From assembly GCF_000331105.1 (NCBI RefSeq), contig NC_020054.1:2760813-2824812 (forward strand): a DNA stretch of 64,000 nt, given 5' to 3'. The first letter of the stretch is position 1, and the number at the start of each line of letters is the position of its first letter. This document shows, piece after piece, positions 1 through 64,000 of the stretch. Position numbers and translations under genes: made by a program. A model generated the notes under the pieces. The model saw only the letters and a list, made by a program, of their open reading frames with translations, did not search any database and was not told the DNA's origin. This DNA is from Fibrella aestuarina BUZ 2 (lineage in GTDB: Bacteria; Bacteroidota; Bacteroidia; Cytophagales; Spirosomataceae).

Positions 1-1460
1 TCGAGCTGAAAGACGCTATGGAGAACATGGGCGCTCAGCTCGTGAAAGAAGTAGCCTCAAAAACGGCTGACTCAGCCGGTGACGGTACCACGACGGCGAC
101 CGTACTGGCGCAGGCGATCTACTCGATCGGTGTGAAGAACGTAGCCGCCGGTGCCAACCCGATGGACCTGAAGCGGGGCATCGACAAGGCCGTACTGGCC
201 GTAACGGCCAACCTGTCGGAGCAGTCGCAGACGGTAGGTGACGACTTCAGCAAAATCGCGCAGGTAGCTACCATCTCAGCTAACCACGATGAGGAAATCG
301 GTACGATGATCGCCGAGGCGATGAAAAAAGTAGGTAAAGAAGGCGTGATCACGGTAGAAGAAGCGCGCGGTACCGAAACGGAAGTGAAAACCGTTGAAGG
401 GATGCAGTTTGACCGGGGTTACCTGTCGCCCTACTTCGTGACGAACACCGAGAAAATGGAAGTTGAACTGGACCGCCCGTTCATTCTGATCTCGGAGAAG
501 AAAGTATCGTCGATGAAAGAACTGCTGCCGGTGCTGGAGCAGGTGGCTCAGACGGGCCGTCCGCTGCTGATCATCGCAGAAGACGTTGACGGTGAAGCCC
601 TGGCTACACTCGTCGTAAACAAAATCCGTGGTGCCCTGAAAGTAGCGGCTGTGAAAGCACCGGGCTTCGGCGACCGTCGGAAAGCCATGCTGGAAGACAT
701 CGCCATCCTGACGGGTGGTACGGTGATCGCCGAAGAGCGTGGTTACAAACTGGAAAACGCCACGGCCGATTACCTCGGTCAGGCTGAGAAGATCATCATC
801 GACAAAGACAACACCACGATCGTAAACGGGGTGGGTCAGAAAGAAGATATCTCGGGCCGCGTTAACCAGATCAAAGCGCAAATCGAAAACACGACGTCTG
901 ACTACGACCGCGAGAAGCTGCAAGAGCGCCTGGCGAAACTGTCGGGTGGTGTGGCTATTCTCTACATCGGTGCTGCTACCGAAGTAGAAATGAAAGAGAA
1001 GAAAGACCGCGTTGATGATGCCCTGCACGCGACCCGCGCGGCCGTTGAAGAAGGCATCGTAACGGGTGGTGGTATCGCCCTGATCCGCGCTATCTCGGCC
1101 CTCGACGGTGTCAACACCATCAACGAAGACGAGAAAACCGGTGTGAACATCATCCGTGTCGCGCTGGAGGCTCCCCTCCGCACGATCGTAGCCAACGCCG
1201 GTGGCGAAGGTTCGGTTGTCGTGAACAAGGTTCGTGAAGGGGAAGGTGGCTTCGGCTACAACGCCAAGAACGACACCTACGAAGATCTGTTCGCGGCGGG
1301 TGTTATCGACCCGAAAAAAGTAACCCGTCTGGCCCTGGAGAACGCAGCGTCGATCGCTGGTCTGCTGCTGACGACGGAATGCCTCATCGCCGACGAGCCC
1401 GAAGAGGCACCGGCTGGTGGTCATGCACACCCCGGCGGAGGCATGGGCGGCATGATGTAA
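1..1460 (+). CDS. groL: 60 kDa chaperonin GroEL, 5' end missing
   Basis: This is the C-terminal part (about 485 residues, read from base 3) of the ATP-dependent group I chaperonin that folds cytosolic proteins with GroES. The family is about 545 residues long, so roughly 60 N-terminal residues lie left of the window. The nucleotide-binding motif [10 protein letters not shown], the stretch [16 protein letters not shown] and the Gly/Met-rich tail ending GGGMGGMM are all present, and the frame is intact. The gene is followed by a strong intrinsic terminator. Any groES partner would lie upstream, outside the window. Confidence 0.98.
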
Positions 1461-1494
1461 GCCACGTACCCAGGTACGTTCGCTACCCGTATAG

Positions 1495-1528
1495 AAACGC
1501 CCCCGGTCGGACGATCGGGGGCGTTTTT
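1495..1528 (+). terminator. intrinsic terminator of groL
   Basis: A GC-rich stem (AAACGCCCCCG pairing with CGGGGGCGTTT) with a short loop is followed by a T run, 35 bases after the groL stop. This is a typical rho-independent terminator. Confidence 0.85.
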
Positions 1529-1693
1529 GCGTTTACCTATGTATTCTTCGTTGCGATCCAGCTTATCCGTGCGCAGGCCACAACGACCCGTCGGTCTATA
1601 GAAGAATGCCATTTACGAGCCTGTACGGATTCAGTAGATGCGCTACTGGCCAAATCTTTGTAAGTTTACAACTTGACGCTAAAGTCGCTCAGC

Positions 1694-2560
1694 ATGACCA
1701 CGTTCCCGAATACCGACCAGAATCCGCTCGCCAGCCTGGACGAGTGGGAAGACGACCTGCTCCTCCGCTATCCGGAGCCGGAAGCCAAGGCGAAAGAAGA
1801 GTATCGTAACTACGACGACCCGGCCCGCGATACCGTTCGTGAGTTTTACCGGCTCAACCACACCTACCAGACTTACGACTTCGTCCGGCAGAAAGAGCGC
1901 GAGTTCCTGGCGTTCGATAAGAAAGAGCTGCCGGTGTGGGGGGCAATGGAGTTTCTGAACACGCTCGTCGACGATTCTGACCCCGATACCGACCTCGATC
2001 AGTTGCAGCACCTGCTCCAAACCGCCGAAGCCATCCGCGCCGACGGCCACCCCGATTGGTTTGTGCTGACGGGCCTGTTGCACGACATGGGCAAGGTGCT
2101 GTGTCTGTTCGGTGAACCACAGTGGGCCGTGGTGGGCGATACGTTCCCCGTCGGCTGCGCACATTCCGACAAAATCGTTTACCCCGAATATTTCGAGCAG
2201 AACCCCGATTCGCACGACGAGCGCTACAACACCAAATACGGTGTCTATGAGCCCAACTGCGGGCTGCGGAACGTACACATGTCGTGGGGGCACGATGAGT
2301 ATCTGTACCAGATGATGAAGGATTACATGCCCGAGCCAGCCCTGTACATGATGCGGTATCACTCGTTCTACGCACAACACCGCGAGAACGCCTACGACCA
2401 CCTGCTCGACGACCACGACCGGGCCATGTTCAAATGGGTCAATGCGTTCAATCCTTACGATCTGTATTCGAAGAGCCCCAAGCCGCCCGTCGTGAGCGAG
2501 CTGAAGCCCTACTACGAAGACCTGATCGCCAAATACCTGCCTGCTACGCTGAAGCTGTAA
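1694..2560 (+). CDS. myo-inositol oxygenase (MIOX)
   Basis: The 288-residue protein matches the mixed-valent diiron myo-inositol oxygenase family, which cleaves myo-inositol with O2 to D-glucuronate in the cytosol. All six expected iron ligands are visible: His106 ([11 protein letters not shown]), His130 and Asp131 (GLLHDMGK), His200 ([10 protein letters not shown]), His223 (RYHSFY) and Asp256 (FNPYDLYSK). Length equals the animal enzyme (about 285). The ATG at 1694 was chosen; a TTG seven codons upstream would add only a weakly conserved tail. No inositol or glucuronate catabolic genes lie beside it, so the pathway must be completed elsewhere. Function is well supported by motif; the physiological role is inferred. 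Confidence 0.93.
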
Positions 2561-2578
2561 AGAACAGGTAACCCGCAC

Positions 2579-2614
2579 CGAAGCGCCCTCTTTTGGTTAA
2601 AGGAGGGCGCTTCT
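2579..2614 (+). terminator. terminator-like hairpin after MIOX
   Basis: Stem AAGCGCCCTC (2581-2590) pairs with GAGGGCGCTT (2603-2612) around a 12-base loop, 20 bases after the MIOX stop. The T tract after it is short. Confidence 0.6.
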
Positions 2615-2695
2615 GCGTTAGCAGGCCCGCTACCTTTGTTCCCGCAGCCAGTGACTCACTGACTGACCCTTAAGATTGTACTCCTGTTTGTATCG

Positions 2696-3805
2696 ATGAG
2701 CCAACCGATCCTCCGCGACCTGACCAACTACCTCGACGCCTTTGCGCCCCCTGCCTACCAGGAAGCCTACGACAACGCCGGCCTGATCGTGGGCGACCCG
2801 AACGTACCCATCACGGGCGTGTTGGTGTCGCTCGATGCCACCGAAGCTGTTGTCGATGAGGCGATTGCCAAAGGCTGCAACGTCATTGTCGCGCACCATC
2901 CCATTGTCTTTAAAGGCCTGAAAAAACTGAACGGGAAAAACTACGTGGAGCGGACGGTGATTAAGGCGTTGAAAAACGATGTCGCCCTCTTTGCCGCCCA
3001 TACCAACCTCGACAACGTGGCGGGCGGCGTCAATTTTCATATTGCCCAACGGCTCGGCCTGCAAAACGTGCAGATACTGGCTCCCAAAGCTCAGACGCTC
3101 AGCAAGCTCGTCGTCTACACCCCCGAGGCCGATCTGAACGGCGTCCTGACGGCGTTGTATGAAGCCGGAGCGGGCCGCATTGCTACCTACGACCACTGCT
3201 CGTTTCGGGTAGGCGGCACCGGTACGTTCCGGCCGCTCGACGGGGCCAACCCGGTGGTGGGGGCCGTGGGCCACGACGAGACCGTGCAGGAACTGCGGCT
3301 CGAAGTGCTGCTGCCAACGTACCTGGAAGGCGCCGCCGTGCGGGCCATGCAACAGGCCCATTCCTACGAAGTCCCCGCCTACGACCTATACGCGCTCAAC
3401 AACACGAACCAGACCGTCGGGTCGGGGGCAGTGGGCGACCTGCCCGAATCGATGGATGAACGTACCTGGCTCCGGCATCTGAAAACCAGTATGGGCGCTA
3501 CGGTGGTGCGCCATACGCCCCTGCGCGACCGGCCCATCCGGCGTGTAGCCGTATGTGGCGGAGCAGGCAGTTTTCTGCTGGGCGATGCCCTGCGCGCCGG
3601 TGCGGATGCGTTCGTAACGGCCGATTATAAGTACCACGAGTTCTTCGACGCTGAGGGCCGTTTGGTCATCTGCGACATCGGACATTACGAAAGCGAAGTC
3701 TTTACCAAAGACCTGATCCAACAGCATTTGGCCCAAAAATTCACTACCTTTGCGGTAATTTTGTCAGAAACCAATACGAACCCCGTTTCGTACTATTTTG
3801 ACTGA
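2696..3805 (+). CDS. Nif3-like dinuclear metal-centre protein (DUF34)
   Basis: The 369-residue protein belongs to the Nif3/YbgI/DUF34 family (often labelled GTP cyclohydrolase I type 2 homologue). These are hexameric ring proteins with a two-metal site; the in vivo reaction is not settled. Metal-ligand motifs are present: AHHPIVFKG near residue 66, AAHTNLDNVAGGV near 101 and GHYESEVFT near 330. The length matches the long form, with a CutA/PII-like insert between the two halves. The next gene (a coiled-coil zinc-ribbon protein) lies 109 bases downstream on the same strand, a pairing I recall as common in Bacteroidota but could not check here. Confidence 0.9.
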   Translation: MSQPILRDLTNYLDAFAPPAYQEAYDNAGLIVGDPNVPITGVLVSLDATEAVVDEAIAKGCNVIVAHHPIVFKGLKKLNGKNYVERTVIKALKNDVALFAAHTNLDNVAGGVNFHIAQRLGLQNVQILAPKAQTLSKLVVYTPEADLNGVLTALYEAGAGRIATYDHCSFRVGGTGTFRPLDGANPVVGAVGHDETVQELRLEVLLPTYLEGAAVRAMQQAHSYEVPAYDLYALNNTNQTVGSGAVGDLPESMDERTWLRHLKTSMGATVVRHTPLRDRPIRRVAVCGGAGSFLLGDALRAGADAFVTADYKYHEFFDAEGRLVICDIGHYESEVFTKDLIQQHLAQKFTTFAVILSETNTNPVSYYFD

Positions 3806-3914
3806 ATAATGAACCAGTCCTGCTGACGATGACTTGGGCGCCACCTCGAGCGGCCGAACTTTCAGCGCACCGCGTGCATTATTCATTATACATTAAAAAA
3901 ACATACTCCCCCGA

Positions 3915-4670
3915 ATGGAACTAACGGTAGCGCAAAAGTTAGATGCACTTCTTAAACTGCAAACCATTGACTCTCAGTTAGACGATATCCGCAAAATGCG
4001 CGGCGACTTGCCTGAAGAAGTTCGCGATCTTGAAGACGAAATCATCGGGTTCGAGACACGGATCGGCAAGTTCAACAGTGAGATCAGCGCGCTACAAGAA
4101 GAAGTAGATCGGTATAAGAGCACGAAGAAAGACGCCGACAAGCTCATCGCCCGCTACAAAGAGCAGCAGATGAACGTGCGGAACAACCGCGAATTCGACG
4201 CCATCTCGAAAGAGATCGAACTGCAATCGCTCGAGATCGAACTGGCCGATAAGAAAATTGGCGAATCGCAATTCCGGATTCAGTCGAAGCAGGAAGAGAT
4301 CAACGCCACGCAGGAAACGCTCAATACCCGCAAAGAAGACCTGCGCGTGAAAAAGCAGGAACTCGACCAACTGGTTGCCGAAAGCGAAGCCGACGAGAAG
4401 CAACTCGCCGTGGAACGCGAAGCCCAGTCGAAAAACGTAGAAGAGCGTCTGTTGCTGTCGTACAACAAAATCCGGAACAACGCGCTCAACGGTCTTGCCG
4501 TGGTAACCGTAAAACGCGGTGCGTGTGGTGGCTGCTTCAACGTAGTGCCGCCGCAGCGCCAGGCCGACATCAAAGACAAGAAGAAAATCATTGTCTGCGA
4601 ACACTGTGGCCGTATTCTGGCCGACGTCGACGCCGTTGTGGAAGTAGCCACTACGGGCCGGGGACGGTAG
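3915..4670 (+). CDS. coiled-coil protein with C-terminal zinc ribbon (DUF164 type)
   Basis: The 251-residue protein begins with about 180 residues of charged heptad-rich sequence (long antiparallel coiled coil) and ends in a C4 zinc ribbon with CGGC and CEHCG knuckles. This is the zf-RING_7/DUF164 family, thought to bind nucleic acid or act as a scaffold; the function is unproven. It probably forms a unit with the Nif3-like gene upstream. It is followed within three bases by a long perfect inverted repeat that should end its transcript. Confidence 0.88.
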   Translation: MELTVAQKLDALLKLQTIDSQLDDIRKMRGDLPEEVRDLEDEIIGFETRIGKFNSEISALQEEVDRYKSTKKDADKLIARYKEQQMNVRNNREFDAISKEIELQSLEIELADKKIGESQFRIQSKQEEINATQETLNTRKEDLRVKKQELDQLVAESEADEKQLAVEREAQSKNVEERLLLSYNKIRNNALNGLAVVTVKRGACGGCFNVVPPQRQADIKDKKKIIVCEHCGRILADVDAVVEVATTGRGR

Positions 4671-4672
4671 TT

Positions 4673-4771
4673 GAATGAACAATGTATAGTGCACAATGCA
4701 CAATGGGGGCTGACGCAAGAGTAATATGCGTCAGCCCCCATTGTGCATTGTGCACTATACATTGTTCATTC
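4673..4771. repeat. perfect 45-bp inverted repeat between convergent genes
   Basis: Arms at 4673-4717 and 4727-4771 are exact reverse complements with a 9-base loop (AGAGTAATA). The outer two thirds are ATG-rich low-complexity sequence (GAATGAACAATGTATAGTGC) and the inner third is GC-rich (GGGGGCTGACGCA). The element fills the whole gap between two convergent genes and probably works as a bidirectional terminator or mRNA-end protector. Its length and perfection are beyond what a terminator needs. Confidence 0.85.
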
Positions 4772-4774
4772 AGA

Positions 4775-5698
4775 TTATTTCATCTTCGTCCGCTTCACCA
4801 GGTAGGCGCTCAGGATGGGTTCGAAGCCCTCGGCAATGTCGGCTTCGATGAAGTCGATGCGGTACTGGGCACAGCGGAGTTTGAGCGCCTGTAAATAATC
4901 GCCCACGGCCTGCTTGTAGGCCTCACGTACCTGGTTGGGCTGAAGCTTCACCCGGGCGTTGGTTTCCAGATCGATAAATTCGTGCGGCTGATCGGCGAAG
5001 GCGAAGGCCTGCTCGGTGCTGCGGTCCGTCACGTGAAAGATCAGCACCTCGTGCAGGTTGTGGCGCAGGTGTTGCAAGGCCGAAAACAAGGCATCTTGCC
5101 GCGCCGGGTCAGCGCCGGCCGTGTCGAACATGTCGCTGAACAGCACCACCAATGACCGCTTGTTGATCTTCTCGGCTATTTCGTGAATCACCTCGGCGGT
5201 GCTCGTACGCCGGTTGGGCGCGTTTGATTTCAGCAGCTGATTCAGGTGCTCAAAGATCTTGTGCACGTGCCCCGGCGTCGATTTGGTAGGCGTTTGCAAC
5301 TCAATCTCGTTAGCAAACGTGCAAAGGCTCACAGCATCGCGCTGCCGTTGGAGCAGATACGCCAGACTCGCCGCGCCCATCGCGCTGAAGGTCACCTTCC
5401 CAAAATCCTTCTCGGGGTAATACATCGACGACGACACGTCGAGCAGCAGGTGGCAGCGGAGGTTGGTTTCCTCTTCATACCGCTTGACAAAGAGCTTGTC
5501 GGTTTTGCCGAATACCTTCCAGTCGATGTGGCGGGTGCTTTCGCCAGCGTTGTAGAGCCGGTGCTCGGCAAACTCGACCGAGAAGCCGTGAAAGGGTGAC
5601 TTGTGTAGGCCCGTAATGAACCCTTCGACCAACTGACGGGCCAGAAATTCGACGTTCCCGAACGAACGTACCTGCGCTAAGTTGAGTGTTGCTGCCAA
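4775..5698 (-). CDS. DUF58 domain protein, VWA-like
   Basis: The 307-residue protein is a DUF58 family member with the hallmark segment GFSVEFAEHRLYNAGE followed by IDWKVFGKTDKLFVKRYEEE, and a von Willebrand A-like fold with a MIDAS-type motif LLLDVSSSM near residue 107. In other genomes such proteins accompany MoxR ATPases and Bat proteins; no MoxR gene is visible here, so it is an isolated copy. No in-frame ATG or GTG exists between the upstream stop and the conserved region, so the start appears to be the TTG at 5698. Biochemical role unknown. Confidence 0.85.
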   Translation of the reverse strand: MAATLNLAQVRSFGNVEFLARQLVEGFITGLHKSPFHGFSVEFAEHRLYNAGESTRHIDWKVFGKTDKLFVKRYEEETNLRCHLLLDVSSSMYYPEKDFGKVTFSAMGAASLAYLLQRQRDAVSLCTFANEIELQTPTKSTPGHVHKIFEHLNQLLKSNAPNRRTSTAEVIHEIAEKINKRSLVVLFSDMFDTAGADPARQDALFSALQHLRHNLHEVLIFHVTDRSTEQAFAFADQPHEFIDLETNARVKLQPNQVREAYKQAVGDYLQALKLRCAQYRIDFIEADIAEGFEPILSAYLVKRTKMK

Positions 5699-5788
5699 GG
5701 GGTCAAATGCCGAAGCGCGCTTCGGTTGTTTTAGACAATACTACGCTTTCTGAACGTCCGAAGGTGAGGCTTCGGTACGAGTGAACAA

Positions 5789-5864
5789 AAAAACCTGATT
5801 CGTGGGTCTGGTGCCTTGCAAAAGGGAATTGCAAAAAGGGGGCCAGCCCGTGAATCAGGTTTTA
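5789..5864 (-). terminator. terminator-like hairpin downstream of the RlpA-like gene
   Basis: AAACCTGATTC (5791-5801) pairs with GAATCAGGTTT (5852-5862), with a second imperfect inner stem GGGTCTGG/CCAGCCC. Read on the minus strand it ends in a T-rich stretch, 85 bases after the stop of the RlpA-like gene. Confidence 0.6.
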
Positions 5865-5948
5865 TAGAAAACGGACTGTACTCGTCCGCACAGCCAAATC
5901 GGCAGCGGTACAACCTACGTCGCTCAGCTTGTGGTTATACCGGTTGGT

Positions 5949-6395
5949 TTACTGAACCGGCATCAGATCCGGTACCAGTGGCGAACGCCCATCGAGCGTC
6001 AGCGAATTATCGAGCATGGACACCATTCGGTTAGGGTTCACCACTCGAAGTGTAACATTGGCGACGCCTCTACCGAGCAGGCCAATGGCTTTGGCGGCGG
6101 CATGCGTCATATCGACGATGCGGCCTTTGTGAAAAGGACCCCGGTCGTTGATGCGGATGATCACCGACCGTTGGTTGGTAACATTGGTTATTTCAACCAA
6201 CGTATTGAAAGGGAGTGTGCGGTGAGCACCCGTGAAGATGTGCTGCTTAACCCGTTCACCACTGCTTGTGCGGCATCCACTAAACTTGGTAGCGTAGTAA
6301 GAGGCTTTACCTGACTGCTGTACGGGGCCTTCCTGAGTGGCCTTTGCCGGTTTCAAACTGCCCGCGAACAGCAGTAGGGACATTAGTAAACTCAT
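5949..6395 (-). CDS. RlpA-like septal/peptidoglycan protein with double-psi barrel
   Basis: The 148-residue exported protein has an N-terminal hydrophobic signal (MSLLMSLLLFAGS) and one RlpA-like double-psi beta-barrel. Conserved elements include GKASYYATKFSG, FTGAHRTLPFNTLVEITN and the NDRGPF box that carries the catalytic Asp in RlpA lytic transglycosylases. There is no SPOR domain, so this is the short form of the family, and glycan-strand cleavage is inferred rather than shown. It is divergent from the PUR-domain gene, with 268 bases between the two starts that should contain both promoters. No convincing promoter could be assigned there by eye. Confidence 0.85.
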   Translation of the reverse strand: MSLLMSLLLFAGSLKPAKATQEGPVQQSGKASYYATKFSGCRTSSGERVKQHIFTGAHRTLPFNTLVEITNVTNQRSVIIRINDRGPFHKGRIVDMTHAAAKAIGLLGRGVANVTLRVVNPNRMVSMLDNSLTLDGRSPLVPDLMPVQ

Positions 6396-6663
6396 ACAGT
6401 TTTTGGTTAGTGAAACAATTAAAAGAAGACCCGTTCAAAACGCTTCATAACGCCCTCTTTCACCAAAAAATGCAATTCCCTGATAACAAAGGTAGGGATA
6501 AATGGCTGATTGTCCAAACGTTACCACAGAGTTGTGTAGTCTCTTCTACACTAAGCTTATCTGCCAAATATGACTTTTTGGGAAAATTATTTTGTGGCTT
6601 TCCTTTTTAGTTACGCCCGCTCCGGTCGTATTTTGATGAGCTAACCGCATAACCACCGACTGC

Positions 6664-6987
6664 ATGGACGAACGAGAAAACGATAAAATTTACTCAAAAC
6701 GAGTGCGTGCGGGCAAACGTACCTACTTTTTTGACGTAAAAGCGACGCGAGGCAACGACTACTATATCATCCTGACGGAAAGCCGTCGTTTCCCGCAGGG
6801 AGAGGGGTTTACCTATGATAAGCAGAAAATGTTTCTCTATAAAGAGGACTTTGCCAAGTTTGTCCAATCCTTGCAGGAGACCATCGATTACGTGAAAAAT
6901 GAGCTGATGCCCGACGTTGATTTTACCCAATTTGACCGCAAAGAGGCCGTCTCAGACGACTTCAATTCGGAGCTAAAATGGGAATAA
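6664..6987 (+). CDS. PUR-alpha-like nucleic-acid-binding protein (DUF3276)
   Basis: The 107-residue protein matches the DUF3276/PUR family that is widespread in Bacteroidota and related to Borrelia BpuR. The beta-rich repeat is visible in KRTYFFDVKATRGNDYYIILTE and the helix in FAKFVQSLQETIDYVKNEL (each quoted here only as a landmark). Such proteins bind single-stranded or double-stranded DNA or RNA. The gene stands alone, is divergent from the RlpA-like gene, and has its own terminator. Confidence 0.85.
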   Translation: MDERENDKIYSKRVRAGKRTYFFDVKATRGNDYYIILTESRRFPQGEGFTYDKQKMFLYKEDFAKFVQSLQETIDYVKNELMPDVDFTQFDRKEAVSDDFNSELKWE

Positions 6988-7011
6988 TACAATTTGGCTG
7001 GTAAAGCCAGG

Positions 7012-7042
7012 AAAGCCTCAGCGGGTTGCTGAGGCTTTTTTA
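7012..7042 (+). terminator. intrinsic terminator after the PUR-domain gene
   Basis: AAAGCCTCAGC (7012-7022) pairs with GCTGAGGCTTT around a five-base loop and runs into six T residues. It lies 25 bases past the stop. Confidence 0.85.
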
Positions 7043-7059
7043 TTGTAATTTTGCGGCTA

Positions 7060-7150
7060 AACGAGATGCAACCCTTTGCGTCTCGTTCAACGTCAGCAAC
7101 GAGTATACGGATACAATCATCCGGTGCTGAGGCGCAAAGGGTTGCGTCTC
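7060..7150. repeat. pair of inverted GCAACCCTTTGCG repeats ahead of ychF
   Basis: The 13-mer GCAACCCTTTGCG (7068-7080) recurs inverted at 7133-7145. The first copy sits inside its own hairpin with arms AACGAGA/TCTCGTT (7060-7087). The two copies can form one larger hairpin that ends about 10 bases before the ychF start codon. It resembles a REP-type intergenic palindrome; a role in the ychF leader is possible. Confidence 0.6.
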
Positions 7151-7160
7151 TACAAATCAT

Positions 7161-8261
7161 ATGGGACTACAATGTGGTATCGTGGGCTTGCCCAACGTAG
7201 GTAAGTCGACACTCTTCAATGCGATTTCGAGCGGCAAGGCCGAAGCCGCCAATTATCCTTTCTGCACAATTGAGCCCAATGTGGGCGTGGTAACGGTGCC
7301 CGATACACGGCTCGACTCGCTCGAAGCGCTGGTGAAACCGCAACGGGTGGTGCCGACCATCATTGAGTTTGTCGACATCGCCGGGCTGGTGAAAGGAGCC
7401 AGCCAGGGGGCGGGGCTGGGCAATAAATTCCTGGCCAATATTCGGGAGGTCGATGCCATCATTCACGTGGTACGCTGCTTTGAAGACGACAACATCGTGC
7501 ACGTGGAAGGGCGCGTCGATCCGGTGTTCGACAAAGAAATCATCGACGCCGAACTGCAACTGAAAGATCTGGATTCGGTCGATAAGAAGATTCAGAAAGT
7601 AGAGCGGAATGCCAAATCGGGCGATGCGAAAGCCAAAGCCATGCTGGAGACGCTGAAGGTATACAAATCGGCACTTGAGCAGGGCAAAAGCGCCCGCGCA
7701 GTGCAGGTATCGCCCGAAGAGAAGGAAGAAGCGATTGGTGATATCGACCTGCTGACGGCCAAGCCCGTGCTGTATGTCGCCAACGTCGATGAAGCGTCGC
7801 TGCCATCGGGCAATAGTTATTCAGAGCAACTACGCGAAGCCGCCAAAGCCGAAGGTGCCGAGATGGTCATTATTTCGGCGAGCATCGAGTCGCAGATTGC
7901 CGAGATGACCGACCCCGAAGAGCGGGAACTGTTTCTGAGCGAATATGGCCTCACCGAATCGGGCCTGAGCAAGCTCATCAAGGCGTCGTACGCGCTGTTG
8001 GGGCTTATCACCTACTTCACGGCGGGGGTGAAAGAAGTACGCGCCTGGACGATCCGGCAGGGCTGGAAAGCCCCCGCAGCGGCTGGCGTGATCCACTCCG
8101 ATTTTGAGAAGAAATTCATTCGGGCGCAGGTGATGAAACTGCCTGATTTTGAGCAGTACAAGACTGAAGCCGCCGTGCGCGAAGCCGGTAAGCTATCGGT
8201 CGAAGGCAAGGAATATGTCGTGCAGGACGGCGACATCATGGAATTCCTGCACGGGGCGTAA
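7161..8261 (+). CDS. ychF: redox-regulated ATPase YchF (Obg family)
   Basis: The 366-residue protein is the universal P-loop protein YchF/OLA1, a cytosolic ATPase that associates with ribosomes. The P-loop GLPNVGKST is at residues 8-16, the switch region includes [20 protein letters not shown], and the C-terminal TGS domain is present ([33 protein letters not shown]). Length equals E. coli YchF (363). The gene is monocistronic, followed by a long hairpin. Confidence 0.97.
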
Positions 8262-8268
8262 CTTAAAG

Positions 8269-8340
8269 AATGAACGAGCGAATGAGTGGAAGAGTGACGC
8301 GAATCCATCCCTCTTCCACTTATTCGCTCGTTCACTCATT
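8269..8340. repeat. 24-bp inverted repeat between ychF and the TetR gene
   Basis: Arms 8271-8294 and 8311-8334 match at 23 of 24 positions, the exception being a G:T pair. The sequence is built from GAACGAGCG/GAATGAGTG-like words, the same style as the repeat at 4673-4771. It may terminate ychF, and it ends only a few bases before the TetR start codon. Confidence 0.7.
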
Positions 8341-8345
8341 GATCA

Positions 8346-8918
8346 ATGGCACGACCGAAAGCTTTTGCGGAACAGGATGCGCTGCATGCGGCAATGGAAA
8401 CGTTCTGGCGGCAGGGGTACCACCAAACATCGATGCAGGATCTGGTCGATTCGATGGGAATCAACCGGGCCAGCCTCTATGATACCTTTGCCGATAAGCA
8501 CACCCTTTACAAACTGACGCTCGAACGGTATCACGACCTGAACCGGGCCGATATTGCCGAGGCTGTCGCGGGGCTGTATTCGGCACGGGCCAAAATCCAG
8601 ACCATTTTTGACCGGGCAGTGCAGGAAACGCTCGACGATTCCGAACGACGCGGCTGTTTCATGACCAACGCTACGCTCGAGATGCGCCCACACTACGCCG
8701 ACGTAGCCCCGATCATCGAGCGGCACTTCAACTACCTGGGTACGTTGTTTCGGTCGTTGCTCTACGAAGCCATTGACCAACACGAGTGTCGCACCGATCT
8801 GCCCGTCGACGAAACCGTTGCGTTTCTGGTCAGTCAGCTCACCGGCCTGCGGGTGCTGGGCAAAACCAACGACCCTACGCTACAGGCCGTCGTTGCCGTA
8901 ACGATGGGCGTTTTGTAG
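8346..8918 (+). CDS. TetR/AcrR family transcriptional regulator
   Basis: The 190-residue protein has a TetR-type N-terminal helix-turn-helix (ALHAAMETFWRQGYHQTSMQ, then DLVDSMGINRASLYDTFADK, residues 12-52) and a ligand-binding C-terminal half of the TetR_C type seen in AcuR/NemR-like repressors, with Cys residues at CFMTN and HECRTD that could sense electrophiles. No target gene is obvious: upstream is ychF, and the fucosidase gene is convergent 37 bases away. Confidence 0.9.
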   Translation: MARPKAFAEQDALHAAMETFWRQGYHQTSMQDLVDSMGINRASLYDTFADKHTLYKLTLERYHDLNRADIAEAVAGLYSARAKIQTIFDRAVQETLDDSERRGCFMTNATLEMRPHYADVAPIIERHFNYLGTLFRSLLYEAIDQHECRTDLPVDETVAFLVSQLTGLRVLGKTNDPTLQAVVAVTMGVL

Positions 8919-8955
8919 AACTCGCAATAGCTTGCACAGTCCGCCGCTGTGGGGC

Positions 8956-10356
8956 CTACAAGGCACCTTCCAGTTTAAAGACCCAGGCGTGCTGGCAGGG
9001 AATGGTGCCGGGCGACAGGGTAGGAGCCGTGAGTGCCAGCCCATTGCCGCTGCTTTTGACAGGTACGTTGCCCGCGTAGCCCAACAGGCTGACCCGCTTC
9101 GGTTTCCGCACGCCCGGAATCGTCAGCGGGGCATCGGGCCAACGGGTGCAGATAGCGTACAGATCGTTGCCTTTTTTCGTGAAGAAGAGCGTGGTTTTGC
9201 TGTCTACCTTCGGGCTCTTCTCCCACTTGCGCGTGCCGTAGATCGCTTCCCCATTGACCGTCAGCCAGTCGCCGATGTCTTTGAGACGCTGTTGCATAAT
9301 CACCGGGATGCGGCCATCGGCGGTAGGGCCAATGTTGAGCAGCAGGTTACCGCCCCGCGCTACCTTGTCGACCAGAATATCGATGAGCTGTTTGCTGGTT
9401 GAATAGTCTTCGAGGTTTTCGGCCCGATTGTAACCGAAGGACGACCCGATGCCCCGGCATTCTTCCCAAGGGCGGCTGAAGGCCATTCCCTCCGAGTTGG
9501 CATCGTGAACAAGGTCATACTCGGTCGTGAAAATGCCGCCATGTTTGCCGCGGGTTTCCTTGCCCCAACGGTCATTCACCACCACATCCTGCTTGACGGG
9601 CGACTCGTTGTAGAGCCATGCCAGAAACTCGGTGCTCCGCCAGGTCTCCGACGGATGGTCCCATTCGCCATCGGTCCAGACAATATCCGGCTGGTAGCGC
9701 GTCACGAGGTCTTTCATCTGCGGAAGCATGTGGCGGTCAACGTACCCGGCAACGTCGGTTTTGTATAGTGGATTGAACCATTCGTATAGCGAATAGTAGT
9801 AGCCCATCCGAATGCCTTTGGCCTTCACCGCCTTGATCAGGTCACCCGCCAGATCGCGGTGGGGTCCCACGTCGGCGGCGTTCCAGTTCCAGGCCTGTGC
9901 GCTCGGCCAGAGGGTGAAGCCTTCGTGGTGCTTACTGGTCAGCACGACATATTTGGCGCCCGATTGCCGGAACACATCAGCCCAGTCGTCGGGTTTGAAA
10001 AAATCGCAGGTGAAGCCCTCCACAAAATCCTGGTACTTGTGATTGGGGCCGTAGGTACGTTCCTCGAAACGCTTGAAGATCGGGTACGTCTTGTTCTTCG
10101 GGTTACTGTCGGTCGATTTGCGCCAGTACCATTCGGCGTATCGATCATACACGCCCACGCTGTCGCGGGCGGTGGGACCAAAAGCGGGCACCGAAAACAG
10201 GCCCCAGTGGATGAAAATACCAAACTTGGCGTCTTCGAACCAGGCCGGAACAGGCCGACTGTCGATGCTGGCCCAATTGGCTTCGTAGCGCTGTTGGGCC
10301 AGGGTTGAGCAGGTGATACAGAGTATCAGGAGCAGGGTAAGTAGCGGCCTGTACAT
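8956..10356 (-). CDS. alpha-L-fucosidase, GH29, secreted
   Basis: The 466-residue protein has an N-terminal signal peptide (cleavage near residue 20, CSTLAQQ) and a GH29 (beta/alpha)8 catalytic domain: FGIFIHWGLFSVPA near residue 45, TSKHHEGFTLWPS near 140 and VWTDGEWDH near 227, where Asp229 fits the retaining nucleophile. It hydrolyses terminal alpha-L-fucosyl residues, probably in the periplasm. A C-terminal beta-sandwich of about 90 residues follows. It is a single gene with no SusC/D pair beside it. Confidence 0.93.
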   Translation of the reverse strand: MYRPLLTLLLILCITCSTLAQQRYEANWASIDSRPVPAWFEDAKFGIFIHWGLFSVPAFGPTARDSVGVYDRYAEWYWRKSTDSNPKNKTYPIFKRFEERTYGPNHKYQDFVEGFTCDFFKPDDWADVFRQSGAKYVVLTSKHHEGFTLWPSAQAWNWNAADVGPHRDLAGDLIKAVKAKGIRMGYYYSLYEWFNPLYKTDVAGYVDRHMLPQMKDLVTRYQPDIVWTDGEWDHPSETWRSTEFLAWLYNESPVKQDVVVNDRWGKETRGKHGGIFTTEYDLVHDANSEGMAFSRPWEECRGIGSSFGYNRAENLEDYSTSKQLIDILVDKVARGGNLLLNIGPTADGRIPVIMQQRLKDIGDWLTVNGEAIYGTRKWEKSPKVDSKTTLFFTKKGNDLYAICTRWPDAPLTIPGVRKPKRVSLLGYAGNVPVKSSGNGLALTAPTLSPGTIPCQHAWVFKLEGAL

Positions 10357-10395
10357 AGGCGTAGGCGTGAGTTGGTTTGCTTACCAAAGAAGCAA

Positions 10396-10465
10396 GCCCG
10401 CCAAACTTACCAGCGGGCTCAGTGCCCTAAAATGACCGAAGCCATCACATGACGCGATGGCTTCG
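10396..10465 (-). terminator. two small hairpins downstream of the barrel gene
   Basis: CGAAGCCATC (10438-10447) pairs with GATGGCTTCG (10456-10465), and AGCCCGC pairs with GCGGGCT around 10396-10420. Both lie between the barrel gene stop (10492) and the fucosidase start, in the position expected for a minus-strand terminator, but T tracts are short. Confidence 0.45.
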
Positions 10466-10491
10466 ATTCAGGTCGAGACAAAAAGAGCTCG

Positions 10492-11217
10492 TTAACGGGG
10501 CCGGATCGGTAATTTGCGATCACCCGGCTGATACTCGCGGCCGATCCCGAAATTATACCCCAGCCCAACCGTGATCATCTGGTTGCGCACGTCGGTGGCG
10601 TTGGTCACGATGTTGGTAACCCCCTGCGTGTAGCGGGCGTCGACCGTGAAGCGCTGCCGGTCGCCCGTGCGCCAGTTGAGCTGAAAACCTGCTGTCAGGC
10701 CCAGATCGGCCGTGCGGTAGAGGCTCGTCACGTCGTTGGTATACGTTACGCCGTTGCCACTGGCTTTTTCCCGGGCGTTCAGGCGCAGCGCCGGTATGGC
10801 ACCGACATACACACTTGGCCGGAAGTTGCCCGACCGGTTCAGGAAGTACCGGGCGGTCAGGGGCAATTCCAGGTAGTTAACCCGATTGACAATCGTTTGC
10901 GGGTCGCGGACGCCGGGCGCGTTGTTTTTCAACTCGTTGCCCCGTTGCGAATACAGCAGGTCGACACCGAAACCAAACCGGCTGATGTCGCTATACAGAA
11001 ACCCTACACCCGCCGAGAGGCCGGGCGTCAGCCGGTTGGCTTCAACGTTGGGAAACGGATTGCGGGCGATCACATCGCTGCCCACAAAATTAGTCAGGTT
11101 AACGCCAACGCGGGGGCCGAAACTCCACCGTTGCCGGGATTGAGCCTGCGCTAATTGGCTATGAAAAAAGGTGCCAGCGACGGAAGCCAGCAGCAGCATA
11201 TGTTTGATACGGTTCAT
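10492..11217 (-). CDS. outer-membrane beta-barrel protein, copy 2
   Basis: The 241-residue protein has a signal peptide (MNRIKHMLLLASVAGTFF, cleavage after AQAQ) and alternating amphipathic strands typical of the PorT-like/OMP_b-brl family: WSFGPRVGVNLTNFVG, GLSAGVGFLYSDISRFGF and LPLTARYFLNRSGNFRPSVY. It is closely related to the adjacent copy upstream, sharing long identical stretches and the C-terminal GLGYNFGIGREYQPGDRKLP. The product should sit in the outer membrane; the ligand or role is unknown. Only 30 bases separate it from its paralogue, so the two are probably cotranscribed. Confidence 0.85.
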   Translation of the reverse strand: MNRIKHMLLLASVAGTFFHSQLAQAQSRQRWSFGPRVGVNLTNFVGSDVIARNPFPNVEANRLTPGLSAGVGFLYSDISRFGFGVDLLYSQRGNELKNNAPGVRDPQTIVNRVNYLELPLTARYFLNRSGNFRPSVYVGAIPALRLNAREKASGNGVTYTNDVTSLYRTADLGLTAGFQLNWRTGDRQRFTVDARYTQGVTNIVTNATDVRNQMITVGLGYNFGIGREYQPGDRKLPIRPR

Positions 11218-11247
11218 GGTGTTGAATGGATTGGGTTATCCTTGATT

Positions 11248-11952
11248 CTAGCGGATGGGCAGCTTGCGGTCGCCCGGCTGATACTCGCGGCCAATGCCGA
11301 AGTTGTAACCCAGCCCCAGCGTAATCATCTGGTTGCGGATGTCGGTTGAATTGGTAACAATGTTGGTGATCCCTTGCGTGTAGCGCGCATCGATGGTGAA
11401 GTGCTGCCGGTCGCCAGTGCTGAAGTTCAACTGGATACCACCCGTCAGGCCCAGATCGGCTGACCGGTACGAGTCAGTGACGTCGATTTTGCTCTCACTG
11501 CCGCCAAGGTTCAGCTTACTAACGGCGTTGAGCCGCAGCGCCGGTACGGCACCCAGGTAGATGTTGGGGCGAAACTTGCCACCGGCCGTCAGAAAATACC
11601 GCGCTGTCAGGGGCAATTCCAGGTAGTTAATGCGAGTCAAGTTGGATACGCCACTCGTTTCGATTTTATTGCCGCGTTGCGAATAGAGCAGATCGACGCC
11701 AAAGCCAAACCGGCTGATGTCGCTGTACAGAAACCCTACACCCGCCGAGAGCCCGGCCAGCATTTTGTTGGCGTTGGGGTTGTTCTGGGTGGCGTTCTTG
11801 ATGTCGTTGCCCACGAAGTTCGTCAGGTTGACGCCGACTCGGGGGCCAAAGCTCCACCGTTGCCGGGATTGGCCGTAGCTAACTTGCTGAGCCAGAACGA
11901 GTGCAAAGAAAAGTAGTGTGAACGTTGATTTTTGCAAATGTACGTTTTGCAT
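11248..11952 (-). CDS. outer-membrane beta-barrel protein, copy 1
   Basis: The 234-residue paralogue of the neighbouring barrel has a signal peptide (MQNVHLQKSTFTLLFFALVL) and the same strands in the same order. Differences cluster in presumed extracellular loops (for example NDIKNATQNNPNANK versus SDVIARNPFPNVEAN), which is what divergence after tandem duplication of a barrel would give. It is the first gene of the pair; the 240 bases before it contain no other gene and should hold the promoter. Confidence 0.85.
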   Translation of the reverse strand: MQNVHLQKSTFTLLFFALVLAQQVSYGQSRQRWSFGPRVGVNLTNFVGNDIKNATQNNPNANKMLAGLSAGVGFLYSDISRFGFGVDLLYSQRGNKIETSGVSNLTRINYLELPLTARYFLTAGGKFRPNIYLGAVPALRLNAVSKLNLGGSESKIDVTDSYRSADLGLTGGIQLNFSTGDRQHFTIDARYTQGITNIVTNSTDIRNQMITLGLGYNFGIGREYQPGDRKLPIR

Positions 11953-12194
11953 AAAAAAGTGATTGGTTGGTTGCGCTTACGGGTCTATTTAGATACAATA
12001 TGCTGTAGAACAGTGATTTGTATCTGTATGGCCAACTGATGACCATAAGTGCAGTATAACATTTTTAAGTTGGCGTCTTGGTGGCATAACGGCGTCCTGC
12101 GCGTTTTGTTTCAGAAATCGGCATTGTTTTTACGAACGGCCTGCATTCCGTAGCTTTGGTTTTAACGCGATCAACAGACAGAGCACTAACTTCT

Positions 12195-13370
12195 ATGAAA
12201 CGCCCTTCCCTTTATTTTACCGACGAACACGAGCTATTCCGGCAGAGTGTCCGGCAGTTTATCCGCAGCGAAGTGGTACCACATACCGACGAATGGGAAA
12301 CCAACCGCCGTATTCCGGCCGCTGTGTTTCGGCGTATGGGGGAACTGGGTTTTCTGGGGCTGCCGTTTGCCGAGCCGTATGGTGGCGCCAACGCCGATTT
12401 CTGGTTTTCGGTGGTCTTTCTGGAAGAGTTGGCTCGCTGTGGCATGGGCGGCTTCACCACCGCCGTGAGCGTACATGAATATATGGCGATCAACCACATC
12501 GCCAAGGCGGGCAGCGAAGCGCTCAAACAGAAGTACCTCGTGCCAGCCATCGCCGGTGAAAAAATAGCCGCGCTGGCCATTACCGAACCCGATGCGGGCT
12601 CCGACGTGGCGGCGATTCGGACCATGGCCCGCCGCGAGGGCGACGTGTATATCGTGAACGGTGCCAAGACCTTTATCAGCAATGGCACCTATGGTGATTT
12701 TGTTACGCTGGCGGTGAAAACCGCACCCGCTGGCGGCCCCAATGGCGTGAGCCTGATCGTGGTGGACCTGAACAGCCCCGGCGTGTCGCGCACCAAGCTC
12801 AACAAGATGGGCTGGCACAGCTCCGATACCGCCGAAATCCGGTTCGACGAGGTGCGTGTGCCCGTCGAAAACCTCATCGGGACCGAGCATGCGGGCTTTT
12901 ACTACCTGATGGAGAGCCTGCAACTGGAGCGGCTGGTGGCCGCGGTGATGGCCGTGTCGGGCGCCGACCTGGCCCTCGACTGGACGCTAACGTACCTGCA
13001 GGAGCGCGAAGCCTTTGGTAAACCCATCGGCAAGTTTCAGGCGATCCGACACAAGATTGCCGACGTGGCTACGGAGATCGACGTGGCCAGGCAGTTTGTG
13101 TATCACACCTGCTGGCTGTTTACGCAGGGCGAAGTGGTGGTGAAAGAATGCTCGATGGCCAAGCTGCACGCCTCGGAGATGCAGAAGCGGGTGATTGATA
13201 GCTGCCTGCAATTCTTCGGCGGATACGGCTATATCGAAGAGTACCCCATCTGCCGCGCCTACCGCGACGCCCGAGTGGGTACCATCGCGGGTGGGACGTC
13301 GGAGATTATGCGCGAGATCATCGCCAAGATCGTCGTCGACGCCGTGGCCTACAAACCGGCCTATTCGTAA
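12195..13370 (+). CDS. acyl-CoA dehydrogenase, isovaleryl/long-chain type
   Basis: The 391-residue FAD enzyme oxidises an acyl-CoA to the 2-enoyl-CoA and passes electrons to ETF. Family signatures are ITEPDAGSD (129-137), REAFGKPIGKFQ and the C-terminal FFGGYGYIEEYP with IAGGTSEI. The medium-chain catalytic Glu position (before GTSEI) is Gly. A Glu in LQLERLV (Glu245) fits the alternative catalytic base used by isovaleryl-CoA and long-chain dehydrogenases. Start was set at the ATG at 12195 rather than upstream in-frame codons because homology begins there. No beta-oxidation partners are adjacent. Substrate is inferred only. Confidence 0.92.
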   Translation: MKRPSLYFTDEHELFRQSVRQFIRSEVVPHTDEWETNRRIPAAVFRRMGELGFLGLPFAEPYGGANADFWFSVVFLEELARCGMGGFTTAVSVHEYMAINHIAKAGSEALKQKYLVPAIAGEKIAALAITEPDAGSDVAAIRTMARREGDVYIVNGAKTFISNGTYGDFVTLAVKTAPAGGPNGVSLIVVDLNSPGVSRTKLNKMGWHSSDTAEIRFDEVRVPVENLIGTEHAGFYYLMESLQLERLVAAVMAVSGADLALDWTLTYLQEREAFGKPIGKFQAIRHKIADVATEIDVARQFVYHTCWLFTQGEVVVKECSMAKLHASEMQKRVIDSCLQFFGGYGYIEEYPICRAYRDARVGTIAGGTSEIMREIIAKIVVDAVAYKPAYS

Positions 13371-13391
13371 TGGCTTCCAGGAACCGGCAGC

Positions 13392-14096
13392 CTACTGCCG
13401 GAAGGCCCGCTCCGTATCGACGGCGTGCCGGCGTTGGATGTCGGCTTCGCTGATGGGCAGGGGCATGATATCGGTATCTTCAATCGTCAGATCAGGTACG
13501 TTGTGCGCGACAGAAATGGGCTTTGCTGCCGTGGCCTCAACCAACTGGGTACGTTCGGCGGCAGGCACCGCCCGAACAACGGGCTGTTTGCGGGTACGTA
13601 CCTGCGCCACGTTCGTAGCGGGTTGAGTTGGCATTGGGGCTGCTTTCGGAGCTTCGTCGGGTGCGGTAAGGCCCAGCGCTTTCGCATCGATTAGCACGGT
13701 GCCGGGCTCGATGGCATCGACCGCCCGTAGGTGGCCCCGGTTTGGGATGACGTAGAAGAAGTAATAGAGCGCGACGCAAACGACCAGCAGAATCGATGCG
13801 GCGGCGCTCGTTACCCAGAGGGGCATGAGACGGCGGGGCGTGGCAGTTTCTGCGGCAATGCCCTCCACCCGTTCCTCCAGTGCAATGTGCAGATCGCGCG
13901 TGTGGGTATGCAGGTTGGCGCCCACCTGCTGGAGGGCGTCGAGGCCATCGAGGGCGTCGGCGTAAAACGGATTTTCGAGCAACAGTCGCTCAACCCGGTG
14001 GAGGGCCGCGCCCGTCAACTGCCCCGCCCGGTAGGCCCGGAGGTCATCGATGGTCAGCTGATCGGCAGGTTCGTAGGCGTGTGCGTAACGGTTCAT
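13392..14096 (-). CDS. single-pass membrane protein, probable anti-sigma factor
   Basis: The 234-residue protein has an N-terminal cytoplasmic part (about 1-95, with the short helix motif TIDDLRAYRAGQLTG typical of zinc-free anti-sigma N-termini), one membrane span (about 98-118, VTSAAASILLVVCVALYYFF) and a Pro/Ala-rich periplasmic tail. Its start codon overlaps the stop of the upstream sigma factor gene (ATGA at 14093-14096), a strong sign of translational coupling. I infer that it restrains that sigma factor. No recognised enzymatic domain; the C-terminal part is low complexity. Confidence 0.7.
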   Translation of the reverse strand: MNRYAHAYEPADQLTIDDLRAYRAGQLTGAALHRVERLLLENPFYADALDGLDALQQVGANLHTHTRDLHIALEERVEGIAAETATPRRLMPLWVTSAAASILLVVCVALYYFFYVIPNRGHLRAVDAIEPGTVLIDAKALGLTAPDEAPKAAPMPTQPATNVAQVRTRKQPVVRAVPAAERTQLVEATAAKPISVAHNVPDLTIEDTDIMPLPISEADIQRRHAVDTERAFRQ

Positions 14097-14692
14097 TTCT
14101 GTAAGATCAATTTCAGGTTACGGCGTCCATTTTGCAGGTAACTTTTAACCTGCTTGAAATCGTAGCCTGTGAGGTCGGCTACGTCGGCGTAGCTCTTCTG
14201 TTTCAGGTAAAATAAGTCGATGCAGATGCGTTGCGGTTCGGGCAGCCGCTCCAGGGCATCAGGCAGTCGGCTAAGGGCTCGTTCCAGATCAAGCGCGTCG
14301 TCATCGTCGGGCCATTCGGCGATGCTGAGCTGATCGAGTCGATCCTCGTCAGGTAGGTCGGTATCCATACCGGCCCCAACGCGCACCCGCTGACTGCGCA
14401 GGTGCATCAGGCAATAATTGCGGGCCACCGAGTGCAGCCAGCTTTTGAAGTTGGTCACCTCATGCCGACGCAAATCGGTCACGAGTTGCTCAAACAACTG
14501 CATGACGGCATCCTTACTGTCGTCTTCGTCGCGCAGGTACTTATAACAGACGGCATATACCAAATCGATGTGGCGCTCGTATAATTCGCCCAGCAGATCA
14601 AGGTTGCCCGTGGCCTTATACGCCGCCACGAACTCCGCGTCGGTGGTGGGGCGGGGGCGATTGGGCTGGCGTCGGAACCGTTTAAAGAACAT
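14093..14692 (-). CDS. ECF RNA polymerase sigma factor
   Basis: The 199-residue protein has sigma-70 region 2 (LLGELYERHIDLVYAVCYKY, then DSKDAVMQLFEQL) and region 4 (LPEPQRICIDLFYLKQKSYA, then DVADLTGYDFKQVKSYLQNG) helices, and ends with the basic RRNLKLILQK typical of Bacteroidota ECF sigma factors. It would direct RNA polymerase to a stress or envelope regulon. The following membrane gene overlaps it by four bases and is its likely anti-sigma partner. Confidence 0.92.
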   Translation of the reverse strand: MFFKRFRRQPNRPRPTTDAEFVAAYKATGNLDLLGELYERHIDLVYAVCYKYLRDEDDSKDAVMQLFEQLVTDLRRHEVTNFKSWLHSVARNYCLMHLRSQRVRVGAGMDTDLPDEDRLDQLSIAEWPDDDDALDLERALSRLPDALERLPEPQRICIDLFYLKQKSYADVADLTGYDFKQVKSYLQNGRRNLKLILQK

Positions 14693-14915
14693 AGGCGCGG
14701 GGCGTATACCGGTAAAACAACAAAGACAAGGTATTGATGCCGCAACGGCTTTATTTCCATAAGGACCCGATCAAGTTACGGGTAAATCGCGCTGGCTGGA
14801 ACAACGTACCCCGGCCAGCGTGGCCCGGCCTCAATTATGGTTTTGTGAAGTATGGTTAAATCCGCTTGGCAGATGCTTATTTCGCAGGTTCCTGTCTCGT
14901 CAATCCGTATCCTTT

Positions 14916-17429
14916 ATGAAGAAGTACTGGTTCGTTCTGTCGACGCTGCTCCTGTTGGGTGGCTTCTTGGCCTGCCAGCGGGCCAACACCTCCTCGGGGC
15001 AGTCGTCGGAAGCCACTGAAGTATACAAACAGCTAGCGGCCAAACGGGTCGAGTTGCCCAACGGCTGGTCGCTGACCCCGCCCGGTCGCAGCCTCAACCT
15101 CGACGACCTGCCGCTGACCATTGCCCTGTCGCGCTCGCGGACATTGATGGCCATCACCAACAACGGCCAGAGTACGCAGCGGATTACGCTCATCAACCCC
15201 GCTACGGAGCAGGTGCTGGATACGACTACGGTGGCCAAAGCCTACGTTGGGCTGGCGTTCAGCGACGACGAACAGCGGCTGTATGCCTCGGGTGGCAACG
15301 ACAATAAAATCTTGGTGTACGCCCTCGACAACCGGAAGTTACGCGCCCTCGACCCGATTCCGCTGGGCAAGCCGTGGCCGGTGAAGATCTCGCCCGTTGG
15401 CCTTTGTCTGGACGATGCCCGCAACCGGCTCTATGTGGTTACCAAAGAAGATAGTGCGCTGTACGTGGTCGACACCAAAGCCCGGCGGGTGCTGCATCGG
15501 CTCAGCCTGGGTGCCGCCGGGTACACCTGTACGCTCTCGCCCGACAAAAACGAACTCTACGCCTCAGTCTGGGGCGGGAGCCGGGTGGCCGTAATCAACG
15601 TAAACACGGGCGATGCCGCGCCGACGCAGGTGGCGACCATCCCGACCAACAAGAACCCGAACGATCTGCTGCTGACCCGCGACGGGAAGTACCTGTTTGT
15701 GGCCAATGGCAATGACAACACCGTCGGCCTGATCGACGTGGCAAACCGCCGGGTGGTCGAAACCCTGACCGCCTCACTCTTCCCCGATGCGCCCGTCGGC
15801 ACAACGCCCAATGGCCTGGCCCTGAGCGACGACGAACAAACGCTCTACATCGCCAATGCCGACAACAACTGTCTCGCCGTCTTCGACGTGACGACGAAGG
15901 GACAAAGCCGCTCGACTGGCTACATCCCCACGGGCTGGTACCCAACGGCGGTGAAAGTGGTAGGCAATCGGCTGTTTGTAACCAATGGAAAAGGCTTTAC
16001 CTCGAAAGCAAACCCGAAAGGCCCGAACCCAAACCGGTCGCGGGTGCCGCAGCAGATTGGACCCAATCCGCAGGCCAATGCGGGACAGCCCCAGTACATA
16101 GCCGGACTGTTCAAAGGGACGTTATCGATCATCGACGTACCTGACGCTGGCAAGCCCGAACCCGAGGTACTGGCGGCCTATTCGCGGTTGGTCTATGCCA
16201 ACACGCCCTACACTAAACGCAAGGAAACCGAAGCCGAGGGCGAGGCGGGTAACCCCATTCCGCGCCGGGTGGGTGCGCCATCGCCCATCAAATACGTCTT
16301 TTACATCATCAAGGAAAACCGCACCTACGACCAGATTTTGGGCGACATGAAGGAGGGCAACGGCGACGCGGCGCTGTGCCTGTTTCCCGAAAAAGTAACG
16401 CCCAACCAGCACGCGCTGGCCCGTGAGTTTGTGCTGCTCGACAATTTCTACGTCGATGCTGAAGTGAGCGCCGATGGGCACAATTGGTCGTCGGCTGCCT
16501 ACGCCAACGATTACGTCGAAAAAAACTGGGTCACGAGCTACGGTGGCCGGGGCGGTACGTATGATTACGAAGGACAGAAAGAAATCGCCCATCCGCGCGA
16601 CGGCTTTCTGTGGGATCATTGCCTGCGGGCCAACATTCCGTTTCGCACGTACGGCTGGTTTGCCGATGACGAAAAACCCAACATCAACGCGGTGGCGGGC
16701 CGGTTGTGTCCCACCTTCAAAGGCTATGACCTGAGCTATATGGATGTGAAGCGGGAGGAAGCCTGGGAGGCCGATTTCGACCGGTTAGTAGCGACCAATA
16801 ACGTACCCAGACTGAGCACCATCCGGTTTGGCAACGACCACACGTCGGGCGCGCGGCTGGGTGCCCCCACGCCCGACGCCGCTATTGCCGATAACGATCT
16901 GGCCGTGGGGCGTTTTGTCGAACACCTCTCGAAGAGCGCGATCTGGAACCAGTCGGTGGTGTTTATTCTGGAAGACGACGCTCAGAACGGCCCCGACCAC
17001 GTGGACGCCCACCGGTCAATTGCCTTCGTGGCGGGTGGCCTGGTGAAGCGGAAGTTTGTCGACCACACCATGTACTCAACCTCGGGAATGTTGCGGACGA
17101 TTGAACTGATTCTGGGCTTAAAACCCATGAGCCAGTACGACGCGGCGGCCACGCCCATGTGGCGCTGCTTCACGAATAAGCCCAACGCCACGCCGTTCGT
17201 CGCCCGGGAGGCGGGTATTGACCTGAATCAGAAAAACGTAGCGGTCAACCGCAATTCGCGCCGCTCGGCGGAGTTTGATTTTAGTCGCCCCGATGTGATC
17301 AATGATCTGGTATTCAGTGAGGTGGTGTGGCAAACGGTGCGGGGCGAACGGAGTGTGATGCCCGCCCCCCGCCGCGGTGCCTTCGTCAAACTGGCCGAAC
17401 GGGGAGACGACGACGATGACGACGATTAA
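14916..17429 (+). CDS. YncE-like beta-propeller / phosphoesterase lipoprotein
   Basis: The 837-residue protein begins with a lipoprotein signal (MKKYWFVLSTLLLLGGFLAC, Cys at residue 20). Residues about 45-430 carry YVTN/YncE-type propeller repeats (RLYVVTKEDSALYVVDTKAR; YLFVANGNDNTVGLIDVANR). Residues about 470-790 are a phosphoesterase of the PF04185 type with VFYIIKENRTYDQILGDM, DNFYVDAEVSADGHNW and GNDHTSGAR. Such fusions occur in soil Bacteroidota; the substrate is unknown, with phosphate esters or phospholipids as candidates. The C-terminus ends in seven Asp residues. The ATG at 14916 fits the signal peptide; upstream in-frame starts would bury it. Confidence 0.88.
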   Translation: MKKYWFVLSTLLLLGGFLACQRANTSSGQSSEATEVYKQLAAKRVELPNGWSLTPPGRSLNLDDLPLTIALSRSRTLMAITNNGQSTQRITLINPATEQVLDTTTVAKAYVGLAFSDDEQRLYASGGNDNKILVYALDNRKLRALDPIPLGKPWPVKISPVGLCLDDARNRLYVVTKEDSALYVVDTKARRVLHRLSLGAAGYTCTLSPDKNELYASVWGGSRVAVINVNTGDAAPTQVATIPTNKNPNDLLLTRDGKYLFVANGNDNTVGLIDVANRRVVETLTASLFPDAPVGTTPNGLALSDDEQTLYIANADNNCLAVFDVTTKGQSRSTGYIPTGWYPTAVKVVGNRLFVTNGKGFTSKANPKGPNPNRSRVPQQIGPNPQANAGQPQYIAGLFKGTLSIIDVPDAGKPEPEVLAAYSRLVYANTPYTKRKETEAEGEAGNPIPRRVGAPSPIKYVFYIIKENRTYDQILGDMKEGNGDAALCLFPEKVTPNQHALAREFVLLDNFYVDAEVSADGHNWSSAAYANDYVEKNWVTSYGGRGGTYDYEGQKEIAHPRDGFLWDHCLRANIPFRTYGWFADDEKPNINAVAGRLCPTFKGYDLSYMDVKREEAWEADFDRLVATNNVPRLSTIRFGNDHTSGARLGAPTPDAAIADNDLAVGRFVEHLSKSAIWNQSVVFILEDDAQNGPDHVDAHRSIAFVAGGLVKRKFVDHTMYSTSGMLRTIELILGLKPMSQYDAAATPMWRCFTNKPNATPFVAREAGIDLNQKNVAVNRNSRRSAEFDFSRPDVINDLVFSEVVWQTVRGERSVMPAPRRGAFVKLAERGDDDDDDD

Positions 17430-17479
17430 GTGATAGGCACCGCACAGCGGCGGACCGTACGGATACAATGGTTCAAACA

Positions 17480-17800
17480 AGAGATGACATATGATTTGTT
17501 AGTGGCAATGACGATCTCGGTCGCCGTGCCGATACCGGGAACCGACATGACCAAGTCAAAGAGTTGACTTAGGTGCGAATCGGCTGCGATTAGTGCGTCG
17601 ATCGTTTTCTCTACTGCTTTATGGTCTTTTTCAGGGCGGTCAGTGATGCCTGGCAGCTCTGGCCCAGTTGCTTTTGCAAAACTGGGTCGGCAAAACTCTG
17701 TTGCTCGGCTGAGGGGCCAGCCAGTTGATGGTAGACGCTAATAAGTTGCTGACGAGCCATACGAAAAGCCGGCGACCGCTTGCTACCGTTTTCTTTAAAC
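17480..17800 (-). pseudogene. IS110-family transposase remnant
   Basis: No intact gene lies in the 446 bases between 17429 and 17876, but the minus strand encodes a decayed IS110/IS116/IS902 transposase fragment. One frame reads AGPSAEQQSFADPVLQKQLG and ASLTALK; a one-base shift near 17626-17632 (an A-run in the minus strand) leads to DHKAVEKTIDALIAADSHLS and the family hallmark SVPGIGTATEIVIATNKSYV. Start, end and the DEDD catalytic half are missing. No terminal repeats are expected for this family, so the original boundaries cannot be set. Confidence 0.7.
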
Positions 17801-17871
17801 TGGTTCGAGGCTAAACAACCAAACGAGCCCCTAAAAAGCCTGCTCGTTTGGTTGTTTAGCCTCGAACCAGT
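17799..17871. repeat. perfect 29-bp inverted repeat
   Basis: Arms 17799-17827 and 17843-17871 are exact reverse complements with a 15-base loop. The element starts four bases after the stop of the 1797-residue gene (read on the minus strand) and abuts the IS110 remnant. It probably ends transcription of the polysaccharide operon. A T-rich loop (GGCTTTTTAGG on the minus strand) replaces a downstream T tract. Confidence 0.8.
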
Positions 17872-17875
17872 CCTA

Positions 17876-20800
17876 CTAATTTGCCTTTAGTACCTTCAGC
17901 GTTTTAGTCTGTGAAGGGGTGCTGACCTGGAGCAAGAGGAGCCCCGTTGCCTGATGACCGATGTCGAGTCGATGCTGCTCGACCGGCAGGGCCTGCTCAA
18001 TGAAGTGGTTACTCACCGCTTTACCATTGATGTCGGTCAGTTGTAACCGCAGGGGTTGCCCGTTAGCGCCCCGTACTTCGACGGACATATGCGGGCCACT
18101 TACCGGGTTACCCAGCAACGTCACTTGGAGCGGAGCTTCCGAAACTTCCCCCGACCCGGTGCGGGCTCCGGCGGCTGGCTCCTGCCCCCAGATTCGCTGG
18201 CCTGCCAGATACACCACCACCCGGTTGTTCTCGACTGAACCACTTCCGGCGACGGTCGAGTAATCGTTGCTCTTGATAAAATCCGTCCAGTCATCCTTGG
18301 CAATCCGGTATTGAATGTCGCCGGTGTTACTGGCCGGATAAAGAGCTCCCAGGCTGGTATTGACGCTCAGTTCCAGGTAAGCATCCGCATTGGCGAGTAC
18401 CGGGTCCAGCTTGACAAACCGACCCGTTACGTTCGGGTTACCCAACAGGGCGTAGTCCAGGTAGAACCGGAGTTTGTCCGGATTGGCATCGGCTGTCAGG
18501 TAGTACCGAACCTTAATGTCCTGATAGTTTACCGGTACATTACCCTCGTTGCGAACCTGTAAATATGTGTTGATGGTATTGGCTCCAACCGGGCGATTAT
18601 CGGTATAGACCGTCAACTGCTGCTGAGCGGGCACCTCAGTCGGCTCAATTCCCCACGCCAGTTTTCCATTCAGATAGCCGGTTACGTGATCATTCGCTAC
18701 CAGCGCCTGGGCATTGGCATAGGAATAGTCGTCAGCTTCATTGACGTTGGTGTTAGTCTGCTTGGCAATGCCACTCTGGATGTCGCCCGAGTTACCACCG
18801 GGAGCCAACTGACCCGCTGACTCTTCGAAACGATATTCGATATAGCCCCAGGCGCCCTGCCGGGGTTTGTCCAACGCTACATACCGCATCTTAACGTTGT
18901 TGTTACCAAGCTGCGCGTAATAGACAGAAAGGGTAGAAAGCGGGGCAAAGTTCTCCACGGTCAGCCAGTAGCGTAGGGTAAGCTGGCTGTACACCAGCGG
19001 GGCGTCGCCTTCATTGACGATCTGAAGCGTCGGCTTGATCACATTATTCCCCACGCTATTGTCGACATCCCGGTGCAGCACCCGCACTTTCGCCGAAGGG
19101 GCCGCCAGTACGGTAAAGCTCCGGGCGCCGGAGGTAACCACTAGGCTATCGTTGTCGGTCGCTTTCGCCGTTATCGTATACGTACCCACCGGGGCGTTGG
19201 TCAGGGTGAACGCGTAGGGCGAGGAAGTAGCCGAGCCGAGCAAAGCGGTGCCGTTGTAGAAGGCAACTTTGCTTACCGTACCGTCGGCGTCGCTGGCGGT
19301 AGCGGCCAGTTCAACGGATGTTCCCTCCGTAAATGTAGCACTTTCGGCTGGCGACGTCAGGCTAAGTGTTGGGCGAGCATTGACCCGAACCCCCGATGCA
19401 TTGCTCGACTTAACCGTGGCAGACCAATCGCTTTTCCAGAGACTTACCGACCAGTTACCCCCTTTTATCGGGGCCGCACCCGACGGGATGGTAAGCGTTA
19501 TGGCCTGCGTACCCGAACCGGCTTCCACCTGAACATTTTTAGAGGTGATGGTCTGCCATGTAGCATTGAACAGGTACACATCGATGATGCGCCTGGTCGT
19601 GGCCGTATAGTTGACATTTACCGTGTACGATTGCCCCGGATTGACAACCATCGGCGGTTTATTGAACGCGATGGACTCCTGCACTACAGCCGCACCAACG
19701 GTGATCGACACCGGCGACGATGTTGCTGTAGCACTGGTGCTGGTGGTCACTTTAGCCGTCAGGACGTACGCCCCGGCGGCCACGTTCGTCCACGCGAACC
19801 TATAGGGGCTAGCCGTTGCCGAACCCAGCAGCGTGGTGCCATTGTAAAACTCCACTTTGCTTACACTGCCACTGCTGGCACTGGCCGAGGCCGTTAGCGT
19901 CAGGGTAGCCGGGGCCGTAAACGTAGCGTTGGCCGCTGGGCTGGTGATAGCCACGGTGGGCAGGGCGCTGATCGCCCGAACAATGACATTATCGAAGCGC
20001 GACGGGCAGTAGAACGAGTAGAGGCCAATTTTTCCACCCGCAAAGTCGGTTGTACTCACATTATTAAATACCGTATTGCCGTTGATTTTGACCGTCGTTG
20101 TGCTGCCGTTGTTGGTGATCGAAATGGCATGGCTGGCCCCCGTGCCGCCACCGGTGAACGTAGTCGAGGCAATCGTGGTCAGGGTACCGTTCACCTTTTT
20201 CTTCAGGTCGACCGTTTTTGACTTCGAGTTAAAGACCACGATGTAATAATTATTGGTGTTCTGGTAGTTGAACACAACCCCAATATTGTTGTCCCAACTG
20301 GCCGTAGCATCGACCGAATACGAGTAATTGGTAAACGAAGCGCCGTTGTAGAACGACGTGAACTCACCGTTGGTGTTGGTGCTTTCGTAGCGCTGGTTGG
20401 CGGCCGTCCACGTACCGCCGTTGGCCTGCCAGCCGACAGCCGTATTGGTGTTGTAATCCTCGGCGTACAGCACATCGGAGCCCAGGCCGTCGACCGTAAT
20501 TTTGACGGCATCCGATACGTTGGTGACGCCCGCATTGTCGGTGGCCCGGGCCGTAACAAAATAGACACCCACGGGTACGTTCGTCCACAGGTACGTATAC
20601 GGTGCTGCCGTAGCCGTGCCGACCAGTGCCGTGCCGCTAAAAAACTCCACTTTCGTGATGGTACCGTCGGGGTCACTGGCCTGTGCCGTCAGGCTGATGC
20701 TCGAACCCGGGGCGTAGCGGGTATTGTTGAGCAACGAGTCGATTTTGCAAACCGGTGCCTGACTGGTTGGGTCGTTGGCATTGCCCCAGAACTCCACCTC

Positions 20801-23269
20801 ACTGACATTGCCGTAGCCGTTGCCTGGTGAAAGAAACCGATAATACCGGTACAGGCCGGGACTGGTAAACCGGGCCGTCGTATAAAATCCCTCAATGGGC
20901 GTCTGACCAAACGTGTACAGGTCAACCGGACTGGTAAAATCAGGCGAGTTGGAACCCTGAATTTTAGCCCCCACAATGCGCAGCGCCCAGGCCGTCCGGG
21001 GGACGATTCGTGCCTTCCGGACCATTTTGGCCACGCCCATGTCGACCCCTACCCATTGGCCGGCAGCCGTAGCCCCATCAAAATAAGTGGAAAGATCGCC
21101 GTCGAGCGCTTTGACAAAGGTCTTGCCATTGTTTTCGTAGGAGCCCGGCGAGCCAATGCCGGTACCGGCGAACTTAACGTACCCATCCGTCGATTTGACG
21201 GTCACCGTATCGACAGTTGATGCGGTGGTGGCATAAAGATCGTCAGTGGCCACGGCCTTTAGCAGGTACGTTCCTTCGTCCACTTCATTCCAGGTAAAGC
21301 GGAAGGGCGAGGCCGTAGCTTCCCCAATTTTGGCCAAACCGTTGTAGAATTCCACTTTGGTCACGCTGCCGTCCGAATCGTTGGCCGTCGCTTCCAGATC
21401 GATGGTGGCGGGTGCGTTAAACGTCGCGCTCCGCACCGGCGATGTCAACGTAACGGTGGGTGCCACGTTGTCCGGCGTGTTGTTCAACACCGGCACCAGT
21501 GCCTCGAACCAGGCGTTGGCGTCTTTGGTAGCACCCTGTTTGCTCAGGTGCAGATCATCAAAGAAATCGCCGGGGTCCCAGGTTGCCAGCATCTTCTGAT
21601 AAATGTCGGCCAGGTAGATATTGTCGGTCGCGCTGGCGTTGGCTATCTCCCGGATTTTGGCATTCAGCGCGCCCAGGCTCTTGTCGGAGGGGTTACTGCC
21701 CCAGGTCTTATCCCACTTGACTGGCTCAACGGTGCCCAGAATCAACCGAACGCCGGGCTTGAGTTGCAGAATCTTATTGACCAGATCCTGATAACGCTGC
21801 GGAGCCGACTCCCGGTAGCCAGGTACGTGGATGTCGTCGCCAAACATATCATTAACGCCAATGGCCAGCAGCACAATGTCTGGATTGGCTTGGGGCAGGT
21901 AGTTCTGAATATGCTCAAAAAGGCCCGTCGTTTCACAGGTTGGGCAAAACTTGTTGATGTCGGGGCCGATGGTGTAGCCGCCGTGCCCGGCGTGGTCATT
22001 ATCGTTGGGGATGGTGTCACCGTCGGCAACATTCTGCCGGTCGCCCACATAGTCGAGTTTATAGCCGTTGCGGATCAGCCGGGTACGCAGGAAGCCCCGC
22101 CAGCTGCTCTGGGCGTTGCCACCCCCACCGCCTTCGGTTTTAGAATCGCCCAGGGGCATGATTCGGAAGGTTTTGGCGGGCGCAAAGTCGGGCGCGGCGG
22201 GTGCCCGGCGGTTGGTCAGGTCACTGACGGGACCACCCCCCGGACTGCTCGGGGTATTGTTGGTGATGACGTACAGATTTTTGAACAGCACCCTAATATC
22301 ACTGGTCCAGTCGGTACTGCCCAGGCTCCCGTTGATCTCATAGCCGTAGCGTTGCTTGAACTCCTTTCGGACCGAACCATCGGGGCCGGTTTCGGTAATG
22401 AAGGCATAGTAATCCCCCGCCGTGTTATCGACCGTATAGGCGCCGTAGTCGCGCATGGCGCGGGCCAGAATCAAACCGGCTTCTGTTTTCAGGCCCAGGC
22501 TATTGTCGCTCACGCTGTTGAGGACAACGTCTTTGTTCAGCGCCAGCAAGGCACCAATCTTCATCTGGGGGTTGGTGCCGCCATAGTAGTTAAAGGCCGT
22601 CGGATCGTTATAGCCGCCATCCTGATTGGTAGCTGGCCAGCGGTATCCTCCCGACGCATCTTTATAGAAGTTCTCTTTGCCGAAGAGGTTGATCTTGATC
22701 GCGTGCGGAATCTTACCGGACGAAAATTCGCCCACCCGGATGGTACCGCCAATGGCTGACAAATGGCTGCCGCCATGCGCTCCTTCGATACATTCCCCGG
22801 TAAGCACGCAACCGCTGGGGTCCCATTTAAACTGAGCGGTGGCTACGTCGGTGCCACACTTGGCAAACGGCTGAGCCTGCCAGATTTTACCGTCTGGCTG
22901 TAAGATCGAAACCCCGGCATTGGGCGTATTCCCCGACCAAACAGTTTTATCGTAGATGTAATCGGTCGGGATTGGGGCTGAAAATAAGGTAGGCCCCTGC
23001 ACCGGACAGCGGTCCTGCCCCGACCAGCCGGCGTTGTTGGTTTCCACCTTCATCAGGGGCGCGCCCGGCCGCAGAATGATAATGTCTTCGTCGGCCTCGA
23101 AGTAACTCGCATCCTGAATACCGGCGGGTGCATAGACCGCATTGTTGTGGATGGGAATATTCCAGATGGACGTTTTGGCAAAGGGCCACTTGAGCGGGTC
23201 TCGCTGGGCAAGGGCGGAGTTACTGAGCATGGCAAGCCCAGCAACGACCGCAAGCATCGTTTTTCTCAT
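17876..23269 (-). CDS. giant multidomain secreted SGNH-hydrolase/carbohydrate-binding protein with T9SS tail
   Basis: The 1797-residue protein has a signal peptide (1-21); an N-terminal domain of unknown function (about 25-340, landmarks WPFAKTSIWNIPI and GAHGGSHLSAIGGTIRVGEF); an SGNH/GDSL hydrolase domain (about 368-595: LGDSKT with Ser376, GVND with Asn473, DDLH with Asp571/His574); Ig-like modules near 603-692, 840-927, 1103-1191 and 1300-1387; a discoidin (F5/8C) domain 695-830; a concanavalin-like module 933-1098; a beta-sandwich 1197-1297; two CBM3-like modules 1393-1545 and 1550-1698; and a type IX secretion sorting domain 1713-1797 ending LKVLKAN. It is the third gene of the SusC-SusD operon. 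I infer a cell-surface or released esterase that acts on an acylated plant polysaccharide and binds cellulose-like surfaces. Confidence 0.85.
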   Translation of the reverse strand: MRKTMLAVVAGLAMLSNSALAQRDPLKWPFAKTSIWNIPIHNNAVYAPAGIQDASYFEADEDIIILRPGAPLMKVETNNAGWSGQDRCPVQGPTLFSAPIPTDYIYDKTVWSGNTPNAGVSILQPDGKIWQAQPFAKCGTDVATAQFKWDPSGCVLTGECIEGAHGGSHLSAIGGTIRVGEFSSGKIPHAIKINLFGKENFYKDASGGYRWPATNQDGGYNDPTAFNYYGGTNPQMKIGALLALNKDVVLNSVSDNSLGLKTEAGLILARAMRDYGAYTVDNTAGDYYAFITETGPDGSVRKEFKQRYGYEINGSLGSTDWTSDIRVLFKNLYVITNNTPSSPGGGPVSDLTNRRAPAAPDFAPAKTFRIMPLGDSKTEGGGGGNAQSSWRGFLRTRLIRNGYKLDYVGDRQNVADGDTIPNDNDHAGHGGYTIGPDINKFCPTCETTGLFEHIQNYLPQANPDIVLLAIGVNDMFGDDIHVPGYRESAPQRYQDLVNKILQLKPGVRLILGTVEPVKWDKTWGSNPSDKSLGALNAKIREIANASATDNIYLADIYQKMLATWDPGDFFDDLHLSKQGATKDANAWFEALVPVLNNTPDNVAPTVTLTSPVRSATFNAPATIDLEATANDSDGSVTKVEFYNGLAKIGEATASPFRFTWNEVDEGTYLLKAVATDDLYATTASTVDTVTVKSTDGYVKFAGTGIGSPGSYENNGKTFVKALDGDLSTYFDGATAAGQWVGVDMGVAKMVRKARIVPRTAWALRIVGAKIQGSNSPDFTSPVDLYTFGQTPIEGFYTTARFTSPGLYRYYRFLSPGNGYGNVSEVEFWGNANDPTSQAPVCKIDSLLNNTRYAPGSSISLTAQASDPDGTITKVEFFSGTALVGTATAAPYTYLWTNVPVGVYFVTARATDNAGVTNVSDAVKITVDGLGSDVLYAEDYNTNTAVGWQANGGTWTAANQRYESTNTNGEFTSFYNGASFTNYSYSVDATASWDNNIGVVFNYQNTNNYYIVVFNSKSKTVDLKKKVNGTLTTIASTTFTGGGTGASHAISITNNGSTTTVKINGNTVFNNVSTTDFAGGKIGLYSFYCPSRFDNVIVRAISALPTVAITSPAANATFTAPATLTLTASASASSGSVSKVEFYNGTTLLGSATASPYRFAWTNVAAGAYVLTAKVTTSTSATATSSPVSITVGAAVVQESIAFNKPPMVVNPGQSYTVNVNYTATTRRIIDVYLFNATWQTITSKNVQVEAGSGTQAITLTIPSGAAPIKGGNWSVSLWKSDWSATVKSSNASGVRVNARPTLSLTSPAESATFTEGTSVELAATASDADGTVSKVAFYNGTALLGSATSSPYAFTLTNAPVGTYTITAKATDNDSLVVTSGARSFTVLAAPSAKVRVLHRDVDNSVGNNVIKPTLQIVNEGDAPLVYSQLTLRYWLTVENFAPLSTLSVYYAQLGNNNVKMRYVALDKPRQGAWGYIEYRFEESAGQLAPGGNSGDIQSGIAKQTNTNVNEADDYSYANAQALVANDHVTGYLNGKLAWGIEPTEVPAQQQLTVYTDNRPVGANTINTYLQVRNEGNVPVNYQDIKVRYYLTADANPDKLRFYLDYALLGNPNVTGRFVKLDPVLANADAYLELSVNTSLGALYPASNTGDIQYRIAKDDWTDFIKSNDYSTVAGSGSVENNRVVVYLAGQRIWGQEPAAGARTGSGEVSEAPLQVTLLGNPVSGPHMSVEVRGANGQPLRLQLTDINGKAVSNHFIEQALPVEQHRLDIGHQATGLLLLQVSTPSQTKTLKVLKAN

Positions 23270-23320
23270 CGTTGATTAAGGAAAAGGGTGAACTAAATAA
23301 CGTTGACTGACGAGCGACTG

Positions 23321-23357
23321 AACGGAGTGGTCGGGCTGTACCAACGACCACTCCGTT
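23321..23357. terminator. 13-bp perfect hairpin inside the operon
   Basis: AACGGAGTGGTCG (23321-23333) pairs with CGACCACTCCGTT (23345-23357). It lies between the SusD stop and the 1797-residue gene. With no T tract it may stabilise the upstream mRNA or partly attenuate the downstream gene rather than terminate fully. Confidence 0.5.
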
Positions 23358-23375
23358 TACGGATCTATCCGGTAC

Positions 23376-24998
23376 TTACCAGCCCGGATTCTGCTGAAGG
23401 GCAGGATTCAGGGCTATTTCATTGATAGGCAGGGGCCATAAATAATCCTTTGCCGGATTGAACTTGCGGAACGTAGCGGCCTGCACCAGAATATAGTTGT
23501 CGGGAGTCAACTGAGGTGTCGCGATCGAACCGAACTCGCTCTTGAAGAAGTAGTTACCGATTACGGGTTTTGGCAGTTCAACTTCAGCAATCTTCCACCG
23601 AATCAGGTCCCAGTACCGGAACCCTTCCTGCGCCAGCTCGACCCGGCGCTCCCGGCGGAGTTCGTCGCGCAGGCTCAGGCCGTTGGCGGTCACAAACGCG
23701 TTCGTTAGTTTGGGGATTCCCCCCCGTTGCCGCAAGCGGTTCACCGACAGGTCGAGATCGGCATCGCTGATGTTGTTAGTCAACTCATACGTTGCTTCGG
23801 CATAAATCAGCAGCACCTCGGCATACCGCAGCAGGGGGCGGTCGATCAGCGATGTCTGGGTGTTCCAGTCATCGAGGTTAGCGGTTTTGCGAAAGGTAAA
23901 GCCTGTTCGCTGCCGCGACAGATCAGCTACGTCGTAGATCGGCTTGGTTACCATATAGCTGTCACCTGCTTTCAAAAACGTGGCATTCATCCGTTCATCG
24001 CGGTTTTGAAACACCTCAATCGACCGTTGCGGTGTTTTGTAGAGCGGCGACTTTGTGATGGGTAGTCCATCCTTCATCAGGTAGGCATCGGCCAAGGCCT
24101 TCGTCGGTGTCAATGTTCCGCCCTCAATGGCACTCCGGTAATAGTTATTCGTGCTCACCTGTTCGGTAGGCGACACCCCGTATGGCCGCACCAGCACGTT
24201 CTCCAGATTCTGCCGCCCTTTCCCGGCCAGTTGAAACAGATCAAAATAGCTGCCGCTGAACAAATCGTGCTGTTTGCTGTCTATCACGGCTTTGGCGGCC
24301 GTGGCGGCCGCCTGTAGGTGCAAGGCCGGGTTGCCGTAGCTATGAAACTTGGCACGCGTGCCTTCAAACAGAGCCACGCGTGCTTTGAACGACAGCGCCG
24401 CGGTGTTGCTGATACGGCCATAGTCGGCGTTTCCGATAACGGTGGGCGTAGGCAATCGCTGAGCGGCAAAATCAAGGTCCTGATAAATCTGAGCGATGAC
24501 TTCGTCGCGGGAGTTGGCCGGTGCCTGAAGCTCAGGCGAACTGTCGGTCAGCGTTTTCAGAATCAGGGGTACGCCACCGAAGCGTTGCAGGAGGTTGAAG
24601 TACCCCCAGGCCCGAAAGAAGCGGGCTTCGGCCACATACCGGTCAATGACGTTGGCCGCTGTGGTAGACGCCGCCCGTGGGGCTTTCTCCACGATGTTGT
24701 TGGCCGCCCGGATGAGGTTGTAGTTGTTGTTGTAATTCCCATCCGTAGCCGGAGCCAGGCGCGAACCGTCGCTGATGCTGTTGGCCGACGACCCGTAGGC
24801 ATCGTCAGACCATACATCATCCGTAGCCCAGCCGGGCAAAAACGTGTAGAGGAAGTTAGCGGCTGATCGCAAGTCGGCTTCCGATCGCCAGAATGTTTCG
24901 TCACTGATGGACGTCTCGGGTAGCCGCTCGACTTCACAAGCGGGGAGGGCAACTGTTATGGCAACCGCCAAAACAGCATGTTTTATCATTGATTTCAT
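23376..24998 (-). CDS. SusD/RagB family glycan-binding lipoprotein
   Basis: The 540-residue protein has a lipoprotein signal ending in PAC (Cys about 21) and SusD family landmarks: LPETSISDETFWRSEADLRS, NLIRAANNIVEKAP, ARFFRAWGYFNLLQRFGGVP, LRYAEVLLIYAEA and RRERRVELAQEGFRYWDLIRW. It is the surface-exposed glycan-binding partner of the adjacent TonB-dependent channel, which starts 34 bases upstream in the operon. The ATG at 24998 was preferred over a TTG two codons earlier; a second ATG at 24989 is also possible. Confidence 0.96.
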   Translation of the reverse strand: MKSMIKHAVLAVAITVALPACEVERLPETSISDETFWRSEADLRSAANFLYTFLPGWATDDVWSDDAYGSSANSISDGSRLAPATDGNYNNNYNLIRAANNIVEKAPRAASTTAANVIDRYVAEARFFRAWGYFNLLQRFGGVPLILKTLTDSSPELQAPANSRDEVIAQIYQDLDFAAQRLPTPTVIGNADYGRISNTAALSFKARVALFEGTRAKFHSYGNPALHLQAAATAAKAVIDSKQHDLFSGSYFDLFQLAGKGRQNLENVLVRPYGVSPTEQVSTNNYYRSAIEGGTLTPTKALADAYLMKDGLPITKSPLYKTPQRSIEVFQNRDERMNATFLKAGDSYMVTKPIYDVADLSRQRTGFTFRKTANLDDWNTQTSLIDRPLLRYAEVLLIYAEATYELTNNISDADLDLSVNRLRQRGGIPKLTNAFVTANGLSLRDELRRERRVELAQEGFRYWDLIRWKIAEVELPKPVIGNYFFKSEFGSIATPQLTPDNYILVQAATFRKFNPAKDYLWPLPINEIALNPALQQNPGW

Positions 24999-25032
24999 AA
25001 ACAAAGCCTTCGACTAAAGTTGAAAAACGCGC

Positions 25033-28000
25033 TTAGAAGGAAACATTAAGTCCAATCGAAGCGGTAGCGAAGAAGGGATAGTCATTTTCGACCCCATCCC
25101 GCATTTCTGGGTCATAGTACCCCTGAAATTTGCCCAGACCGGATACCGTGAGCAGGTCTTGTCCCGAGAAGAAGAACCGAGCTTGGTTGATGCCTACTTT
25201 CTGCGTCAGGGTGATGGGCAGCGTATAGCCAAATTGCAGGTTCTTCAGCCGCATGTAGCTGGCATTCAGTACCCACTTGTCCGAGGGGACGTAGTTATGC
25301 GTAGCGGCAACAAACGGACGGGGGAAGAGCGCATTGGGATTTTCGGGCGTCCAGTAATCGCTGTGAATAGCCAGTGGCTGTTTCCAGGTAACCATCAACG
25401 GCGCAATCGACTCCTGAGTAGGCGCATAATTGCGCTTGCCAACGCCCTGCAAAAAGACGGTTAGGTCAAATCCCTTCCATTGGGCGCCCAGTGTTACCCC
25501 GAACAGATACCGGGGCTGGGTGGTACCGATCAGAATCAGGTCGCCACGGTCTGCGACCGTACCTTTTCCCCACGTTAAGCGACCATCACCGTTCTGGTCC
25601 ACGTATTTTACGTCGCCTGCTCCCGTGCGGTTATCCTGGAAAGCAGCGGCTTTCACCTCATCGGCCGATTGAAAATATCCCGCCGTCTGATAGCCCCAGA
25701 TCGTGTTGATCGGATACCCTTCGATCAGGTTGTTCGTCCCCGCCGACACGACGGTCCGCCCTGAGTAGCTTTGCAACCGGTTTTGGTTATCGGAGACGTT
25801 AACGGCAACCGAATAGGTAAACTCTTTGCCGATGCGGTCGCGAAAGCGCAGTTCGGTTTCCCAGCCCCACGATTTCAACTCACCGTTATTTTTACGGGGC
25901 GTACCGATGCCAATCGTACCGGGCAACTGCTGAGGGGTGAGCATGTTGCGGTTAAACTTGACGTAGTAGTCGCCGGTAAACTGCAACCGGTTCTGGAGGA
26001 AACCCAGGTCGATACCCCCATTGGTTGTTTCGATCGTTTCCCATGACAGACTCGATGAAGGAATCGAACCTTGATTGACGTACGTCGTACGTGAGTTGCC
26101 CAGAACCAGGTTCGACCCCCGGCTGAGCTGATTCAGGTAATCGTAGTTACCGATACCGGTACCCAACGCCCCGCCCAGGCGGCCCCAGGAACCCCGTAGT
26201 TTAAATTCGGAAAAGAATGGCAGGGTGCTGGCGAACCAGTCTTCGCGGTGCATATTCCAGCCCGCCGAGGCAGAAGGGAATATCTTTTTACGTAAGCCGG
26301 GAGCCAGACGGGAGCTTTCATCCTGGCGCAGGGTGGCCTCCAGCAGGTACTTATCAGCGTAGTTGTAGTTGAACCGGCCAAAAACAGACTGAAACGCATT
26401 TGCCTGAATGTCCTGCGTGGCCACCTTCGTCTTATCATCCCCCAGATTCAGGGTGGGCAGGTCGTTACTCACCAGGTTGGAGGCGCTGCTGTAAGAAGAC
26501 TGGTAGCGGAATTCCTCCCACTGATACCCCGCGAAGAAGCCAAAGTTGTGCTTGTCACCAACCTTAACATCATAGTTGGCCAGCAACTGAATGTTGGTAT
26601 TCTTGGTCAGTTCATTGGTCACCTGGAAGGAATTCACCGGGTTGATGTAACTAGTAATTCTTGATTTGGCCCACAAAGGCACGGTGCGGTTGAAGAGTTC
26701 ACGGTACGCCGGGCGGTACTGCGTTCCAGCAATGGCGCGCAGGTTAAGGCCTTTGATCAGATTGGCGGCCTGTAGGGTGAACACCCCATCAAAGAAATTG
26801 CGATCGTAGTTATTGTAGCCACCTGCTTCCTGCAACGGCAGCGCCAACGACCCCGATCCGATACCGTTGTAGCGACCCTCCGGCGTTAGAAAGGGATTGC
26901 GGTTGCGCCAGCGTAAAGCGTAGTTCAATAGACCGTAACTCCCGTTGGCATCGGCCGAGGCCCGGCGGGTCTGCTCCAGGGTATACGATAGCCGGGTATC
27001 AATGGAGATATGTTTGGTTAGCTGAGCGCCCAAATTGACGCGCAGGTTATAGCGTTTCATGTTATCAGGCCCCACTTTGAAAACGCCCTGTTTTTCGTAG
27101 TAACCCCCTGATACCAGGAAGTTTAGTTTGTCGGTTCCACCGCGCGCCGTCAGGTTGTGCGTCCGCATGGACGTGTACTTGCGGAGTACCTGGTCAGCCA
27201 GTGGCTGCTGGTTGTAGTACAGATACGCACCCGTGTCGGCCGGGTTCACCACGTAGGGAATGTTGTCGCGGATGCGTTGCAGGTCATCACTGGTATATTC
27301 CGGTGCACTACCCGAATTCTGGCGGGCGAGGTTAGAAAACAGCGCTTCGTCGATCAGGCTCAACCGTTTGGGGATGTTGATCGCCCAATCAGTGCCGTAC
27401 TGCGCCAGGTAGTCGAAAGTCACTTTGCCCGATTTTCCTTTCTTGGTTGTGATCAGGATGACGCCACCGGCAGCCTGAGCGCCATAAATAGCAGCGGCAG
27501 CGGCATCTTTAAGCACACTGATGCTTTCCACGTCGTTGGGATTGAGCGTCGTCATGGTCGAGATAGGCGCGCTGACCCCGTCCAGAATCACGAGTGGGTT
27601 TACGCTTCCGTTTGCCGACGTCACCCCCCGAATCTGAATACTCACCGCTTCGTTACCCGGTTGCCCACTCTGGCGTGTGATGTTTACCCCCGGTGTAACC
27701 CCTTGCAAGGCATTGGCCAGGCTGGTAGAGGGCCGATTCTGGATGGCTTTGGCATCAACGGTCGACACGGCCCCCGTGAGATTGATCTTTTTCTGGGTAC
27801 CATAACCCACCACCACCACTTCGTCCAGCGACTTGTCGTCCTGCTGTAAGGACACATCGATTACGGTACGACTGCCCACCGGAATTTCCTGACGGGTGTA
27901 GCCGATAAAGCTGATCACCAGCGTTGGGTTGGCCCCGGACAGTTTGAGGCTGTACCGACCCGTGTTGTCGGTGGTGGCGCCTTGCGAGGTTCCCTTCAGC

Positions 28001-28161
28001 ACCACGCTGACGCCCGGCAGAGGCTCATTGTTCTCGGCTGCGGTAATGCGGCCACTAACAGTCTGAGCCATCACGTAGCTACTGAAGCTCAGGACACAAA
28101 TGAAGCCTGCCAAGAGCGACACCAGTAAACGTCCACGAAAGAGAGGTATTCGTCTGGTCAT
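25033..28161 (-). CDS. SusC/RagA family TonB-dependent outer-membrane transporter
   Basis: The 1042-residue protein has a signal peptide (MTRRIPLFRGRLLVSLLAGF), a carboxypeptidase-like N-terminal extension (VSGRITAAENNEPLPGVSVV), a TonB-box-like region preceding the plug (SLDEVVVVGYGTQKKINLTG), the plug motif IQIRGVTSANGSVNPLVILD and a C-terminal 22-strand barrel ending in Phe (GLNVSF). It imports oligosaccharides with the SusD partner. A GTG nine codons upstream is possible, but the ATG at 28161 fits the signal peptide. It is the first gene of the minus-strand operon and divergent from the hybrid regulator. Confidence 0.97.
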   Translation of the reverse strand: MTRRIPLFRGRLLVSLLAGFICVLSFSSYVMAQTVSGRITAAENNEPLPGVSVVLKGTSQGATTDNTGRYSLKLSGANPTLVISFIGYTRQEIPVGSRTVIDVSLQQDDKSLDEVVVVGYGTQKKINLTGAVSTVDAKAIQNRPSTSLANALQGVTPGVNITRQSGQPGNEAVSIQIRGVTSANGSVNPLVILDGVSAPISTMTTLNPNDVESISVLKDAAAAAIYGAQAAGGVILITTKKGKSGKVTFDYLAQYGTDWAINIPKRLSLIDEALFSNLARQNSGSAPEYTSDDLQRIRDNIPYVVNPADTGAYLYYNQQPLADQVLRKYTSMRTHNLTARGGTDKLNFLVSGGYYEKQGVFKVGPDNMKRYNLRVNLGAQLTKHISIDTRLSYTLEQTRRASADANGSYGLLNYALRWRNRNPFLTPEGRYNGIGSGSLALPLQEAGGYNNYDRNFFDGVFTLQAANLIKGLNLRAIAGTQYRPAYRELFNRTVPLWAKSRITSYINPVNSFQVTNELTKNTNIQLLANYDVKVGDKHNFGFFAGYQWEEFRYQSSYSSASNLVSNDLPTLNLGDDKTKVATQDIQANAFQSVFGRFNYNYADKYLLEATLRQDESSRLAPGLRKKIFPSASAGWNMHREDWFASTLPFFSEFKLRGSWGRLGGALGTGIGNYDYLNQLSRGSNLVLGNSRTTYVNQGSIPSSSLSWETIETTNGGIDLGFLQNRLQFTGDYYVKFNRNMLTPQQLPGTIGIGTPRKNNGELKSWGWETELRFRDRIGKEFTYSVAVNVSDNQNRLQSYSGRTVVSAGTNNLIEGYPINTIWGYQTAGYFQSADEVKAAAFQDNRTGAGDVKYVDQNGDGRLTWGKGTVADRGDLILIGTTQPRYLFGVTLGAQWKGFDLTVFLQGVGKRNYAPTQESIAPLMVTWKQPLAIHSDYWTPENPNALFPRPFVAATHNYVPSDKWVLNASYMRLKNLQFGYTLPITLTQKVGINQARFFFSGQDLLTVSGLGKFQGYYDPEMRDGVENDYPFFATASIGLNVSF

Positions 28162-28650
28162 AATTTGATTTTGTTTAAGTGTAAACACAGAGGTACACTA
28201 GCAGCCCAACGCCCAGCAGCAACAGACCGACTAGCAGGTACTCACCCCAGACAAGCCTGGACAATTGATTACCGAAACGGGAGCGAGCTACAACTCGTCG
28301 GAAGGGAAGCATAAGCAGCTGCCAACTAAAATGGATTATATTTTATGTAAGAATTGCCCAACAAAAGTCTGGCAAATGGGTCCGATGGACGTTCACTGGG
28401 TTTGCAAACTGTTGTTCCCAGTTTGCAACAGGGACCTTTCAAACCGCTTTTTTTCTATTTTTTTAGGGAGAAATGCCGAACAACCGGTACATCCGCACAA
28501 CAAGCGACCAGTTCAGCAGCCTGATGTCAAACTTGGCGAGATGCCCTACACAGGCGGTATTTATGGAAGCAGCGTTTACCGGTAGAAATGGAGGTAGTTG
28601 ACTTTTTAGGTGTATAAGTATCACTCAACCAATACATATTTCAGGAGATT
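28162..28650. promoter_or_regulatory. divergent control region of the polysaccharide locus, with 21-bp-spaced repeats
   Basis: This 489-base gap between the divergent susC-like and regulator genes has no plausible gene. It contains a palindrome GTTTGCAAAC (28400-28409) and a near copy GTTTGCAAC (28421-28429) exactly 21 bp downstream in the same orientation, which is two helical turns and suits an AraC-type dimer. An A/T-rich stretch TTTTTTTCTATTTTTTTAGG lies at about 28449-28468. An AGGAG sequence at 28643-28647 is a possible ribosome site for the regulator gene. The long leader on the SusC side is usual in this phylum. Which regulator binds is inferred from position. Confidence 0.5.
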
Positions 28651-31600
28651 ATGGCTGCCTTCTCGCTCACCTTACGGCAGTCTCATCGGGGTTGGCGTTC
28701 ATGGTTCATGGGCCTACTTGTAGGCGTGATGGGGTGGAGCAGGTTAGCTTCGGCCCAAAATCACCAAGTACGTTTTGAGCGCCTTGGTCCCCTGCAGGGG
28801 CTAACCCATAGTACGGTTCATACCATTTATCAGGATCGACAAGGCTTTTTGTGGATTGCCACGCGTGATGGGCTCAACCGGTACGACGGACAGTCGTTTC
28901 GTACGTTCCGCCATCGTTTTGGTGAACCGAATAGTCTGCGGGGAAGCGATGTGGTGGCGTTAGGGGAGGATCTGTCCAGTCACCTCTGGGTAGGTACGTA
29001 TTCGCGGGGGCTACAGCGGCTCAACCCCGATGGATGCACATTCAGCCCTATCGAGCGGACTACCGCCGGGCTCGACGTCAGTCAATGGAGCATCTCCTGC
29101 CTGGCTACCGATCGGCAAGGGCGCGTTTGGGCCGGAACGCTAGGCAGTGGCTGGCTGGTTGTCGATACAAAAACCAATCAGGCAAGCCAGTTTCTGTTAC
29201 CCAAATCGGCAGGAGCAGCCAAGGTGATTACCTGTGCCATGACCGATCGGGATGGAAGTATGTGGTTTGGAACAGACGATGGCACTGTGGCTCGCTTTAA
29301 TGCTGCCGGTACGTTGGCTACCATCTATCGCTTACCTGATGCAGCCAGACAGTATCGCAGTTCGAAGCGGATAACGGCGCTTTTTCGCACGCAGTCGGGC
29401 TTGCTGCTGCTGGCCTCCCGGAACCATGGGCTTTATACCCTGAATGAGCGTAGCGGCCAGGCGGCCAAGCTCTTCGGAGCGGTCAACTCTGAACGGAGTG
29501 ACAACATCATTACCGCCATCGCTGAAGATAAAAACCATACGGTGTGGATTGGCACTGACGACGGAATCCGCCGCTTTTTGCCCAACCAGCCGTTGCAGGT
29601 ACAAGTCCTGCGGGCTGATCCGAATGATGAGTCAAGCTTATCGACCCACGCGGTTCAGTCGCTGCTGACCGACCGGCGGGGTAATGTCTGGGTAGGCACC
29701 TGGGAAGGCGGCCTCAACGTGTGGTATGCTGATCCGCCTCGGCTCGAAGTAATAAGTCAACGTCCTGCCGGACCGCGCCGACTCGTCACGCCGAAAGTAT
29801 CCGCTGTAGCTACGGATACCGCCGGAAACCTATGGATAGGGTCCGTACGCGGGTTGCTTCGTCTACCGAACAACGGCCAGCCTATTGAAACTGTACCCAT
29901 TCCGGCGGCATTTGGCAGCCGTGACGTCTACCGAATGTTCTCCGACCGGAGCGGCCATCTCTACGTTAGCTTCTGGAAGGGCGGGCTTGGTTTATACCAC
30001 GCACAAAAGGGGCTCAGTCGCCTGCCCCTACCCGGCCTCCCGGATGGGCACGTCGCCGCGTTTGCAAATAAGCAAGAGGGAGGAGTCTGGATGATTCGGA
30101 ACGACCAGCACCTATGCGCCTATACGCCACAGCAAAACCGGGTCGATACATTGGGGCACATTCATCGTATCCTGCATACATCCCCTTTTATTACATTCAC
30201 CTGTCTGTGGGAAGATCGGCAAAAACGGCTCTGGTTCGGCACCTACGACCACGGACTGTTTGTCTGGGATCGGCGTAGCGGGCAGGTTCGGCAACTTACG
30301 GCCCAAACCAGTGGTCTCAGCGAAAATCATATCACCTGCCTGTTCGAGGATTCGGCGGGCGACCTGTGGGTGGGGACCAATGGCGCTGGCCTTAACCGCA
30401 GGCGGCCCGGAATCGAGACATTTACGACCTACACCAGGCAAACCGGCTTGGCGGGCGATATGATTGCGGCCATCGAAGAGGATCGCCACGGCAACCTGTG
30501 GATCAGTACGACCGAGGGCCTCACGCGCCTGAACCGTTCGAGCGGCCGGATGTCCGTCTACGGCGAGACGGACGGCTTACCGACCCGCGAATTTGTTAAC
30601 CCCGGCAGTGTGCGGCTACCCAATGGCGACCTTGCCTTCGCCAGCACGCAGGGGCTGGTGCTGGTGCATCCCGACCAGTTCTTCAAACCGCTACCACCTC
30701 CCCGGGCGTATCTGGCCGACCTGGCCTTGTTTAACAAACCGGTGGCTGTTGGTGGAGCCGACTCGCCTCTTACTGTCGAACTGGCCCAGACAACTGAGCT
30801 TACCCTGACTCCCCGACAGACCGTCTTTACGCTGGAATTTGGCGCTTTATGCTGGGGCCGGAACCGCCACGTCCGCTATGCCTACAAATTGGATGAATTT
30901 GACCCGGACTGGCGCTACACAGATACGGAGAAAAACACGACGTATACCAACCTATCGCCCGGCAGTTACCTGTTTCGGCTCAAGGCTGCCCAGACAGACC
31001 AGCCCTGGGGCCCTGAGCAGCACCTGCTCATCACCGTGCAGCCGCCCTGGTTCAAGACCCGATGGGCTATCTGTTTGTACATCGCCCTGTTAATCGGGAT
31101 CGTCGTGCTGATCCGGCACATTATCCGGGTGCAGGAAAAGCTTAGGGCCGACGTGAAGATTCAGGAGATGCGTACCCAGGCCATCCGGCAGCTCGATGAA
31201 GCCAAGACCAGCTTTTTTACGAACGTATCCCACGAGTTTAAAACGCCCCTGACGCTGATTCTGACCCCGCTGGAGAAGCTACTGGCCGATGAATTACCGC
31301 CAGCGGATCGTTTACAGCACCAGTTTCAAGTGATGCACCGCAACGCCAACCGGCTACTTCGCTTAATCAACCAGTTGCTGGATCTCTCGAAGCTGGAGAA
31401 CGGTGCCTTGAAGCCGCAGATCAGGCGTAACAACCTCGTGCAGCACGTCGACGCTATTCTGCGCTCGTTCGAGGAGGTAGCCCGGGCTAAAGGCATATCC
31501 CTGAAAAGTCAGCTGGACCCGGCCTTACGCAGCGTTTGGTCCGATCTGGATTTCGTTGAAAAGATGGTTACCAACCTGCTGTCCAATTCGGTGAAGCATA

Positions 31601-32736
31601 CGCCCGACGGGGGACAAATAATGTTGACGGGCCACGTGCAGCAAGACCACCTGTTCCTGACGGTCACCGATACGGGTATTGGCATGTCGCTCGAAGAGCA
31701 GTCGCATATTTTTGAGCGCTTCTATCAGGTGCAAACCGGTAAATCGTCGGGTACGGGTATCGGTCTTTCGCTGACGAGGGAACTGGTTGAGCTGCTCGGG
31801 GGAAGTATTGAGGTGGCAAGCACACCCGGCGAAGGCAGTTCGTTCACGGTACGCATACCCGTCCGGGCCGACGCTTTTGAGGCTAGCTGGTTCGTTGACG
31901 AGGAGACAAACCCGCCTAGCCTGCTGATCGATCAGGTCATTCCCGATTTGTCTTCTGCATCTATTCCGGAACAGGCCCAGGTGCTGCTGATTGCCGAAGA
32001 TGATCCTGACTTGAACGCCTTTCTGACCGATCTCTTTAAAACCAGTTTTCGGGTTCTGTCCGCAACCAATGGTGAACAGGCGCTGCAACTCGCCCGGCAG
32101 CACATTCCCGATGCCATCATTACCGACTGGATCATGCCGGAACTGGAAGGCCCCGAGCTGTGCCGCTTGCTGAAGACCGACGAAAAGACGAGCCATATTC
32201 CGATCATTCTATTGACATCGAAAGCGAGCATGGCCAGTCAGTTGGCTGGTTTGGATGTGGGTGCCGACGATTACGTCACCAAGCCCTTTAGTGCGGCCCT
32301 CCTGCGGGGGCGCCTGCAAGGCCTTCTGGCCAATCGGCTACGGCTGCGGCAGGCGTTTGGCCAGGAGGTATGGCTACGCCCCAGCGATGTCAAGTTATCG
32401 AATGTTGATGAAGCCTTTCTGCAGCGGGCCACAGCCTGCATTGAAGAGCATATCGATGATGCCAATTTTGACATCGATCAGTTACAGGAATTGCTGAATA
32501 TGAGTCAGATGCAGCTCTACCGCAAGCTCAAAAGCCTGACAAACATGGCCGGGCGGGACTTTATCCGCTACATCCGGTTGCAGCGGGCGGCTCAGTTGCT
32601 GGAAACGGGGCAGGTGACAGTATCGGAAGCGGGCTACCGGGTTGGCTTTAACGACCGGAGCTATTTTAGTCGGGCCTTCAAAAAACAATTTGGCCACGCT
32701 CCAACGGAACACCTGTCAGCAAAAGATCAAGCCTGA
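28651..32736 (+). CDS. hybrid two-component system regulator (HTCS), AraC output
   Basis: The 1361-residue one-protein signalling system has a signal anchor (about 1-36), a periplasmic two-component propeller of repeated WIATRDGLNRYD-like units (about 40-690), a Y_Y_Y domain (about 740-805, VRYAYKLDEFDPDWRYTD), a transmembrane helix (about 812-835), a histidine kinase (H-box SHEFKTPLTL with His861; N-box NLLSNSVKHTPDGG; G-boxes DTGIGM and GTGIGLSLTRE), a receiver (AEDDPDLN; phospho-acceptor Asp1159 in ITDWIMPE; Lys in VTKPF) and an AraC helix-turn-helix pair (about 1250-1355). It should sense a glycan fragment in the periplasm and activate the divergent SusC/D operon. Confidence 0.96.
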   Translation: MAAFSLTLRQSHRGWRSWFMGLLVGVMGWSRLASAQNHQVRFERLGPLQGLTHSTVHTIYQDRQGFLWIATRDGLNRYDGQSFRTFRHRFGEPNSLRGSDVVALGEDLSSHLWVGTYSRGLQRLNPDGCTFSPIERTTAGLDVSQWSISCLATDRQGRVWAGTLGSGWLVVDTKTNQASQFLLPKSAGAAKVITCAMTDRDGSMWFGTDDGTVARFNAAGTLATIYRLPDAARQYRSSKRITALFRTQSGLLLLASRNHGLYTLNERSGQAAKLFGAVNSERSDNIITAIAEDKNHTVWIGTDDGIRRFLPNQPLQVQVLRADPNDESSLSTHAVQSLLTDRRGNVWVGTWEGGLNVWYADPPRLEVISQRPAGPRRLVTPKVSAVATDTAGNLWIGSVRGLLRLPNNGQPIETVPIPAAFGSRDVYRMFSDRSGHLYVSFWKGGLGLYHAQKGLSRLPLPGLPDGHVAAFANKQEGGVWMIRNDQHLCAYTPQQNRVDTLGHIHRILHTSPFITFTCLWEDRQKRLWFGTYDHGLFVWDRRSGQVRQLTAQTSGLSENHITCLFEDSAGDLWVGTNGAGLNRRRPGIETFTTYTRQTGLAGDMIAAIEEDRHGNLWISTTEGLTRLNRSSGRMSVYGETDGLPTREFVNPGSVRLPNGDLAFASTQGLVLVHPDQFFKPLPPPRAYLADLALFNKPVAVGGADSPLTVELAQTTELTLTPRQTVFTLEFGALCWGRNRHVRYAYKLDEFDPDWRYTDTEKNTTYTNLSPGSYLFRLKAAQTDQPWGPEQHLLITVQPPWFKTRWAICLYIALLIGIVVLIRHIIRVQEKLRADVKIQEMRTQAIRQLDEAKTSFFTNVSHEFKTPLTLILTPLEKLLADELPPADRLQHQFQVMHRNANRLLRLINQLLDLSKLENGALKPQIRRNNLVQHVDAILRSFEEVARAKGISLKSQLDPALRSVWSDLDFVEKMVTNLLSNSVKHTPDGGQIMLTGHVQQDHLFLTVTDTGIGMSLEEQSHIFERFYQVQTGKSSGTGIGLSLTRELVELLGGSIEVASTPGEGSSFTVRIPVRADAFEASWFVDEETNPPSLLIDQVIPDLSSASIPEQAQVLLIAEDDPDLNAFLTDLFKTSFRVLSATNGEQALQLARQHIPDAIITDWIMPELEGPELCRLLKTDEKTSHIPIILLTSKASMASQLAGLDVGADDYVTKPFSAALLRGRLQGLLANRLRLRQAFGQEVWLRPSDVKLSNVDEAFLQRATACIEEHIDDANFDIDQLQELLNMSQMQLYRKLKSLTNMAGRDFIRYIRLQRAAQLLETGQVTVSEAGYRVGFNDRSYFSRAFKKQFGHAPTEHLSAKDQA

Positions 32737-33089
32737 TATTGTCGGCAGACAACCCATACCGACTTCAGTGAGGCATGATCTCTCTAATTGCCTTCCCTAT
32801 TGGATGAACTTTGTTAAAACTATCAGGAAGCACCTGTTTATGACTCGTCCTGCACTAACAGTCAATTAATTAGCCGATAAAGCTTGGCAGATGCTTTTGG
32901 GTCTGTGCCATGCGTATGCCGCTAAACCCGACCGCCTCACTTAGAGCGGCCCCTAAAGCAGACCTTGCGCCTGCCAGCTTTGCCGTTGCGATTGGGTAGC
33001 CCGCTCGATTTTCTTTTATCGGCAAGCTACCCAATCTTGGCATCTTACCGGCCCTCAAATTTCAAGGCCGTTGCAGTTCCTATCAGCTA
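32737..33089. other. 353-base gap with one hairpin, no gene seen
   Basis: The gap lies between the convergent regulator and GH3 genes. GATTGGGTAGC (32990-33000) pairs with GCTACCCAATC (33026-33036), a terminator-like hairpin for the minus-strand gene. A 62-codon minus-strand frame at 32870-33058 has no recognisable domain and no clear ribosome site, and I do not call it a gene. Confidence 0.5.
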
Positions 33090-36080
33090 TCAAATTCCCC
33101 GGTTGATAGCCCGGTAGAAGGCGTCGGCTACGCCGGTGCGGATGCCGAGTTCGGTGATCTTGTTGTTGTTGCGCGTTGGATAGACGCGGTTCGACAGGAA
33201 TACGTAGTTCAGGCCAACGGCTGGGTCAATCCAGGTGAACGTACCGGTGAAGCCCGAGTGCCCGTAACTAGCCGGACTGGCGAGACGGGGGGCATTGCCG
33301 TTGTATTTGTAAGCGGGTTTCTCGAAGCCCAGCCCCCGGCGGTTGCCCAACTCAGGAAACTGGTAGCGGGTAAACTCAGCAATCGTTTCGGGACGGATCA
33401 ACTGCCGGTCGCCGTATTGGCCGCGTTGCAGGTACAGCTGCGTCAGCTTCATCAGGTCGTTGGCCGTACCAAACAGACCCGCGTGGCCCGACAGACCATT
33501 CAGCATGGCGGCACCTTCGTCGTGCACACGGCCCCAGATCAGCGTCTTGCGGAACAATGAGTCGTATTCCGTCGGTACGATGCGGCTGAGCGGGTAGAAC
33601 CGGCGCGGGTTGTAGGTAAGCGTGGTGGCCCCGATCGGCGCATACAGGCTGTCTTTCAGGTACGTTTCAAACGGTACGCCCGTGATCCGCTGCACGATCT
33701 GCGGGTAGAGATAAAACGACAGGTCGCTGTAGACGTACTCTTTCTTTGCGTTCAGCGGGGAGTCTTTGATCGCCTTAAAAATCGTGCGTGGGTACTTTTT
33801 GAACAGGAAGAGGCTGTCGGTCACTTCGATCGGATACCGGTTCGAGCGAACGTTGGTGAACGTTTTATTCTTGAACGTACCGTCGGGGTTTTTGGTCGTT
33901 TGCCAGAACGGAATCCAGGCTTTCAGTTTGGCCTGATGCGTCAGCACGTCGCGCCAGCGGAGCGTGTCTTTGTTTGATTTCTTGTAAGCAGGCAGGTATT
34001 GGCCCATCGTGCCGTCAATCTTGAACTTGCCCGCATCGACCAGCCGCATCAGCGCGGGCGTTGAGGTGCTGACTTTGGTGACCGACGCAAAATCGTACAG
34101 ATCGTCGAGGCGGGTAGGCTCGGCGGCACCACCCAGGCTGGTGTCGTAGGTGTGTTGCCCATACGCCTTACGGAAAATCACTTTCCCGTCTTTCGCCAGC
34201 TGCACCACGCAACCGGGGTACGCTTTGGCCTGCAAGCCCTGGTTCACCACCGAGTCGACCTGTTGCGCCAGGTACGTGCTGCTGATGCCTACTTCCTCGG
34301 GAATGGTGTATTTGAGACGGCCGATGGGCGCAATGGTTTTGCCATCGCCCACCCGGAACTGCTGATTGACGGTCACGGGCAGGCGACCCGCCGCGCCAAT
34401 CGCGCCAAAAATCAGTTGGGCCGACAGGTCTTCCGTATGGGTGGTGAGCTGATAGGGCATCACCAGCGCCCGTGCCTGATCCACGTCGGTAAAGGCGTCG
34501 AGCGCGTAGGCGTTACCAAAAACCGTCACGACGGCTTTGCCCGTGTTGGTCAGTTTTTGTACCAGTTCGACCGTGCGGGGCTGGATGCCGTATTTCGCGC
34601 CTGGCCGGATGTTGTTGAGGTGAACCCCCACCAGCACCAGATTAAACCGGTTCAGCGAATCCAGCAGCGCGGCAATCTGCGCGTCGGTGGCCTTCGAGTT
34701 AATCTGGTAGGGCGTTACGGTCGTGTAATCGGCCAGGCGGTTCTGGAACACCGTAGGCGCGGTAGCCTCAACCGACACCGACGCAATGCGCAGCGTATCG
34801 AGGCGTTGAAGGGGCAGCACGTTCCGGGTGTTGGTCAGCACCGTCAGGCTGGCTTCGGTGAGGTGGCGGTTGATCACCTCCGACTCCGGGCGGTTCAGGT
34901 CGGCCAGCAGGTTATCGAGCACCACGGGCTGGTAACGGTTCAGGCCCGCCCAGTATTTGGCCAGCAACATGCGGCGGCAGCGGTTGGCAATTTGCTGGGC
35001 TGTAACCGTGCGGTCGTCGACGGCCTGGCAAATCTGGCTGATCGCCATCGGGATATTTTCGGTGAACTCGAGGACGTCCATCCCGGCTTCCATCCCGCGC
35101 CGGTCGGCCAGGCCCGAAGGGAAGTATTTGGTCACGCCCTTCATGTTCATAGCGTCGGAGAAAACCAGGCCGTTGAACTGCAATTCATTCTTCAGCAGCT
35201 TCGTCACAATGTTGGGCGACAGCGTCGACGGGCGATTGCGCGTGGTGTCGAGAGCCGGAATGCTCAGGTGGGCCACCATCACGCCCGCCGCCCCGGCGTT
35301 GATCAACTCCCGGAACGGATACAGTTCCAGGCTGTCGAGCTGCCCCCGGCTTTTGTTGATCAAGGGAAGGTCGTAGTGTGAGTCGGTGCCGGTATCGCCG
35401 TGGCCGGGAAAGTGCTTGATGCTCGTTAGCAGGCGGTTATCCTGCATGCCGCGCAGGTAGGCCAGCGCCTTGCGGGCTACGGCATACTTGTCTTCGCCAA
35501 ACGACCGGAAGTTGATGACCGGGTTGTTGGGGTTGTTGTTCACGTCGGCATCGGGCGCAAAATTGACGTGCATCCCTAGCCGTCGGGCCTGCCGGGCAAG
35601 GTCAGCACCCATCTGGTAAATGAGGTTATCGGCCGAGGCGGGCATGGCGCCCATTGTCATCTGATAGGGGTAGCGTACGGTACTGTCGAGGCGCATGGCG
35701 ATGCCCCATTCGGCATCCATCGCTACCAGCAGGGGTACGTTCGAGGCGGCTTGCAGGCGGTTGTTCAGCTTCGCCTGCCGCATGGGCCCTCCCTGAAAAA
35801 ACACGACCCCGCCGAGTTGGTGGGTACGTACAAGGGTCGTCAGCGAATCTTCGTAGCCCGGCGTACGGTTCGAGTACCCCGCCACCATAATCAGCTGCGC
35901 TACCTGCCGTTCGAGCGGCAGATCGGCCATAATGGAGTCGGCCCAACGGGTGGCCGCGAGTGTATCGCGCAGAAAGGGTGGGGGAGTAGGGCGGGTGGCC
36001 GTTCGCGTTTGGGCCAGCAGCGGAAACGAAAAGACAAGGAGTATTGTAAGCGCGGCAATTATCCGACGAAGAGCAGTCAT
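33090..36080 (-). CDS. GH3 glycosidase fused to class C beta-lactamase-like serine hydrolase
   Basis: The 996-residue exported protein has a signal peptide (MTALRRIIAALTILLVFSFP). Residues about 40-370 are a GH3 catalytic domain of the NagZ-like type (KHFPGHGDTGTDSH, then FSDAMNMKGV with the nucleophile Asp), followed by a GH3 C-terminal alpha/beta domain to about 560. Residues about 590-990 form a serine beta-lactamase/DD-peptidase fold with SVTK (Ser-x-x-Lys), YSDLS in place of Tyr-Ser-Asn, and a late HSGFTGT motif. The combination suggests peptidoglycan or muropeptide recycling in the periplasm: beta-N-acetylglucosaminidase plus peptidase or esterase. The ATG at 36080 was chosen because it starts the signal peptide. 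Confidence 0.9.
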   Translation of the reverse strand: MTALRRIIAALTILLVFSFPLLAQTRTATRPTPPPFLRDTLAATRWADSIMADLPLERQVAQLIMVAGYSNRTPGYEDSLTTLVRTHQLGGVVFFQGGPMRQAKLNNRLQAASNVPLLVAMDAEWGIAMRLDSTVRYPYQMTMGAMPASADNLIYQMGADLARQARRLGMHVNFAPDADVNNNPNNPVINFRSFGEDKYAVARKALAYLRGMQDNRLLTSIKHFPGHGDTGTDSHYDLPLINKSRGQLDSLELYPFRELINAGAAGVMVAHLSIPALDTTRNRPSTLSPNIVTKLLKNELQFNGLVFSDAMNMKGVTKYFPSGLADRRGMEAGMDVLEFTENIPMAISQICQAVDDRTVTAQQIANRCRRMLLAKYWAGLNRYQPVVLDNLLADLNRPESEVINRHLTEASLTVLTNTRNVLPLQRLDTLRIASVSVEATAPTVFQNRLADYTTVTPYQINSKATDAQIAALLDSLNRFNLVLVGVHLNNIRPGAKYGIQPRTVELVQKLTNTGKAVVTVFGNAYALDAFTDVDQARALVMPYQLTTHTEDLSAQLIFGAIGAAGRLPVTVNQQFRVGDGKTIAPIGRLKYTIPEEVGISSTYLAQQVDSVVNQGLQAKAYPGCVVQLAKDGKVIFRKAYGQHTYDTSLGGAAEPTRLDDLYDFASVTKVSTSTPALMRLVDAGKFKIDGTMGQYLPAYKKSNKDTLRWRDVLTHQAKLKAWIPFWQTTKNPDGTFKNKTFTNVRSNRYPIEVTDSLFLFKKYPRTIFKAIKDSPLNAKKEYVYSDLSFYLYPQIVQRITGVPFETYLKDSLYAPIGATTLTYNPRRFYPLSRIVPTEYDSLFRKTLIWGRVHDEGAAMLNGLSGHAGLFGTANDLMKLTQLYLQRGQYGDRQLIRPETIAEFTRYQFPELGNRRGLGFEKPAYKYNGNAPRLASPASYGHSGFTGTFTWIDPAVGLNYVFLSNRVYPTRNNNKITELGIRTGVADAFYRAINRGI

Positions 36081-36387
36081 GCAGAAATGAGATGGATTGG
36101 CAATCCTCAAAAGTACGGACAAACCGACGGGAATGCTGCGCTGTTGGTCACCATTTCCCTCGTCAGCCGATAGGCTTATGACCGCGGCCGTTGGCGAATA
36201 GGAGTGGGTAGCGCTTGGGCGGCTGGTAGGAGCGGCTTGTCGCCGGATAGCGGGGCAATACGGTGGCTGGGTACGTTCGAGAAGAGGCTGGATAACATTG
36301 GGCTAACATTTTCTTAACATTCGCTTAACATTGAGACCGAAAGTTTGTATTATTACATGAACGAAGAGTTATAAACCTGCCATCATC
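36081..36387. promoter_or_regulatory. divergent promoter region with four TAACATT repeats at 11-bp spacing
   Basis: TAACATT occurs at 36293, 36304, 36315 and 36326, exactly 11 bp apart and in the same orientation; the last three are preceded by C or CT. This geometry is that of binding sites for OmpR/PhoB-class response regulators, which bind 11-bp direct repeats. The array ends about 55 bases before the start codon of the small secreted gene at 36388, suitable for activation of that gene. It could alternatively serve the divergent GH3 gene. The regulator is not identified here. Confidence 0.6.
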
Positions 36388-36765
36388 ATGAAAACGCTTG
36401 TTTTTACCATGATACTGAGTGGGCTGCTTGCAGCAGGCGCAACCGCCAACCCCGTTAAGAAGCCGAACACGACCCCAAAGGCGAGCGTGGAACAGCAATT
36501 AGCTGACCGATTAACCGTACCCAAGGCGTTACGGGCCTCTCGAGAAAACAGCGTGGTGGTGGTACAGTTTCGGCTCGATGAACGGAATCGCGTCAAGAAC
36601 CCGCAGATCTTTACCGGTGATCAGTCGCTGAACGATGAACTGACCCAGCAGCTAATGAACCTGCGTCTTGTGCCGACTGAGCCGGTAGCCTATGTTGAAC
36701 AGGTCTATACCGCCCGGTTGCGGTTCAGAGCCCCGCAGCACATGGGTACCCTGGCCAGCCGCTAA
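36388..36765 (+). CDS. small exported protein, possibly TonB-C-like
   Basis: The 125-residue protein has a signal peptide (MKTLVFTMILSGLLAAGATA). The mature part includes SVVVVQFRLDERNRVKNPQI and ends in LRLVPTEPVAYVEQVYTARL, a beta-alpha-beta pattern that resembles the TonB C-terminal fold found in many small Bacteroidota proteins, but without the usual YP motif. I do not assign a function. Upstream lies the 11-bp-phased TAACATT array, so it may be induced by an OmpR-type regulator, for example under phosphate limitation. Confidence 0.7.
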   Translation: MKTLVFTMILSGLLAAGATANPVKKPNTTPKASVEQQLADRLTVPKALRASRENSVVVVQFRLDERNRVKNPQIFTGDQSLNDELTQQLMNLRLVPTEPVAYVEQVYTARLRFRAPQHMGTLASR

Positions 36766-36810
36766 TAAATTGCCAATCAACGTACTACGTAGCCAAGATT
36801 AGACGACTAT

Positions 36811-36870
36811 ACACCCGTTACTGAAAAAGCGGCTGGCTCATGAGCCAGCCGCTTTTTCAGTAACGGGTGT
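36811..36870. terminator. 60-bp perfect palindrome, bidirectional terminator
   Basis: Bases 36811-36840 are the exact reverse complement of 36841-36870 with no unpaired spacer. The arms hold A5 and T5 tracts that flank a GC-rich core (GCGGCTGGCTCA), so transcripts from both convergent genes can end in a hairpin plus T run. It lies 45 bases after one stop and 22 bases after the other. Confidence 0.8.
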
Positions 36871-36892
36871 TGGCAAGCTGCTACGCCTGCCT

Positions 36893-37471
36893 TTATGATT
36901 CGGTGTATTCGGCGCAGCCGCCGATGGTGTAGGTACCAGTAAACTGAATGCGTTCGGCCAACAGCAGACCCAGGATCCGGGTGGCTTCGGCTTTGACGTC
37001 GGGGTATATTTTTTCGAAGAGGGCCTGAGGGTCAACCGGCTCGGGTTCGGCAGTGAGCTTGCGCCGCAGCGATCGGGGAGCGTCGGCCGGAACAAAGAGC
37101 TTGCCGTATTTGTATCCTAGCGTATGCAGAAATCGCTGTCCGTTGATATACCGTTGGTATGTATCCAGTAAGGCATCAATCGCTTTATCCTTCCAGATAA
37201 TGCACATGAGCGTTTCAGCCAGTTTCTCTCGTTCATACTGTGCCCAGTCGATGTACTTGCGGAGGAGGTCTTCCAGCGAATGGCGGGCATCAGCCACTTT
37301 AAAATCAGTCGAAATCAGCCGAAAATAGTCATCTTCTGTTACCAGTTCTTTCAATTCTGGTGTTTGACCAACCCACTGTTCAAAGGCTTCCGGGGTGATT
37401 TTACCATTGAAGAAGTCGGACAAATGTGCGCTGACAGTTTCATCCATAGCGTTGGCTGTATATCTGAGCAT
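36893..37471 (-). CDS. hypothetical protein
   Basis: The 192-residue protein (or 184 if it starts at the second ATG, 37447) is not recognised. It is soluble and predicted mostly helical, with acidic N-terminal sequence MDETVSAHLSDFFNGKITPE reminiscent of the N-terminal helix of anti-sigma-like proteins and a middle segment KYIDWAQYEREKLAETLMCI. No membrane span or catalytic motif is visible. It is divergent from the GDSL hydrolase gene with a gap of 40 bases, so the two may share a control region. Confidence 0.65.
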   Translation of the reverse strand: MLRYTANAMDETVSAHLSDFFNGKITPEAFEQWVGQTPELKELVTEDDYFRLISTDFKVADARHSLEDLLRKYIDWAQYEREKLAETLMCIIWKDKAIDALLDTYQRYINGQRFLHTLGYKYGKLFVPADAPRSLRRKLTAEPEPVDPQALFEKIYPDVKAEATRILGLLLAERIQFTGTYTIGGCAEYTES

Positions 37472-37511
37472 GAATTATGGGTAGGCAAATACCATTGCCA
37501 GAGCAAATACT

Positions 37512-38216
37512 ATGCTAGATCTTGCCAATGCCCTAAAAACGTTGATTTTCGCGGTTACATGCCTTTGTTGCACCCAAGCCGCCGATACGCAAATGACCAC
37601 GCCACCCTCCGCCAACGCCAAGACCTTTCTCTCGCTGGGCGACTCCTACACCATCGGTGAAAGCGTCGGTGAAGCCGACCGCTGGTCGGTCCAGCTGGCG
37701 CGCATGCTCCGTCAGAAGGGCGTCGATCTGGCCGACCCCGACATCATTGCCCGCACAGGCTGGACAACGGCCGAGTTGCAGGAGGCCATCCAAGCGTCTG
37801 GTAACCAGAAGACCTACGACCTCGTTTCGCTCCTGATTGGCGTGAATAACCAGTATCGGGGCCAACCGACCGACCGCTACCGGACGGAGTTTCGGCAATT
37901 GCTGCAAACAGCCATCCGCTACGCCAACAAGCGTCCCGACCGCGTTGTCGTGCTGTCGATTCCCGACTGGGGGCAGTCGCCGTACGCTGAAGGGCGTGAT
38001 CGTCAGCAGATTGGCCAGCAAATCGACGCCTTCAACGCCATCGCACGCGACGAAAGCCAGCAGGCGGGAGTCGCTTTCATCGACATCACGCCGTTGAGTC
38101 GGGCGGCGGCTGGCGATGCGTCTCAGTTTGCCAATGACGGACTGCACTACTCGGGTAAGCAAATGAAGCAGTGGGCCGGGCAAGCGCTCCCCTTAGTAGA
38201 TAAACTGCTCAAATAA
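37512..38216 (+). CDS. exported SGNH/GDSL hydrolase
   Basis: The 234-residue protein has a hydrophobic N-terminus ending TQAADTQ, probably a signal peptide, and a compact SGNH fold: block I LSLGDSYTIGE (catalytic Ser about 44), block III LIGVNNQYRG (Gly and Asn; the family-typical GxND has a second Asn instead of Asp) and block V NDGLHYSGKQM (Asp and His). It would hydrolyse esters such as acylated sugars or lipids. It ends 15 bases from convergent mazG, the two stop codons lying in a small hairpin (38214-38233). Confidence 0.9.
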   Translation: MLDLANALKTLIFAVTCLCCTQAADTQMTTPPSANAKTFLSLGDSYTIGESVGEADRWSVQLARMLRQKGVDLADPDIIARTGWTTAELQEAIQASGNQKTYDLVSLLIGVNNQYRGQPTDRYRTEFRQLLQTAIRYANKRPDRVVVLSIPDWGQSPYAEGRDRQQIGQQIDAFNAIARDESQQAGVAFIDITPLSRAAAGDASQFANDGLHYSGKQMKQWAGQALPLVDKLLK

Positions 38217-38230
38217 GGCCTTCCGGGGCC

Positions 38231-39061
38231 TTATGGCATCCGTTTTGCGGCATTCCAGTACACATCCATTTCGGCCAGCGTCATGTCGCTAAGTTGCCGA
38301 CCGTTGGCCCGCGCCTGCTCTTCGAGGTACTTGAAGCGCTTGATGAACTTCCGGTTCGTCCGTTCCAGCGCCGTTTCAGGGTTGATGTTAATAAACCGGG
38401 CGTAGTTGACTAGCGAAAACAGCAGGTCGCCAAACTCACCCTCGGCGCGTTCGGCCTGCTCCGGTGCGCTGGGTACGTTGTCGTGGCTGAATTCGGCGCG
38501 AAACTCCTGCATTTCCTCTTCCACCTTCTCCCAGACCTGTTCTTTCTCTTCCCAGTCGAAACCGGCTCCGCGTGCTTTTTCCTGAATGCGCATGGCTTTC
38601 ACCAGCGCCGGTAGCGACTGCGGCACGCCACCCAGCACCGACTTGTTGCCTTCTTTCAGCTTTAGTTGCTCCCAGTTGGCCTTTACCTGCTCTTCGGTAT
38701 CGGCAACGGTATCGCCGTAGATGTGTGGATGGCGGCGGATGAGCTTCTCACTGATGCTGTTCAGCACGTCGGCCACGTCGAAACGGGTAGGGGAGTCGGC
38801 TGGTTGTTCGGAGCCGATACGGCTGTAGAAGACCATGTGCAGCATCAGATCGCCGATTTCTTTTTTCACTTCGGTGAGGTCGCCTTCCAGAATGGCGTCG
38901 GAGAGTTCGTAAGTCTCCTCGATCGTCAGGTGGCGAAGGCTATCCAGCGTTTGCTTGCGGTCCCAGGGGCACTGTTCACGCAGTTCATCCATGATCGTCA
39001 GCAAGCGATTGAAAGCCATTAGCTGCTCCTGGCGACGCGGCGGTAATTGATCGAAAGTCAT
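38231..39061 (-). CDS. mazG: nucleoside triphosphate pyrophosphohydrolase MazG
   Basis: The 276-residue cytosolic enzyme hydrolyses NTPs/dNTPs to NMP plus pyrophosphate. It has two MazG domains with the EExxE signature in the N-terminal domain (LTIEETYELSDAI, then KKEIGDLMLHMVFYS) and the second set in AEGEFGDLLFSLVNYARF. CPWDRKQT near the N-terminus is also characteristic. Length matches E. coli MazG (263). Confidence 0.95.
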   Translation of the reverse strand: MTFDQLPPRRQEQLMAFNRLLTIMDELREQCPWDRKQTLDSLRHLTIEETYELSDAILEGDLTEVKKEIGDLMLHMVFYSRIGSEQPADSPTRFDVADVLNSISEKLIRRHPHIYGDTVADTEEQVKANWEQLKLKEGNKSVLGGVPQSLPALVKAMRIQEKARGAGFDWEEKEQVWEKVEEEMQEFRAEFSHDNVPSAPEQAERAEGEFGDLLFSLVNYARFININPETALERTNRKFIKRFKYLEEQARANGRQLSDMTLAEMDVYWNAAKRMP

Positions 39062-39178
39062 ACGGTAAAGATACGAAAGAGTGAAAGCGCGAAAGAATGA
39101 ACGCGTGAACGGCTAGCTTAGCGAGTGAGTTGCTGTACAAAACCGCCCGGCCTTTTATCGCTCGTTTATCTGTTGCTT

Positions 39179-40405
39179 ATGAATCGGTTACCCCTGACTA
39201 CCATTTTCGTTACGGTTTTGCTCGACGTGATTGGCGTGGGTATTGCCACGCCTACCATCACGCCACTGTTGCTCCGGCCCGATTCGGGATTGCTACCACC
39301 CGGTTATCCTGTCGATGAGCGTACGGTGATCCTGGGGTTTCTGCTGGCCTCGTTTTCGATCGCTGGTTTCTTCGGTGGCCCGCTGCTCGGCGCCTTATCC
39401 GATCGGTACGGGCGGAAGCCGATGCTTATTTTCTCGCTCTGCCTCACGCTGGCCGGTTACCTCATTTTTGCGCTGGGGATTCAGCAACGCAACCTGTCGT
39501 TGCTGTTCCTGAGCCGTATCGTGTATGGCCTTGGCGGTGGTAACATTGCTATCATCCAATCGGCCATTGCTGACGTGAGCGACCCGGCGTCGCGCATCAA
39601 AAACTTTGGCCTTGTTGGCGTCGCCTTCGGGTTGGGCTTCATCATTGGCCCCACGTTGGGGGGTGAACTGGCTAATCCAAAAACGGTAGCCTGGTTCAAC
39701 TTTACCACGCCGTTCTATGCGGCCGCGCTGCTCGCGATCCTGAACCTGCTGATGGTGCTGGTGGCCTTCCGCGAGACGCTGGCGGCACCCCTCATCCGGC
39801 CCATCACGCCGCTGACGGGCTTTCGGAACATCGCCGAGGCCTTTGGGAACGCCCGACTGCGCCTGTTGTTCGTGGGCGTATTTTTTTATGCGCTGGGCTT
39901 CAACTTTTACACCCAGTTTTTCTCGGTTTACCTGCTCAAGCGCTTTGATTTTGATCAGGTGCAGATCGGGCGGTACTTTGGCTTTGTGGGCATCTGCATC
40001 GCGCTGATGCAGGGGCTGGTGGTGCGGCGGGTCGCCAGCCAGTACACGCCGCAGCAGATCGTGCGGGTGAGCGTGCTGGGGCTGGCCATTGCGCTCTGGT
40101 GCTTTCTGCTGCCTCAGCAGGCCTGGCAGGTCTTTCTGGTGGCTCCGCTGATGGCACTGTTTCAGGGGCTGACGTCGCCCAACGCCACGGCGCTGGTGTC
40201 GGCCAGTGCGGGAGCAGGTGAGCAGGGCAAAATTCTGGGTATTAACCAGTCGGTGCTGTCGGCCTCGTTTGCCTTACCGCCCATTATCGCGGGCTACATC
40301 GAAACCATTGACCTGCGGCTTCCCCTGGTTCTGGCCGGCTTTATGGCGCTGCTGGGTTGGATTTTTCTAGTCCGTTTCATCAATAAAGGCGAAAGCACGG
40401 CCTGA
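39179..40405 (+). CDS. MFS transporter, TetA-like drug/solute exporter
   Basis: The 408-residue inner-membrane protein has about 12 hydrophobic spans and the major-facilitator motif A GALSDRYGRKPML between spans 2 and 3, with an N-terminal span TTIFVTVLLDVIGVGIATPT. This resembles the TetA/multidrug proton antiporter subfamily (DHA1), including the Asp in span 1. Substrate is not predictable. It is transcribed alone, divergent from mazG. The ATG at 39179 is used because upstream in-frame sequence is not conserved-looking and lies in GAATGAACG-type repeat DNA. Confidence 0.92.
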   Translation: MNRLPLTTIFVTVLLDVIGVGIATPTITPLLLRPDSGLLPPGYPVDERTVILGFLLASFSIAGFFGGPLLGALSDRYGRKPMLIFSLCLTLAGYLIFALGIQQRNLSLLFLSRIVYGLGGGNIAIIQSAIADVSDPASRIKNFGLVGVAFGLGFIIGPTLGGELANPKTVAWFNFTTPFYAAALLAILNLLMVLVAFRETLAAPLIRPITPLTGFRNIAEAFGNARLRLLFVGVFFYALGFNFYTQFFSVYLLKRFDFDQVQIGRYFGFVGICIALMQGLVVRRVASQYTPQQIVRVSVLGLAIALWCFLLPQQAWQVFLVAPLMALFQGLTSPNATALVSASAGAGEQGKILGINQSVLSASFALPPIIAGYIETIDLRLPLVLAGFMALLGWIFLVRFINKGESTA

Positions 40406-40558
40406 GTCGGTCACATCAACGTGACATTACCCCCAAATAGAGTCTAAAAACAGAGCCTTGTTCAGTTGGCGTGTTGTCGATGCGTTTTTTTCGGTAACGT
40501 GCCGCCAACAACTCGACGTTTACCTGACCTGTAGAGAGTCCCTAATCCATCACATCAA

Positions 40559-43063
40559 ATGAAATGGCCGACGTTTACCGACGCCTCTCCCAATGCCCAG
40601 TATAATTTTACGTCATCGCCCGGCGACCAGCGCCCCGTCCGCATACTGATTGTTGTCGGCCTGTTGTTCATGGCCGCGTTTGGGTGGGTGTACTTCCAAC
40701 CTGATAATGTGGGGTATTCGTGGCTGTACGTGCTGCTGACGATTTCGGTCGTTTTCAAGCTGTTGCGCTTGTTGCACGAGTGGTACCATTACTGGAACGT
40801 AAAACCGCCCGTTCGCCCCGCTACCATCGATCATCCGCTGACGGTCGACGTGCTGACGACCTACTGCCCCGGTGAGCCGTACGACATGGTGATCAATACG
40901 CTGAAAGCCATTCAGCGCATTCGCTATCCCCACACCACGTACCTGTGCGACGAAGCCAACGACCCGTATCTGAAACAGGTCTGTGCCGATATGGGCGTAC
41001 GGCACGTGACGCGCACCGAAAAAAAGGACGCCAAGGCCGGTAACATCAACAACGCCCTGCAGGAAGCCACGGGCGACATTTGCCTTGTCATCGACCCCGA
41101 CCACGTACCCGTACCCGATTTTCTGGATCAGGTCCTGCCGTATTTCAACGACCCGCAGATCGGGTTTGTACAGTGCGTACAGGGGTATTACAACCAGAAA
41201 GAGAGCATTGTCGCCTTCGGGGCTACCGAGCAGACCTACAGCTTCTACGGCCCGATGATGACCTGCATGGGGCACTACGGCACGGCGCAGGCGATTGGGG
41301 CCAACTGCACCTTCCGGCGCACGGCCCTCGACAGCATCGGTGGCCACGCCAACGGCCTGTCCGAAGACATGCACACGGCCATGCGGCTGCACGCGAAAGG
41401 CTGGAAGTCGGCCTACGTACCGCTTCCGCTGTCATACGGGCTGGTGCCGGCCACGATGGCGGCCTATTACAAGCAGCAATTGAAGTGGTCGCGGGGTACG
41501 TTCGAACTGCTGGTAACGACCCTGCCGCGCATCTTCAGCGGCCTCACGCTGCGCCAGAAAGTGCATTACACCACGTTGCCGCTCTATTATCTGCTGGGCC
41601 TCGTCTACTTCTTTGACTTGCTGATTCCCATCGGGGCGCTGGTATTGATGGAGATGCCCATCCGGCTCGATCTGCTGGTGTTTGGTACCGTCTATACGCC
41701 CCTGCTACTGACGGGTTTTCTGGTACGACAATACGCCCAGCGCTGGCTCATCGAAAAACACGAACCGGGGTTCCACCTCGTGGGCGGCATGCTCGCCAGC
41801 GGGACGTGGTGGGTCTATACACTTGGCCTGATTTACACCATTTTCCGGGTGAAAGTGCCTTACATTCCCACGCCGAAAGATGACCGACCCCGCAACAACT
41901 TCACGCTGATACTGCCGAATCTGCTGATGCTGCTGGCCACGATGGGGGCTATGAGCTACAGCATTTTCCACTACTGGCGGTTTGCGCTTCGAAACGAGTT
42001 CGTGCTGCTGATGCTGAGCTTTGCCTTTATCAATGCCACCGTGTTGAGTATCAACGTGCTGGTTGGGCAGGAGGCCTTCGTGCTGAGGGCCATCCGCTGG
42101 CTCGACCGGCTGAGCCTGCGCCAGTCGTCGATTCACACGGGCCGGGTGGTGATGTGGCAGGTGCGTTATGGCCTGTATGGCTGGCTCCGGCGGTCGGCGC
42201 TGCCCCTGTTTGGCGCACTGCTGCTGCTGGCGGGTGGGCTTATGGCCTACACCGTGGTGCGAAAAACGCGTCAGCTACCCCATGAGCTTCGGTACGCCAA
42301 CACGCAGCCGTTCTACTTCGGCAGCGAAACGCCGCAGCAGGCCGTTAGTGCGTTGCAGCCGGGCGGACAAACCATTGTGCCTCAACACCTGAACTGGCCC
42401 CTCAACACGTTTGAATCCATTGCGTCGCCCAAACTGAACAGCAACCCCGGCGAGTTGCCCCTGCTGTATCTGGAGCCGGAAATTGGCCAGCCCAATACCG
42501 AGCGGGCCGTGCAGGTCTTTCTCGGAGATGTGGTCAACGGTCGCTACGACGCCCCGCTGCTTCGGCTGGCCACTACGCTGCGCACGTACCCAGGCTTGGT
42601 GCTCATCAGCCTGATGCCCGAATTCGACGACCCGACGCAGGCATGGGGCATGCAACATCAGTCTACGCTGCTACAGTATCGGAAAGCCTGGCAGTATGTG
42701 GTCACGTTTCTGCGCGATCAGCGGGCCTACAACCTGTATTGGGTATGGTGTCCATCGCGCCCCAACACCATCGTAGAGCAATATCCGGGGGCCGATTACG
42801 TCGACTGGCTGGGGGTAACGGTCTACGACAATCCGGCGCAGAACCCCGATTCGCTGCATCACTCGTTTGCCTATTTGTTTCAGGAAACGCACAACACCAT
42901 TCGGATGCACAAGGCGTACAGCATTCGGCAGAAACCCGTGCTGATTACGCACTTCGGGACCACCGCTTCGCCCCAGTCGCCCGAGGGGGCCAACTGGAAA
43001 ACCGAGGCCTTCACCATGATTCACGAGCGTTACCCGCAGGTTCGCGGCGTTATCTTCGACTAA
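40559..43063 (+). CDS. GT2 cellulose-synthase-like glycosyltransferase fused to GH26-like domain
   Basis: The 834-residue protein starts with two membrane spans (about 28-75) and a processive GT2 domain: DEAND near 127, DPDH (Asp179/Asp181), SEDMH (Asp270) and QQLKW (306-310), a QxxRW-like acceptor motif. About five more spans follow (about 340-590). After the last span (about 548-566) the C-terminal 260 residues match a GH26 (mannanase-type) barrel: LMPEFDD with Glu688 at the acid/base position, VWCPSRPN, YPGADYVDWLGV and ITHFG. The GH26 nucleophile Glu is replaced by His798. It should synthesise and extrude a beta-linked polysaccharide; the outer domain probably binds or processes it. It is convergent with a GH2-like lipoprotein gene. 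Confidence 0.9.
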   Translation: MKWPTFTDASPNAQYNFTSSPGDQRPVRILIVVGLLFMAAFGWVYFQPDNVGYSWLYVLLTISVVFKLLRLLHEWYHYWNVKPPVRPATIDHPLTVDVLTTYCPGEPYDMVINTLKAIQRIRYPHTTYLCDEANDPYLKQVCADMGVRHVTRTEKKDAKAGNINNALQEATGDICLVIDPDHVPVPDFLDQVLPYFNDPQIGFVQCVQGYYNQKESIVAFGATEQTYSFYGPMMTCMGHYGTAQAIGANCTFRRTALDSIGGHANGLSEDMHTAMRLHAKGWKSAYVPLPLSYGLVPATMAAYYKQQLKWSRGTFELLVTTLPRIFSGLTLRQKVHYTTLPLYYLLGLVYFFDLLIPIGALVLMEMPIRLDLLVFGTVYTPLLLTGFLVRQYAQRWLIEKHEPGFHLVGGMLASGTWWVYTLGLIYTIFRVKVPYIPTPKDDRPRNNFTLILPNLLMLLATMGAMSYSIFHYWRFALRNEFVLLMLSFAFINATVLSINVLVGQEAFVLRAIRWLDRLSLRQSSIHTGRVVMWQVRYGLYGWLRRSALPLFGALLLLAGGLMAYTVVRKTRQLPHELRYANTQPFYFGSETPQQAVSALQPGGQTIVPQHLNWPLNTFESIASPKLNSNPGELPLLYLEPEIGQPNTERAVQVFLGDVVNGRYDAPLLRLATTLRTYPGLVLISLMPEFDDPTQAWGMQHQSTLLQYRKAWQYVVTFLRDQRAYNLYWVWCPSRPNTIVEQYPGADYVDWLGVTVYDNPAQNPDSLHHSFAYLFQETHNTIRMHKAYSIRQKPVLITHFGTTASPQSPEGANWKTEAFTMIHERYPQVRGVIFD

Positions 43064-43083
43064 ACAACGCGAAGGGGGGAGGA

Positions 43084-44391
43084 TCAGTCCCCCTTTACCA
43101 CCCGGAAGGTGAGGTTGGCCGTCGCGACGTGGTTGTGCTGATCGTAGGCAAACACAAACAGCCGGTAGGGGCCCGGCGTCGACGGCAGCACAAATGACAG
43201 CCGCTGCCCATTGATGGGCGAGCGCGTCAGGCCTTCGATCGCCGGCATGGCGGTGCCCATAAAATGGGCTTTCTGCTGCGCCTGCGGCTTGATCTCCCAG
43301 TGATACGTCAACGTATCTCCGTCGGGGTCGGTGGCGAGTACATCGGCTAGCTGGAGCGTCGATGAGGCCGTGAACTCCCGGAAAGGCATCGACTGACCGT
43401 TCACGCGCAGGGCTTTGATAATGGGCGCACGGTTGCTGGGCGACGTACCTGACCATAGCTCCTGCATCAGGCCGACCATTGCCGACTCGCGCCCCGTTTC
43501 GTCGAATGCGCTGAACCAGGTGCTCGTCTCCTCCTGCTTGTTGCCCCAATAGAAAAAGTACGAACCCAGGCACTTGGGTGGCCGGGAGCCGATATGCTGC
43601 TTGTAAGCCTGTTTCACAAAATCGTATTTCTCCTGGCTGGTCGGCTCAACGGGCGTCACCCAGGGCGACGTACCTGACTCGCCCCAGAACCCTTTGGCAC
43701 CGTACTCCGAGAAAATATAGGGGCCTGTCCAGCCGCCTTCCTGAAGCCGCTGGGGCAGCTTATCGATTTCGCCGTACACATTGACCGACAGGATATCGAG
43801 GTCGGGGCAGCGTTCGCGCAACAGCCACACCTCGCGGCTGCTGTCGAGCGAGAGCGCCGTGGTTACCGGGTGCTCGGGGTCGAGTTTGTGCACTAGCTGC
43901 ATAAGCCGGTTCATCTCGTCGTAGGCATGCAGGTTGGTGGCATACAGACCCACTTCATTGCCTACGCACCACATCAGCAACGCGGGGTGGTTGCGGTATT
44001 TCAACACCGTTTGCCGGATGCGTTCCTGCTGTTTCTGAATGGCCTCGCCGTTGTTATAGTCAAACCCTTCGGTCTCCCGCTCGACCCACAGGCCCAGCAT
44101 CACCGTCAGGCCGAGTTTCTGGGCTTCGTCGAGCACCCGTTCGGCATCGTTATCGTCCCAAATCCGAATGGAATTGCCGCCGCAGGCTTTCAGGCGATCG
44201 AAGTAACGTACCCCACCCGCCCCTTCGATGAAATACGGTTTGCCGTGTCGGAGCAGCGTAAAGCCGGTAGCGGTGGATTGCACAGCTGTAGCAGGCTGGC
44301 TGGCGTCGCCCGGAAGGCGTTGTTGGGTTGAGCTGGTATCGTGACAGCCCCCAAGTGTGAGGACGAACAGGCAAAACAGCAACAACCGCAT
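43084..44391 (-). CDS. GH2-like TIM-barrel glycosidase lipoprotein
   Basis: The 435-residue protein has a lipoprotein signal (MRLLLFCLFVLTLGGC, Cys16). Residues about 40-330 are a TIM barrel of the glycoside hydrolase 2/5 type: GGNSIRIWDDND, LLMWCVGNEVG with the acid/base Glu146, and YIFSEYGAKGFWG with the nucleophile Glu229. Both catalytic residues are present. Residues about 335-435 form an Ig/cadherin-like module containing LATDPDGDTLTYHWEI. It ends 20 bases from the convergent GT2-GH26 gene, and I infer that it trims or releases the polysaccharide made by that synthase. Confidence 0.87.
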   Translation of the reverse strand: MRLLLFCLFVLTLGGCHDTSSTQQRLPGDASQPATAVQSTATGFTLLRHGKPYFIEGAGGVRYFDRLKACGGNSIRIWDDNDAERVLDEAQKLGLTVMLGLWVERETEGFDYNNGEAIQKQQERIRQTVLKYRNHPALLMWCVGNEVGLYATNLHAYDEMNRLMQLVHKLDPEHPVTTALSLDSSREVWLLRERCPDLDILSVNVYGEIDKLPQRLQEGGWTGPYIFSEYGAKGFWGESGTSPWVTPVEPTSQEKYDFVKQAYKQHIGSRPPKCLGSYFFYWGNKQEETSTWFSAFDETGRESAMVGLMQELWSGTSPSNRAPIIKALRVNGQSMPFREFTASSTLQLADVLATDPDGDTLTYHWEIKPQAQQKAHFMGTAMPAIEGLTRSPINGQRLSFVLPSTPGPYRLFVFAYDQHNHVATANLTFRVVKGD

Positions 44392-44570
44392 GATAGATAG
44401 GTCAGGGGAAAACATGCACCTATCTTGACCCATTGCGCTCCAACAAGTCACGTACCATTCAGCAGATTTTTTGGCAGCAGAGCCCCCCCGTTGTCCCTCT
44501 CAAGACCGCGTAGGGCCGCAAACGAAACGCGCCGGCAGCCGCTCCTGGTGCCTCGTTTCGTGCCCGCCCG

Positions 44571-45227
44571 TTAGTGGATGAGTTCGAACGTCCAGGCAAA
44601 GCGGGGTTGCTGGTGGATTGACCAGAAGGCTTCCGCAATCCGATCGGGCGAGAAATGCTCGTTGCTACCCACACTCCCGTTGATGGTGACGGTGGCCACA
44701 TGAATGCCTTGCGGCTCAAGCGTTTGGCGCACACATTCGGCCATCGTTCGGACGGCCGCTTTGCCCACTGACAACGACAGCAGCGGACCCGAGGGGTGGA
44801 GGGCCGACCCGCCGCCCGTCACTAGCACAGTGCCAGACCCGGCGGCGATCATGGCCGGGCACAAGGCCTGCACGGCTACCAGCAGCCCGCCCCCGTTGAT
44901 GCGCATATCCTGCATAAACAGGGCTGGGTCGAGCGTCAGGGCGTCGGCTTCGCGGTAGACCGAGGGGTTGTAGTGCAGTACCGTAACGGCGCCCCGTTCA
45001 TTAACCGCCTGCTCAAGGCGCCGTCGGAACCCGTCGAAATCGGCTACGTCGGCCGCATACGTCGCCACGTCGACGCCCAATGCAGTAAGCTCAGCGCGTA
45101 GCTGATCCAGCGAGTCGGGCTTACGGGCCAGCAGCGTAACGCGGAAGCCTTCACGGCCAAACCGCCGGGCTACACCCATCGCTACGCCCGGCCCGGCGCC
45201 AATAATCAGAAGATGCGGTTGTATCAT
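44571..45227 (-). CDS. short-chain dehydrogenase-like protein lacking the catalytic Tyr
   Basis: The 218-residue protein has the SDR Rossmann fold: LIIGAGPGVAMGVARRF (glycine-rich motif), DVADFDGF and a conserved Lys in LSLSVGKAAVR. In classical SDRs the Lys is preceded four residues earlier by catalytic Tyr (YxxxK); here that position is Leu. Reductase activity is therefore doubtful and a binding or redox-sensing role (NmrA-like) is possible. The start at 45227 fits the motif position; 15 extra upstream codons are not homologous in appearance. A weak hairpin (ACGAAACG/CGTTTCGT, 44522-44561) lies past the stop. Confidence 0.82.
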   Translation of the reverse strand: MIQPHLLIIGAGPGVAMGVARRFGREGFRVTLLARKPDSLDQLRAELTALGVDVATYAADVADFDGFRRRLEQAVNERGAVTVLHYNPSVYREADALTLDPALFMQDMRINGGGLLVAVQALCPAMIAAGSGTVLVTGGGSALHPSGPLLSLSVGKAAVRTMAECVRQTLEPQGIHVATVTINGSVGSNEHFSPDRIAEAFWSIHQQPRFAWTFELIH

Positions 45228-45379
45228 ACTTGGTCTGCGAAACACAGTTCGTTGTGGCCGTAAGATACGCACGCAACCAGTTGATTAGAGTAGGCTAATT
45301 GCTGGAAAAGCGCGTGAGCAATTGAGCTGAAGGGGTCTCGACCACGCCAAATGCCTGGGCCGGCTAGGGTAAAGCAACG

Positions 45380-45580
45380 TCATCTACCCGCATATTCATA
45401 ACCCGCTGCAATCAGGATTTGGGCGTAGCTGGCGGCCAGCACCCAGATTTTTCCGTTGTTCCCCAGAACGCGAGCCCAATCGGCCGGGCGATCACAGCGG
45501 TAGATGAAGCGAAGTGCATCCGCCACGGAACTGAACTCGGTACGCAGTTTGCCATTAGCGACAATCTGTTGAGCAGTCAT
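45380..45580 (-). CDS. small hypothetical protein
   Basis: A 66-residue frame, MTAQQIVANGKLRTEFSSVA onward, is followed by ALRFIYRCDRPADWARVLG and a hydrophobic end WVLAASYAQILIAAGYEYAG. It has a plausible start and coding-like composition but no recognised domain. It stands alone in an intergenic stretch between the SDR gene and a decayed resolvase. Confidence 0.45.
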   Translation of the reverse strand: MTAQQIVANGKLRTEFSSVADALRFIYRCDRPADWARVLGNNGKIWVLAASYAQILIAAGYEYAGR

Positions 45581-46068
45581 GTAGGTATGTATGGTTCGTT
45601 GACAATCTGGCTGTAACTTTCTTTTACGTGAAATGGAATGGCTTGGATGTCAATTAGTTGAAGAATAAAAAAGTAAGTAACTAACCTATTTGTCAATCAA
45701 GTGACACGTACCTCGACTGTATCGACTACGCGGAAACGTAATACGCTCCCGTCAAAAAATGGGTAAATCAACCGGGGTCAACTACCTGCTGGGTTCGAAG
45801 GCCCAACTGAGTCGCGACACTAGTTAATTCCCGCCGAAAGGAGTTTGTTACGTACCTGACGAAATACTTTGATAGAGCTAACCTATTGTTTTTCAATCCA
45901 CGAAGGGAAAGGTAAGCCTTCACTTGTGCTTTCCTAAACCAGTTCGTTTCTGGAAACGGGTGGCGTCGGTGCCACCCCTATTTCGTTGTGTTTTCCGCTT
46001 CCAGAATTGGGTTTCCGTAAGCAAGTTCCACTATCTTGTAAACGGATGGCAAAATTGGAAACAACCCG
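45581..46068. other. 488-base gap before the resolvase remnant, nothing clear
   Basis: No plausible gene is seen. The decamer CTAACCTATT occurs at 45681 and 45878, each followed within a few bases by TCAATC. An interrupted repeat GGAAAG/CTTTCC lies near 45906-45935. These could be parts of recombination sites for the decayed resolvase downstream, but the evidence is weak. Confidence 0.35.
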
Positions 46069-46446
46069 ATGATTTTTGGCTATTACCGAGTATGCACCCA
46101 GGATCGGCAAACCGACGTCTTTGAGCGAGCATGTTGCCCGAAGCGCTTTATCGAAAAAGCCGACGGTGCCAAAATGAACCACCACCAACTACAGATGCTG
46201 CCTGAGCAACTGCGTTCTGGTGATACGTTCATGGTAATAAAGCTCGGGCGGCCCGGACGTAGCCTTCAGCGCCTGATCGATATTGCCCACGAACTGGAAG
46301 AGGGTGGGGTTGACTTCGTTTCCGTTCAGGATAACATTAATACCAGCCCTGCAACAGGCACAAAGTTGGGCAGTGGTTCTGGAACGTTAGTCAGGCACTT
46401 ACACCCTAGAGGCGCATCAGATGATGCCAAGCAATTAGTACGCTAG
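46069..46446 (+). pseudogene. decayed serine resolvase/invertase, N-terminal domain
   Basis: The 125-codon frame aligns with the N-terminal catalytic domain of small serine recombinases: MIFGYYRVCTQDRQTD, EQLRSGDTFMVIKLGRPGRS, LIDIAHELEEGGVDFVSVQD. The catalytic Ser of YxRVS is Cys here, the usual KLDRLGRS is KLGRPGRS, the segment around FERACCPKRFIEKADGAKMN is disturbed, and the frame loses similarity after about residue 105 with no DNA-binding domain. I read this as an inactive remnant of a mobile element. Confidence 0.75.
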
Positions 46447-46520
46447 ACGTATACCTTCAACGATAGCCCGTAGCCGTATACGCTTTTTTACCACGACAAG
46501 ATTATTGGTCAATTCAGCCA

Positions 46521-47852
46521 GTGGAAACAAACACGATTATTAAACTGCCATCTGCACGGGTTAAGGCCTTTTTAAAGCGCCTTCAGCAATTAGCCTGGCT
46601 CGAGTTATTCGAAAAGTGGTTTGGCGTTGGAACAAAATTATTGTGGCTCACGCTCTTTGTTGCCTTTAGCGTGTACCTCCGCAAAGAATACAAGCGGAAT
46701 ATCTTCTATGTACAGGATTTCAAGGTGCCTCCTGCTTGGGTAGAGCAGGGCTACAGCGGCGAAGTGGTCAAGCAAGCCATCCTCGACGAGATCGACAAGA
46801 TTATGAATGGCATGTATGCCAATGATAAGTCCATGATCGGTAGCAACGAGGATAAAACGGAGCTTTTGAATGAGCTTACCGTTGAGGGGTTTAACCTTAA
46901 AGCCGTAACCAAATCTATCCTGGCGCTCTTGGGCAAAAAAGATAAAAGCATTGGGGGCTACATTACGCTCAGTGATTCTACCCAAACGGTAGCAATACAG
47001 GTTACCGACCAGATCACGCAGCCGTTATCCGTTGAGCAGAACGAACCCGCTCAACACCTGATTCACAAAGCCGCGATGGAAATTATGAAGGTGCGGTCGC
47101 CCAAAGCGCTGATCACCTATTACATGGTGAAAAAAGACAACGCTATGGTTGACAAGACGTATGCGTATTTGAGAAAACACCGGGAGTTGATGAACGATTA
47201 TTTTTTCTACATGACCTCGGTTGCCGTTGCCTTGAACAGCCAAAACTATGAGGATGCTTTTGCTTGGACGGATAGTGCCGCTACGCGGTTTCCAAATGAT
47301 AGATTAGCTTATTACACCCGGGCCGAAATCTACATGACCTTGGCTTATCATGCGAAAGCAGATGCCCCGACGATCCAGAAGTATAAACGCTTGTTTATCG
47401 AGAATATGCGTAAAGCCAGCGAGCCAGGCCTGCCGTCAGAAGCAGTCGAGTTGCCCCAGACGGCCAATCGGTATTTAGCCAACTTCTATACCAACGAAAA
47501 TGATTTTAAGTCGCTGGTTGATCTGGTTGAGCGGAACCAGATGGAGCAAACGCTGAGCGCGCCTCTGAATAACGGGCTAGCATATGCCTACTTGAGTCAG
47601 AAGAAGTATAAGAAGGCCGAGGAGGCCCTCAGAAGAGCGACGTTTCAGGCACCCAATATCGGTGACTATTGGGACTCGCTAGCTGAGCTATACAGCATTC
47701 AAGGTAACGATTCAGCAGCCGTTATCAACCTAACTAAGGCGCTGGGATCTCCACAAAAATCAGAAGTAGTCTCAGCGAAGGCCTATCAAACAGATACTCG
47801 CTGGGGGCGATTGCGAAAGCGCCCCGATTTTCAGCAGCTACTGAACCGATAG
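46521..47852 (+). CDS. membrane-anchored TPR protein
   Basis: The 443-residue protein starts at a GTG (46521), the only early in-frame start. It has one membrane span (about 38-54, LWLTLFVAFSVYL), a middle domain of unknown type (about 60-200) and tetratricopeptide-like helical repeats in the last 250 residues (NYEDAFAWTDSAATRFPNDR; KKYKKAEEALRRATFQAPNI; GNDSAAVINLTKALGSPQ). No enzymatic motif is visible. Codon use is more A/T-rich than the neighbours and the GGTACGT word typical of the chromosome is absent, so it may be acquired. Confidence 0.75.
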   Translation: METNTIIKLPSARVKAFLKRLQQLAWLELFEKWFGVGTKLLWLTLFVAFSVYLRKEYKRNIFYVQDFKVPPAWVEQGYSGEVVKQAILDEIDKIMNGMYANDKSMIGSNEDKTELLNELTVEGFNLKAVTKSILALLGKKDKSIGGYITLSDSTQTVAIQVTDQITQPLSVEQNEPAQHLIHKAAMEIMKVRSPKALITYYMVKKDNAMVDKTYAYLRKHRELMNDYFFYMTSVAVALNSQNYEDAFAWTDSAATRFPNDRLAYYTRAEIYMTLAYHAKADAPTIQKYKRLFIENMRKASEPGLPSEAVELPQTANRYLANFYTNENDFKSLVDLVERNQMEQTLSAPLNNGLAYAYLSQKKYKKAEEALRRATFQAPNIGDYWDSLAELYSIQGNDSAAVINLTKALGSPQKSEVVSAKAYQTDTRWGRLRKRPDFQQLLNR

Positions 47853-48216
47853 TAGCCTACTAGCTGCCTATATAGTTTTACCTTAGTGCGGGTTATGGTT
47901 GGTTTTAGGACTTCTTACGAAACACGCCTATACGATTACTGAGAAGAGTAAACTTTGCGGCAGATACCAAGACAGCGCCCCTAATTACGCTAAAGCGGCT
48001 TACTGTAAACGTTGGTATGTGTTGTGATAGAGGCAATGGCAACCTGACTAATCAGGTTGCCATTGCACTTTTTTTCAAGATAAGCCGTATACACAACCTC
48101 ATGTAAAGAGGTTGTTCTGAGACAGTTCAAGGAGTCTAGCGCCGAAGCGGCCATCTAAAGCGAATAGTCAACGCATTGGATGTACCCGTTAACGAAAGCC
48201 AAAACGAGGCGATGTG
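47853..48216. terminator. 364-base gap with a strong terminator at 48033-48076
   Basis: GCAATGGCAACCTGA (48033-48047) pairs with TCAGGTTGCCATTGC (48052-48066) around CTAA and is followed by a run of seven T (48070-48076): a clear plus-strand terminator, placed about 180 bases after the TPR gene. The rest of the gap shows no gene I can support. Confidence 0.75.
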
Positions 48217-50874
48217 TCACTTCTTCTGCTGAGATAGAAACGTAATCAATGAGGCGAATTCTTCGTAGGATAACGAATTCGCCAAGCCAGTCGGCATCAT
48301 TGAATTCTCCATCTCTTTACGGGAAACCACCTCAGACGCTTTAAGTGTGTAGACTTTCCCCGTGATGTCGCGCATGACAATCCGGTTAGCCGATTCTTCG
48401 GTGACGAAGCCCGTGTAGCTCTTATTGCCTTTAGCCGTGATGAATACCGTGGCGAAGCCCTGCGAGATGGATGCGTCCGGCTTGAGAATGGATTCAGCAA
48501 TCTGCTCGCGGGTCATGATTGACCCAATCTGCCCCATGAACGGGCCTTTCATGGGCTCGTTTTTGTTGAGACTGTGGCAGGCAATACATCCCTGTTGCGC
48601 GAACAAGGTTTTGCCCAAGGCCGCGTCCCCTTTGATGTTACCCATGGCCAGCATGACGTCCTCAATCGACGACTCGCCAATCTGCCCTTTCTTAGTTCTG
48701 ATTTTTTCCAGGTCAACCTTGGGCTCCTCTTTGGCGATGACGGTTTCCTCGACGCCAAACTCAGGGATTTCCAGCCGAAGCCGGCTGTTCAGTTCGGTAA
48801 AAAAGGGCTTCTGATCACTCTTTTTCCACTCCTCGATGAGCCAAGTTTTGATCTGTGGTGACGACGCCCAATCAATAGCGCGGTAGTAGGGACCGTGAGT
48901 GTCAGGACGCGTGCTCCACCACCACGAACCATCGTAATCAGCTTCTTTTTTGTAAAGCCGGGCCACGGCTGTTAAGAGCTTGGCTTTCTGGGCAGCATCG
49001 GTTGTTTTGGTATACGCCATCAGCAACCCATTTACCGCTTTCGGGTCATGCATATACTGCAACGCCCAAAGAGCCAGCGTCGATTGATTCGTATTGAGGG
49101 CGTTGACGCAGGCGTCGACCGCCTGCAGGTTAACCAGCGCCCGTACCGCCAGGTGAGCCGGAATAATGGCCGAATTGGGGGTAGCATGCGGCCCTTCGGT
49201 GCCTGATGCGGGCGTCACGAACGAATCGGGCATACGTACCTGTAGTAAGGCTTGCGCCGCTTCGGGCTTGCCCAGGCGGCCAAGGCCAATTATGGCCGCG
49301 GTCTGAACGCGGGGCGAGGAACTGGTCAGGCCCGCCAGGAATGGCTCAAGCGGTACGTTTGCAGCGAGTGTCTTGCGGTCAGCCAGGGCGCGCAGCGCAT
49401 ATTCCTGCATCGTTTCGTCAGCCGTTAGTTTGACCAGATTGGGTATTCCGGCATTACCAGCTGACTGAGCATACGTGTACATGGCCGCAATGCGACCAGG
49501 TAGGGCTAACTGTTTATCGGTAGCAATCGACCAAACTGTTTTCGGTACGCTGGCATCGGCTCGGCCCAACAACTCCTGCTGAGCCGCCAGCCGGGCCACA
49601 GCACTGTTGGAGCGCAGCAACTGAACCAGTTTTTTGACCGACATTTTCTTCACATTGCTAAAGGGTACGTATGTCCAGTCTTTCGGAACGGCCCGGGCTA
49701 CGTACCCTTTGCCAGGGTTTCCGGTATAGCCAGCGCCGTCCCAGGCGGCCAGGTACATCCGCCCGGAGCCATCGATATCGACATCGGTGATCTGAGGGAG
49801 TTTGATGAAGGCTTCCTCTTTTTGCACAAAGCTGGCTCCGTCGCTTGTCACCCGGTGCAGGTAAAGCTGGTTGCGGCCCCAATCAGCCATCATTGGTACA
49901 TGGTTGTATTTTTCGGGCCATGAAGGTTCATCCATGTAGAGCGAACCGGTGCCGGACCCCCCGCCCACGTCGACTAGCGCTGGAATAATTTCGTTCGTAA
50001 AGTGCTTGAAAAGAGCGGGATAGCCGTACTCGCCCGATTGAATGTGGTGTGAGAACCGAATGTTCCAGCCGCCTCCGTCATTGGTGTTGTCGCGGGTAAA
50101 CGTATTCATGTACGGATCGATGGCTACGTCGTAGATGTTCCGGGTACCGTGCGTGTATACCTCCATTTCGGTCCCATCGGGCCGCACCCGGACAATACCG
50201 CCCCCCAGCATAGTCAGTTCTTTGCCTGTCCGATCAACTGCCTTGTGAAACCCAAAATCACCCACTGCAATGTATACCCAGCCATCAATGCCCATCCGAA
50301 TGCCATTGGTGGCGTGGTCCGTACCGCGCTTCTGGATAAAGTTTACGTTGCTGATATGCTGGATCAGGGGTTTGGACGGTCCGTCGGCGACTCCATCCTG
50401 GTTTTTATCCTCGAAAACGACCAGATCCATGCCGGTTGCTTTCTTTGTTTCCGGCGAAAAGGTGGTGTGCAGCACCAGTAATTGATCGCCCAGCGGCAGA
50501 ATTCCCCGTGGATTATCGACCTGAGCGAATTCCGTATGGCTGTCCATCTGCCCATCATTATTTGCATCGATGAGCCGCACGATGCTTCCTTTACCGGGCT
50601 CTTTGCCCAGCGATCCCATTTTATCGACGCCCACGTACACTTCCCCCGTAGGCGCCACGGCTAAGCAGGCCGGGCTAGGCGTTAGCGATGGGCCTGCGAA
50701 GGCATTTAACAGTAGCTCATCGGGCCAACTGGCCGCTTTCAACAAGGTATCAGCTCCTTGCCGAAGCGGCGATCCATTCATTTTGTAGGACGTTGACTCC
50801 CTGCTTATCATTCCAGCCATTAACCCGAGGGTGGCAACCCCTACTCCTACTACTACAATTGACCGTAACATCAT
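48217..50874 (-). CDS. propeller-HEAT-cytochrome c protein (PVC-type heme-binding)
   Basis: The 885-residue exported protein has an N-terminal hydrophobic signal/anchor (MLRSIVVVGVGVATLGLMAG), a sugar-dehydrogenase-like beta-propeller (about 45-410, with HATNGIRMGIDGWVYIAVGD and THGTRNIYDVAIDPY), a HEAT-like helical region (about 415-650) and a C-terminal cytochrome c domain with one CIACH heme motif and a distal KGPFMGQIG segment. This matches the family annotated as putative membrane-bound dehydrogenase with Pirellula/Verrucomicrobium-type heme-binding domain. It would oxidise a sugar or alcohol in the periplasm; the substrate is unknown. Confidence 0.85.
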   Translation of the reverse strand: MMLRSIVVVGVGVATLGLMAGMISRESTSYKMNGSPLRQGADTLLKAASWPDELLLNAFAGPSLTPSPACLAVAPTGEVYVGVDKMGSLGKEPGKGSIVRLIDANNDGQMDSHTEFAQVDNPRGILPLGDQLLVLHTTFSPETKKATGMDLVVFEDKNQDGVADGPSKPLIQHISNVNFIQKRGTDHATNGIRMGIDGWVYIAVGDFGFHKAVDRTGKELTMLGGGIVRVRPDGTEMEVYTHGTRNIYDVAIDPYMNTFTRDNTNDGGGWNIRFSHHIQSGEYGYPALFKHFTNEIIPALVDVGGGSGTGSLYMDEPSWPEKYNHVPMMADWGRNQLYLHRVTSDGASFVQKEEAFIKLPQITDVDIDGSGRMYLAAWDGAGYTGNPGKGYVARAVPKDWTYVPFSNVKKMSVKKLVQLLRSNSAVARLAAQQELLGRADASVPKTVWSIATDKQLALPGRIAAMYTYAQSAGNAGIPNLVKLTADETMQEYALRALADRKTLAANVPLEPFLAGLTSSSPRVQTAAIIGLGRLGKPEAAQALLQVRMPDSFVTPASGTEGPHATPNSAIIPAHLAVRALVNLQAVDACVNALNTNQSTLALWALQYMHDPKAVNGLLMAYTKTTDAAQKAKLLTAVARLYKKEADYDGSWWWSTRPDTHGPYYRAIDWASSPQIKTWLIEEWKKSDQKPFFTELNSRLRLEIPEFGVEETVIAKEEPKVDLEKIRTKKGQIGESSIEDVMLAMGNIKGDAALGKTLFAQQGCIACHSLNKNEPMKGPFMGQIGSIMTREQIAESILKPDASISQGFATVFITAKGNKSYTGFVTEESANRIVMRDITGKVYTLKASEVVSRKEMENSMMPTGLANSLSYEEFASLITFLSQQKK

Positions 50875-51101
50875 TGATTTTAATCCAGTGAACCTGCTTA
50901 CCTAAGTAGCACCAGGGGCATTACCTACTTGATAAGTATGGTGTGAATGTTCCTTTTTTTCTTTTTGGATCGGTACCGATCTGCCCCAACTTGCCACGAA
51001 GGAGGTGTATCGTACACGACTGATGGAATTTGGCAGTTGGTAAAAAACACAGTCTCATCATTCACCTGGTCAACCAACGTGATTCCGTGCTTATTTTGAG
51101 T

Positions 51102-51677
51102 ATGAATCGACTGCTCAACAGCATTCAGCACTATATTCCCCTCTCCTCAGCGGATGAAGCGATCATTGCTACGTTAGTTCGTCGACATACGTTTACGAAG
51201 GGCGAACACCTGTTGCAGGCTGGGCAGGTCTGCAAAAGCGTCTTCTTTATTGAGAAGGGCCTGGTCCGCTATTATACCAGTATCGAGGGGGAAGAGAAGA
51301 CCAGCTACTTTAACAAAGAGGGCGAATTCGTATGTGATTACGCCAGCTTTCTGCCCCAGAAGCCTTCCCTAACCAACATTCAGGTTCTGGAAGACGCTAC
51401 CATCTACAGTATCAGCCAGGCTAATATGGACCTGTTGTACCAACAGGTTGAACAGGGGGAACGGTTTGGCCGGCTGGCCATCAGCGAGGTTTTTGTGAGC
51501 GCTATTCACCAGATCAACTCCCTCTACACCGACCCACCCGAGGTACGTTATCAGACGTTTCTGGCCCGGTTCCCCGAGATAGCCCAGCGCATTCCCCAAT
51601 ATTACATTGCCTCCTATGTAGGCATCAAGCCCCAATCCCTGAGCCGCATTCGAAAACGAATGGCTCAGGCGCATTAA
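51102..51677 (+). CDS. Crp/Fnr family transcriptional regulator
   Basis: The 191-residue protein has an N-terminal cyclic-nucleotide-binding-like barrel (FTKGEHLLQAGQVCKSVFFI, then EKGLVRYYTSIEGEEKTSYF) and a C-terminal helix-turn-helix (IASYVGIKPQSLSRIRKRM). This short type without a clear cAMP pocket is common in Bacteroidota. The ATG at 51102 was chosen because homology begins at MNRLLNSIQHY. It is followed by two small membrane-protein genes on the same strand, with a dyad in the leader that could be its operator. Confidence 0.9.
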   Translation: MNRLLNSIQHYIPLSSADEAIIATLVRRHTFTKGEHLLQAGQVCKSVFFIEKGLVRYYTSIEGEEKTSYFNKEGEFVCDYASFLPQKPSLTNIQVLEDATIYSISQANMDLLYQQVEQGERFGRLAISEVFVSAIHQINSLYTDPPEVRYQTFLARFPEIAQRIPQYYIASYVGIKPQSLSRIRKRMAQAH

Positions 51678-51714
51678 TTAACTTGGGTGAACGAGGGGCG
51701 GTTTTTGGGTGGTG

Positions 51715-51744
51715 AGCTTTGTGATCAAAATCGAACACAAAGCT
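51715..51744. promoter_or_regulatory. 9-bp dyad in the leader of the DUF4267 gene
   Basis: AGCTTTGTG (51715-51723) is the exact complement of CACAAAGCT (51736-51744), with a 12-base spacer, and ends eight bases before the ATG at 51752. The position just after a Crp/Fnr-type regulator gene suggests an operator that blocks or modulates expression of the two downstream genes. It could instead be an RNA hairpin hiding the ribosome site. Confidence 0.45.
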
Positions 51745-51751
51745 TATTACT

Positions 51752-52171
51752 ATGAAAACAGACTATGCACTGGCCCCCTGGGGCTGGCGGTCGCCATCCT
51801 ACTGGATGATCCTGCCCATCGCGCTGGGAATTCTCTTCATTGGTCTCCGATTCTTGTTGGCCCCCCAGATCAGTATGGACGATTTCGGGATACGGCCCTT
51901 GACTGATTCAGCCCTTGCCTATGGCCGCATCAAGGGGATACGCGATATTTTTTCGGGAATAGCCTTACTGGCTTTATGGCTGACCCGAATGAAAAAGGCG
52001 GCCGCGTGCGTGTTTACGGCTGCCAGCATCATCCCCTTTACGGACTGTCTGCTACTCTACCAACAGAACGGAGTGGACTTACCCCGCCTGCTGGTTCACG
52101 GCGGTACGGCCGTGTACATGGTCATCACGAGTTATTTTTTATTCAGTAAGTCTAAACAATTAACTGCCTGA
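51752..52171 (+). CDS. DUF4267 membrane protein
   Basis: The 139-residue protein has four hydrophobic segments (about 17-36, 62-80, 84-104, 112-133) and resembles the DUF4267 family of small integral membrane proteins, with FGIRPLTDSALAYGRIKGIR as its most conserved-looking part. Function unknown. Its stop overlaps the start of the next gene (TGATG), so the two are translationally coupled. Confidence 0.8.
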   Translation: MKTDYALAPWGWRSPSYWMILPIALGILFIGLRFLLAPQISMDDFGIRPLTDSALAYGRIKGIRDIFSGIALLALWLTRMKKAAACVFTAASIIPFTDCLLLYQQNGVDLPRLLVHGGTAVYMVITSYFLFSKSKQLTA

Positions 52172-52647
52172 TGGATGCATTCACGCTCCGACAGGTGTTG
52201 CTAGTGCTGCACCTGTCGGGTCTGGTCATAATGGCTGGCACCACGATTACTGAGTGGGTCGTGTTTCGCTCGTTCCTAGGCCTGTTGACAAAGCAGGATA
52301 AGGCAGCCCTCAGCCTTTTCAGCCTGCTGTCGGGTTTAGGCCGACTCTTATTGGTCGGCGGGGGCATACTGTTACTTTCCGGGATTGGCCTGACGATACT
52401 CAGTGAGGGCGTCTATTTACAGCAGCTCTGGCTGCAAGTAAAGCTGGGGTTAATCTTGCTGCTGCCGCTGAATGGGCTGCTGGTGGGCAGCCCGCAAATG
52501 AAGCAGATAAGAAACAGCCTTCTATCGGAGGGGATCAGTCTGCCTGTAGCGATCCAGCCTGCGGTTACGAAGCTGACTTGGTTTCATAGCAGTCAGTTAC
52601 TGGTGTTTTTTACCATTATCATCTTGGCGGTCTTTAGATTCATCTAG
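52171..52647 (+). CDS. small integral membrane protein (DUF2269-like)
   Basis: The 158-residue protein has four hydrophobic spans: near the N-terminus (VLLVLHLSGLVIMAGTTITE), the middle (LGRLLLVGGGILLLSGIGLT), about 88-105 and the C-terminus (LLVFFTIIILAVFRF). The His in the first span (LLVLHLSG) resembles DUF2269-type membrane proteins. Function unknown. It is coupled to the DUF4267 gene, so both may be controlled by the preceding Crp/Fnr-type regulator. Confidence 0.75.
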   Translation: MDAFTLRQVLLVLHLSGLVIMAGTTITEWVVFRSFLGLLTKQDKAALSLFSLLSGLGRLLLVGGGILLLSGIGLTILSEGVYLQQLWLQVKLGLILLLPLNGLLVGSPQMKQIRNSLLSEGISLPVAIQPAVTKLTWFHSSQLLVFFTIIILAVFRFI

Positions 52648-52728
52648 CCTATAGAAGCCCAACGATCGTCATCGCAATGAGGAGTCTGACCGAGCCTTTC
52701 ATAGCTACTCCGCACTAGCTGGCAATGG

Positions 52729-52920
52729 GGTAACCTGCCGCCTTGCTGGCCGCTCTGGCAGGCCGTGTACTATTTTTGACCAATAGAAGAAGGCTGATCT
52801 TTTCGAGCAGATTAACGATACGTTGAACCAACTTGACCGCTAGTCGGTCGGTCGTGCCTCGCTTCCTTTAGTACTATGCGCTGACACGCAGTCTGTTAAA
52901 TTATCGCTTATGATCTAAGA
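52729..52920 (+). pseudogene. IS5-family transposase remnant
   Basis: Within the 572-base gap 52648-53219 the plus strand encodes fragments that match the start of IS5-type transposases: WQAVYYFFDQ, KKADLFEQINDTLNQLDR and then LVLCADTQSVKLSLMI, which contains the hallmark D-T/S-QSVK. Stop codons interrupt it (after FDQ, after QLDR and after LMI) and the downstream half is absent. It is a dead fragment, and no terminal inverted repeats could be fixed. Confidence 0.65.
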
Positions 52921-53043
52921 GTTTCGGAAGCCGTGGCATAAAACTCTGGTGCCAATTGGTCTAGTACATTCGCCCTGTTTTCCGGCAAAACGTACAAGGA
53001 CATCACAAGCCATATGCTATTTCCGTACACGTAACAAAAGCAA

Positions 53044-53082
53044 AAACGCCTAACTAGCTTCATGTGAACTAGTTAGGCGTTT
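53044..53082. terminator. 14-bp perfect hairpin AAACGCCTAACTAG/CTAGTTAGGCGTTT
   Basis: Arms 53044-53057 and 53069-53082 pair exactly around an 11-base loop. The arms begin with AAA and end with TTT, so it may act in both directions. It lies between the IS5 remnant and the prophage-like region. Confidence 0.55.
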
Positions 53083-53120
53083 CGTTTGCGGACTGGACGG
53101 GGCCGAAGAAGCTATTATAA

Positions 53121-53150
53121 GGTATTTATAATCAGCGGCTTATAAATACC
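53121..53150. other. candidate tyrosine-recombinase crossover core (att/dif-like dyad)
   Basis: Two perfect 11-bp inverted arms, GGTATTTATAA (53121-53131) and TTATAAATACC (53140-53150), flank an 8-bp asymmetric spacer TCAGCGGC. This is the layout of lox/dif/att core sites. It lies at the left edge of the phage-like region, but no integrase gene is in the window, so the assignment is by shape and place only. Confidence 0.4.
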
Positions 53151-53219
53151 TGTTGAAACAAGTTTGAAATAATGTCAGGCTAAATGGGGTAAGTGACCGC
53201 TAGAGGTCAGCCCCTGACT

Positions 53220-53858
53220 TTATTTCCATTTAAAGCCTTCTACATCAAATTCAATCTGACGAAGGCCCTCATTATAAAATTCAGCTTCGATCACCATCCT
53301 CTTAGCTGTCCGTAGCTTCTTAATTATTCCATTCGAAGAGTTGATGAAAACGATGTCGCTACTACCATCAGAGGCACCTGAGAAAGAGTAGGTAGTCGGT
53401 TTGCCCTGATCGAAGCGAATGCGCACAGTACCACCGTCATATGTGCTATTAAACTGCCCCTTTGATACTTTGAGATATGTATCGGTTTCGCCTCCTTTTC
53501 GACGTACCACGAACGAAGCTGTTGAGCCGCCGTTGTACGGAAAATCAAACTCTAGCAACTCCTTAGCATCAACCGTCGTAACTGTACTCTTGGCACCCAT
53601 TTTATCCTCATTTTCGAATGAGTACCAATTGGATACGGGTTCTACAGGTTTTTCTTCAACCGCCGTGGTTGCCAACATTGTAGTATCTGTTGGGCTAGCT
53701 TCGACGGAACTGGTAGTAGAAGCTGCTGGAGAATTATCATTCGATAGCTGTCCGAGAATGATAAGGCCACCAAAAATACCAACTACCCAGGGCCAGATCT
53801 TTTTGCCTTTCTTCGGTTGAGGGGTAGGTTGTTGTTGAGGTATAGGTTCCAATTGCAT
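53220..53858 (-). CDS. membrane-anchored protein of unknown function at the prophage edge
   Basis: The 212-residue protein has a Pro/Gln/Lys-rich cytoplasmic start, one membrane span (about 23-39, WPWVVGIFGGLIILGQL), a Ser/Thr-rich linker and an outer beta-rich domain with VRIRFDQGKPTTYSFSGASD, SSDIVFINS and AEFYNEGLRQIEFDVEGF. The last domain resembles the beta-sandwich seen in small type VI-associated and invasion-associated (IalB/VasI-like) exported proteins, but I cannot name the family with certainty. Base composition is more A/T-rich than the chromosome. In this position of a prophage it could be a superinfection or host-fitness gene. Confidence 0.65.
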   Translation of the reverse strand: MQLEPIPQQQPTPQPKKGKKIWPWVVGIFGGLIILGQLSNDNSPAASTTSSVEASPTDTTMLATTAVEEKPVEPVSNWYSFENEDKMGAKSTVTTVDAKELLEFDFPYNGGSTASFVVRRKGGETDTYLKVSKGQFNSTYDGGTVRIRFDQGKPTTYSFSGASDGSSDIVFINSSNGIIKKLRTAKRMVIEAEFYNEGLRQIEFDVEGFKWK

Positions 53859-53935
53859 ATATAGATTGTTTGACAGTTGCTGTAGACTCTTTAGTTGAGT
53901 GATGACATTGATAATAATATGGCTCGCAAGAGCAC

Positions 53936-54256
53936 CTAGACTTTTTGACGAGTAAGCTCCTTTCGTTGATACGAGATCAACTCTTCTTGCATTTCTAGTA
54001 GCTTATTCTTCTCAATCAGTTGATAACCTTGAGGAATAGGATCGCTCTCGATTGTGCCGTCTATCAGATAAGCAGCAGTCGTGTTGAGCAGGGAAGCCAA
54101 GCGTTTTAAGTCGCTTAGGGATGGTTCAGATTTGTTTAGCTCCCATTTAGATACGGTCTGTTTCCCACTTTTCAGACCCATCTTTTCCGCTACTTCTGAT
54201 TGACTCAGATTGGCGGCTTCACGCGCTTCTTTTATTCTGTCCCCCAGAGTCTTCAT
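53936..54256 (-). CDS. XRE-family repressor (CI-like)
   Basis: The 106-residue protein has an N-terminal lambda-repressor-type helix-turn-helix (residues about 6-63: LSQSEVAEKMGLKSGKQTVS, then KWELNKSEPSLSDLKRLASL) and a short coiled-coil-like C-terminus (IEKNKLLEMQEELISYQRKE) for dimerisation. It has no peptidase domain, so induction would not be by RecA-driven self-cleavage. It is divergent from the early operon across a palindromic operator region, the standard layout of a lysogeny switch. Confidence 0.88.
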   Translation of the reverse strand: MKTLGDRIKEAREAANLSQSEVAEKMGLKSGKQTVSKWELNKSEPSLSDLKRLASLLNTTAAYLIDGTIESDPIPQGYQLIEKNKLLEMQEELISYQRKELTRQKV

Positions 54257-54385
54257 TTATTATTGGATAAATGTGATACCATATGTTGACAGGTAATATT
54301 TAAAGTATTACTTTTGGGTGTGCAGACATTACACAGTATCGCATACTGTGTAAATGTAAGACTTAGGTATTACGCAGTCAACCCT
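54257..54385. promoter_or_regulatory. divergent operator region of the lysogeny switch
   Basis: TTACACAGTA (54329-54338) and TACTGTGTAA (54344-54353) form a perfect 10-bp dyad around TCGCA, and GTAATA/TATTAC (about 54292-54310) forms a second one around TTTAAAG. Single GTATTAC words follow. Both dyads fit between the start codons of the repressor and the first early gene and are likely sites for the XRE repressor and its opponent. Confidence 0.6.
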
Positions 54386-54682
54386 ATGAGTTACCCAAAT
54401 CAACGAGCGGTGAATACGCAGGCCCTAACGGTCGATTACTGGCGTGGCCGCCTACAGGACCTGCTGCCTCCCAAATATTCGCTGAGAGGTTTGGCAGCGG
54501 CGTTAGCTAAGACTGATGATTACTATGCCGATGTGGTAGGCTATAGCCGAATGCAGAACATCGTCAATGGCCGAGGGAGCTTACAGGCTACGGCCCGCAC
54601 GGTCGACCTGATTCTACGCCTATTTCCTATTGACACGGCTGGTAAAGCTGTTTTGGACTTGCCTACAAAATCCAATTCATAA
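54386..54682 (+). CDS. small early-region protein, possible Cro-like regulator
   Basis: The 98-residue protein starts at ATG 54386 (MSYPNQRAVNTQALTVDYWR). It has a central segment SLRGLAAALAKTDDYYADVV and YSRMQNIVNGRGSLQATART that can fold as a helix-turn-helix, with the spacing of Cro/CI-type domains, but the match is weak. It is the first gene to the right of the switch and divergent from the repressor. It is followed by a strong hairpin (54687-54719). Confidence 0.6.
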   Translation: MSYPNQRAVNTQALTVDYWRGRLQDLLPPKYSLRGLAAALAKTDDYYADVVGYSRMQNIVNGRGSLQATARTVDLILRLFPIDTAGKAVLDLPTKSNS

Positions 54683-54686
54683 AAAT

Positions 54687-54719
54687 GCCCCGGTACTGTC
54701 TCGAACACAGTACCGGGGC
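54687..54719. terminator. 13-bp hairpin after the first early gene
   Basis: GCCCCGGTACTGT (54687-54699) pairs with ACAGTACCGGGGC (54707-54719). On the plus strand no T tract follows; on the minus strand the hairpin is followed by T-rich sequence (ATTTTTAT). It may be a termination or antitermination point of the early operon. Confidence 0.5.
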
Positions 54720-54736
54720 CAAAACTGTAAAGCTGA

Positions 54737-54895
54737 ATGCAAAACTACATCACAAATCCCCTCACGCAACATGCCCGCGTGCAGACCTATCAAACCTACG
54801 CCGCCCGACTGCTCCGGGCCAAACTCGACGAAAGGCCTGATTTGGTCGCTCATTACCGAAATAAGATGGCAACAACTCTACCTGCTCGCTCATGA
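54737..54895 (+). CDS. very small early protein (52 aa)
   Basis: An ATG at 54737 opens a 52-codon frame (MQNYITNPLTQHARVQTYQT onward, ending in MATTLPARS). Its stop overlaps the start of the next gene by four bases (ATGA at 54892-54895), which strongly suggests it is translated. No domain is recognisable. Confidence 0.6.
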   Translation: MQNYITNPLTQHARVQTYQTYAARLLRAKLDERPDLVAHYRNKMATTLPARS

Positions 54896-55158
54896 TCGTT
54901 AACCTATTTCTGCTGCTGGAACTGCAAGCGCAGGACCAATTGGGTACGTTGACGTATGACCAGCTTTCCGAAGCTGAGGCCGTCATTGCCGGTACCGAAA
55001 CCGCCTTTAAAGCCATGTGCGTGGAGGAGGCCATATACACGATGTATGACCGGAATGACCGCATCCAAAAGACGGTCAGCCTGACAGTACCGAAGCTGGA
55101 GAGTCTACACACCAGCCTAACCAATATGCTTACCGTGCAATACGGTTGCGCGGACTAA
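54892..55158 (+). CDS. small early protein of unknown function
   Basis: The 88-residue acidic, helical protein (MIVNLFLLLELQAQDQLGTL) is coupled to the preceding 52-codon gene through ATGA. It contains no recognised motif. It is followed by a good terminator before the primase-helicase gene. Confidence 0.6.
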   Translation: MIVNLFLLLELQAQDQLGTLTYDQLSEAEAVIAGTETAFKAMCVEEAIYTMYDRNDRIQKTVSLTVPKLESLHTSLTNMLTVQYGCAD

Positions 55159-55165
55159 CCCGATC

Positions 55166-55199
55166 GGGCGACCTGTTAGGAGCAGGTCGCCCTTTATTA
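55166..55199 (+). terminator. intrinsic terminator before the primase-helicase gene
   Basis: GGGCGACCTG (55166-55175) pairs with CAGGTCGCCC (55183-55192), followed by TTTATTATT, eight bases after the preceding stop. Confidence 0.7.
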
Positions 55200-55288
55200 T
55201 TCCCCAGTGAGATGAGGTCTTTATCCTTTTGGGGCGCACCCGCTGCGTCCTTACGCGCCAATTTTATCACCCCCTCCTTCGTGGCTCA

Positions 55289-58240
55289 ATGACCAACATC
55301 ACGCCACAGCACGTTTATGATGCCACAGGGGGAGGCCTCGACATCATTCTAGCGTACTACCCGCAGGCTGAAGCCTGCGTGCATAGCCGCTCCAAGAAAT
55401 TCAGCATCCGCGACGAACGTACCCCTTCCTGCACAATCAGCGAGTACAACGGCGTATGGTACGTCAAAGATTACGGTTCCTCTAAGCGTTCGATGTCGCC
55501 CATCGACGTGGTGATGCGGGAAGAACAGATCGAGTTTAGCGACGCCATGAAGCTGCTCACTGACCGCTACCAGTTGGTGGGCGATGATCCTAAAAAAGCG
55601 CCCCGCGGTTATGAGTTCGAGAAGCGCCCGGCTACTGCCGACGAGGTTGAAGGCGAATACTACCCGCAGCTAAAACCGTTCTCGATCGCTGATCTGAAAC
55701 ACCTGTTTGCCAAGCAGGTGTGGACGTACCTGAGCCGCATGGGCCTGATGGCAGCGGAAGCCCCCAGCGACGAAAACGCCCTGGCCAATGCCCTCCCGAT
55801 CTGTCAGAAATATAACCTGCATTCGCTGGCCAGCTACACCTTCATCAAGAACCGGGAAGCCCTCATTTTCAAGTCGACGGATGCCTACCCGATGTTCCTC
55901 TACGACGAGGGTGATTGGAAAAAGTACTACATACCCAAAGCGAAGGAGGGCGGACTGCGGTTTTTCTCGACGGGCAAAAAGCCCAGCAAATACATGTTCG
56001 GCCTGCCGCAGATCAGAAAGCGGCTGGACGAAATGAAACCCCAAGCCAGCGCGGCCGTCGACGATGATGGTAACCCTGTCACCACGAAAGAGGAAAAGAA
56101 AGGGCCAACCAAACTGCCCGAAATCATTCTATGCAGCGGCGGATCGGATGCCCTGAACGTAGCCGTGCTGGGCTATTTGCCCGTTTGGAAAAACTCGGAA
56201 ACCGACCTGCTGGAGAGCTACCAGTACAACGAGTTGAAGGGGCTGGCCGAGTACGTATATAACCTACCGGACATCGACGAAACTGGCCGTAGGGAAGCGC
56301 ATAAGCTGGCGATGGAATATCTCGACCTACGGACGATCTACCTGCCGGAGGAGCTACAGAAACGCCGGAGCCTGTCAGGGAAGCCCTGTAAAGACCTACG
56401 CGACTACTTCAACTACTACACCACCAAGAGCTTCGATAACCTGCTGAAGCACGCCTACCCGCTTAAATTCTGGGATGAGGAGGTGCGGCGCACCCGCGAT
56501 GGGGAGTTGGTCACCAAGTTTGGCCGGCCCCTCTACGACTACAAGCCCAACAACGAGCTGATCTATCATTTCCTATATCGGAATGGATTCGGGCTGATGG
56601 AAATGCCCACCGATAAGAAAGGCGAAATTCTGGTGCACGTGGATGGCAACGTGGTGCGACCGATCGAGTTTCCCCAGATCAACCGCTTCGTCAAGAATTT
56701 CCTCAATGACCGCTACAGCTCGCTCGATCTGCTGAACGCCTTCCACCGCTCGACCAACTTTAGTAAGGATTCGATGAATAACCTGAAGCTCATCAAACTG
56801 ACGTTTGAGGACTTCGGGCGGGATTTCCAGTGGCTGTTTTTTCAGAATGAAGCCTGGCGCGTGACGGCCGATGGCGTGAAGGCGGTCGAGTCTAAAAAGT
56901 GCGACGTGTATGTGTGGGAAGACGAAGTAGCCAAGCACGATGTCAAGCTGCACGACGCCCCGTTTACGGTCACCAGAGACGAGAAAACGGGGGAACTGGA
57001 CATCGAGATCACCAACACGGATTGCCTGTTCTTTCGCTATTTAATCAATGCTTCGCGGGTGTACTGGCGCCGCGAACTGGAGGATAAGGCCGACGAGCTG
57101 CCCCACAACGAGCGCCATGCCTACCTGAAGAAACACCAGTTCGACATTGCCGGGCCACTGCTTACCAAAGAGGAGCAGTACGAGCAGAAACAGCATTTGC
57201 TGAACAAGCTGGCCAGCCTGGGTTATCTGCTGCACCGCTACAAAGACCCGGCCCACGCCTTTGCCATCTGGGCGATGGACTACAGCATCACCAACGTCGA
57301 CGAGAGCCAGGGCGGTACCGGCAAGTCGATGGCCTACACTTCGCTGGATTGGCTCATGCAGACGATGATGCTGGCGGGCCGAAACGCCAACCTGACCAAT
57401 AACGCGCACGTACTGGAAGGCACCACTGAGCATACCGATTTGATGCTGATCGACGATGCCAATAAGCATCTGGACTTCGAGTTTTTCTATTCGATGATTA
57501 CCTCGTTCACGGAGGTCAACCCCAAGGGCCAGGCTAAATACACGATTCCCTTCGCCAAGTCGCCGAAACTGTGTATCACCAGTAACTACCCGCCCTCGAA
57601 GCTCGACAAATCGACGTACCGCCGCATCTGGTTTACGGCCTTCTCAGACTACTACCATAAGAACCCGGAGGGAACCTACCGGGAGGAGCGCGTACCGATC
57701 TCGGAGTTTGGCAAGTCGCTGTTCGCCGATTTTACACCCGCCGAGTGGAACCACTATTACAACCTGATGGCCCGCTGCGTGCAGCTGTGGCTTCAGCATG
57801 GGCAGATCCTGCCGCCGATGGATAACGTCATGCTCAACGCCTACAAGTCGCAGATGGGGCCAAATTTCCATGCCTGGGCGGATGCGTATTTCAACGCCGA
57901 TGATAAACGCCTGGATCGGCTGGTACCGCGCTACATGGCCTACGAAACCTACAAGACCAATGTGCAGGGAAACTTGTCAAGTCAAGGCTTCATGGACAAG
58001 CTCAAAGCCTGGTGCAACTACAACGGCTACACGTTGCAGCCCAATGATCTGAAAGGGAAAGATGGCCGGATCATGTGCCGGCACAACAAATACACGCTCC
58101 AGCGCGGAGAGTGGGTCACCACCGGCAACACCGCGACTGATGAATACCTGTACATCCAGACCGATAGCCTGCTTGTGCCTGAGCGCCGCTATTGGGACGA
58201 TCAGGACGGCTCGCTGCCCGAAAGCAGCCTCAACTTCTAG
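55289..58240 (+). CDS. phage-type primase-helicase (D5/SF3-like)
   Basis: The 983-residue protein appears to combine primase and helicase. The N-terminus (about 1-85) resembles the DnaG/CHC2 zinc-binding region (FSIRDERTPSCTISEYNGVW, then VKDYG) but has only two Cys, so zinc binding is uncertain. A Toprim-like segment ILCSGGSDALNVAVLG lies near 290. The C-terminal half has an SF3-type ATPase: Walker A GGTGKS at 675-680, Walker B LMLIDDA near 713, sensor LCITSNYPP near 763 and the D5-like arginine-finger stretch STYRRIWF. It would open and prime the origin of the element. ATG 55289 is preferred over upstream starts because it precedes the conserved part. Confidence 0.85.
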   Translation: MTNITPQHVYDATGGGLDIILAYYPQAEACVHSRSKKFSIRDERTPSCTISEYNGVWYVKDYGSSKRSMSPIDVVMREEQIEFSDAMKLLTDRYQLVGDDPKKAPRGYEFEKRPATADEVEGEYYPQLKPFSIADLKHLFAKQVWTYLSRMGLMAAEAPSDENALANALPICQKYNLHSLASYTFIKNREALIFKSTDAYPMFLYDEGDWKKYYIPKAKEGGLRFFSTGKKPSKYMFGLPQIRKRLDEMKPQASAAVDDDGNPVTTKEEKKGPTKLPEIILCSGGSDALNVAVLGYLPVWKNSETDLLESYQYNELKGLAEYVYNLPDIDETGRREAHKLAMEYLDLRTIYLPEELQKRRSLSGKPCKDLRDYFNYYTTKSFDNLLKHAYPLKFWDEEVRRTRDGELVTKFGRPLYDYKPNNELIYHFLYRNGFGLMEMPTDKKGEILVHVDGNVVRPIEFPQINRFVKNFLNDRYSSLDLLNAFHRSTNFSKDSMNNLKLIKLTFEDFGRDFQWLFFQNEAWRVTADGVKAVESKKCDVYVWEDEVAKHDVKLHDAPFTVTRDEKTGELDIEITNTDCLFFRYLINASRVYWRRELEDKADELPHNERHAYLKKHQFDIAGPLLTKEEQYEQKQHLLNKLASLGYLLHRYKDPAHAFAIWAMDYSITNVDESQGGTGKSMAYTSLDWLMQTMMLAGRNANLTNNAHVLEGTTEHTDLMLIDDANKHLDFEFFYSMITSFTEVNPKGQAKYTIPFAKSPKLCITSNYPPSKLDKSTYRRIWFTAFSDYYHKNPEGTYREERVPISEFGKSLFADFTPAEWNHYYNLMARCVQLWLQHGQILPPMDNVMLNAYKSQMGPNFHAWADAYFNADDKRLDRLVPRYMAYETYKTNVQGNLSSQGFMDKLKAWCNYNGYTLQPNDLKGKDGRIMCRHNKYTLQRGEWVTTGNTATDEYLYIQTDSLLVPERRYWDDQDGSLPESSLNF

Positions 58241-58291
58241 TACAAGTGATGTTCACCGCGGCGGCGGACCGCATAAATCCAAGTAAGACAA

Positions 58292-58588
58292 ATGATTGAT
58301 TATCAAGAACAGAGAGACGACAAAGGTCAGTTTCTGTTCTTCGTTCCGATGGTTCAATACCCCCTGAACGACGAACAAACGCTACTGGTGTTCCATACAC
58401 CTCAAGAACCTGATGCATTAGACGGACATGGCCAGATTGAGTGGATACCGCTGGGGCGGCTCGATGACCAGAGCTTTATCATCGAGAGCATGACCCGTAA
58501 CAGCCTGATCCGTGACGGCTGGGATTTCGACAAGTACCCAAATCCCTACGTTGCCATTGGCAACCCAATCGAGCAGAGCCATGAATGA
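58292..58588 (+). CDS. hypothetical early protein
   Basis: The 98-residue acidic protein (MIDYQEQRDDKGQFLFFVPM, ending in NPIEQSHE) has no recognised domain. It overlaps the next gene by eight bases. Confidence 0.6.
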   Translation: MIDYQEQRDDKGQFLFFVPMVQYPLNDEQTLLVFHTPQEPDALDGHGQIEWIPLGRLDDQSFIIESMTRNSLIRDGWDFDKYPNPYVAIGNPIEQSHE

Positions 58589-58760
58589 ACTTGAAATCTT
58601 GCTCGACGAATTACAGAGCATCAAAGAACGACTATCCGATTACGTTAGCCAGAACGCGACCGAGCTTGACGAAACCGATCCAGTCCACGAAGCCCTTCAC
58701 TCAATGGATGATGTAATTGACTGGATGGAGCAGGCCGTAGGTACGGACGAAGATGGTTGA
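58581..58760 (+). CDS. small acidic protein (59 aa)
   Basis: An ATG at 58581 gives a 59-residue helical acidic protein (MNELEILLDELQSIKERLSD; ends in QAVGTDEDG). Overlaps with both neighbours (eight bases each) indicate a coupled operon. Unknown function; DNA mimicry is one possibility for such acidic phage proteins. Confidence 0.6.
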   Translation: MNELEILLDELQSIKERLSDYVSQNATELDETDPVHEALHSMDDVIDWMEQAVGTDEDG

Positions 58761-59043
58761 TGATCCCAACGAAGCCAGGCTGGCGAGAAATCTGGCCAGC
58801 CTGGCCACCGATCCACCGGCGCGCGTGCAGTACGATCTGATGCTGCAAATCGTCTCAGACTGCCGCATCTTACGCCGCCCCCTATTGCCCTTCCTGCAAG
58901 GGCTGGCCACGTCGGAGAACCCTGCTCCTCCCGCGCCCTCTGTCTCTGAATCAGCGTTCGTATGCCCGGACTGTAACAAGCCGTTCAAAACGCACCACGC
59001 CCTATGTGGCCATCGCAAACTGCATCGCTCCCAGAATGCCTAA
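58753..59043 (+). CDS. small protein with a classical C2H2 zinc finger
   Basis: The 96-residue protein has a helical N-terminal half (about 1-60), a Pro/Ser linker and a C-terminal zinc finger with spacing C-x2-C-x12-H-x3-H: CPDCNKPFKTHHALCGHRKLH starts here at about residue 71 (only landmarks are meant; the ligands are the two Cys and the last two His). That is the canonical eukaryotic-type finger, including the central Phe and Leu. In bacteria and phages such fingers are rare (Ros/MucR type has different spacing). It probably binds nucleic acid. Confidence 0.7.
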   Translation: MVDDPNEARLARNLASLATDPPARVQYDLMLQIVSDCRILRRPLLPFLQGLATSENPAPPAPSVSESAFVCPDCNKPFKTHHALCGHRKLHRSQNA

Positions 59044-59633
59044 TGAAGTGGCTGCTCTACCTGCCAGCCGCATCGATCTGCCTAATGCTGGGTCTGATCT
59101 GTCTGCTGCTGCTCATGATGGTAAGACCGCTGATCGTGGATTGGATGGGGGTGCGAAATCACAAAAATCAACTCGTTAACATGGCTAATCTGAATCTCGT
59201 CGATAAACACTTACTCACGGTGGCCACCGCAAAAGCCCTAAAGGAAAAAGGGCTCAGGCTATCCACGCATTTCTCCTGGTTCGTAATAGACGAGCATGAT
59301 CTTACACATCCGGCTTTGGTTCGGACATCGACTTTGACCGAAAGAGACTTCCCTTGCTATCCCGCCTCAAGTTTTTCGGAGATATGGGAGCTTCTGCCCT
59401 GGAAACTGGAGATCAACGGCGAAATGTGCGGCCTTCACCTTCAGGGGATGAATATGTTCGGGCAGTACGTCGCCCAATATTACTACTACCCTAAAATGAA
59501 GTCACGGCTGGAGGGCCAGATCACCGCCGCTACGGCGGTTGAAGCGGCAGGTACGTTGCTGCTGCGGCTATTGGAAGAAGGGTTGGTAACAGCTGATCAA
59601 ATCAACCAGGTACAAGACAAACTCAAGCAGTAA
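59043..59633 (+). CDS. hypothetical membrane-anchored protein
   Basis: The 196-residue protein starts at ATG 59043 (TAATG overlap with the preceding gene). It has an N-terminal span (about 5-27, LPAASICLMLGLICLLLLMM) and a soluble part with WFVIDEHDLTHPAL and an Ala-rich helix near residue 165. An internal ATG at 59180 (MANLNLVDKHLL) could start a soluble form. Function unknown. Confidence 0.6.
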   Translation: MKWLLYLPAASICLMLGLICLLLLMMVRPLIVDWMGVRNHKNQLVNMANLNLVDKHLLTVATAKALKEKGLRLSTHFSWFVIDEHDLTHPALVRTSTLTERDFPCYPASSFSEIWELLPWKLEINGEMCGLHLQGMNMFGQYVAQYYYYPKMKSRLEGQITAATAVEAAGTLLLRLLEEGLVTADQINQVQDKLKQ

Positions 59634-59929
59634 TGGAAGACCTAAAATCAAAAGAGACAGTGCGCGATATGCTGGCCACGCGTGAAGAGCTTCGAGCATC
59701 CATGACCGAGTTAGAATGGGGGTGGATAATGACTTTGAAGCAAATGGATTTGCGGATGGTGATGGCTAAACACAGCTGCGACGCAATCGAGGCGGCTGAT
59801 AAGATTGTCGACCTGCTGGAAGTGAATCTGGCGCTGGAGGACAATGTACGTGAGGTGCATAAGGCCGCGTATATACTGGCGGCCGTCGAACTGATGGGGC
59901 CTGAGTTTATCGCCTCACTGACCGAGTAG
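59633..59929 (+). CDS. hypothetical helical early protein
   Basis: The 98-residue, mainly helical protein (MEDLKSKETVRDMLATREEL; later AADKIVDLLEVNLALEDNVR) overlaps the previous stop codon by one base (TAATG). No domain recognised. Confidence 0.6.
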   Translation: MEDLKSKETVRDMLATREELRASMTELEWGWIMTLKQMDLRMVMAKHSCDAIEAADKIVDLLEVNLALEDNVREVHKAAYILAAVELMGPEFIASLTE

Positions 59930-59936
59930 CAATGCT

Positions 59937-60242
59937 ATGCCCATCGACCGGAAGAAGTACCCCCGGAAATGGCGGAAGATTAGCTACTTCATTCGGTTCG
60001 TCCGAGCGAAGGGAAAATGCGAGGAGTGCGGAGCCAAACACGGCGAACCGCATCCCAAGACCGGTACGGAGGTTGAACTACACACGGCCCATCTGGATCA
60101 CAACCCCGCTAACTGTAGCTTTTTCAACCTCAAATCGTTGTGCCACGTCTGCCACCTGGCGCACGATCGACGCGATAACTGGCGCCGGCGGCTATATGGC
60201 CCGACCGGCCAATATCACAACCAAATCAAGCTATTCGAATGA
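59937..60242 (+). CDS. HNH-family endonuclease-like protein
   Basis: The 101-residue protein has CEECGAKHGEPH, then ELHTAHLDHNPANCS and LCHVCHLAHDR, the pattern of a zinc-bound HNH/ββα-metal nuclease (C-x2-C ... H-x-D-H ... C-x2-C-H). The Asn of the HNH triad may be replaced in part, so catalysis is uncertain. In phages such proteins act in DNA packaging or homing. It lies far from any terminase gene here, inside the early operon. Confidence 0.78.
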   Translation: MPIDRKKYPRKWRKISYFIRFVRAKGKCEECGAKHGEPHPKTGTEVELHTAHLDHNPANCSFFNLKSLCHVCHLAHDRRDNWRRRLYGPTGQYHNQIKLFE

Positions 60243-60661
60243 GTAAGACACCTGTCGTTCGGTTCAATTACAACGAGCCGATCCACGTGCTAGGCGTGTC
60301 GAAATACATCAGTACGTTGGGTTTGTATTCATTAGATGCCTGCGTCTATGCTGATCTGAATGGCATCAAAGAGCGCGTTGCTGCCTATTTCGCTGCCTAC
60401 CCCCGGCACAAGGTGCTGGTGCGGATGGAGCAGTTCAAGCACGAAGAAGATCCCGACGGGAAGGGCCGGGCCTTCAAGATGATTGTCGGTTCTGGAAAGG
60501 CCCCTAAGCTGAAAGCCAAACCGACGACGAAGCAGGGCAGGGCCACCTCGAAACGCATGAAAATGCTGACTAAAGAAGCTAAACACCTGCGGACCGAAAA
60601 ACCGAATATGACATGGGCCAACGCTATGAAGCGGGCAGCCAAAAACCTCAAGAAGAAGTGA
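60239..60661 (+). CDS. basic hypothetical protein
   Basis: The 140-residue protein has an N-terminal fold with HVLGVSKYISTLGLYSLDAC and a strongly basic tail (KAPKLKAKPTTKQGRATSKR, ending in RAAKNLKKK) that suggests nucleic-acid binding. It overlaps the preceding nuclease gene by four bases (ATGA). Confidence 0.6.
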   Translation: MSKTPVVRFNYNEPIHVLGVSKYISTLGLYSLDACVYADLNGIKERVAAYFAAYPRHKVLVRMEQFKHEEDPDGKGRAFKMIVGSGKAPKLKAKPTTKQGRATSKRMKMLTKEAKHLRTEKPNMTWANAMKRAAKNLKKK

Positions 60662-61155
60662 AAAAGGACGATAAAAAAGAGGCGGCACGGGCAGCACAGA
60701 TGCTGATCAACGCAAACCTGAGCGACTTGGGGCGTGAGTCGAGCGAACGCATCGCGGCGCACCTACAATACGTCGACGGCTACTACATCGACTACCAGAA
60801 CGAGATGAAGCGGGCGGTAAGCGAAATGCCGCTGGAAACGGCGCTGGCCGAACTGCTGGGGGAAAAGTGGACGAAGATGAGCCGTACCCAGCAGCGGCAG
60901 TGGCTGACCAAGGTTGGCTGGGAAATGGCGGCTACGCTGGAGTTTATTCATCGCTTTGGCGGGGCGCTGTCGGCTCAGGCCACGATGATCGAGCAGTCAG
61001 AGAGTTTGCGCGTGGAGGCCCTAACGGCCAAGTTGGCAAAAGACGAACCCTACAACCAAGATCAGGATGAACACAGCCCAGACGCCCCCGGCCCCTCAGA
61101 AGGCCATGCTCAAGAGCACAGTGCCATCGGAAGTGGTGCTGCGGCAGTACAGTAA
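60613..61155 (+). CDS. hypothetical early protein
   Basis: The 180-residue protein is mostly helical with Lys/Glu-rich start, a conserved-looking middle (ELLGEKWTKMSRTQQRQWLT) and an acidic, Pro/Ser-rich tail. If it starts at 60613 it overlaps the previous gene by 49 bases; an ATG at 60700 (MLINANLSDLG) would remove the overlap and may be the true start. Function unknown. Confidence 0.55.
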   Translation: MGQRYEAGSQKPQEEVKKDDKKEAARAAQMLINANLSDLGRESSERIAAHLQYVDGYYIDYQNEMKRAVSEMPLETALAELLGEKWTKMSRTQQRQWLTKVGWEMAATLEFIHRFGGALSAQATMIEQSESLRVEALTAKLAKDEPYNQDQDEHSPDAPGPSEGHAQEHSAIGSGAAAVQ

Positions 61156-61318
61156 GTGGATTGATGCGGCCAACTTCCGCTTATTTATCGTACTCGACGC
61201 CTGGCATGGCCTGCATGCTGACACCAAACTTCTCGACGTGCAGAAGGAAGAGGAGGTCTACCGCACCACTGAGTACGTGATGGGCCGTATCCGCGACGGC
61301 AGCTTGCTGCCGTTCTAA
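61067..61318 (+). CDS. small hypothetical protein, last of the early operon
   Basis: The 83-residue protein (core FRLFIVLDAWHGLHADTKLL) overlaps the preceding gene by 89 bases from its first ATG, or by 50 bases if it starts at 61106. Both frames look coding, so a real overlap is likely. A terminator follows 20 bases after the stop. Confidence 0.55.
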   Translation: MNTAQTPPAPQKAMLKSTVPSEVVLRQYSKWIDAANFRLFIVLDAWHGLHADTKLLDVQKEEEVYRTTEYVMGRIRDGSLLPF

Positions 61319-61338
61319 CTAAACACAATCCTATTTCT

Positions 61339-61361
61339 AAGGGGCCTCGCGCCCCTTTTTT
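61339..61361 (+). terminator. intrinsic terminator of the early operon
   Basis: AAGGGGC (61339-61345) pairs with GCCCCTT and runs into seven T residues in all. It closes the early gene block. Confidence 0.8.
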
Positions 61362-61910
61362 CGTGCCGCACGCCACCACAGCCGCCGTTTCTTTGCAATC
61401 TTCCCCTTATAACTACGTTTGGGCTGTAACTCTGTAACAAAGAGGGGGGAGGGACGGGGCAAACACTGTGGTTGTCAAGCCATTAAGGTGTTACAAAATA
61501 GATTTTGTCTTTGTAACAAAATTGACTCTGTTACAAAAATCTGTAACACTTAATCCCTTGACCTTTCGCCAGTTAGCGCTGATACAAACCCAACGGGGGT
61601 TGTTACAACCCCTTGGACAAACCGTAACAGGCTGTGTATGCTGGTAGTCAACTACTTAGCCGCCTGTTACAGGATTACAAAAAAATTACACGTTTTACCG
61701 ACTCTGGCCCAGCAACTAACCAGCGGCAACTTCCCGGCAGCTGAGCGACGCTGTTGTGTACTTTCCCCTAAAAAATGCAAAATGGTAGGTGTACGTATGA
61801 AAAATTATTGCATAGTTTTTCACTAGGTAGTAACTTGTGATGTAATGGTCCCTGCCATTCCACTACCCGCCGAATAGCTTGCAGCTGATTCGACAACCTC
61901 TTTCTACTCA
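61362..61910. promoter_or_regulatory. array of TGTWACA heptamers between early and late genes
   Basis: This 549-base gap carries TGTAACA at 61433, 61512 and 61542, TGTTACA at 61489, 61529, 61601 and 61665, and one variant CGTAACA at 61623. TGTTACA is the reverse complement of TGTAACA, and the eight copies alternate strictly in orientation. A TGTAACT lies at 61425. This could be the replication origin for the primase-helicase (iterons) or an operator array for late-gene control. A 62-codon frame inside (61638-61826) is not supported as a gene. Confidence 0.7.
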
Positions 61911-62387
61911 ATGATTAAGACCTGTGTACCTGTCCGCGATCGTCACGTTCGTCAGTTCATCTGTGCCCGCTTCGGCAACAACACCACCACCGTCGAGCTT
62001 TCAAGAAAATCCATGCTGGGCGTACTGGCCGAGCTAAGCTGCGAGAAGGTGGGCTACCGCCATGTAATCCCTTCCTGCGCGGTCGATCAGGCCACATCGG
62101 TCATCCTGATGTATCCCGACTCGCTCAAAAACCACTTCATCCATCCCAACAAGTTGCAGCTGCTGGAGAAGATGTTCAGCTACATGTTTTCCCAGATGTT
62201 CCTGGAGGCCTGCGAGGTGAGTCTGATGCTGGGCATGTCGGATTACGACGCGGTGAACCTGTTTATGGATCGGTACGGCATCACTGAAGACATGGTGGCC
62301 TCCGATACGCTCCGAAAGAAATGGCGCGATCACCAGCGGTATATGAAGCGCAAAGTGACCAACATGCTACAGCAGTCGCTGAATTGA
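61911..62387 (+). CDS. hypothetical protein, possible late-gene regulator
   Basis: The 158-residue protein (MIKTCVPVRDRHVRQFICAR) has no firm family match. Its last third (SDYDAVNLFMDRYGITEDMV, then RKKWRDHQRYMKRKVTNML) is helical and basic and could be a helix-turn-helix. It lies directly after the heptamer array and before a strong bidirectional terminator, so regulation through that array is a reasonable guess, but only by position. Confidence 0.6.
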   Translation: MIKTCVPVRDRHVRQFICARFGNNTTTVELSRKSMLGVLAELSCEKVGYRHVIPSCAVDQATSVILMYPDSLKNHFIHPNKLQLLEKMFSYMFSQMFLEACEVSLMLGMSDYDAVNLFMDRYGITEDMVASDTLRKKWRDHQRYMKRKVTNMLQQSLN

Positions 62388-62469
62388 AAAAAAAGGTTGG
62401 GCAGTTCTTCACCCGTTTTTGGGGGGTACTCACCGATATACCGACTTGTTCGTTCATCTGACGAGTTGT

Positions 62470-62520
62470 TCACGGCAAAAAACCGCCTTCCTGCGCTGGA
62501 AAGGCGGTTTTTTGCCGTGA
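62470..62520. terminator. 20-bp perfect hairpin terminator
   Basis: Bases 62470-62489 are the exact reverse complement of 62501-62520. The arms contain A6 and T6 tracts outside a GC-rich stem (CCGCCTT/AAGGCGG), so it can work in both directions. Confidence 0.8.
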
Positions 62521-62575
62521 AAGGGGCTGTTTCTACGTCCTACTAAATGGCTATTCTTCGGGGGTACTTTGCCGA

Positions 62576-63157
62576 ATGACTCCCGTCGACCGGACCACTG
62601 ACATTCCTGCACTACCGAAACAGGCCGGTCAAGCAAACGTGCCTGGTATTCGCCGCCTCTGGCTGGTGGAAGACCGGCACGTGCTGGGGGTTGTCGATCC
62701 ACGCACCCAACCAGGTACGCTCACCAGCTGGTCGCTGCCCGAAGGTGGGCTGACGCTCATCGACGGCGAAGCCTTCCCCTACGTGGCCCTCACCTGCCGC
62801 GCGGCGCTGGGTACCTACAACCAGCGGACCGTGGCCAGCGTGCAGGGCGTCGGTTACGCCCAGACGGTAGGCATCACCCTACCGCGCTACCATCCCCAGA
62901 CCCAGCTGGTGCTAGCCCGGATCATGGGTCGACGTTGGGTAGCGGTCATTCAGGACGCCAACGACCTGGGGCATCTGATCAGCTTGCCGCAGTATCCACT
63001 TCGTTTCGAGGCCGCCTTTGGGGCGAACCCCAGCAGCTTCAACCTGGTCGGCTCGACGCTCACGCCCCAACCGGCGCTGGGCTTTTCCGATTTCTGGCTA
63101 TTCGAGAACGCAGGCGCGGAATTCTCCTACGCATTTTCTGACGAGTTCAACTCATAA
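62576..63157 (+). CDS. probable phage structural (tail-like) protein
   Basis: The 193-residue protein is beta-rich (RRLWLVEDRHVLGVVDPRTQ; LVLARIMGRRWVAVIQDAND; FEAAFGANPSSFNLVGSTL). This strand pattern and the phrase RWVAVIQDANDLGHLIS resemble a class of tail or tail-tube associated proteins in Bacteroidota prophages that I recall but cannot verify here. It directly precedes a tail-fibre-like gene (3-base gap), which supports a structural role. Confidence 0.5.
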   Translation: MTPVDRTTDIPALPKQAGQANVPGIRRLWLVEDRHVLGVVDPRTQPGTLTSWSLPEGGLTLIDGEAFPYVALTCRAALGTYNQRTVASVQGVGYAQTVGITLPRYHPQTQLVLARIMGRRWVAVIQDANDLGHLISLPQYPLRFEAAFGANPSSFNLVGSTLTPQPALGFSDFWLFENAGAEFSYAFSDEFNS

Positions 63158-63160
63158 TTT

Positions 63161-64000
63161 ATGGCGCAGCCTTACCAGCCTTCCGACGTGAAGGCGTTTT
63201 TTCGGAGGTGGCTCAAACCCACGCCGCCCGCCCCGCCTCGCTCCATCAAGGCGGAGTACCTGGCCGATGGCATCGACCAGATGATCGACATGCTGTCGGT
63301 CAACACCTGGGCTCCAGTATTTGGCCTGGTCAGCGACGGACTACGGCTGGTGATCCAGATCGTCGACTGGACCGGTGGCCTCGGCCCCAAGCCGAATACG
63401 GGTGAGTACATCGGCACCACAGGCCGGGTGGCCAACATTGCCGACGCGGTGAGCATTCGTGGCACTCAGGGCATTAAAGGCTGGTCGCCCCTTCTGCAAT
63501 TGCAAAGCACTGCGCCGGTAGGTGGCACCTGGGTCGAGGGCATAGTACTGAAAGTGGTCGACTGGACTGGTGGCGAAGGCAACAAACCGGGTCTGGGTTA
63601 CGTGGGCGCGAACGGCATCGTCGCTGACGCGAGTCAGGCGGTCAATGTTCGCGGGGCTTCGTGGTTTGCCTCCGACACGGTACCGCTAGACCTGAGCGAT
63701 CCGGCTGCCTTTGGGCAACGGGGCGATTTGTGCCTGCACACGCTGACCGGCGACGTGTACCGCTGTGAGTTGGGTACGGGCCGCTGGATGCTGAAAGGCA
63801 ACCTGCGCGGCATTCCAGGCCTGAACTGGCGCGGGGCCTGGGTGGCTAACACGGTGTACGCCGTTGGCGATGTGGTGGCCACTGGTGGCAGCGCCTACGT
63901 GCGGAAAGTAGCCGGCTCATCAGGTAGCAGCTTTAGCGGCGTGGGAGCCAATTGGGACCTGTTGGTGGCCAAAGGCGACAAGGGCGATCAGGGCAACCGG
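63161..64000 (+). CDS. tail-fibre-like protein, cut by the window end
   Basis: An ATG at 63161 opens a frame that continues through the right edge (280 codons visible). It has a Pro-rich start, two tandem repeats of about 45 residues (VIQIVDWTGGLGPKPNTGEY and VLKVVDWTGGEGNKPGLGYV), a module with NWRGAWVANTVYAVGDVVAT that resembles carbohydrate-binding family 5/12 units of phage fibres, and then a collagen-like KGDKGDQGN. These are the features of a receptor-binding fibre, though the same parts occur in surface adhesins. Confidence 0.75.
   Translation, partial: MAQPYQPSDVKAFFRRWLKPTPPAPPRSIKAEYLADGIDQMIDMLSVNTWAPVFGLVSDGLRLVIQIVDWTGGLGPKPNTGEYIGTTGRVANIADAVSIRGTQGIKGWSPLLQLQSTAPVGGTWVEGIVLKVVDWTGGEGNKPGLGYVGANGIVADASQAVNVRGASWFASDTVPLDLSDPAAFGQRGDLCLHTLTGDVYRCELGTGRWMLKGNLRGIPGLNWRGAWVANTVYAVGDVVATGGSAYVRKVAGSSGSSFSGVGANWDLLVAKGDKGDQGNR

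Follow-up and report, generated by a model that had tools for sequence, protein, structure and literature searches.

A GT2 synthase fused to an apparently non-catalytic GH26-fold domain and paired with a GH158 gene in Fibrella aestuarina and its relatives

The window, i.e. the whole stretch of 64,000 nucleotides of the Fibrella aestuarina BUZ 2 genome that was analysed (contig NC_020054.1, positions 2,760,813 to 2,824,812), contains two convergent genes that lie 20 bp apart, one of which encodes a synthase of glycosyltransferase family 2 (GT2) with an additional C-terminal domain, and the other a protein of family GH158. In window coordinates, their features are the following:

40559..43063, + strand: P0001, BcsA-like GT2 synthase with a C-terminal pseudo-GH26 domain, 834 aa
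40895..41497, + strand: GT2 domain of P0001, residues 113-313 (Pfam PF13641, E 9.5e-24; motif counts in 39 aligned proteins)
41591..42259, + strand: membrane region of P0001, residues 345-567 (hydropathy; helices in a low-confidence full-length model)
42371..43060, + strand: pseudo-GH26 (beta/alpha)8 domain of P0001, residues 605-834, predicted periplasmic
42620..42622, + strand: Glu688 of P0001, GH26 acid/base position (column of the CtLic26A alignment)
42950..42952, + strand: His798 of P0001, GH26 nucleophile position (column of the CtLic26A alignment)
43084..44451, - strand: P0014, GH158-family beta-1,3-glucanase-like protein (GH158 structures 9oro, E 1e-87, and 6pal, E 4e-61)
43954-43956 and 43705-43707, - strand: catalytic residues E166 and E249 of P0014, both intact

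Elsewhere in the window are encoded a GH3 domain fused to a beta-lactamase-type domain (33090-36122, - strand), a hybrid two-component regulator with Reg_prop, HisKA, response regulator and AraC-type HTH domains (28651-32736, + strand), and a short resolvase N-terminal domain (46069-46446, + strand), possibly the remnant of a mobile element.

P0001 carries the GT2 motifs CDE, DAKAGN, DPDH, SED and QQLKW, the last of which (window 41474-41488) occupies the QxxRW site of the GT2 signature with K in place of R, a replacement found in 38 of the 39 aligned proteins. Its closest GT2 structure is that of BcsA (E 3e-37), and it resembles this cellulose synthase in its GT2 core and in a gating-loop-like motif, YIPTPK, the BcsA gating motif being named FxVTxK in PMC6821405. 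On the other hand, it differs from BcsA in the QxxKW motif, in an extra helix, in the predicted periplasmic barrel, in giving no match to PilZ in a Pfam scan with E values up to 1, and in scoring only 176 bits against the CelA/BcsA model (NCBIfam TIGR03030), below the cut-off of 699.1 bits. Weaker matches were obtained with the PgaC and NodC models. The last hydrophobic helix (~545-567) is preceded by a K/R-rich loop (513-542), which suggests that the barrel is located on the periplasmic side of the membrane. With a pLDDT of 68 and a pTM of 0.50, the full-length model does not allow the barrel to be placed over the channel.

An earlier note, made from the sequence alone, had described P0001 as a synthase joined to a GH26-like domain with Glu688 at the acid/base position and His798 in the place of the nucleophile, and this description is borne out: the domain passes the curated cut-off of Pfam PF02156, it has the GH26 (beta/alpha)8 fold, and in the alignment with CtLic26A the two residues fall in the expected columns. 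The nucleophile site of the family lies at the end of strand 7. The likeness to mannanases proposed in the note was not supported, as the closest GH26 structure, found with VIA-align 2 among Foldseek's top 1000 chains, is a lichenase. Compared with the GH26 lichenase CtLic26A, the barrel of P0001 lacks the nucleophile, the His before the acid/base and the segment after strand 8 (P0001 ends one residue beyond this strand), and is tethered to the membrane as a part of the synthase. The 2cip entry used in the CtLic26A alignment itself has Gln in the nucleophile column. Among the 39 aligned proteins, that of the window included, the nucleophile Glu is present only in P0039 and P0040.

The loss is shared by the whole clade to which P0001 belongs, a Spirosomataceae group whose 22 rows form one group on the GT2 tree with a support of 100 (a quick method with SH-aLRT support only). 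Clade domains were selected by a score above 230 against an HMM built mostly from the same clade, and 93 of them were reduced to 59 distinct ones by removing only those identical in the core. At the nucleophile site these 59 have R (27), H (21), Q (8), N (2) or K (1), and never Glu or Asp; the residue is therefore always basic or an amide in the fusions, but His itself, about whose conservation the note had asked, occurs in only 21. At the acid/base site they have E (36), A (8), G (5), Q (4), R (2), Y (2), D (1) or H (1), so that the Glu kept in P0001 is gone in 23 of the 59. On the GT2 tree, the 22 clade rows require at least 10 changes at the nucleophile site, with every state being R, H, Q, N or K, and at least seven at the acid/base site. 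For comparison, 60 domains were taken as live, meaning by alignment only that both Glu are present in the aligned columns, a label that is doubtful for L109, L111 and L112 with their unusual strand-7 motif. Since both columns hold Glu in these 60 relatives and agree with the CtLic26A alignment, chance or misalignment was rejected as the cause of His798. Further signs of absent catalysis are the replacement of Arg684 (in 58 of 60 live domains) by S, C or A in all 22 clade rows, that of Trp638 (59 of 60) by L or I, and the loss of the segment after strand 8 with its D-W motif (W in 55 of 59 live rows). His687 has also become Pro in 22 of 22 clade rows, but since Pro occurs in 8 of the 60 live domains, too, this change alone does not mark a dead domain. 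Taken together, these losses strongly indicate that the pseudo-GH26 domain cannot hydrolyse glycan, as the note had supposed.

The neighbouring P0014 appears to be in the opposite state. Its residues 56-452 align to BuGH158, an endo-beta-1,3-glucanase, with, by our own numbering, N165-E166 and E249 in the columns of N136-E137 and E220 and with the same spacing of 83 between the two Glu; replacement of E137 or E220 by Ala abolished the activity of BuGH158 (PMC7157763). BuGH158 is described as part of a glucan utilisation locus (PMC7157763), whereas P0014 is paired with a synthase. Translation of P0014 more likely starts at the ATG at 44391, and the protein has a lipobox, LGGC; lipid anchoring is not established as general, since no more than 29 of 74 GH158 frames show such a pattern. 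Within its own genome P0014 matches only itself and P0001 only itself and, weakly and partially, two GT2 proteins, while two other GH26 genes match PF02156.

The pairing is widely kept. A scan of contigs was followed up for the best 80 of 217 matches, lying in 79 loci, among which the named one closest to P0001 is L007 of Fibrella forsythiae (70% identical). A separate GH158 ORF was found beside 74 of 80 named synthase ORFs, at a distance of at most 330 bp in 73 and of 2.3 kb in one, and its pair of catalytic Glu is intact in 73 of the 74, the exception (L078) being a split frame. Two of the six synthase ORFs without GH158 (L027, L080) are cut by contig ends, and in a third (L067) one flank is just 0.8 kb long; L018, L069 and L082 have 5-8 kb on both sides and no GH158. 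When 12 window genes were looked for in 24 loci with flanks of up to 8 kb on each side, the synthase recurred in 24 and GH158 in 22, the MFS and MazG neighbours only in F. forsythiae, and the ORF at 51030 once, with 35% identity, in L017. In a plasmid collection the synthase had no match at E 1e-40, and GH158 matched 16 records, each with less than 60% identity. In Fibrisoma limi (L010) the synthase-GH158 pair is located on plasmid pFLIM01.

At E ≤1e-150 the synthase was matched in 56 of 200 genomes of the family, and at E ≤1e-20 P0039 was matched in 126 of 390 genomes of the order. The usual form of the relatives is GT2-GH26-GH158-like. Its open frame mostly spans 1,240-1,360 residues, although L062, L080, L106 and a small number of further loci fall below this length, and it occurs in Chitinophaga, Pedobacter, flavobacteria, some Pontibacter and further groups. 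We classed 105 synthases, a set in which the rows are partly redundant and some genomes duplicated, by the state of their barrels:

Live GH26 followed by a dead third domain: 42
Dead GH26 and no third domain: 23
No barrel: 17 (15 when L085 and L101, which have identical GT2 domains and are cut by contig ends, are left out)
Both barrels live: 14
Both barrels dead: 5
Live GH26 and no third domain: 2
Dead GH26 followed by a live third domain: 2

A dead barrel is thus carried by 72 of the 88 barrel-bearing synthases. In 47 of 63 cases (L028-L084, L086-L112), at least one of the two catalytic Glu is missing from the fused third domain, as read from columns of a MAFFT alignment at low identity without a structure, although the separate GH158 neighbour is almost always intact. 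The fewest changes on the GT2 tree are 10 for the GH26 state, five for the nucleophile alone and seven for the third domain; on this tree GH26 was inactivated several times independently. The best explanation is that the clade's pseudo-GH26 domain descends from live GH26 domains such as other Bacteroidota retain in fusion with this synthase, and that in the Spirosomataceae clade, which has no additional GH158-like barrel, the one barrel left, GH26, has become the non-catalytic one.

Other arrangements were also observed. Related barrel-less synthases of ~610 aa, mostly beside GH158, occur at L031-L042, Pontibacter loci included, and at other Pontibacter loci. In group g50 genomes (e.g. G238, G289), GT2 (~540 aa) and GH26 (~390 aa) form separate neighbouring frames, i.e. 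a split fusion, and frames of ~980 aa in group g4 genomes (e.g. G355, G317) align with the GT2 and GH158-like parts of P0039 but have no GH26 among their listed matches, which points to a GT2-GH158 form. Near some synthases there are frames of ~515-660 aa with two tandem GH26-like matches (L022:11843-13654, L053:11727-13430; also L026, L060, L063, L064, L066, L068, L070 and L100). That of L022 has an N-terminal hydrophobic stretch, and its first barrel looks dead and its second live; Pfam returned nothing for L022 and a marginal match for L053.

Narrow searches of the open-licence literature, outside which most subscription papers lie, returned nothing relevant on a GT2-GH26 or pseudo-GH26 fusion. 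The nearest kind found is the Pseudomonas GH17-GT2 'Orphan'/NdvB synthase, a cyclic-beta-glucan synthase that according to PMC10237404 combines in a single chain a GT2 akin to BcsA, membrane helices and a TIM-barrel glycosidase predicted to lie in the periplasm; this N-terminal GH17 domain is proposed to act on nascent beta-1,3-glucan by cleaving and cyclising it. P0001 differs in that its barrel is a C-terminal GH26 without the catalytic pair, no GH17 domain being matched in the Pfam scan, and in the separate GH158 gene alongside. RiGT2, which was shown to make beta-1,3-1,4-glucan, and BgsA, for which the same was suggested and which is described as lacking a PilZ domain (PMC10374906), are also GT2 synthases, likened to P0001 here by description and not by sequence; the term GH26 is absent from the main text of that paper.

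We consider it probable that the synthase, the dead barrel and the GH158 protein act on one chain. A processive synthase in the inner membrane would make a beta-glucan and pass it into the periplasm, where the chain would meet the tethered barrel with its GH26 fold, which is very probably unable to cut it and may instead bind, orient or dock it; the chain would then be trimmed or rearranged by the GH158 protein, as its family and gene linkage suggest. A role of the barrel as a glycan binder or guide would fit the observations.

A real though less probable alternative is that the dead barrel serves as a protein-protein scaffold, either as a docking site for the GH158 protein or as a stabiliser of the synthase, without contact to the glucan. 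Besides the GH158 neighbour at 74 of 80 loci, it draws on the conserved residues gained in the clade, around 782-791 (R782, H784, Y787, R790) and at 824 (R824), which precede strands 7 and 8 and, judged from secondary structure and TIM-barrel topology, would face away from the old cleft, so that docking fits as well as glycan binding. However, the former nucleophile site has stayed polar, with hydrogen-bond donors, through its at least 10 changes, and W613 (56 of 59), E639 (56 of 59) and W730 (59 of 59) are kept from the live form, which suggests that the cleft still matters.

The identity of that chain is a separate matter. A beta-glucan is the most likely product, judging from the partner families; the QxxKW motif and the score far below the CelA cut-off speak against it. 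The same arrangement might act on another polymer, e.g. a mannan-containing or aminosugar one, as the substrate of a GT2 is not readable from sequence and the PgaC and NodC models gave their weaker matches; we regard this reading, which overlaps with the preferred one, as unlikely, the nearest GT2 structure being BcsA, the nearest GH26 a lichenase and the partner a member of a beta-1,3-glucanase family.

It is also rather improbable that the barrel is a decaying relic heading for loss, as might be thought from Pontibacter, where most synthases found are barrel-less, from the synthases without a barrel in general, and from the repeated inactivations and the lost C-terminal segment. In six clade pairs dN/dS was 0.07-0.14 for GH26 and 0.03-0.06 for GT2 (dS exceeding 1 in three of the pairs). 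Among 15 control pairs, 11 gave a value for GH26 and four did not; the ten with both Glu in both members range from 0.05 to 0.19, and L060/L068, with the acid/base lost in L068, gave 0.34, while the third domain in the 11 pairs with a value had 0.08-0.20. The clade values lie within the live range; compared with live domains, the dead ones therefore show no relaxed constraint, which disfavours pseudogene decay. Furthermore, all 22 clade frames are open through GH26, and W728, W730, W750, K792 and R824, among others, are invariant in all 59 domains.

Catalysis by a changed mechanism, which the earlier note had left as an alternative and for which a His/Arg or another carboxylate (E688 in 36 of 59, D690 in 59, E639 in 56) could be invoked, is highly improbable given the frequent loss of the acid/base and of the segment after strand 8; D690 and E639 were rejected as replacement nucleophiles, being already conserved in the 60 live domains (D in 48 and E in nine at 690; E639 in 54) and thus not new.

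Beyond the clade, we suggest only tentatively that across Bacteroidota there is a class of glucan synthases whose chain is received by tethered periplasmic TIM barrels, and that at least one of these barrels, GH158-like in most lineages and GH26 in the clade of the window, is usually a pseudo-glycosidase that presents it to an intact GH158 enzyme. If this is true, synthase-fused pseudo-glycosidases would show how a nascent chain is handed over to periplasmic tailoring enzymes, a step that in our judgement is poorly understood. Since nature offers this fusion in both live and dead versions, swapping the domains allows the role of the cut to be tested.
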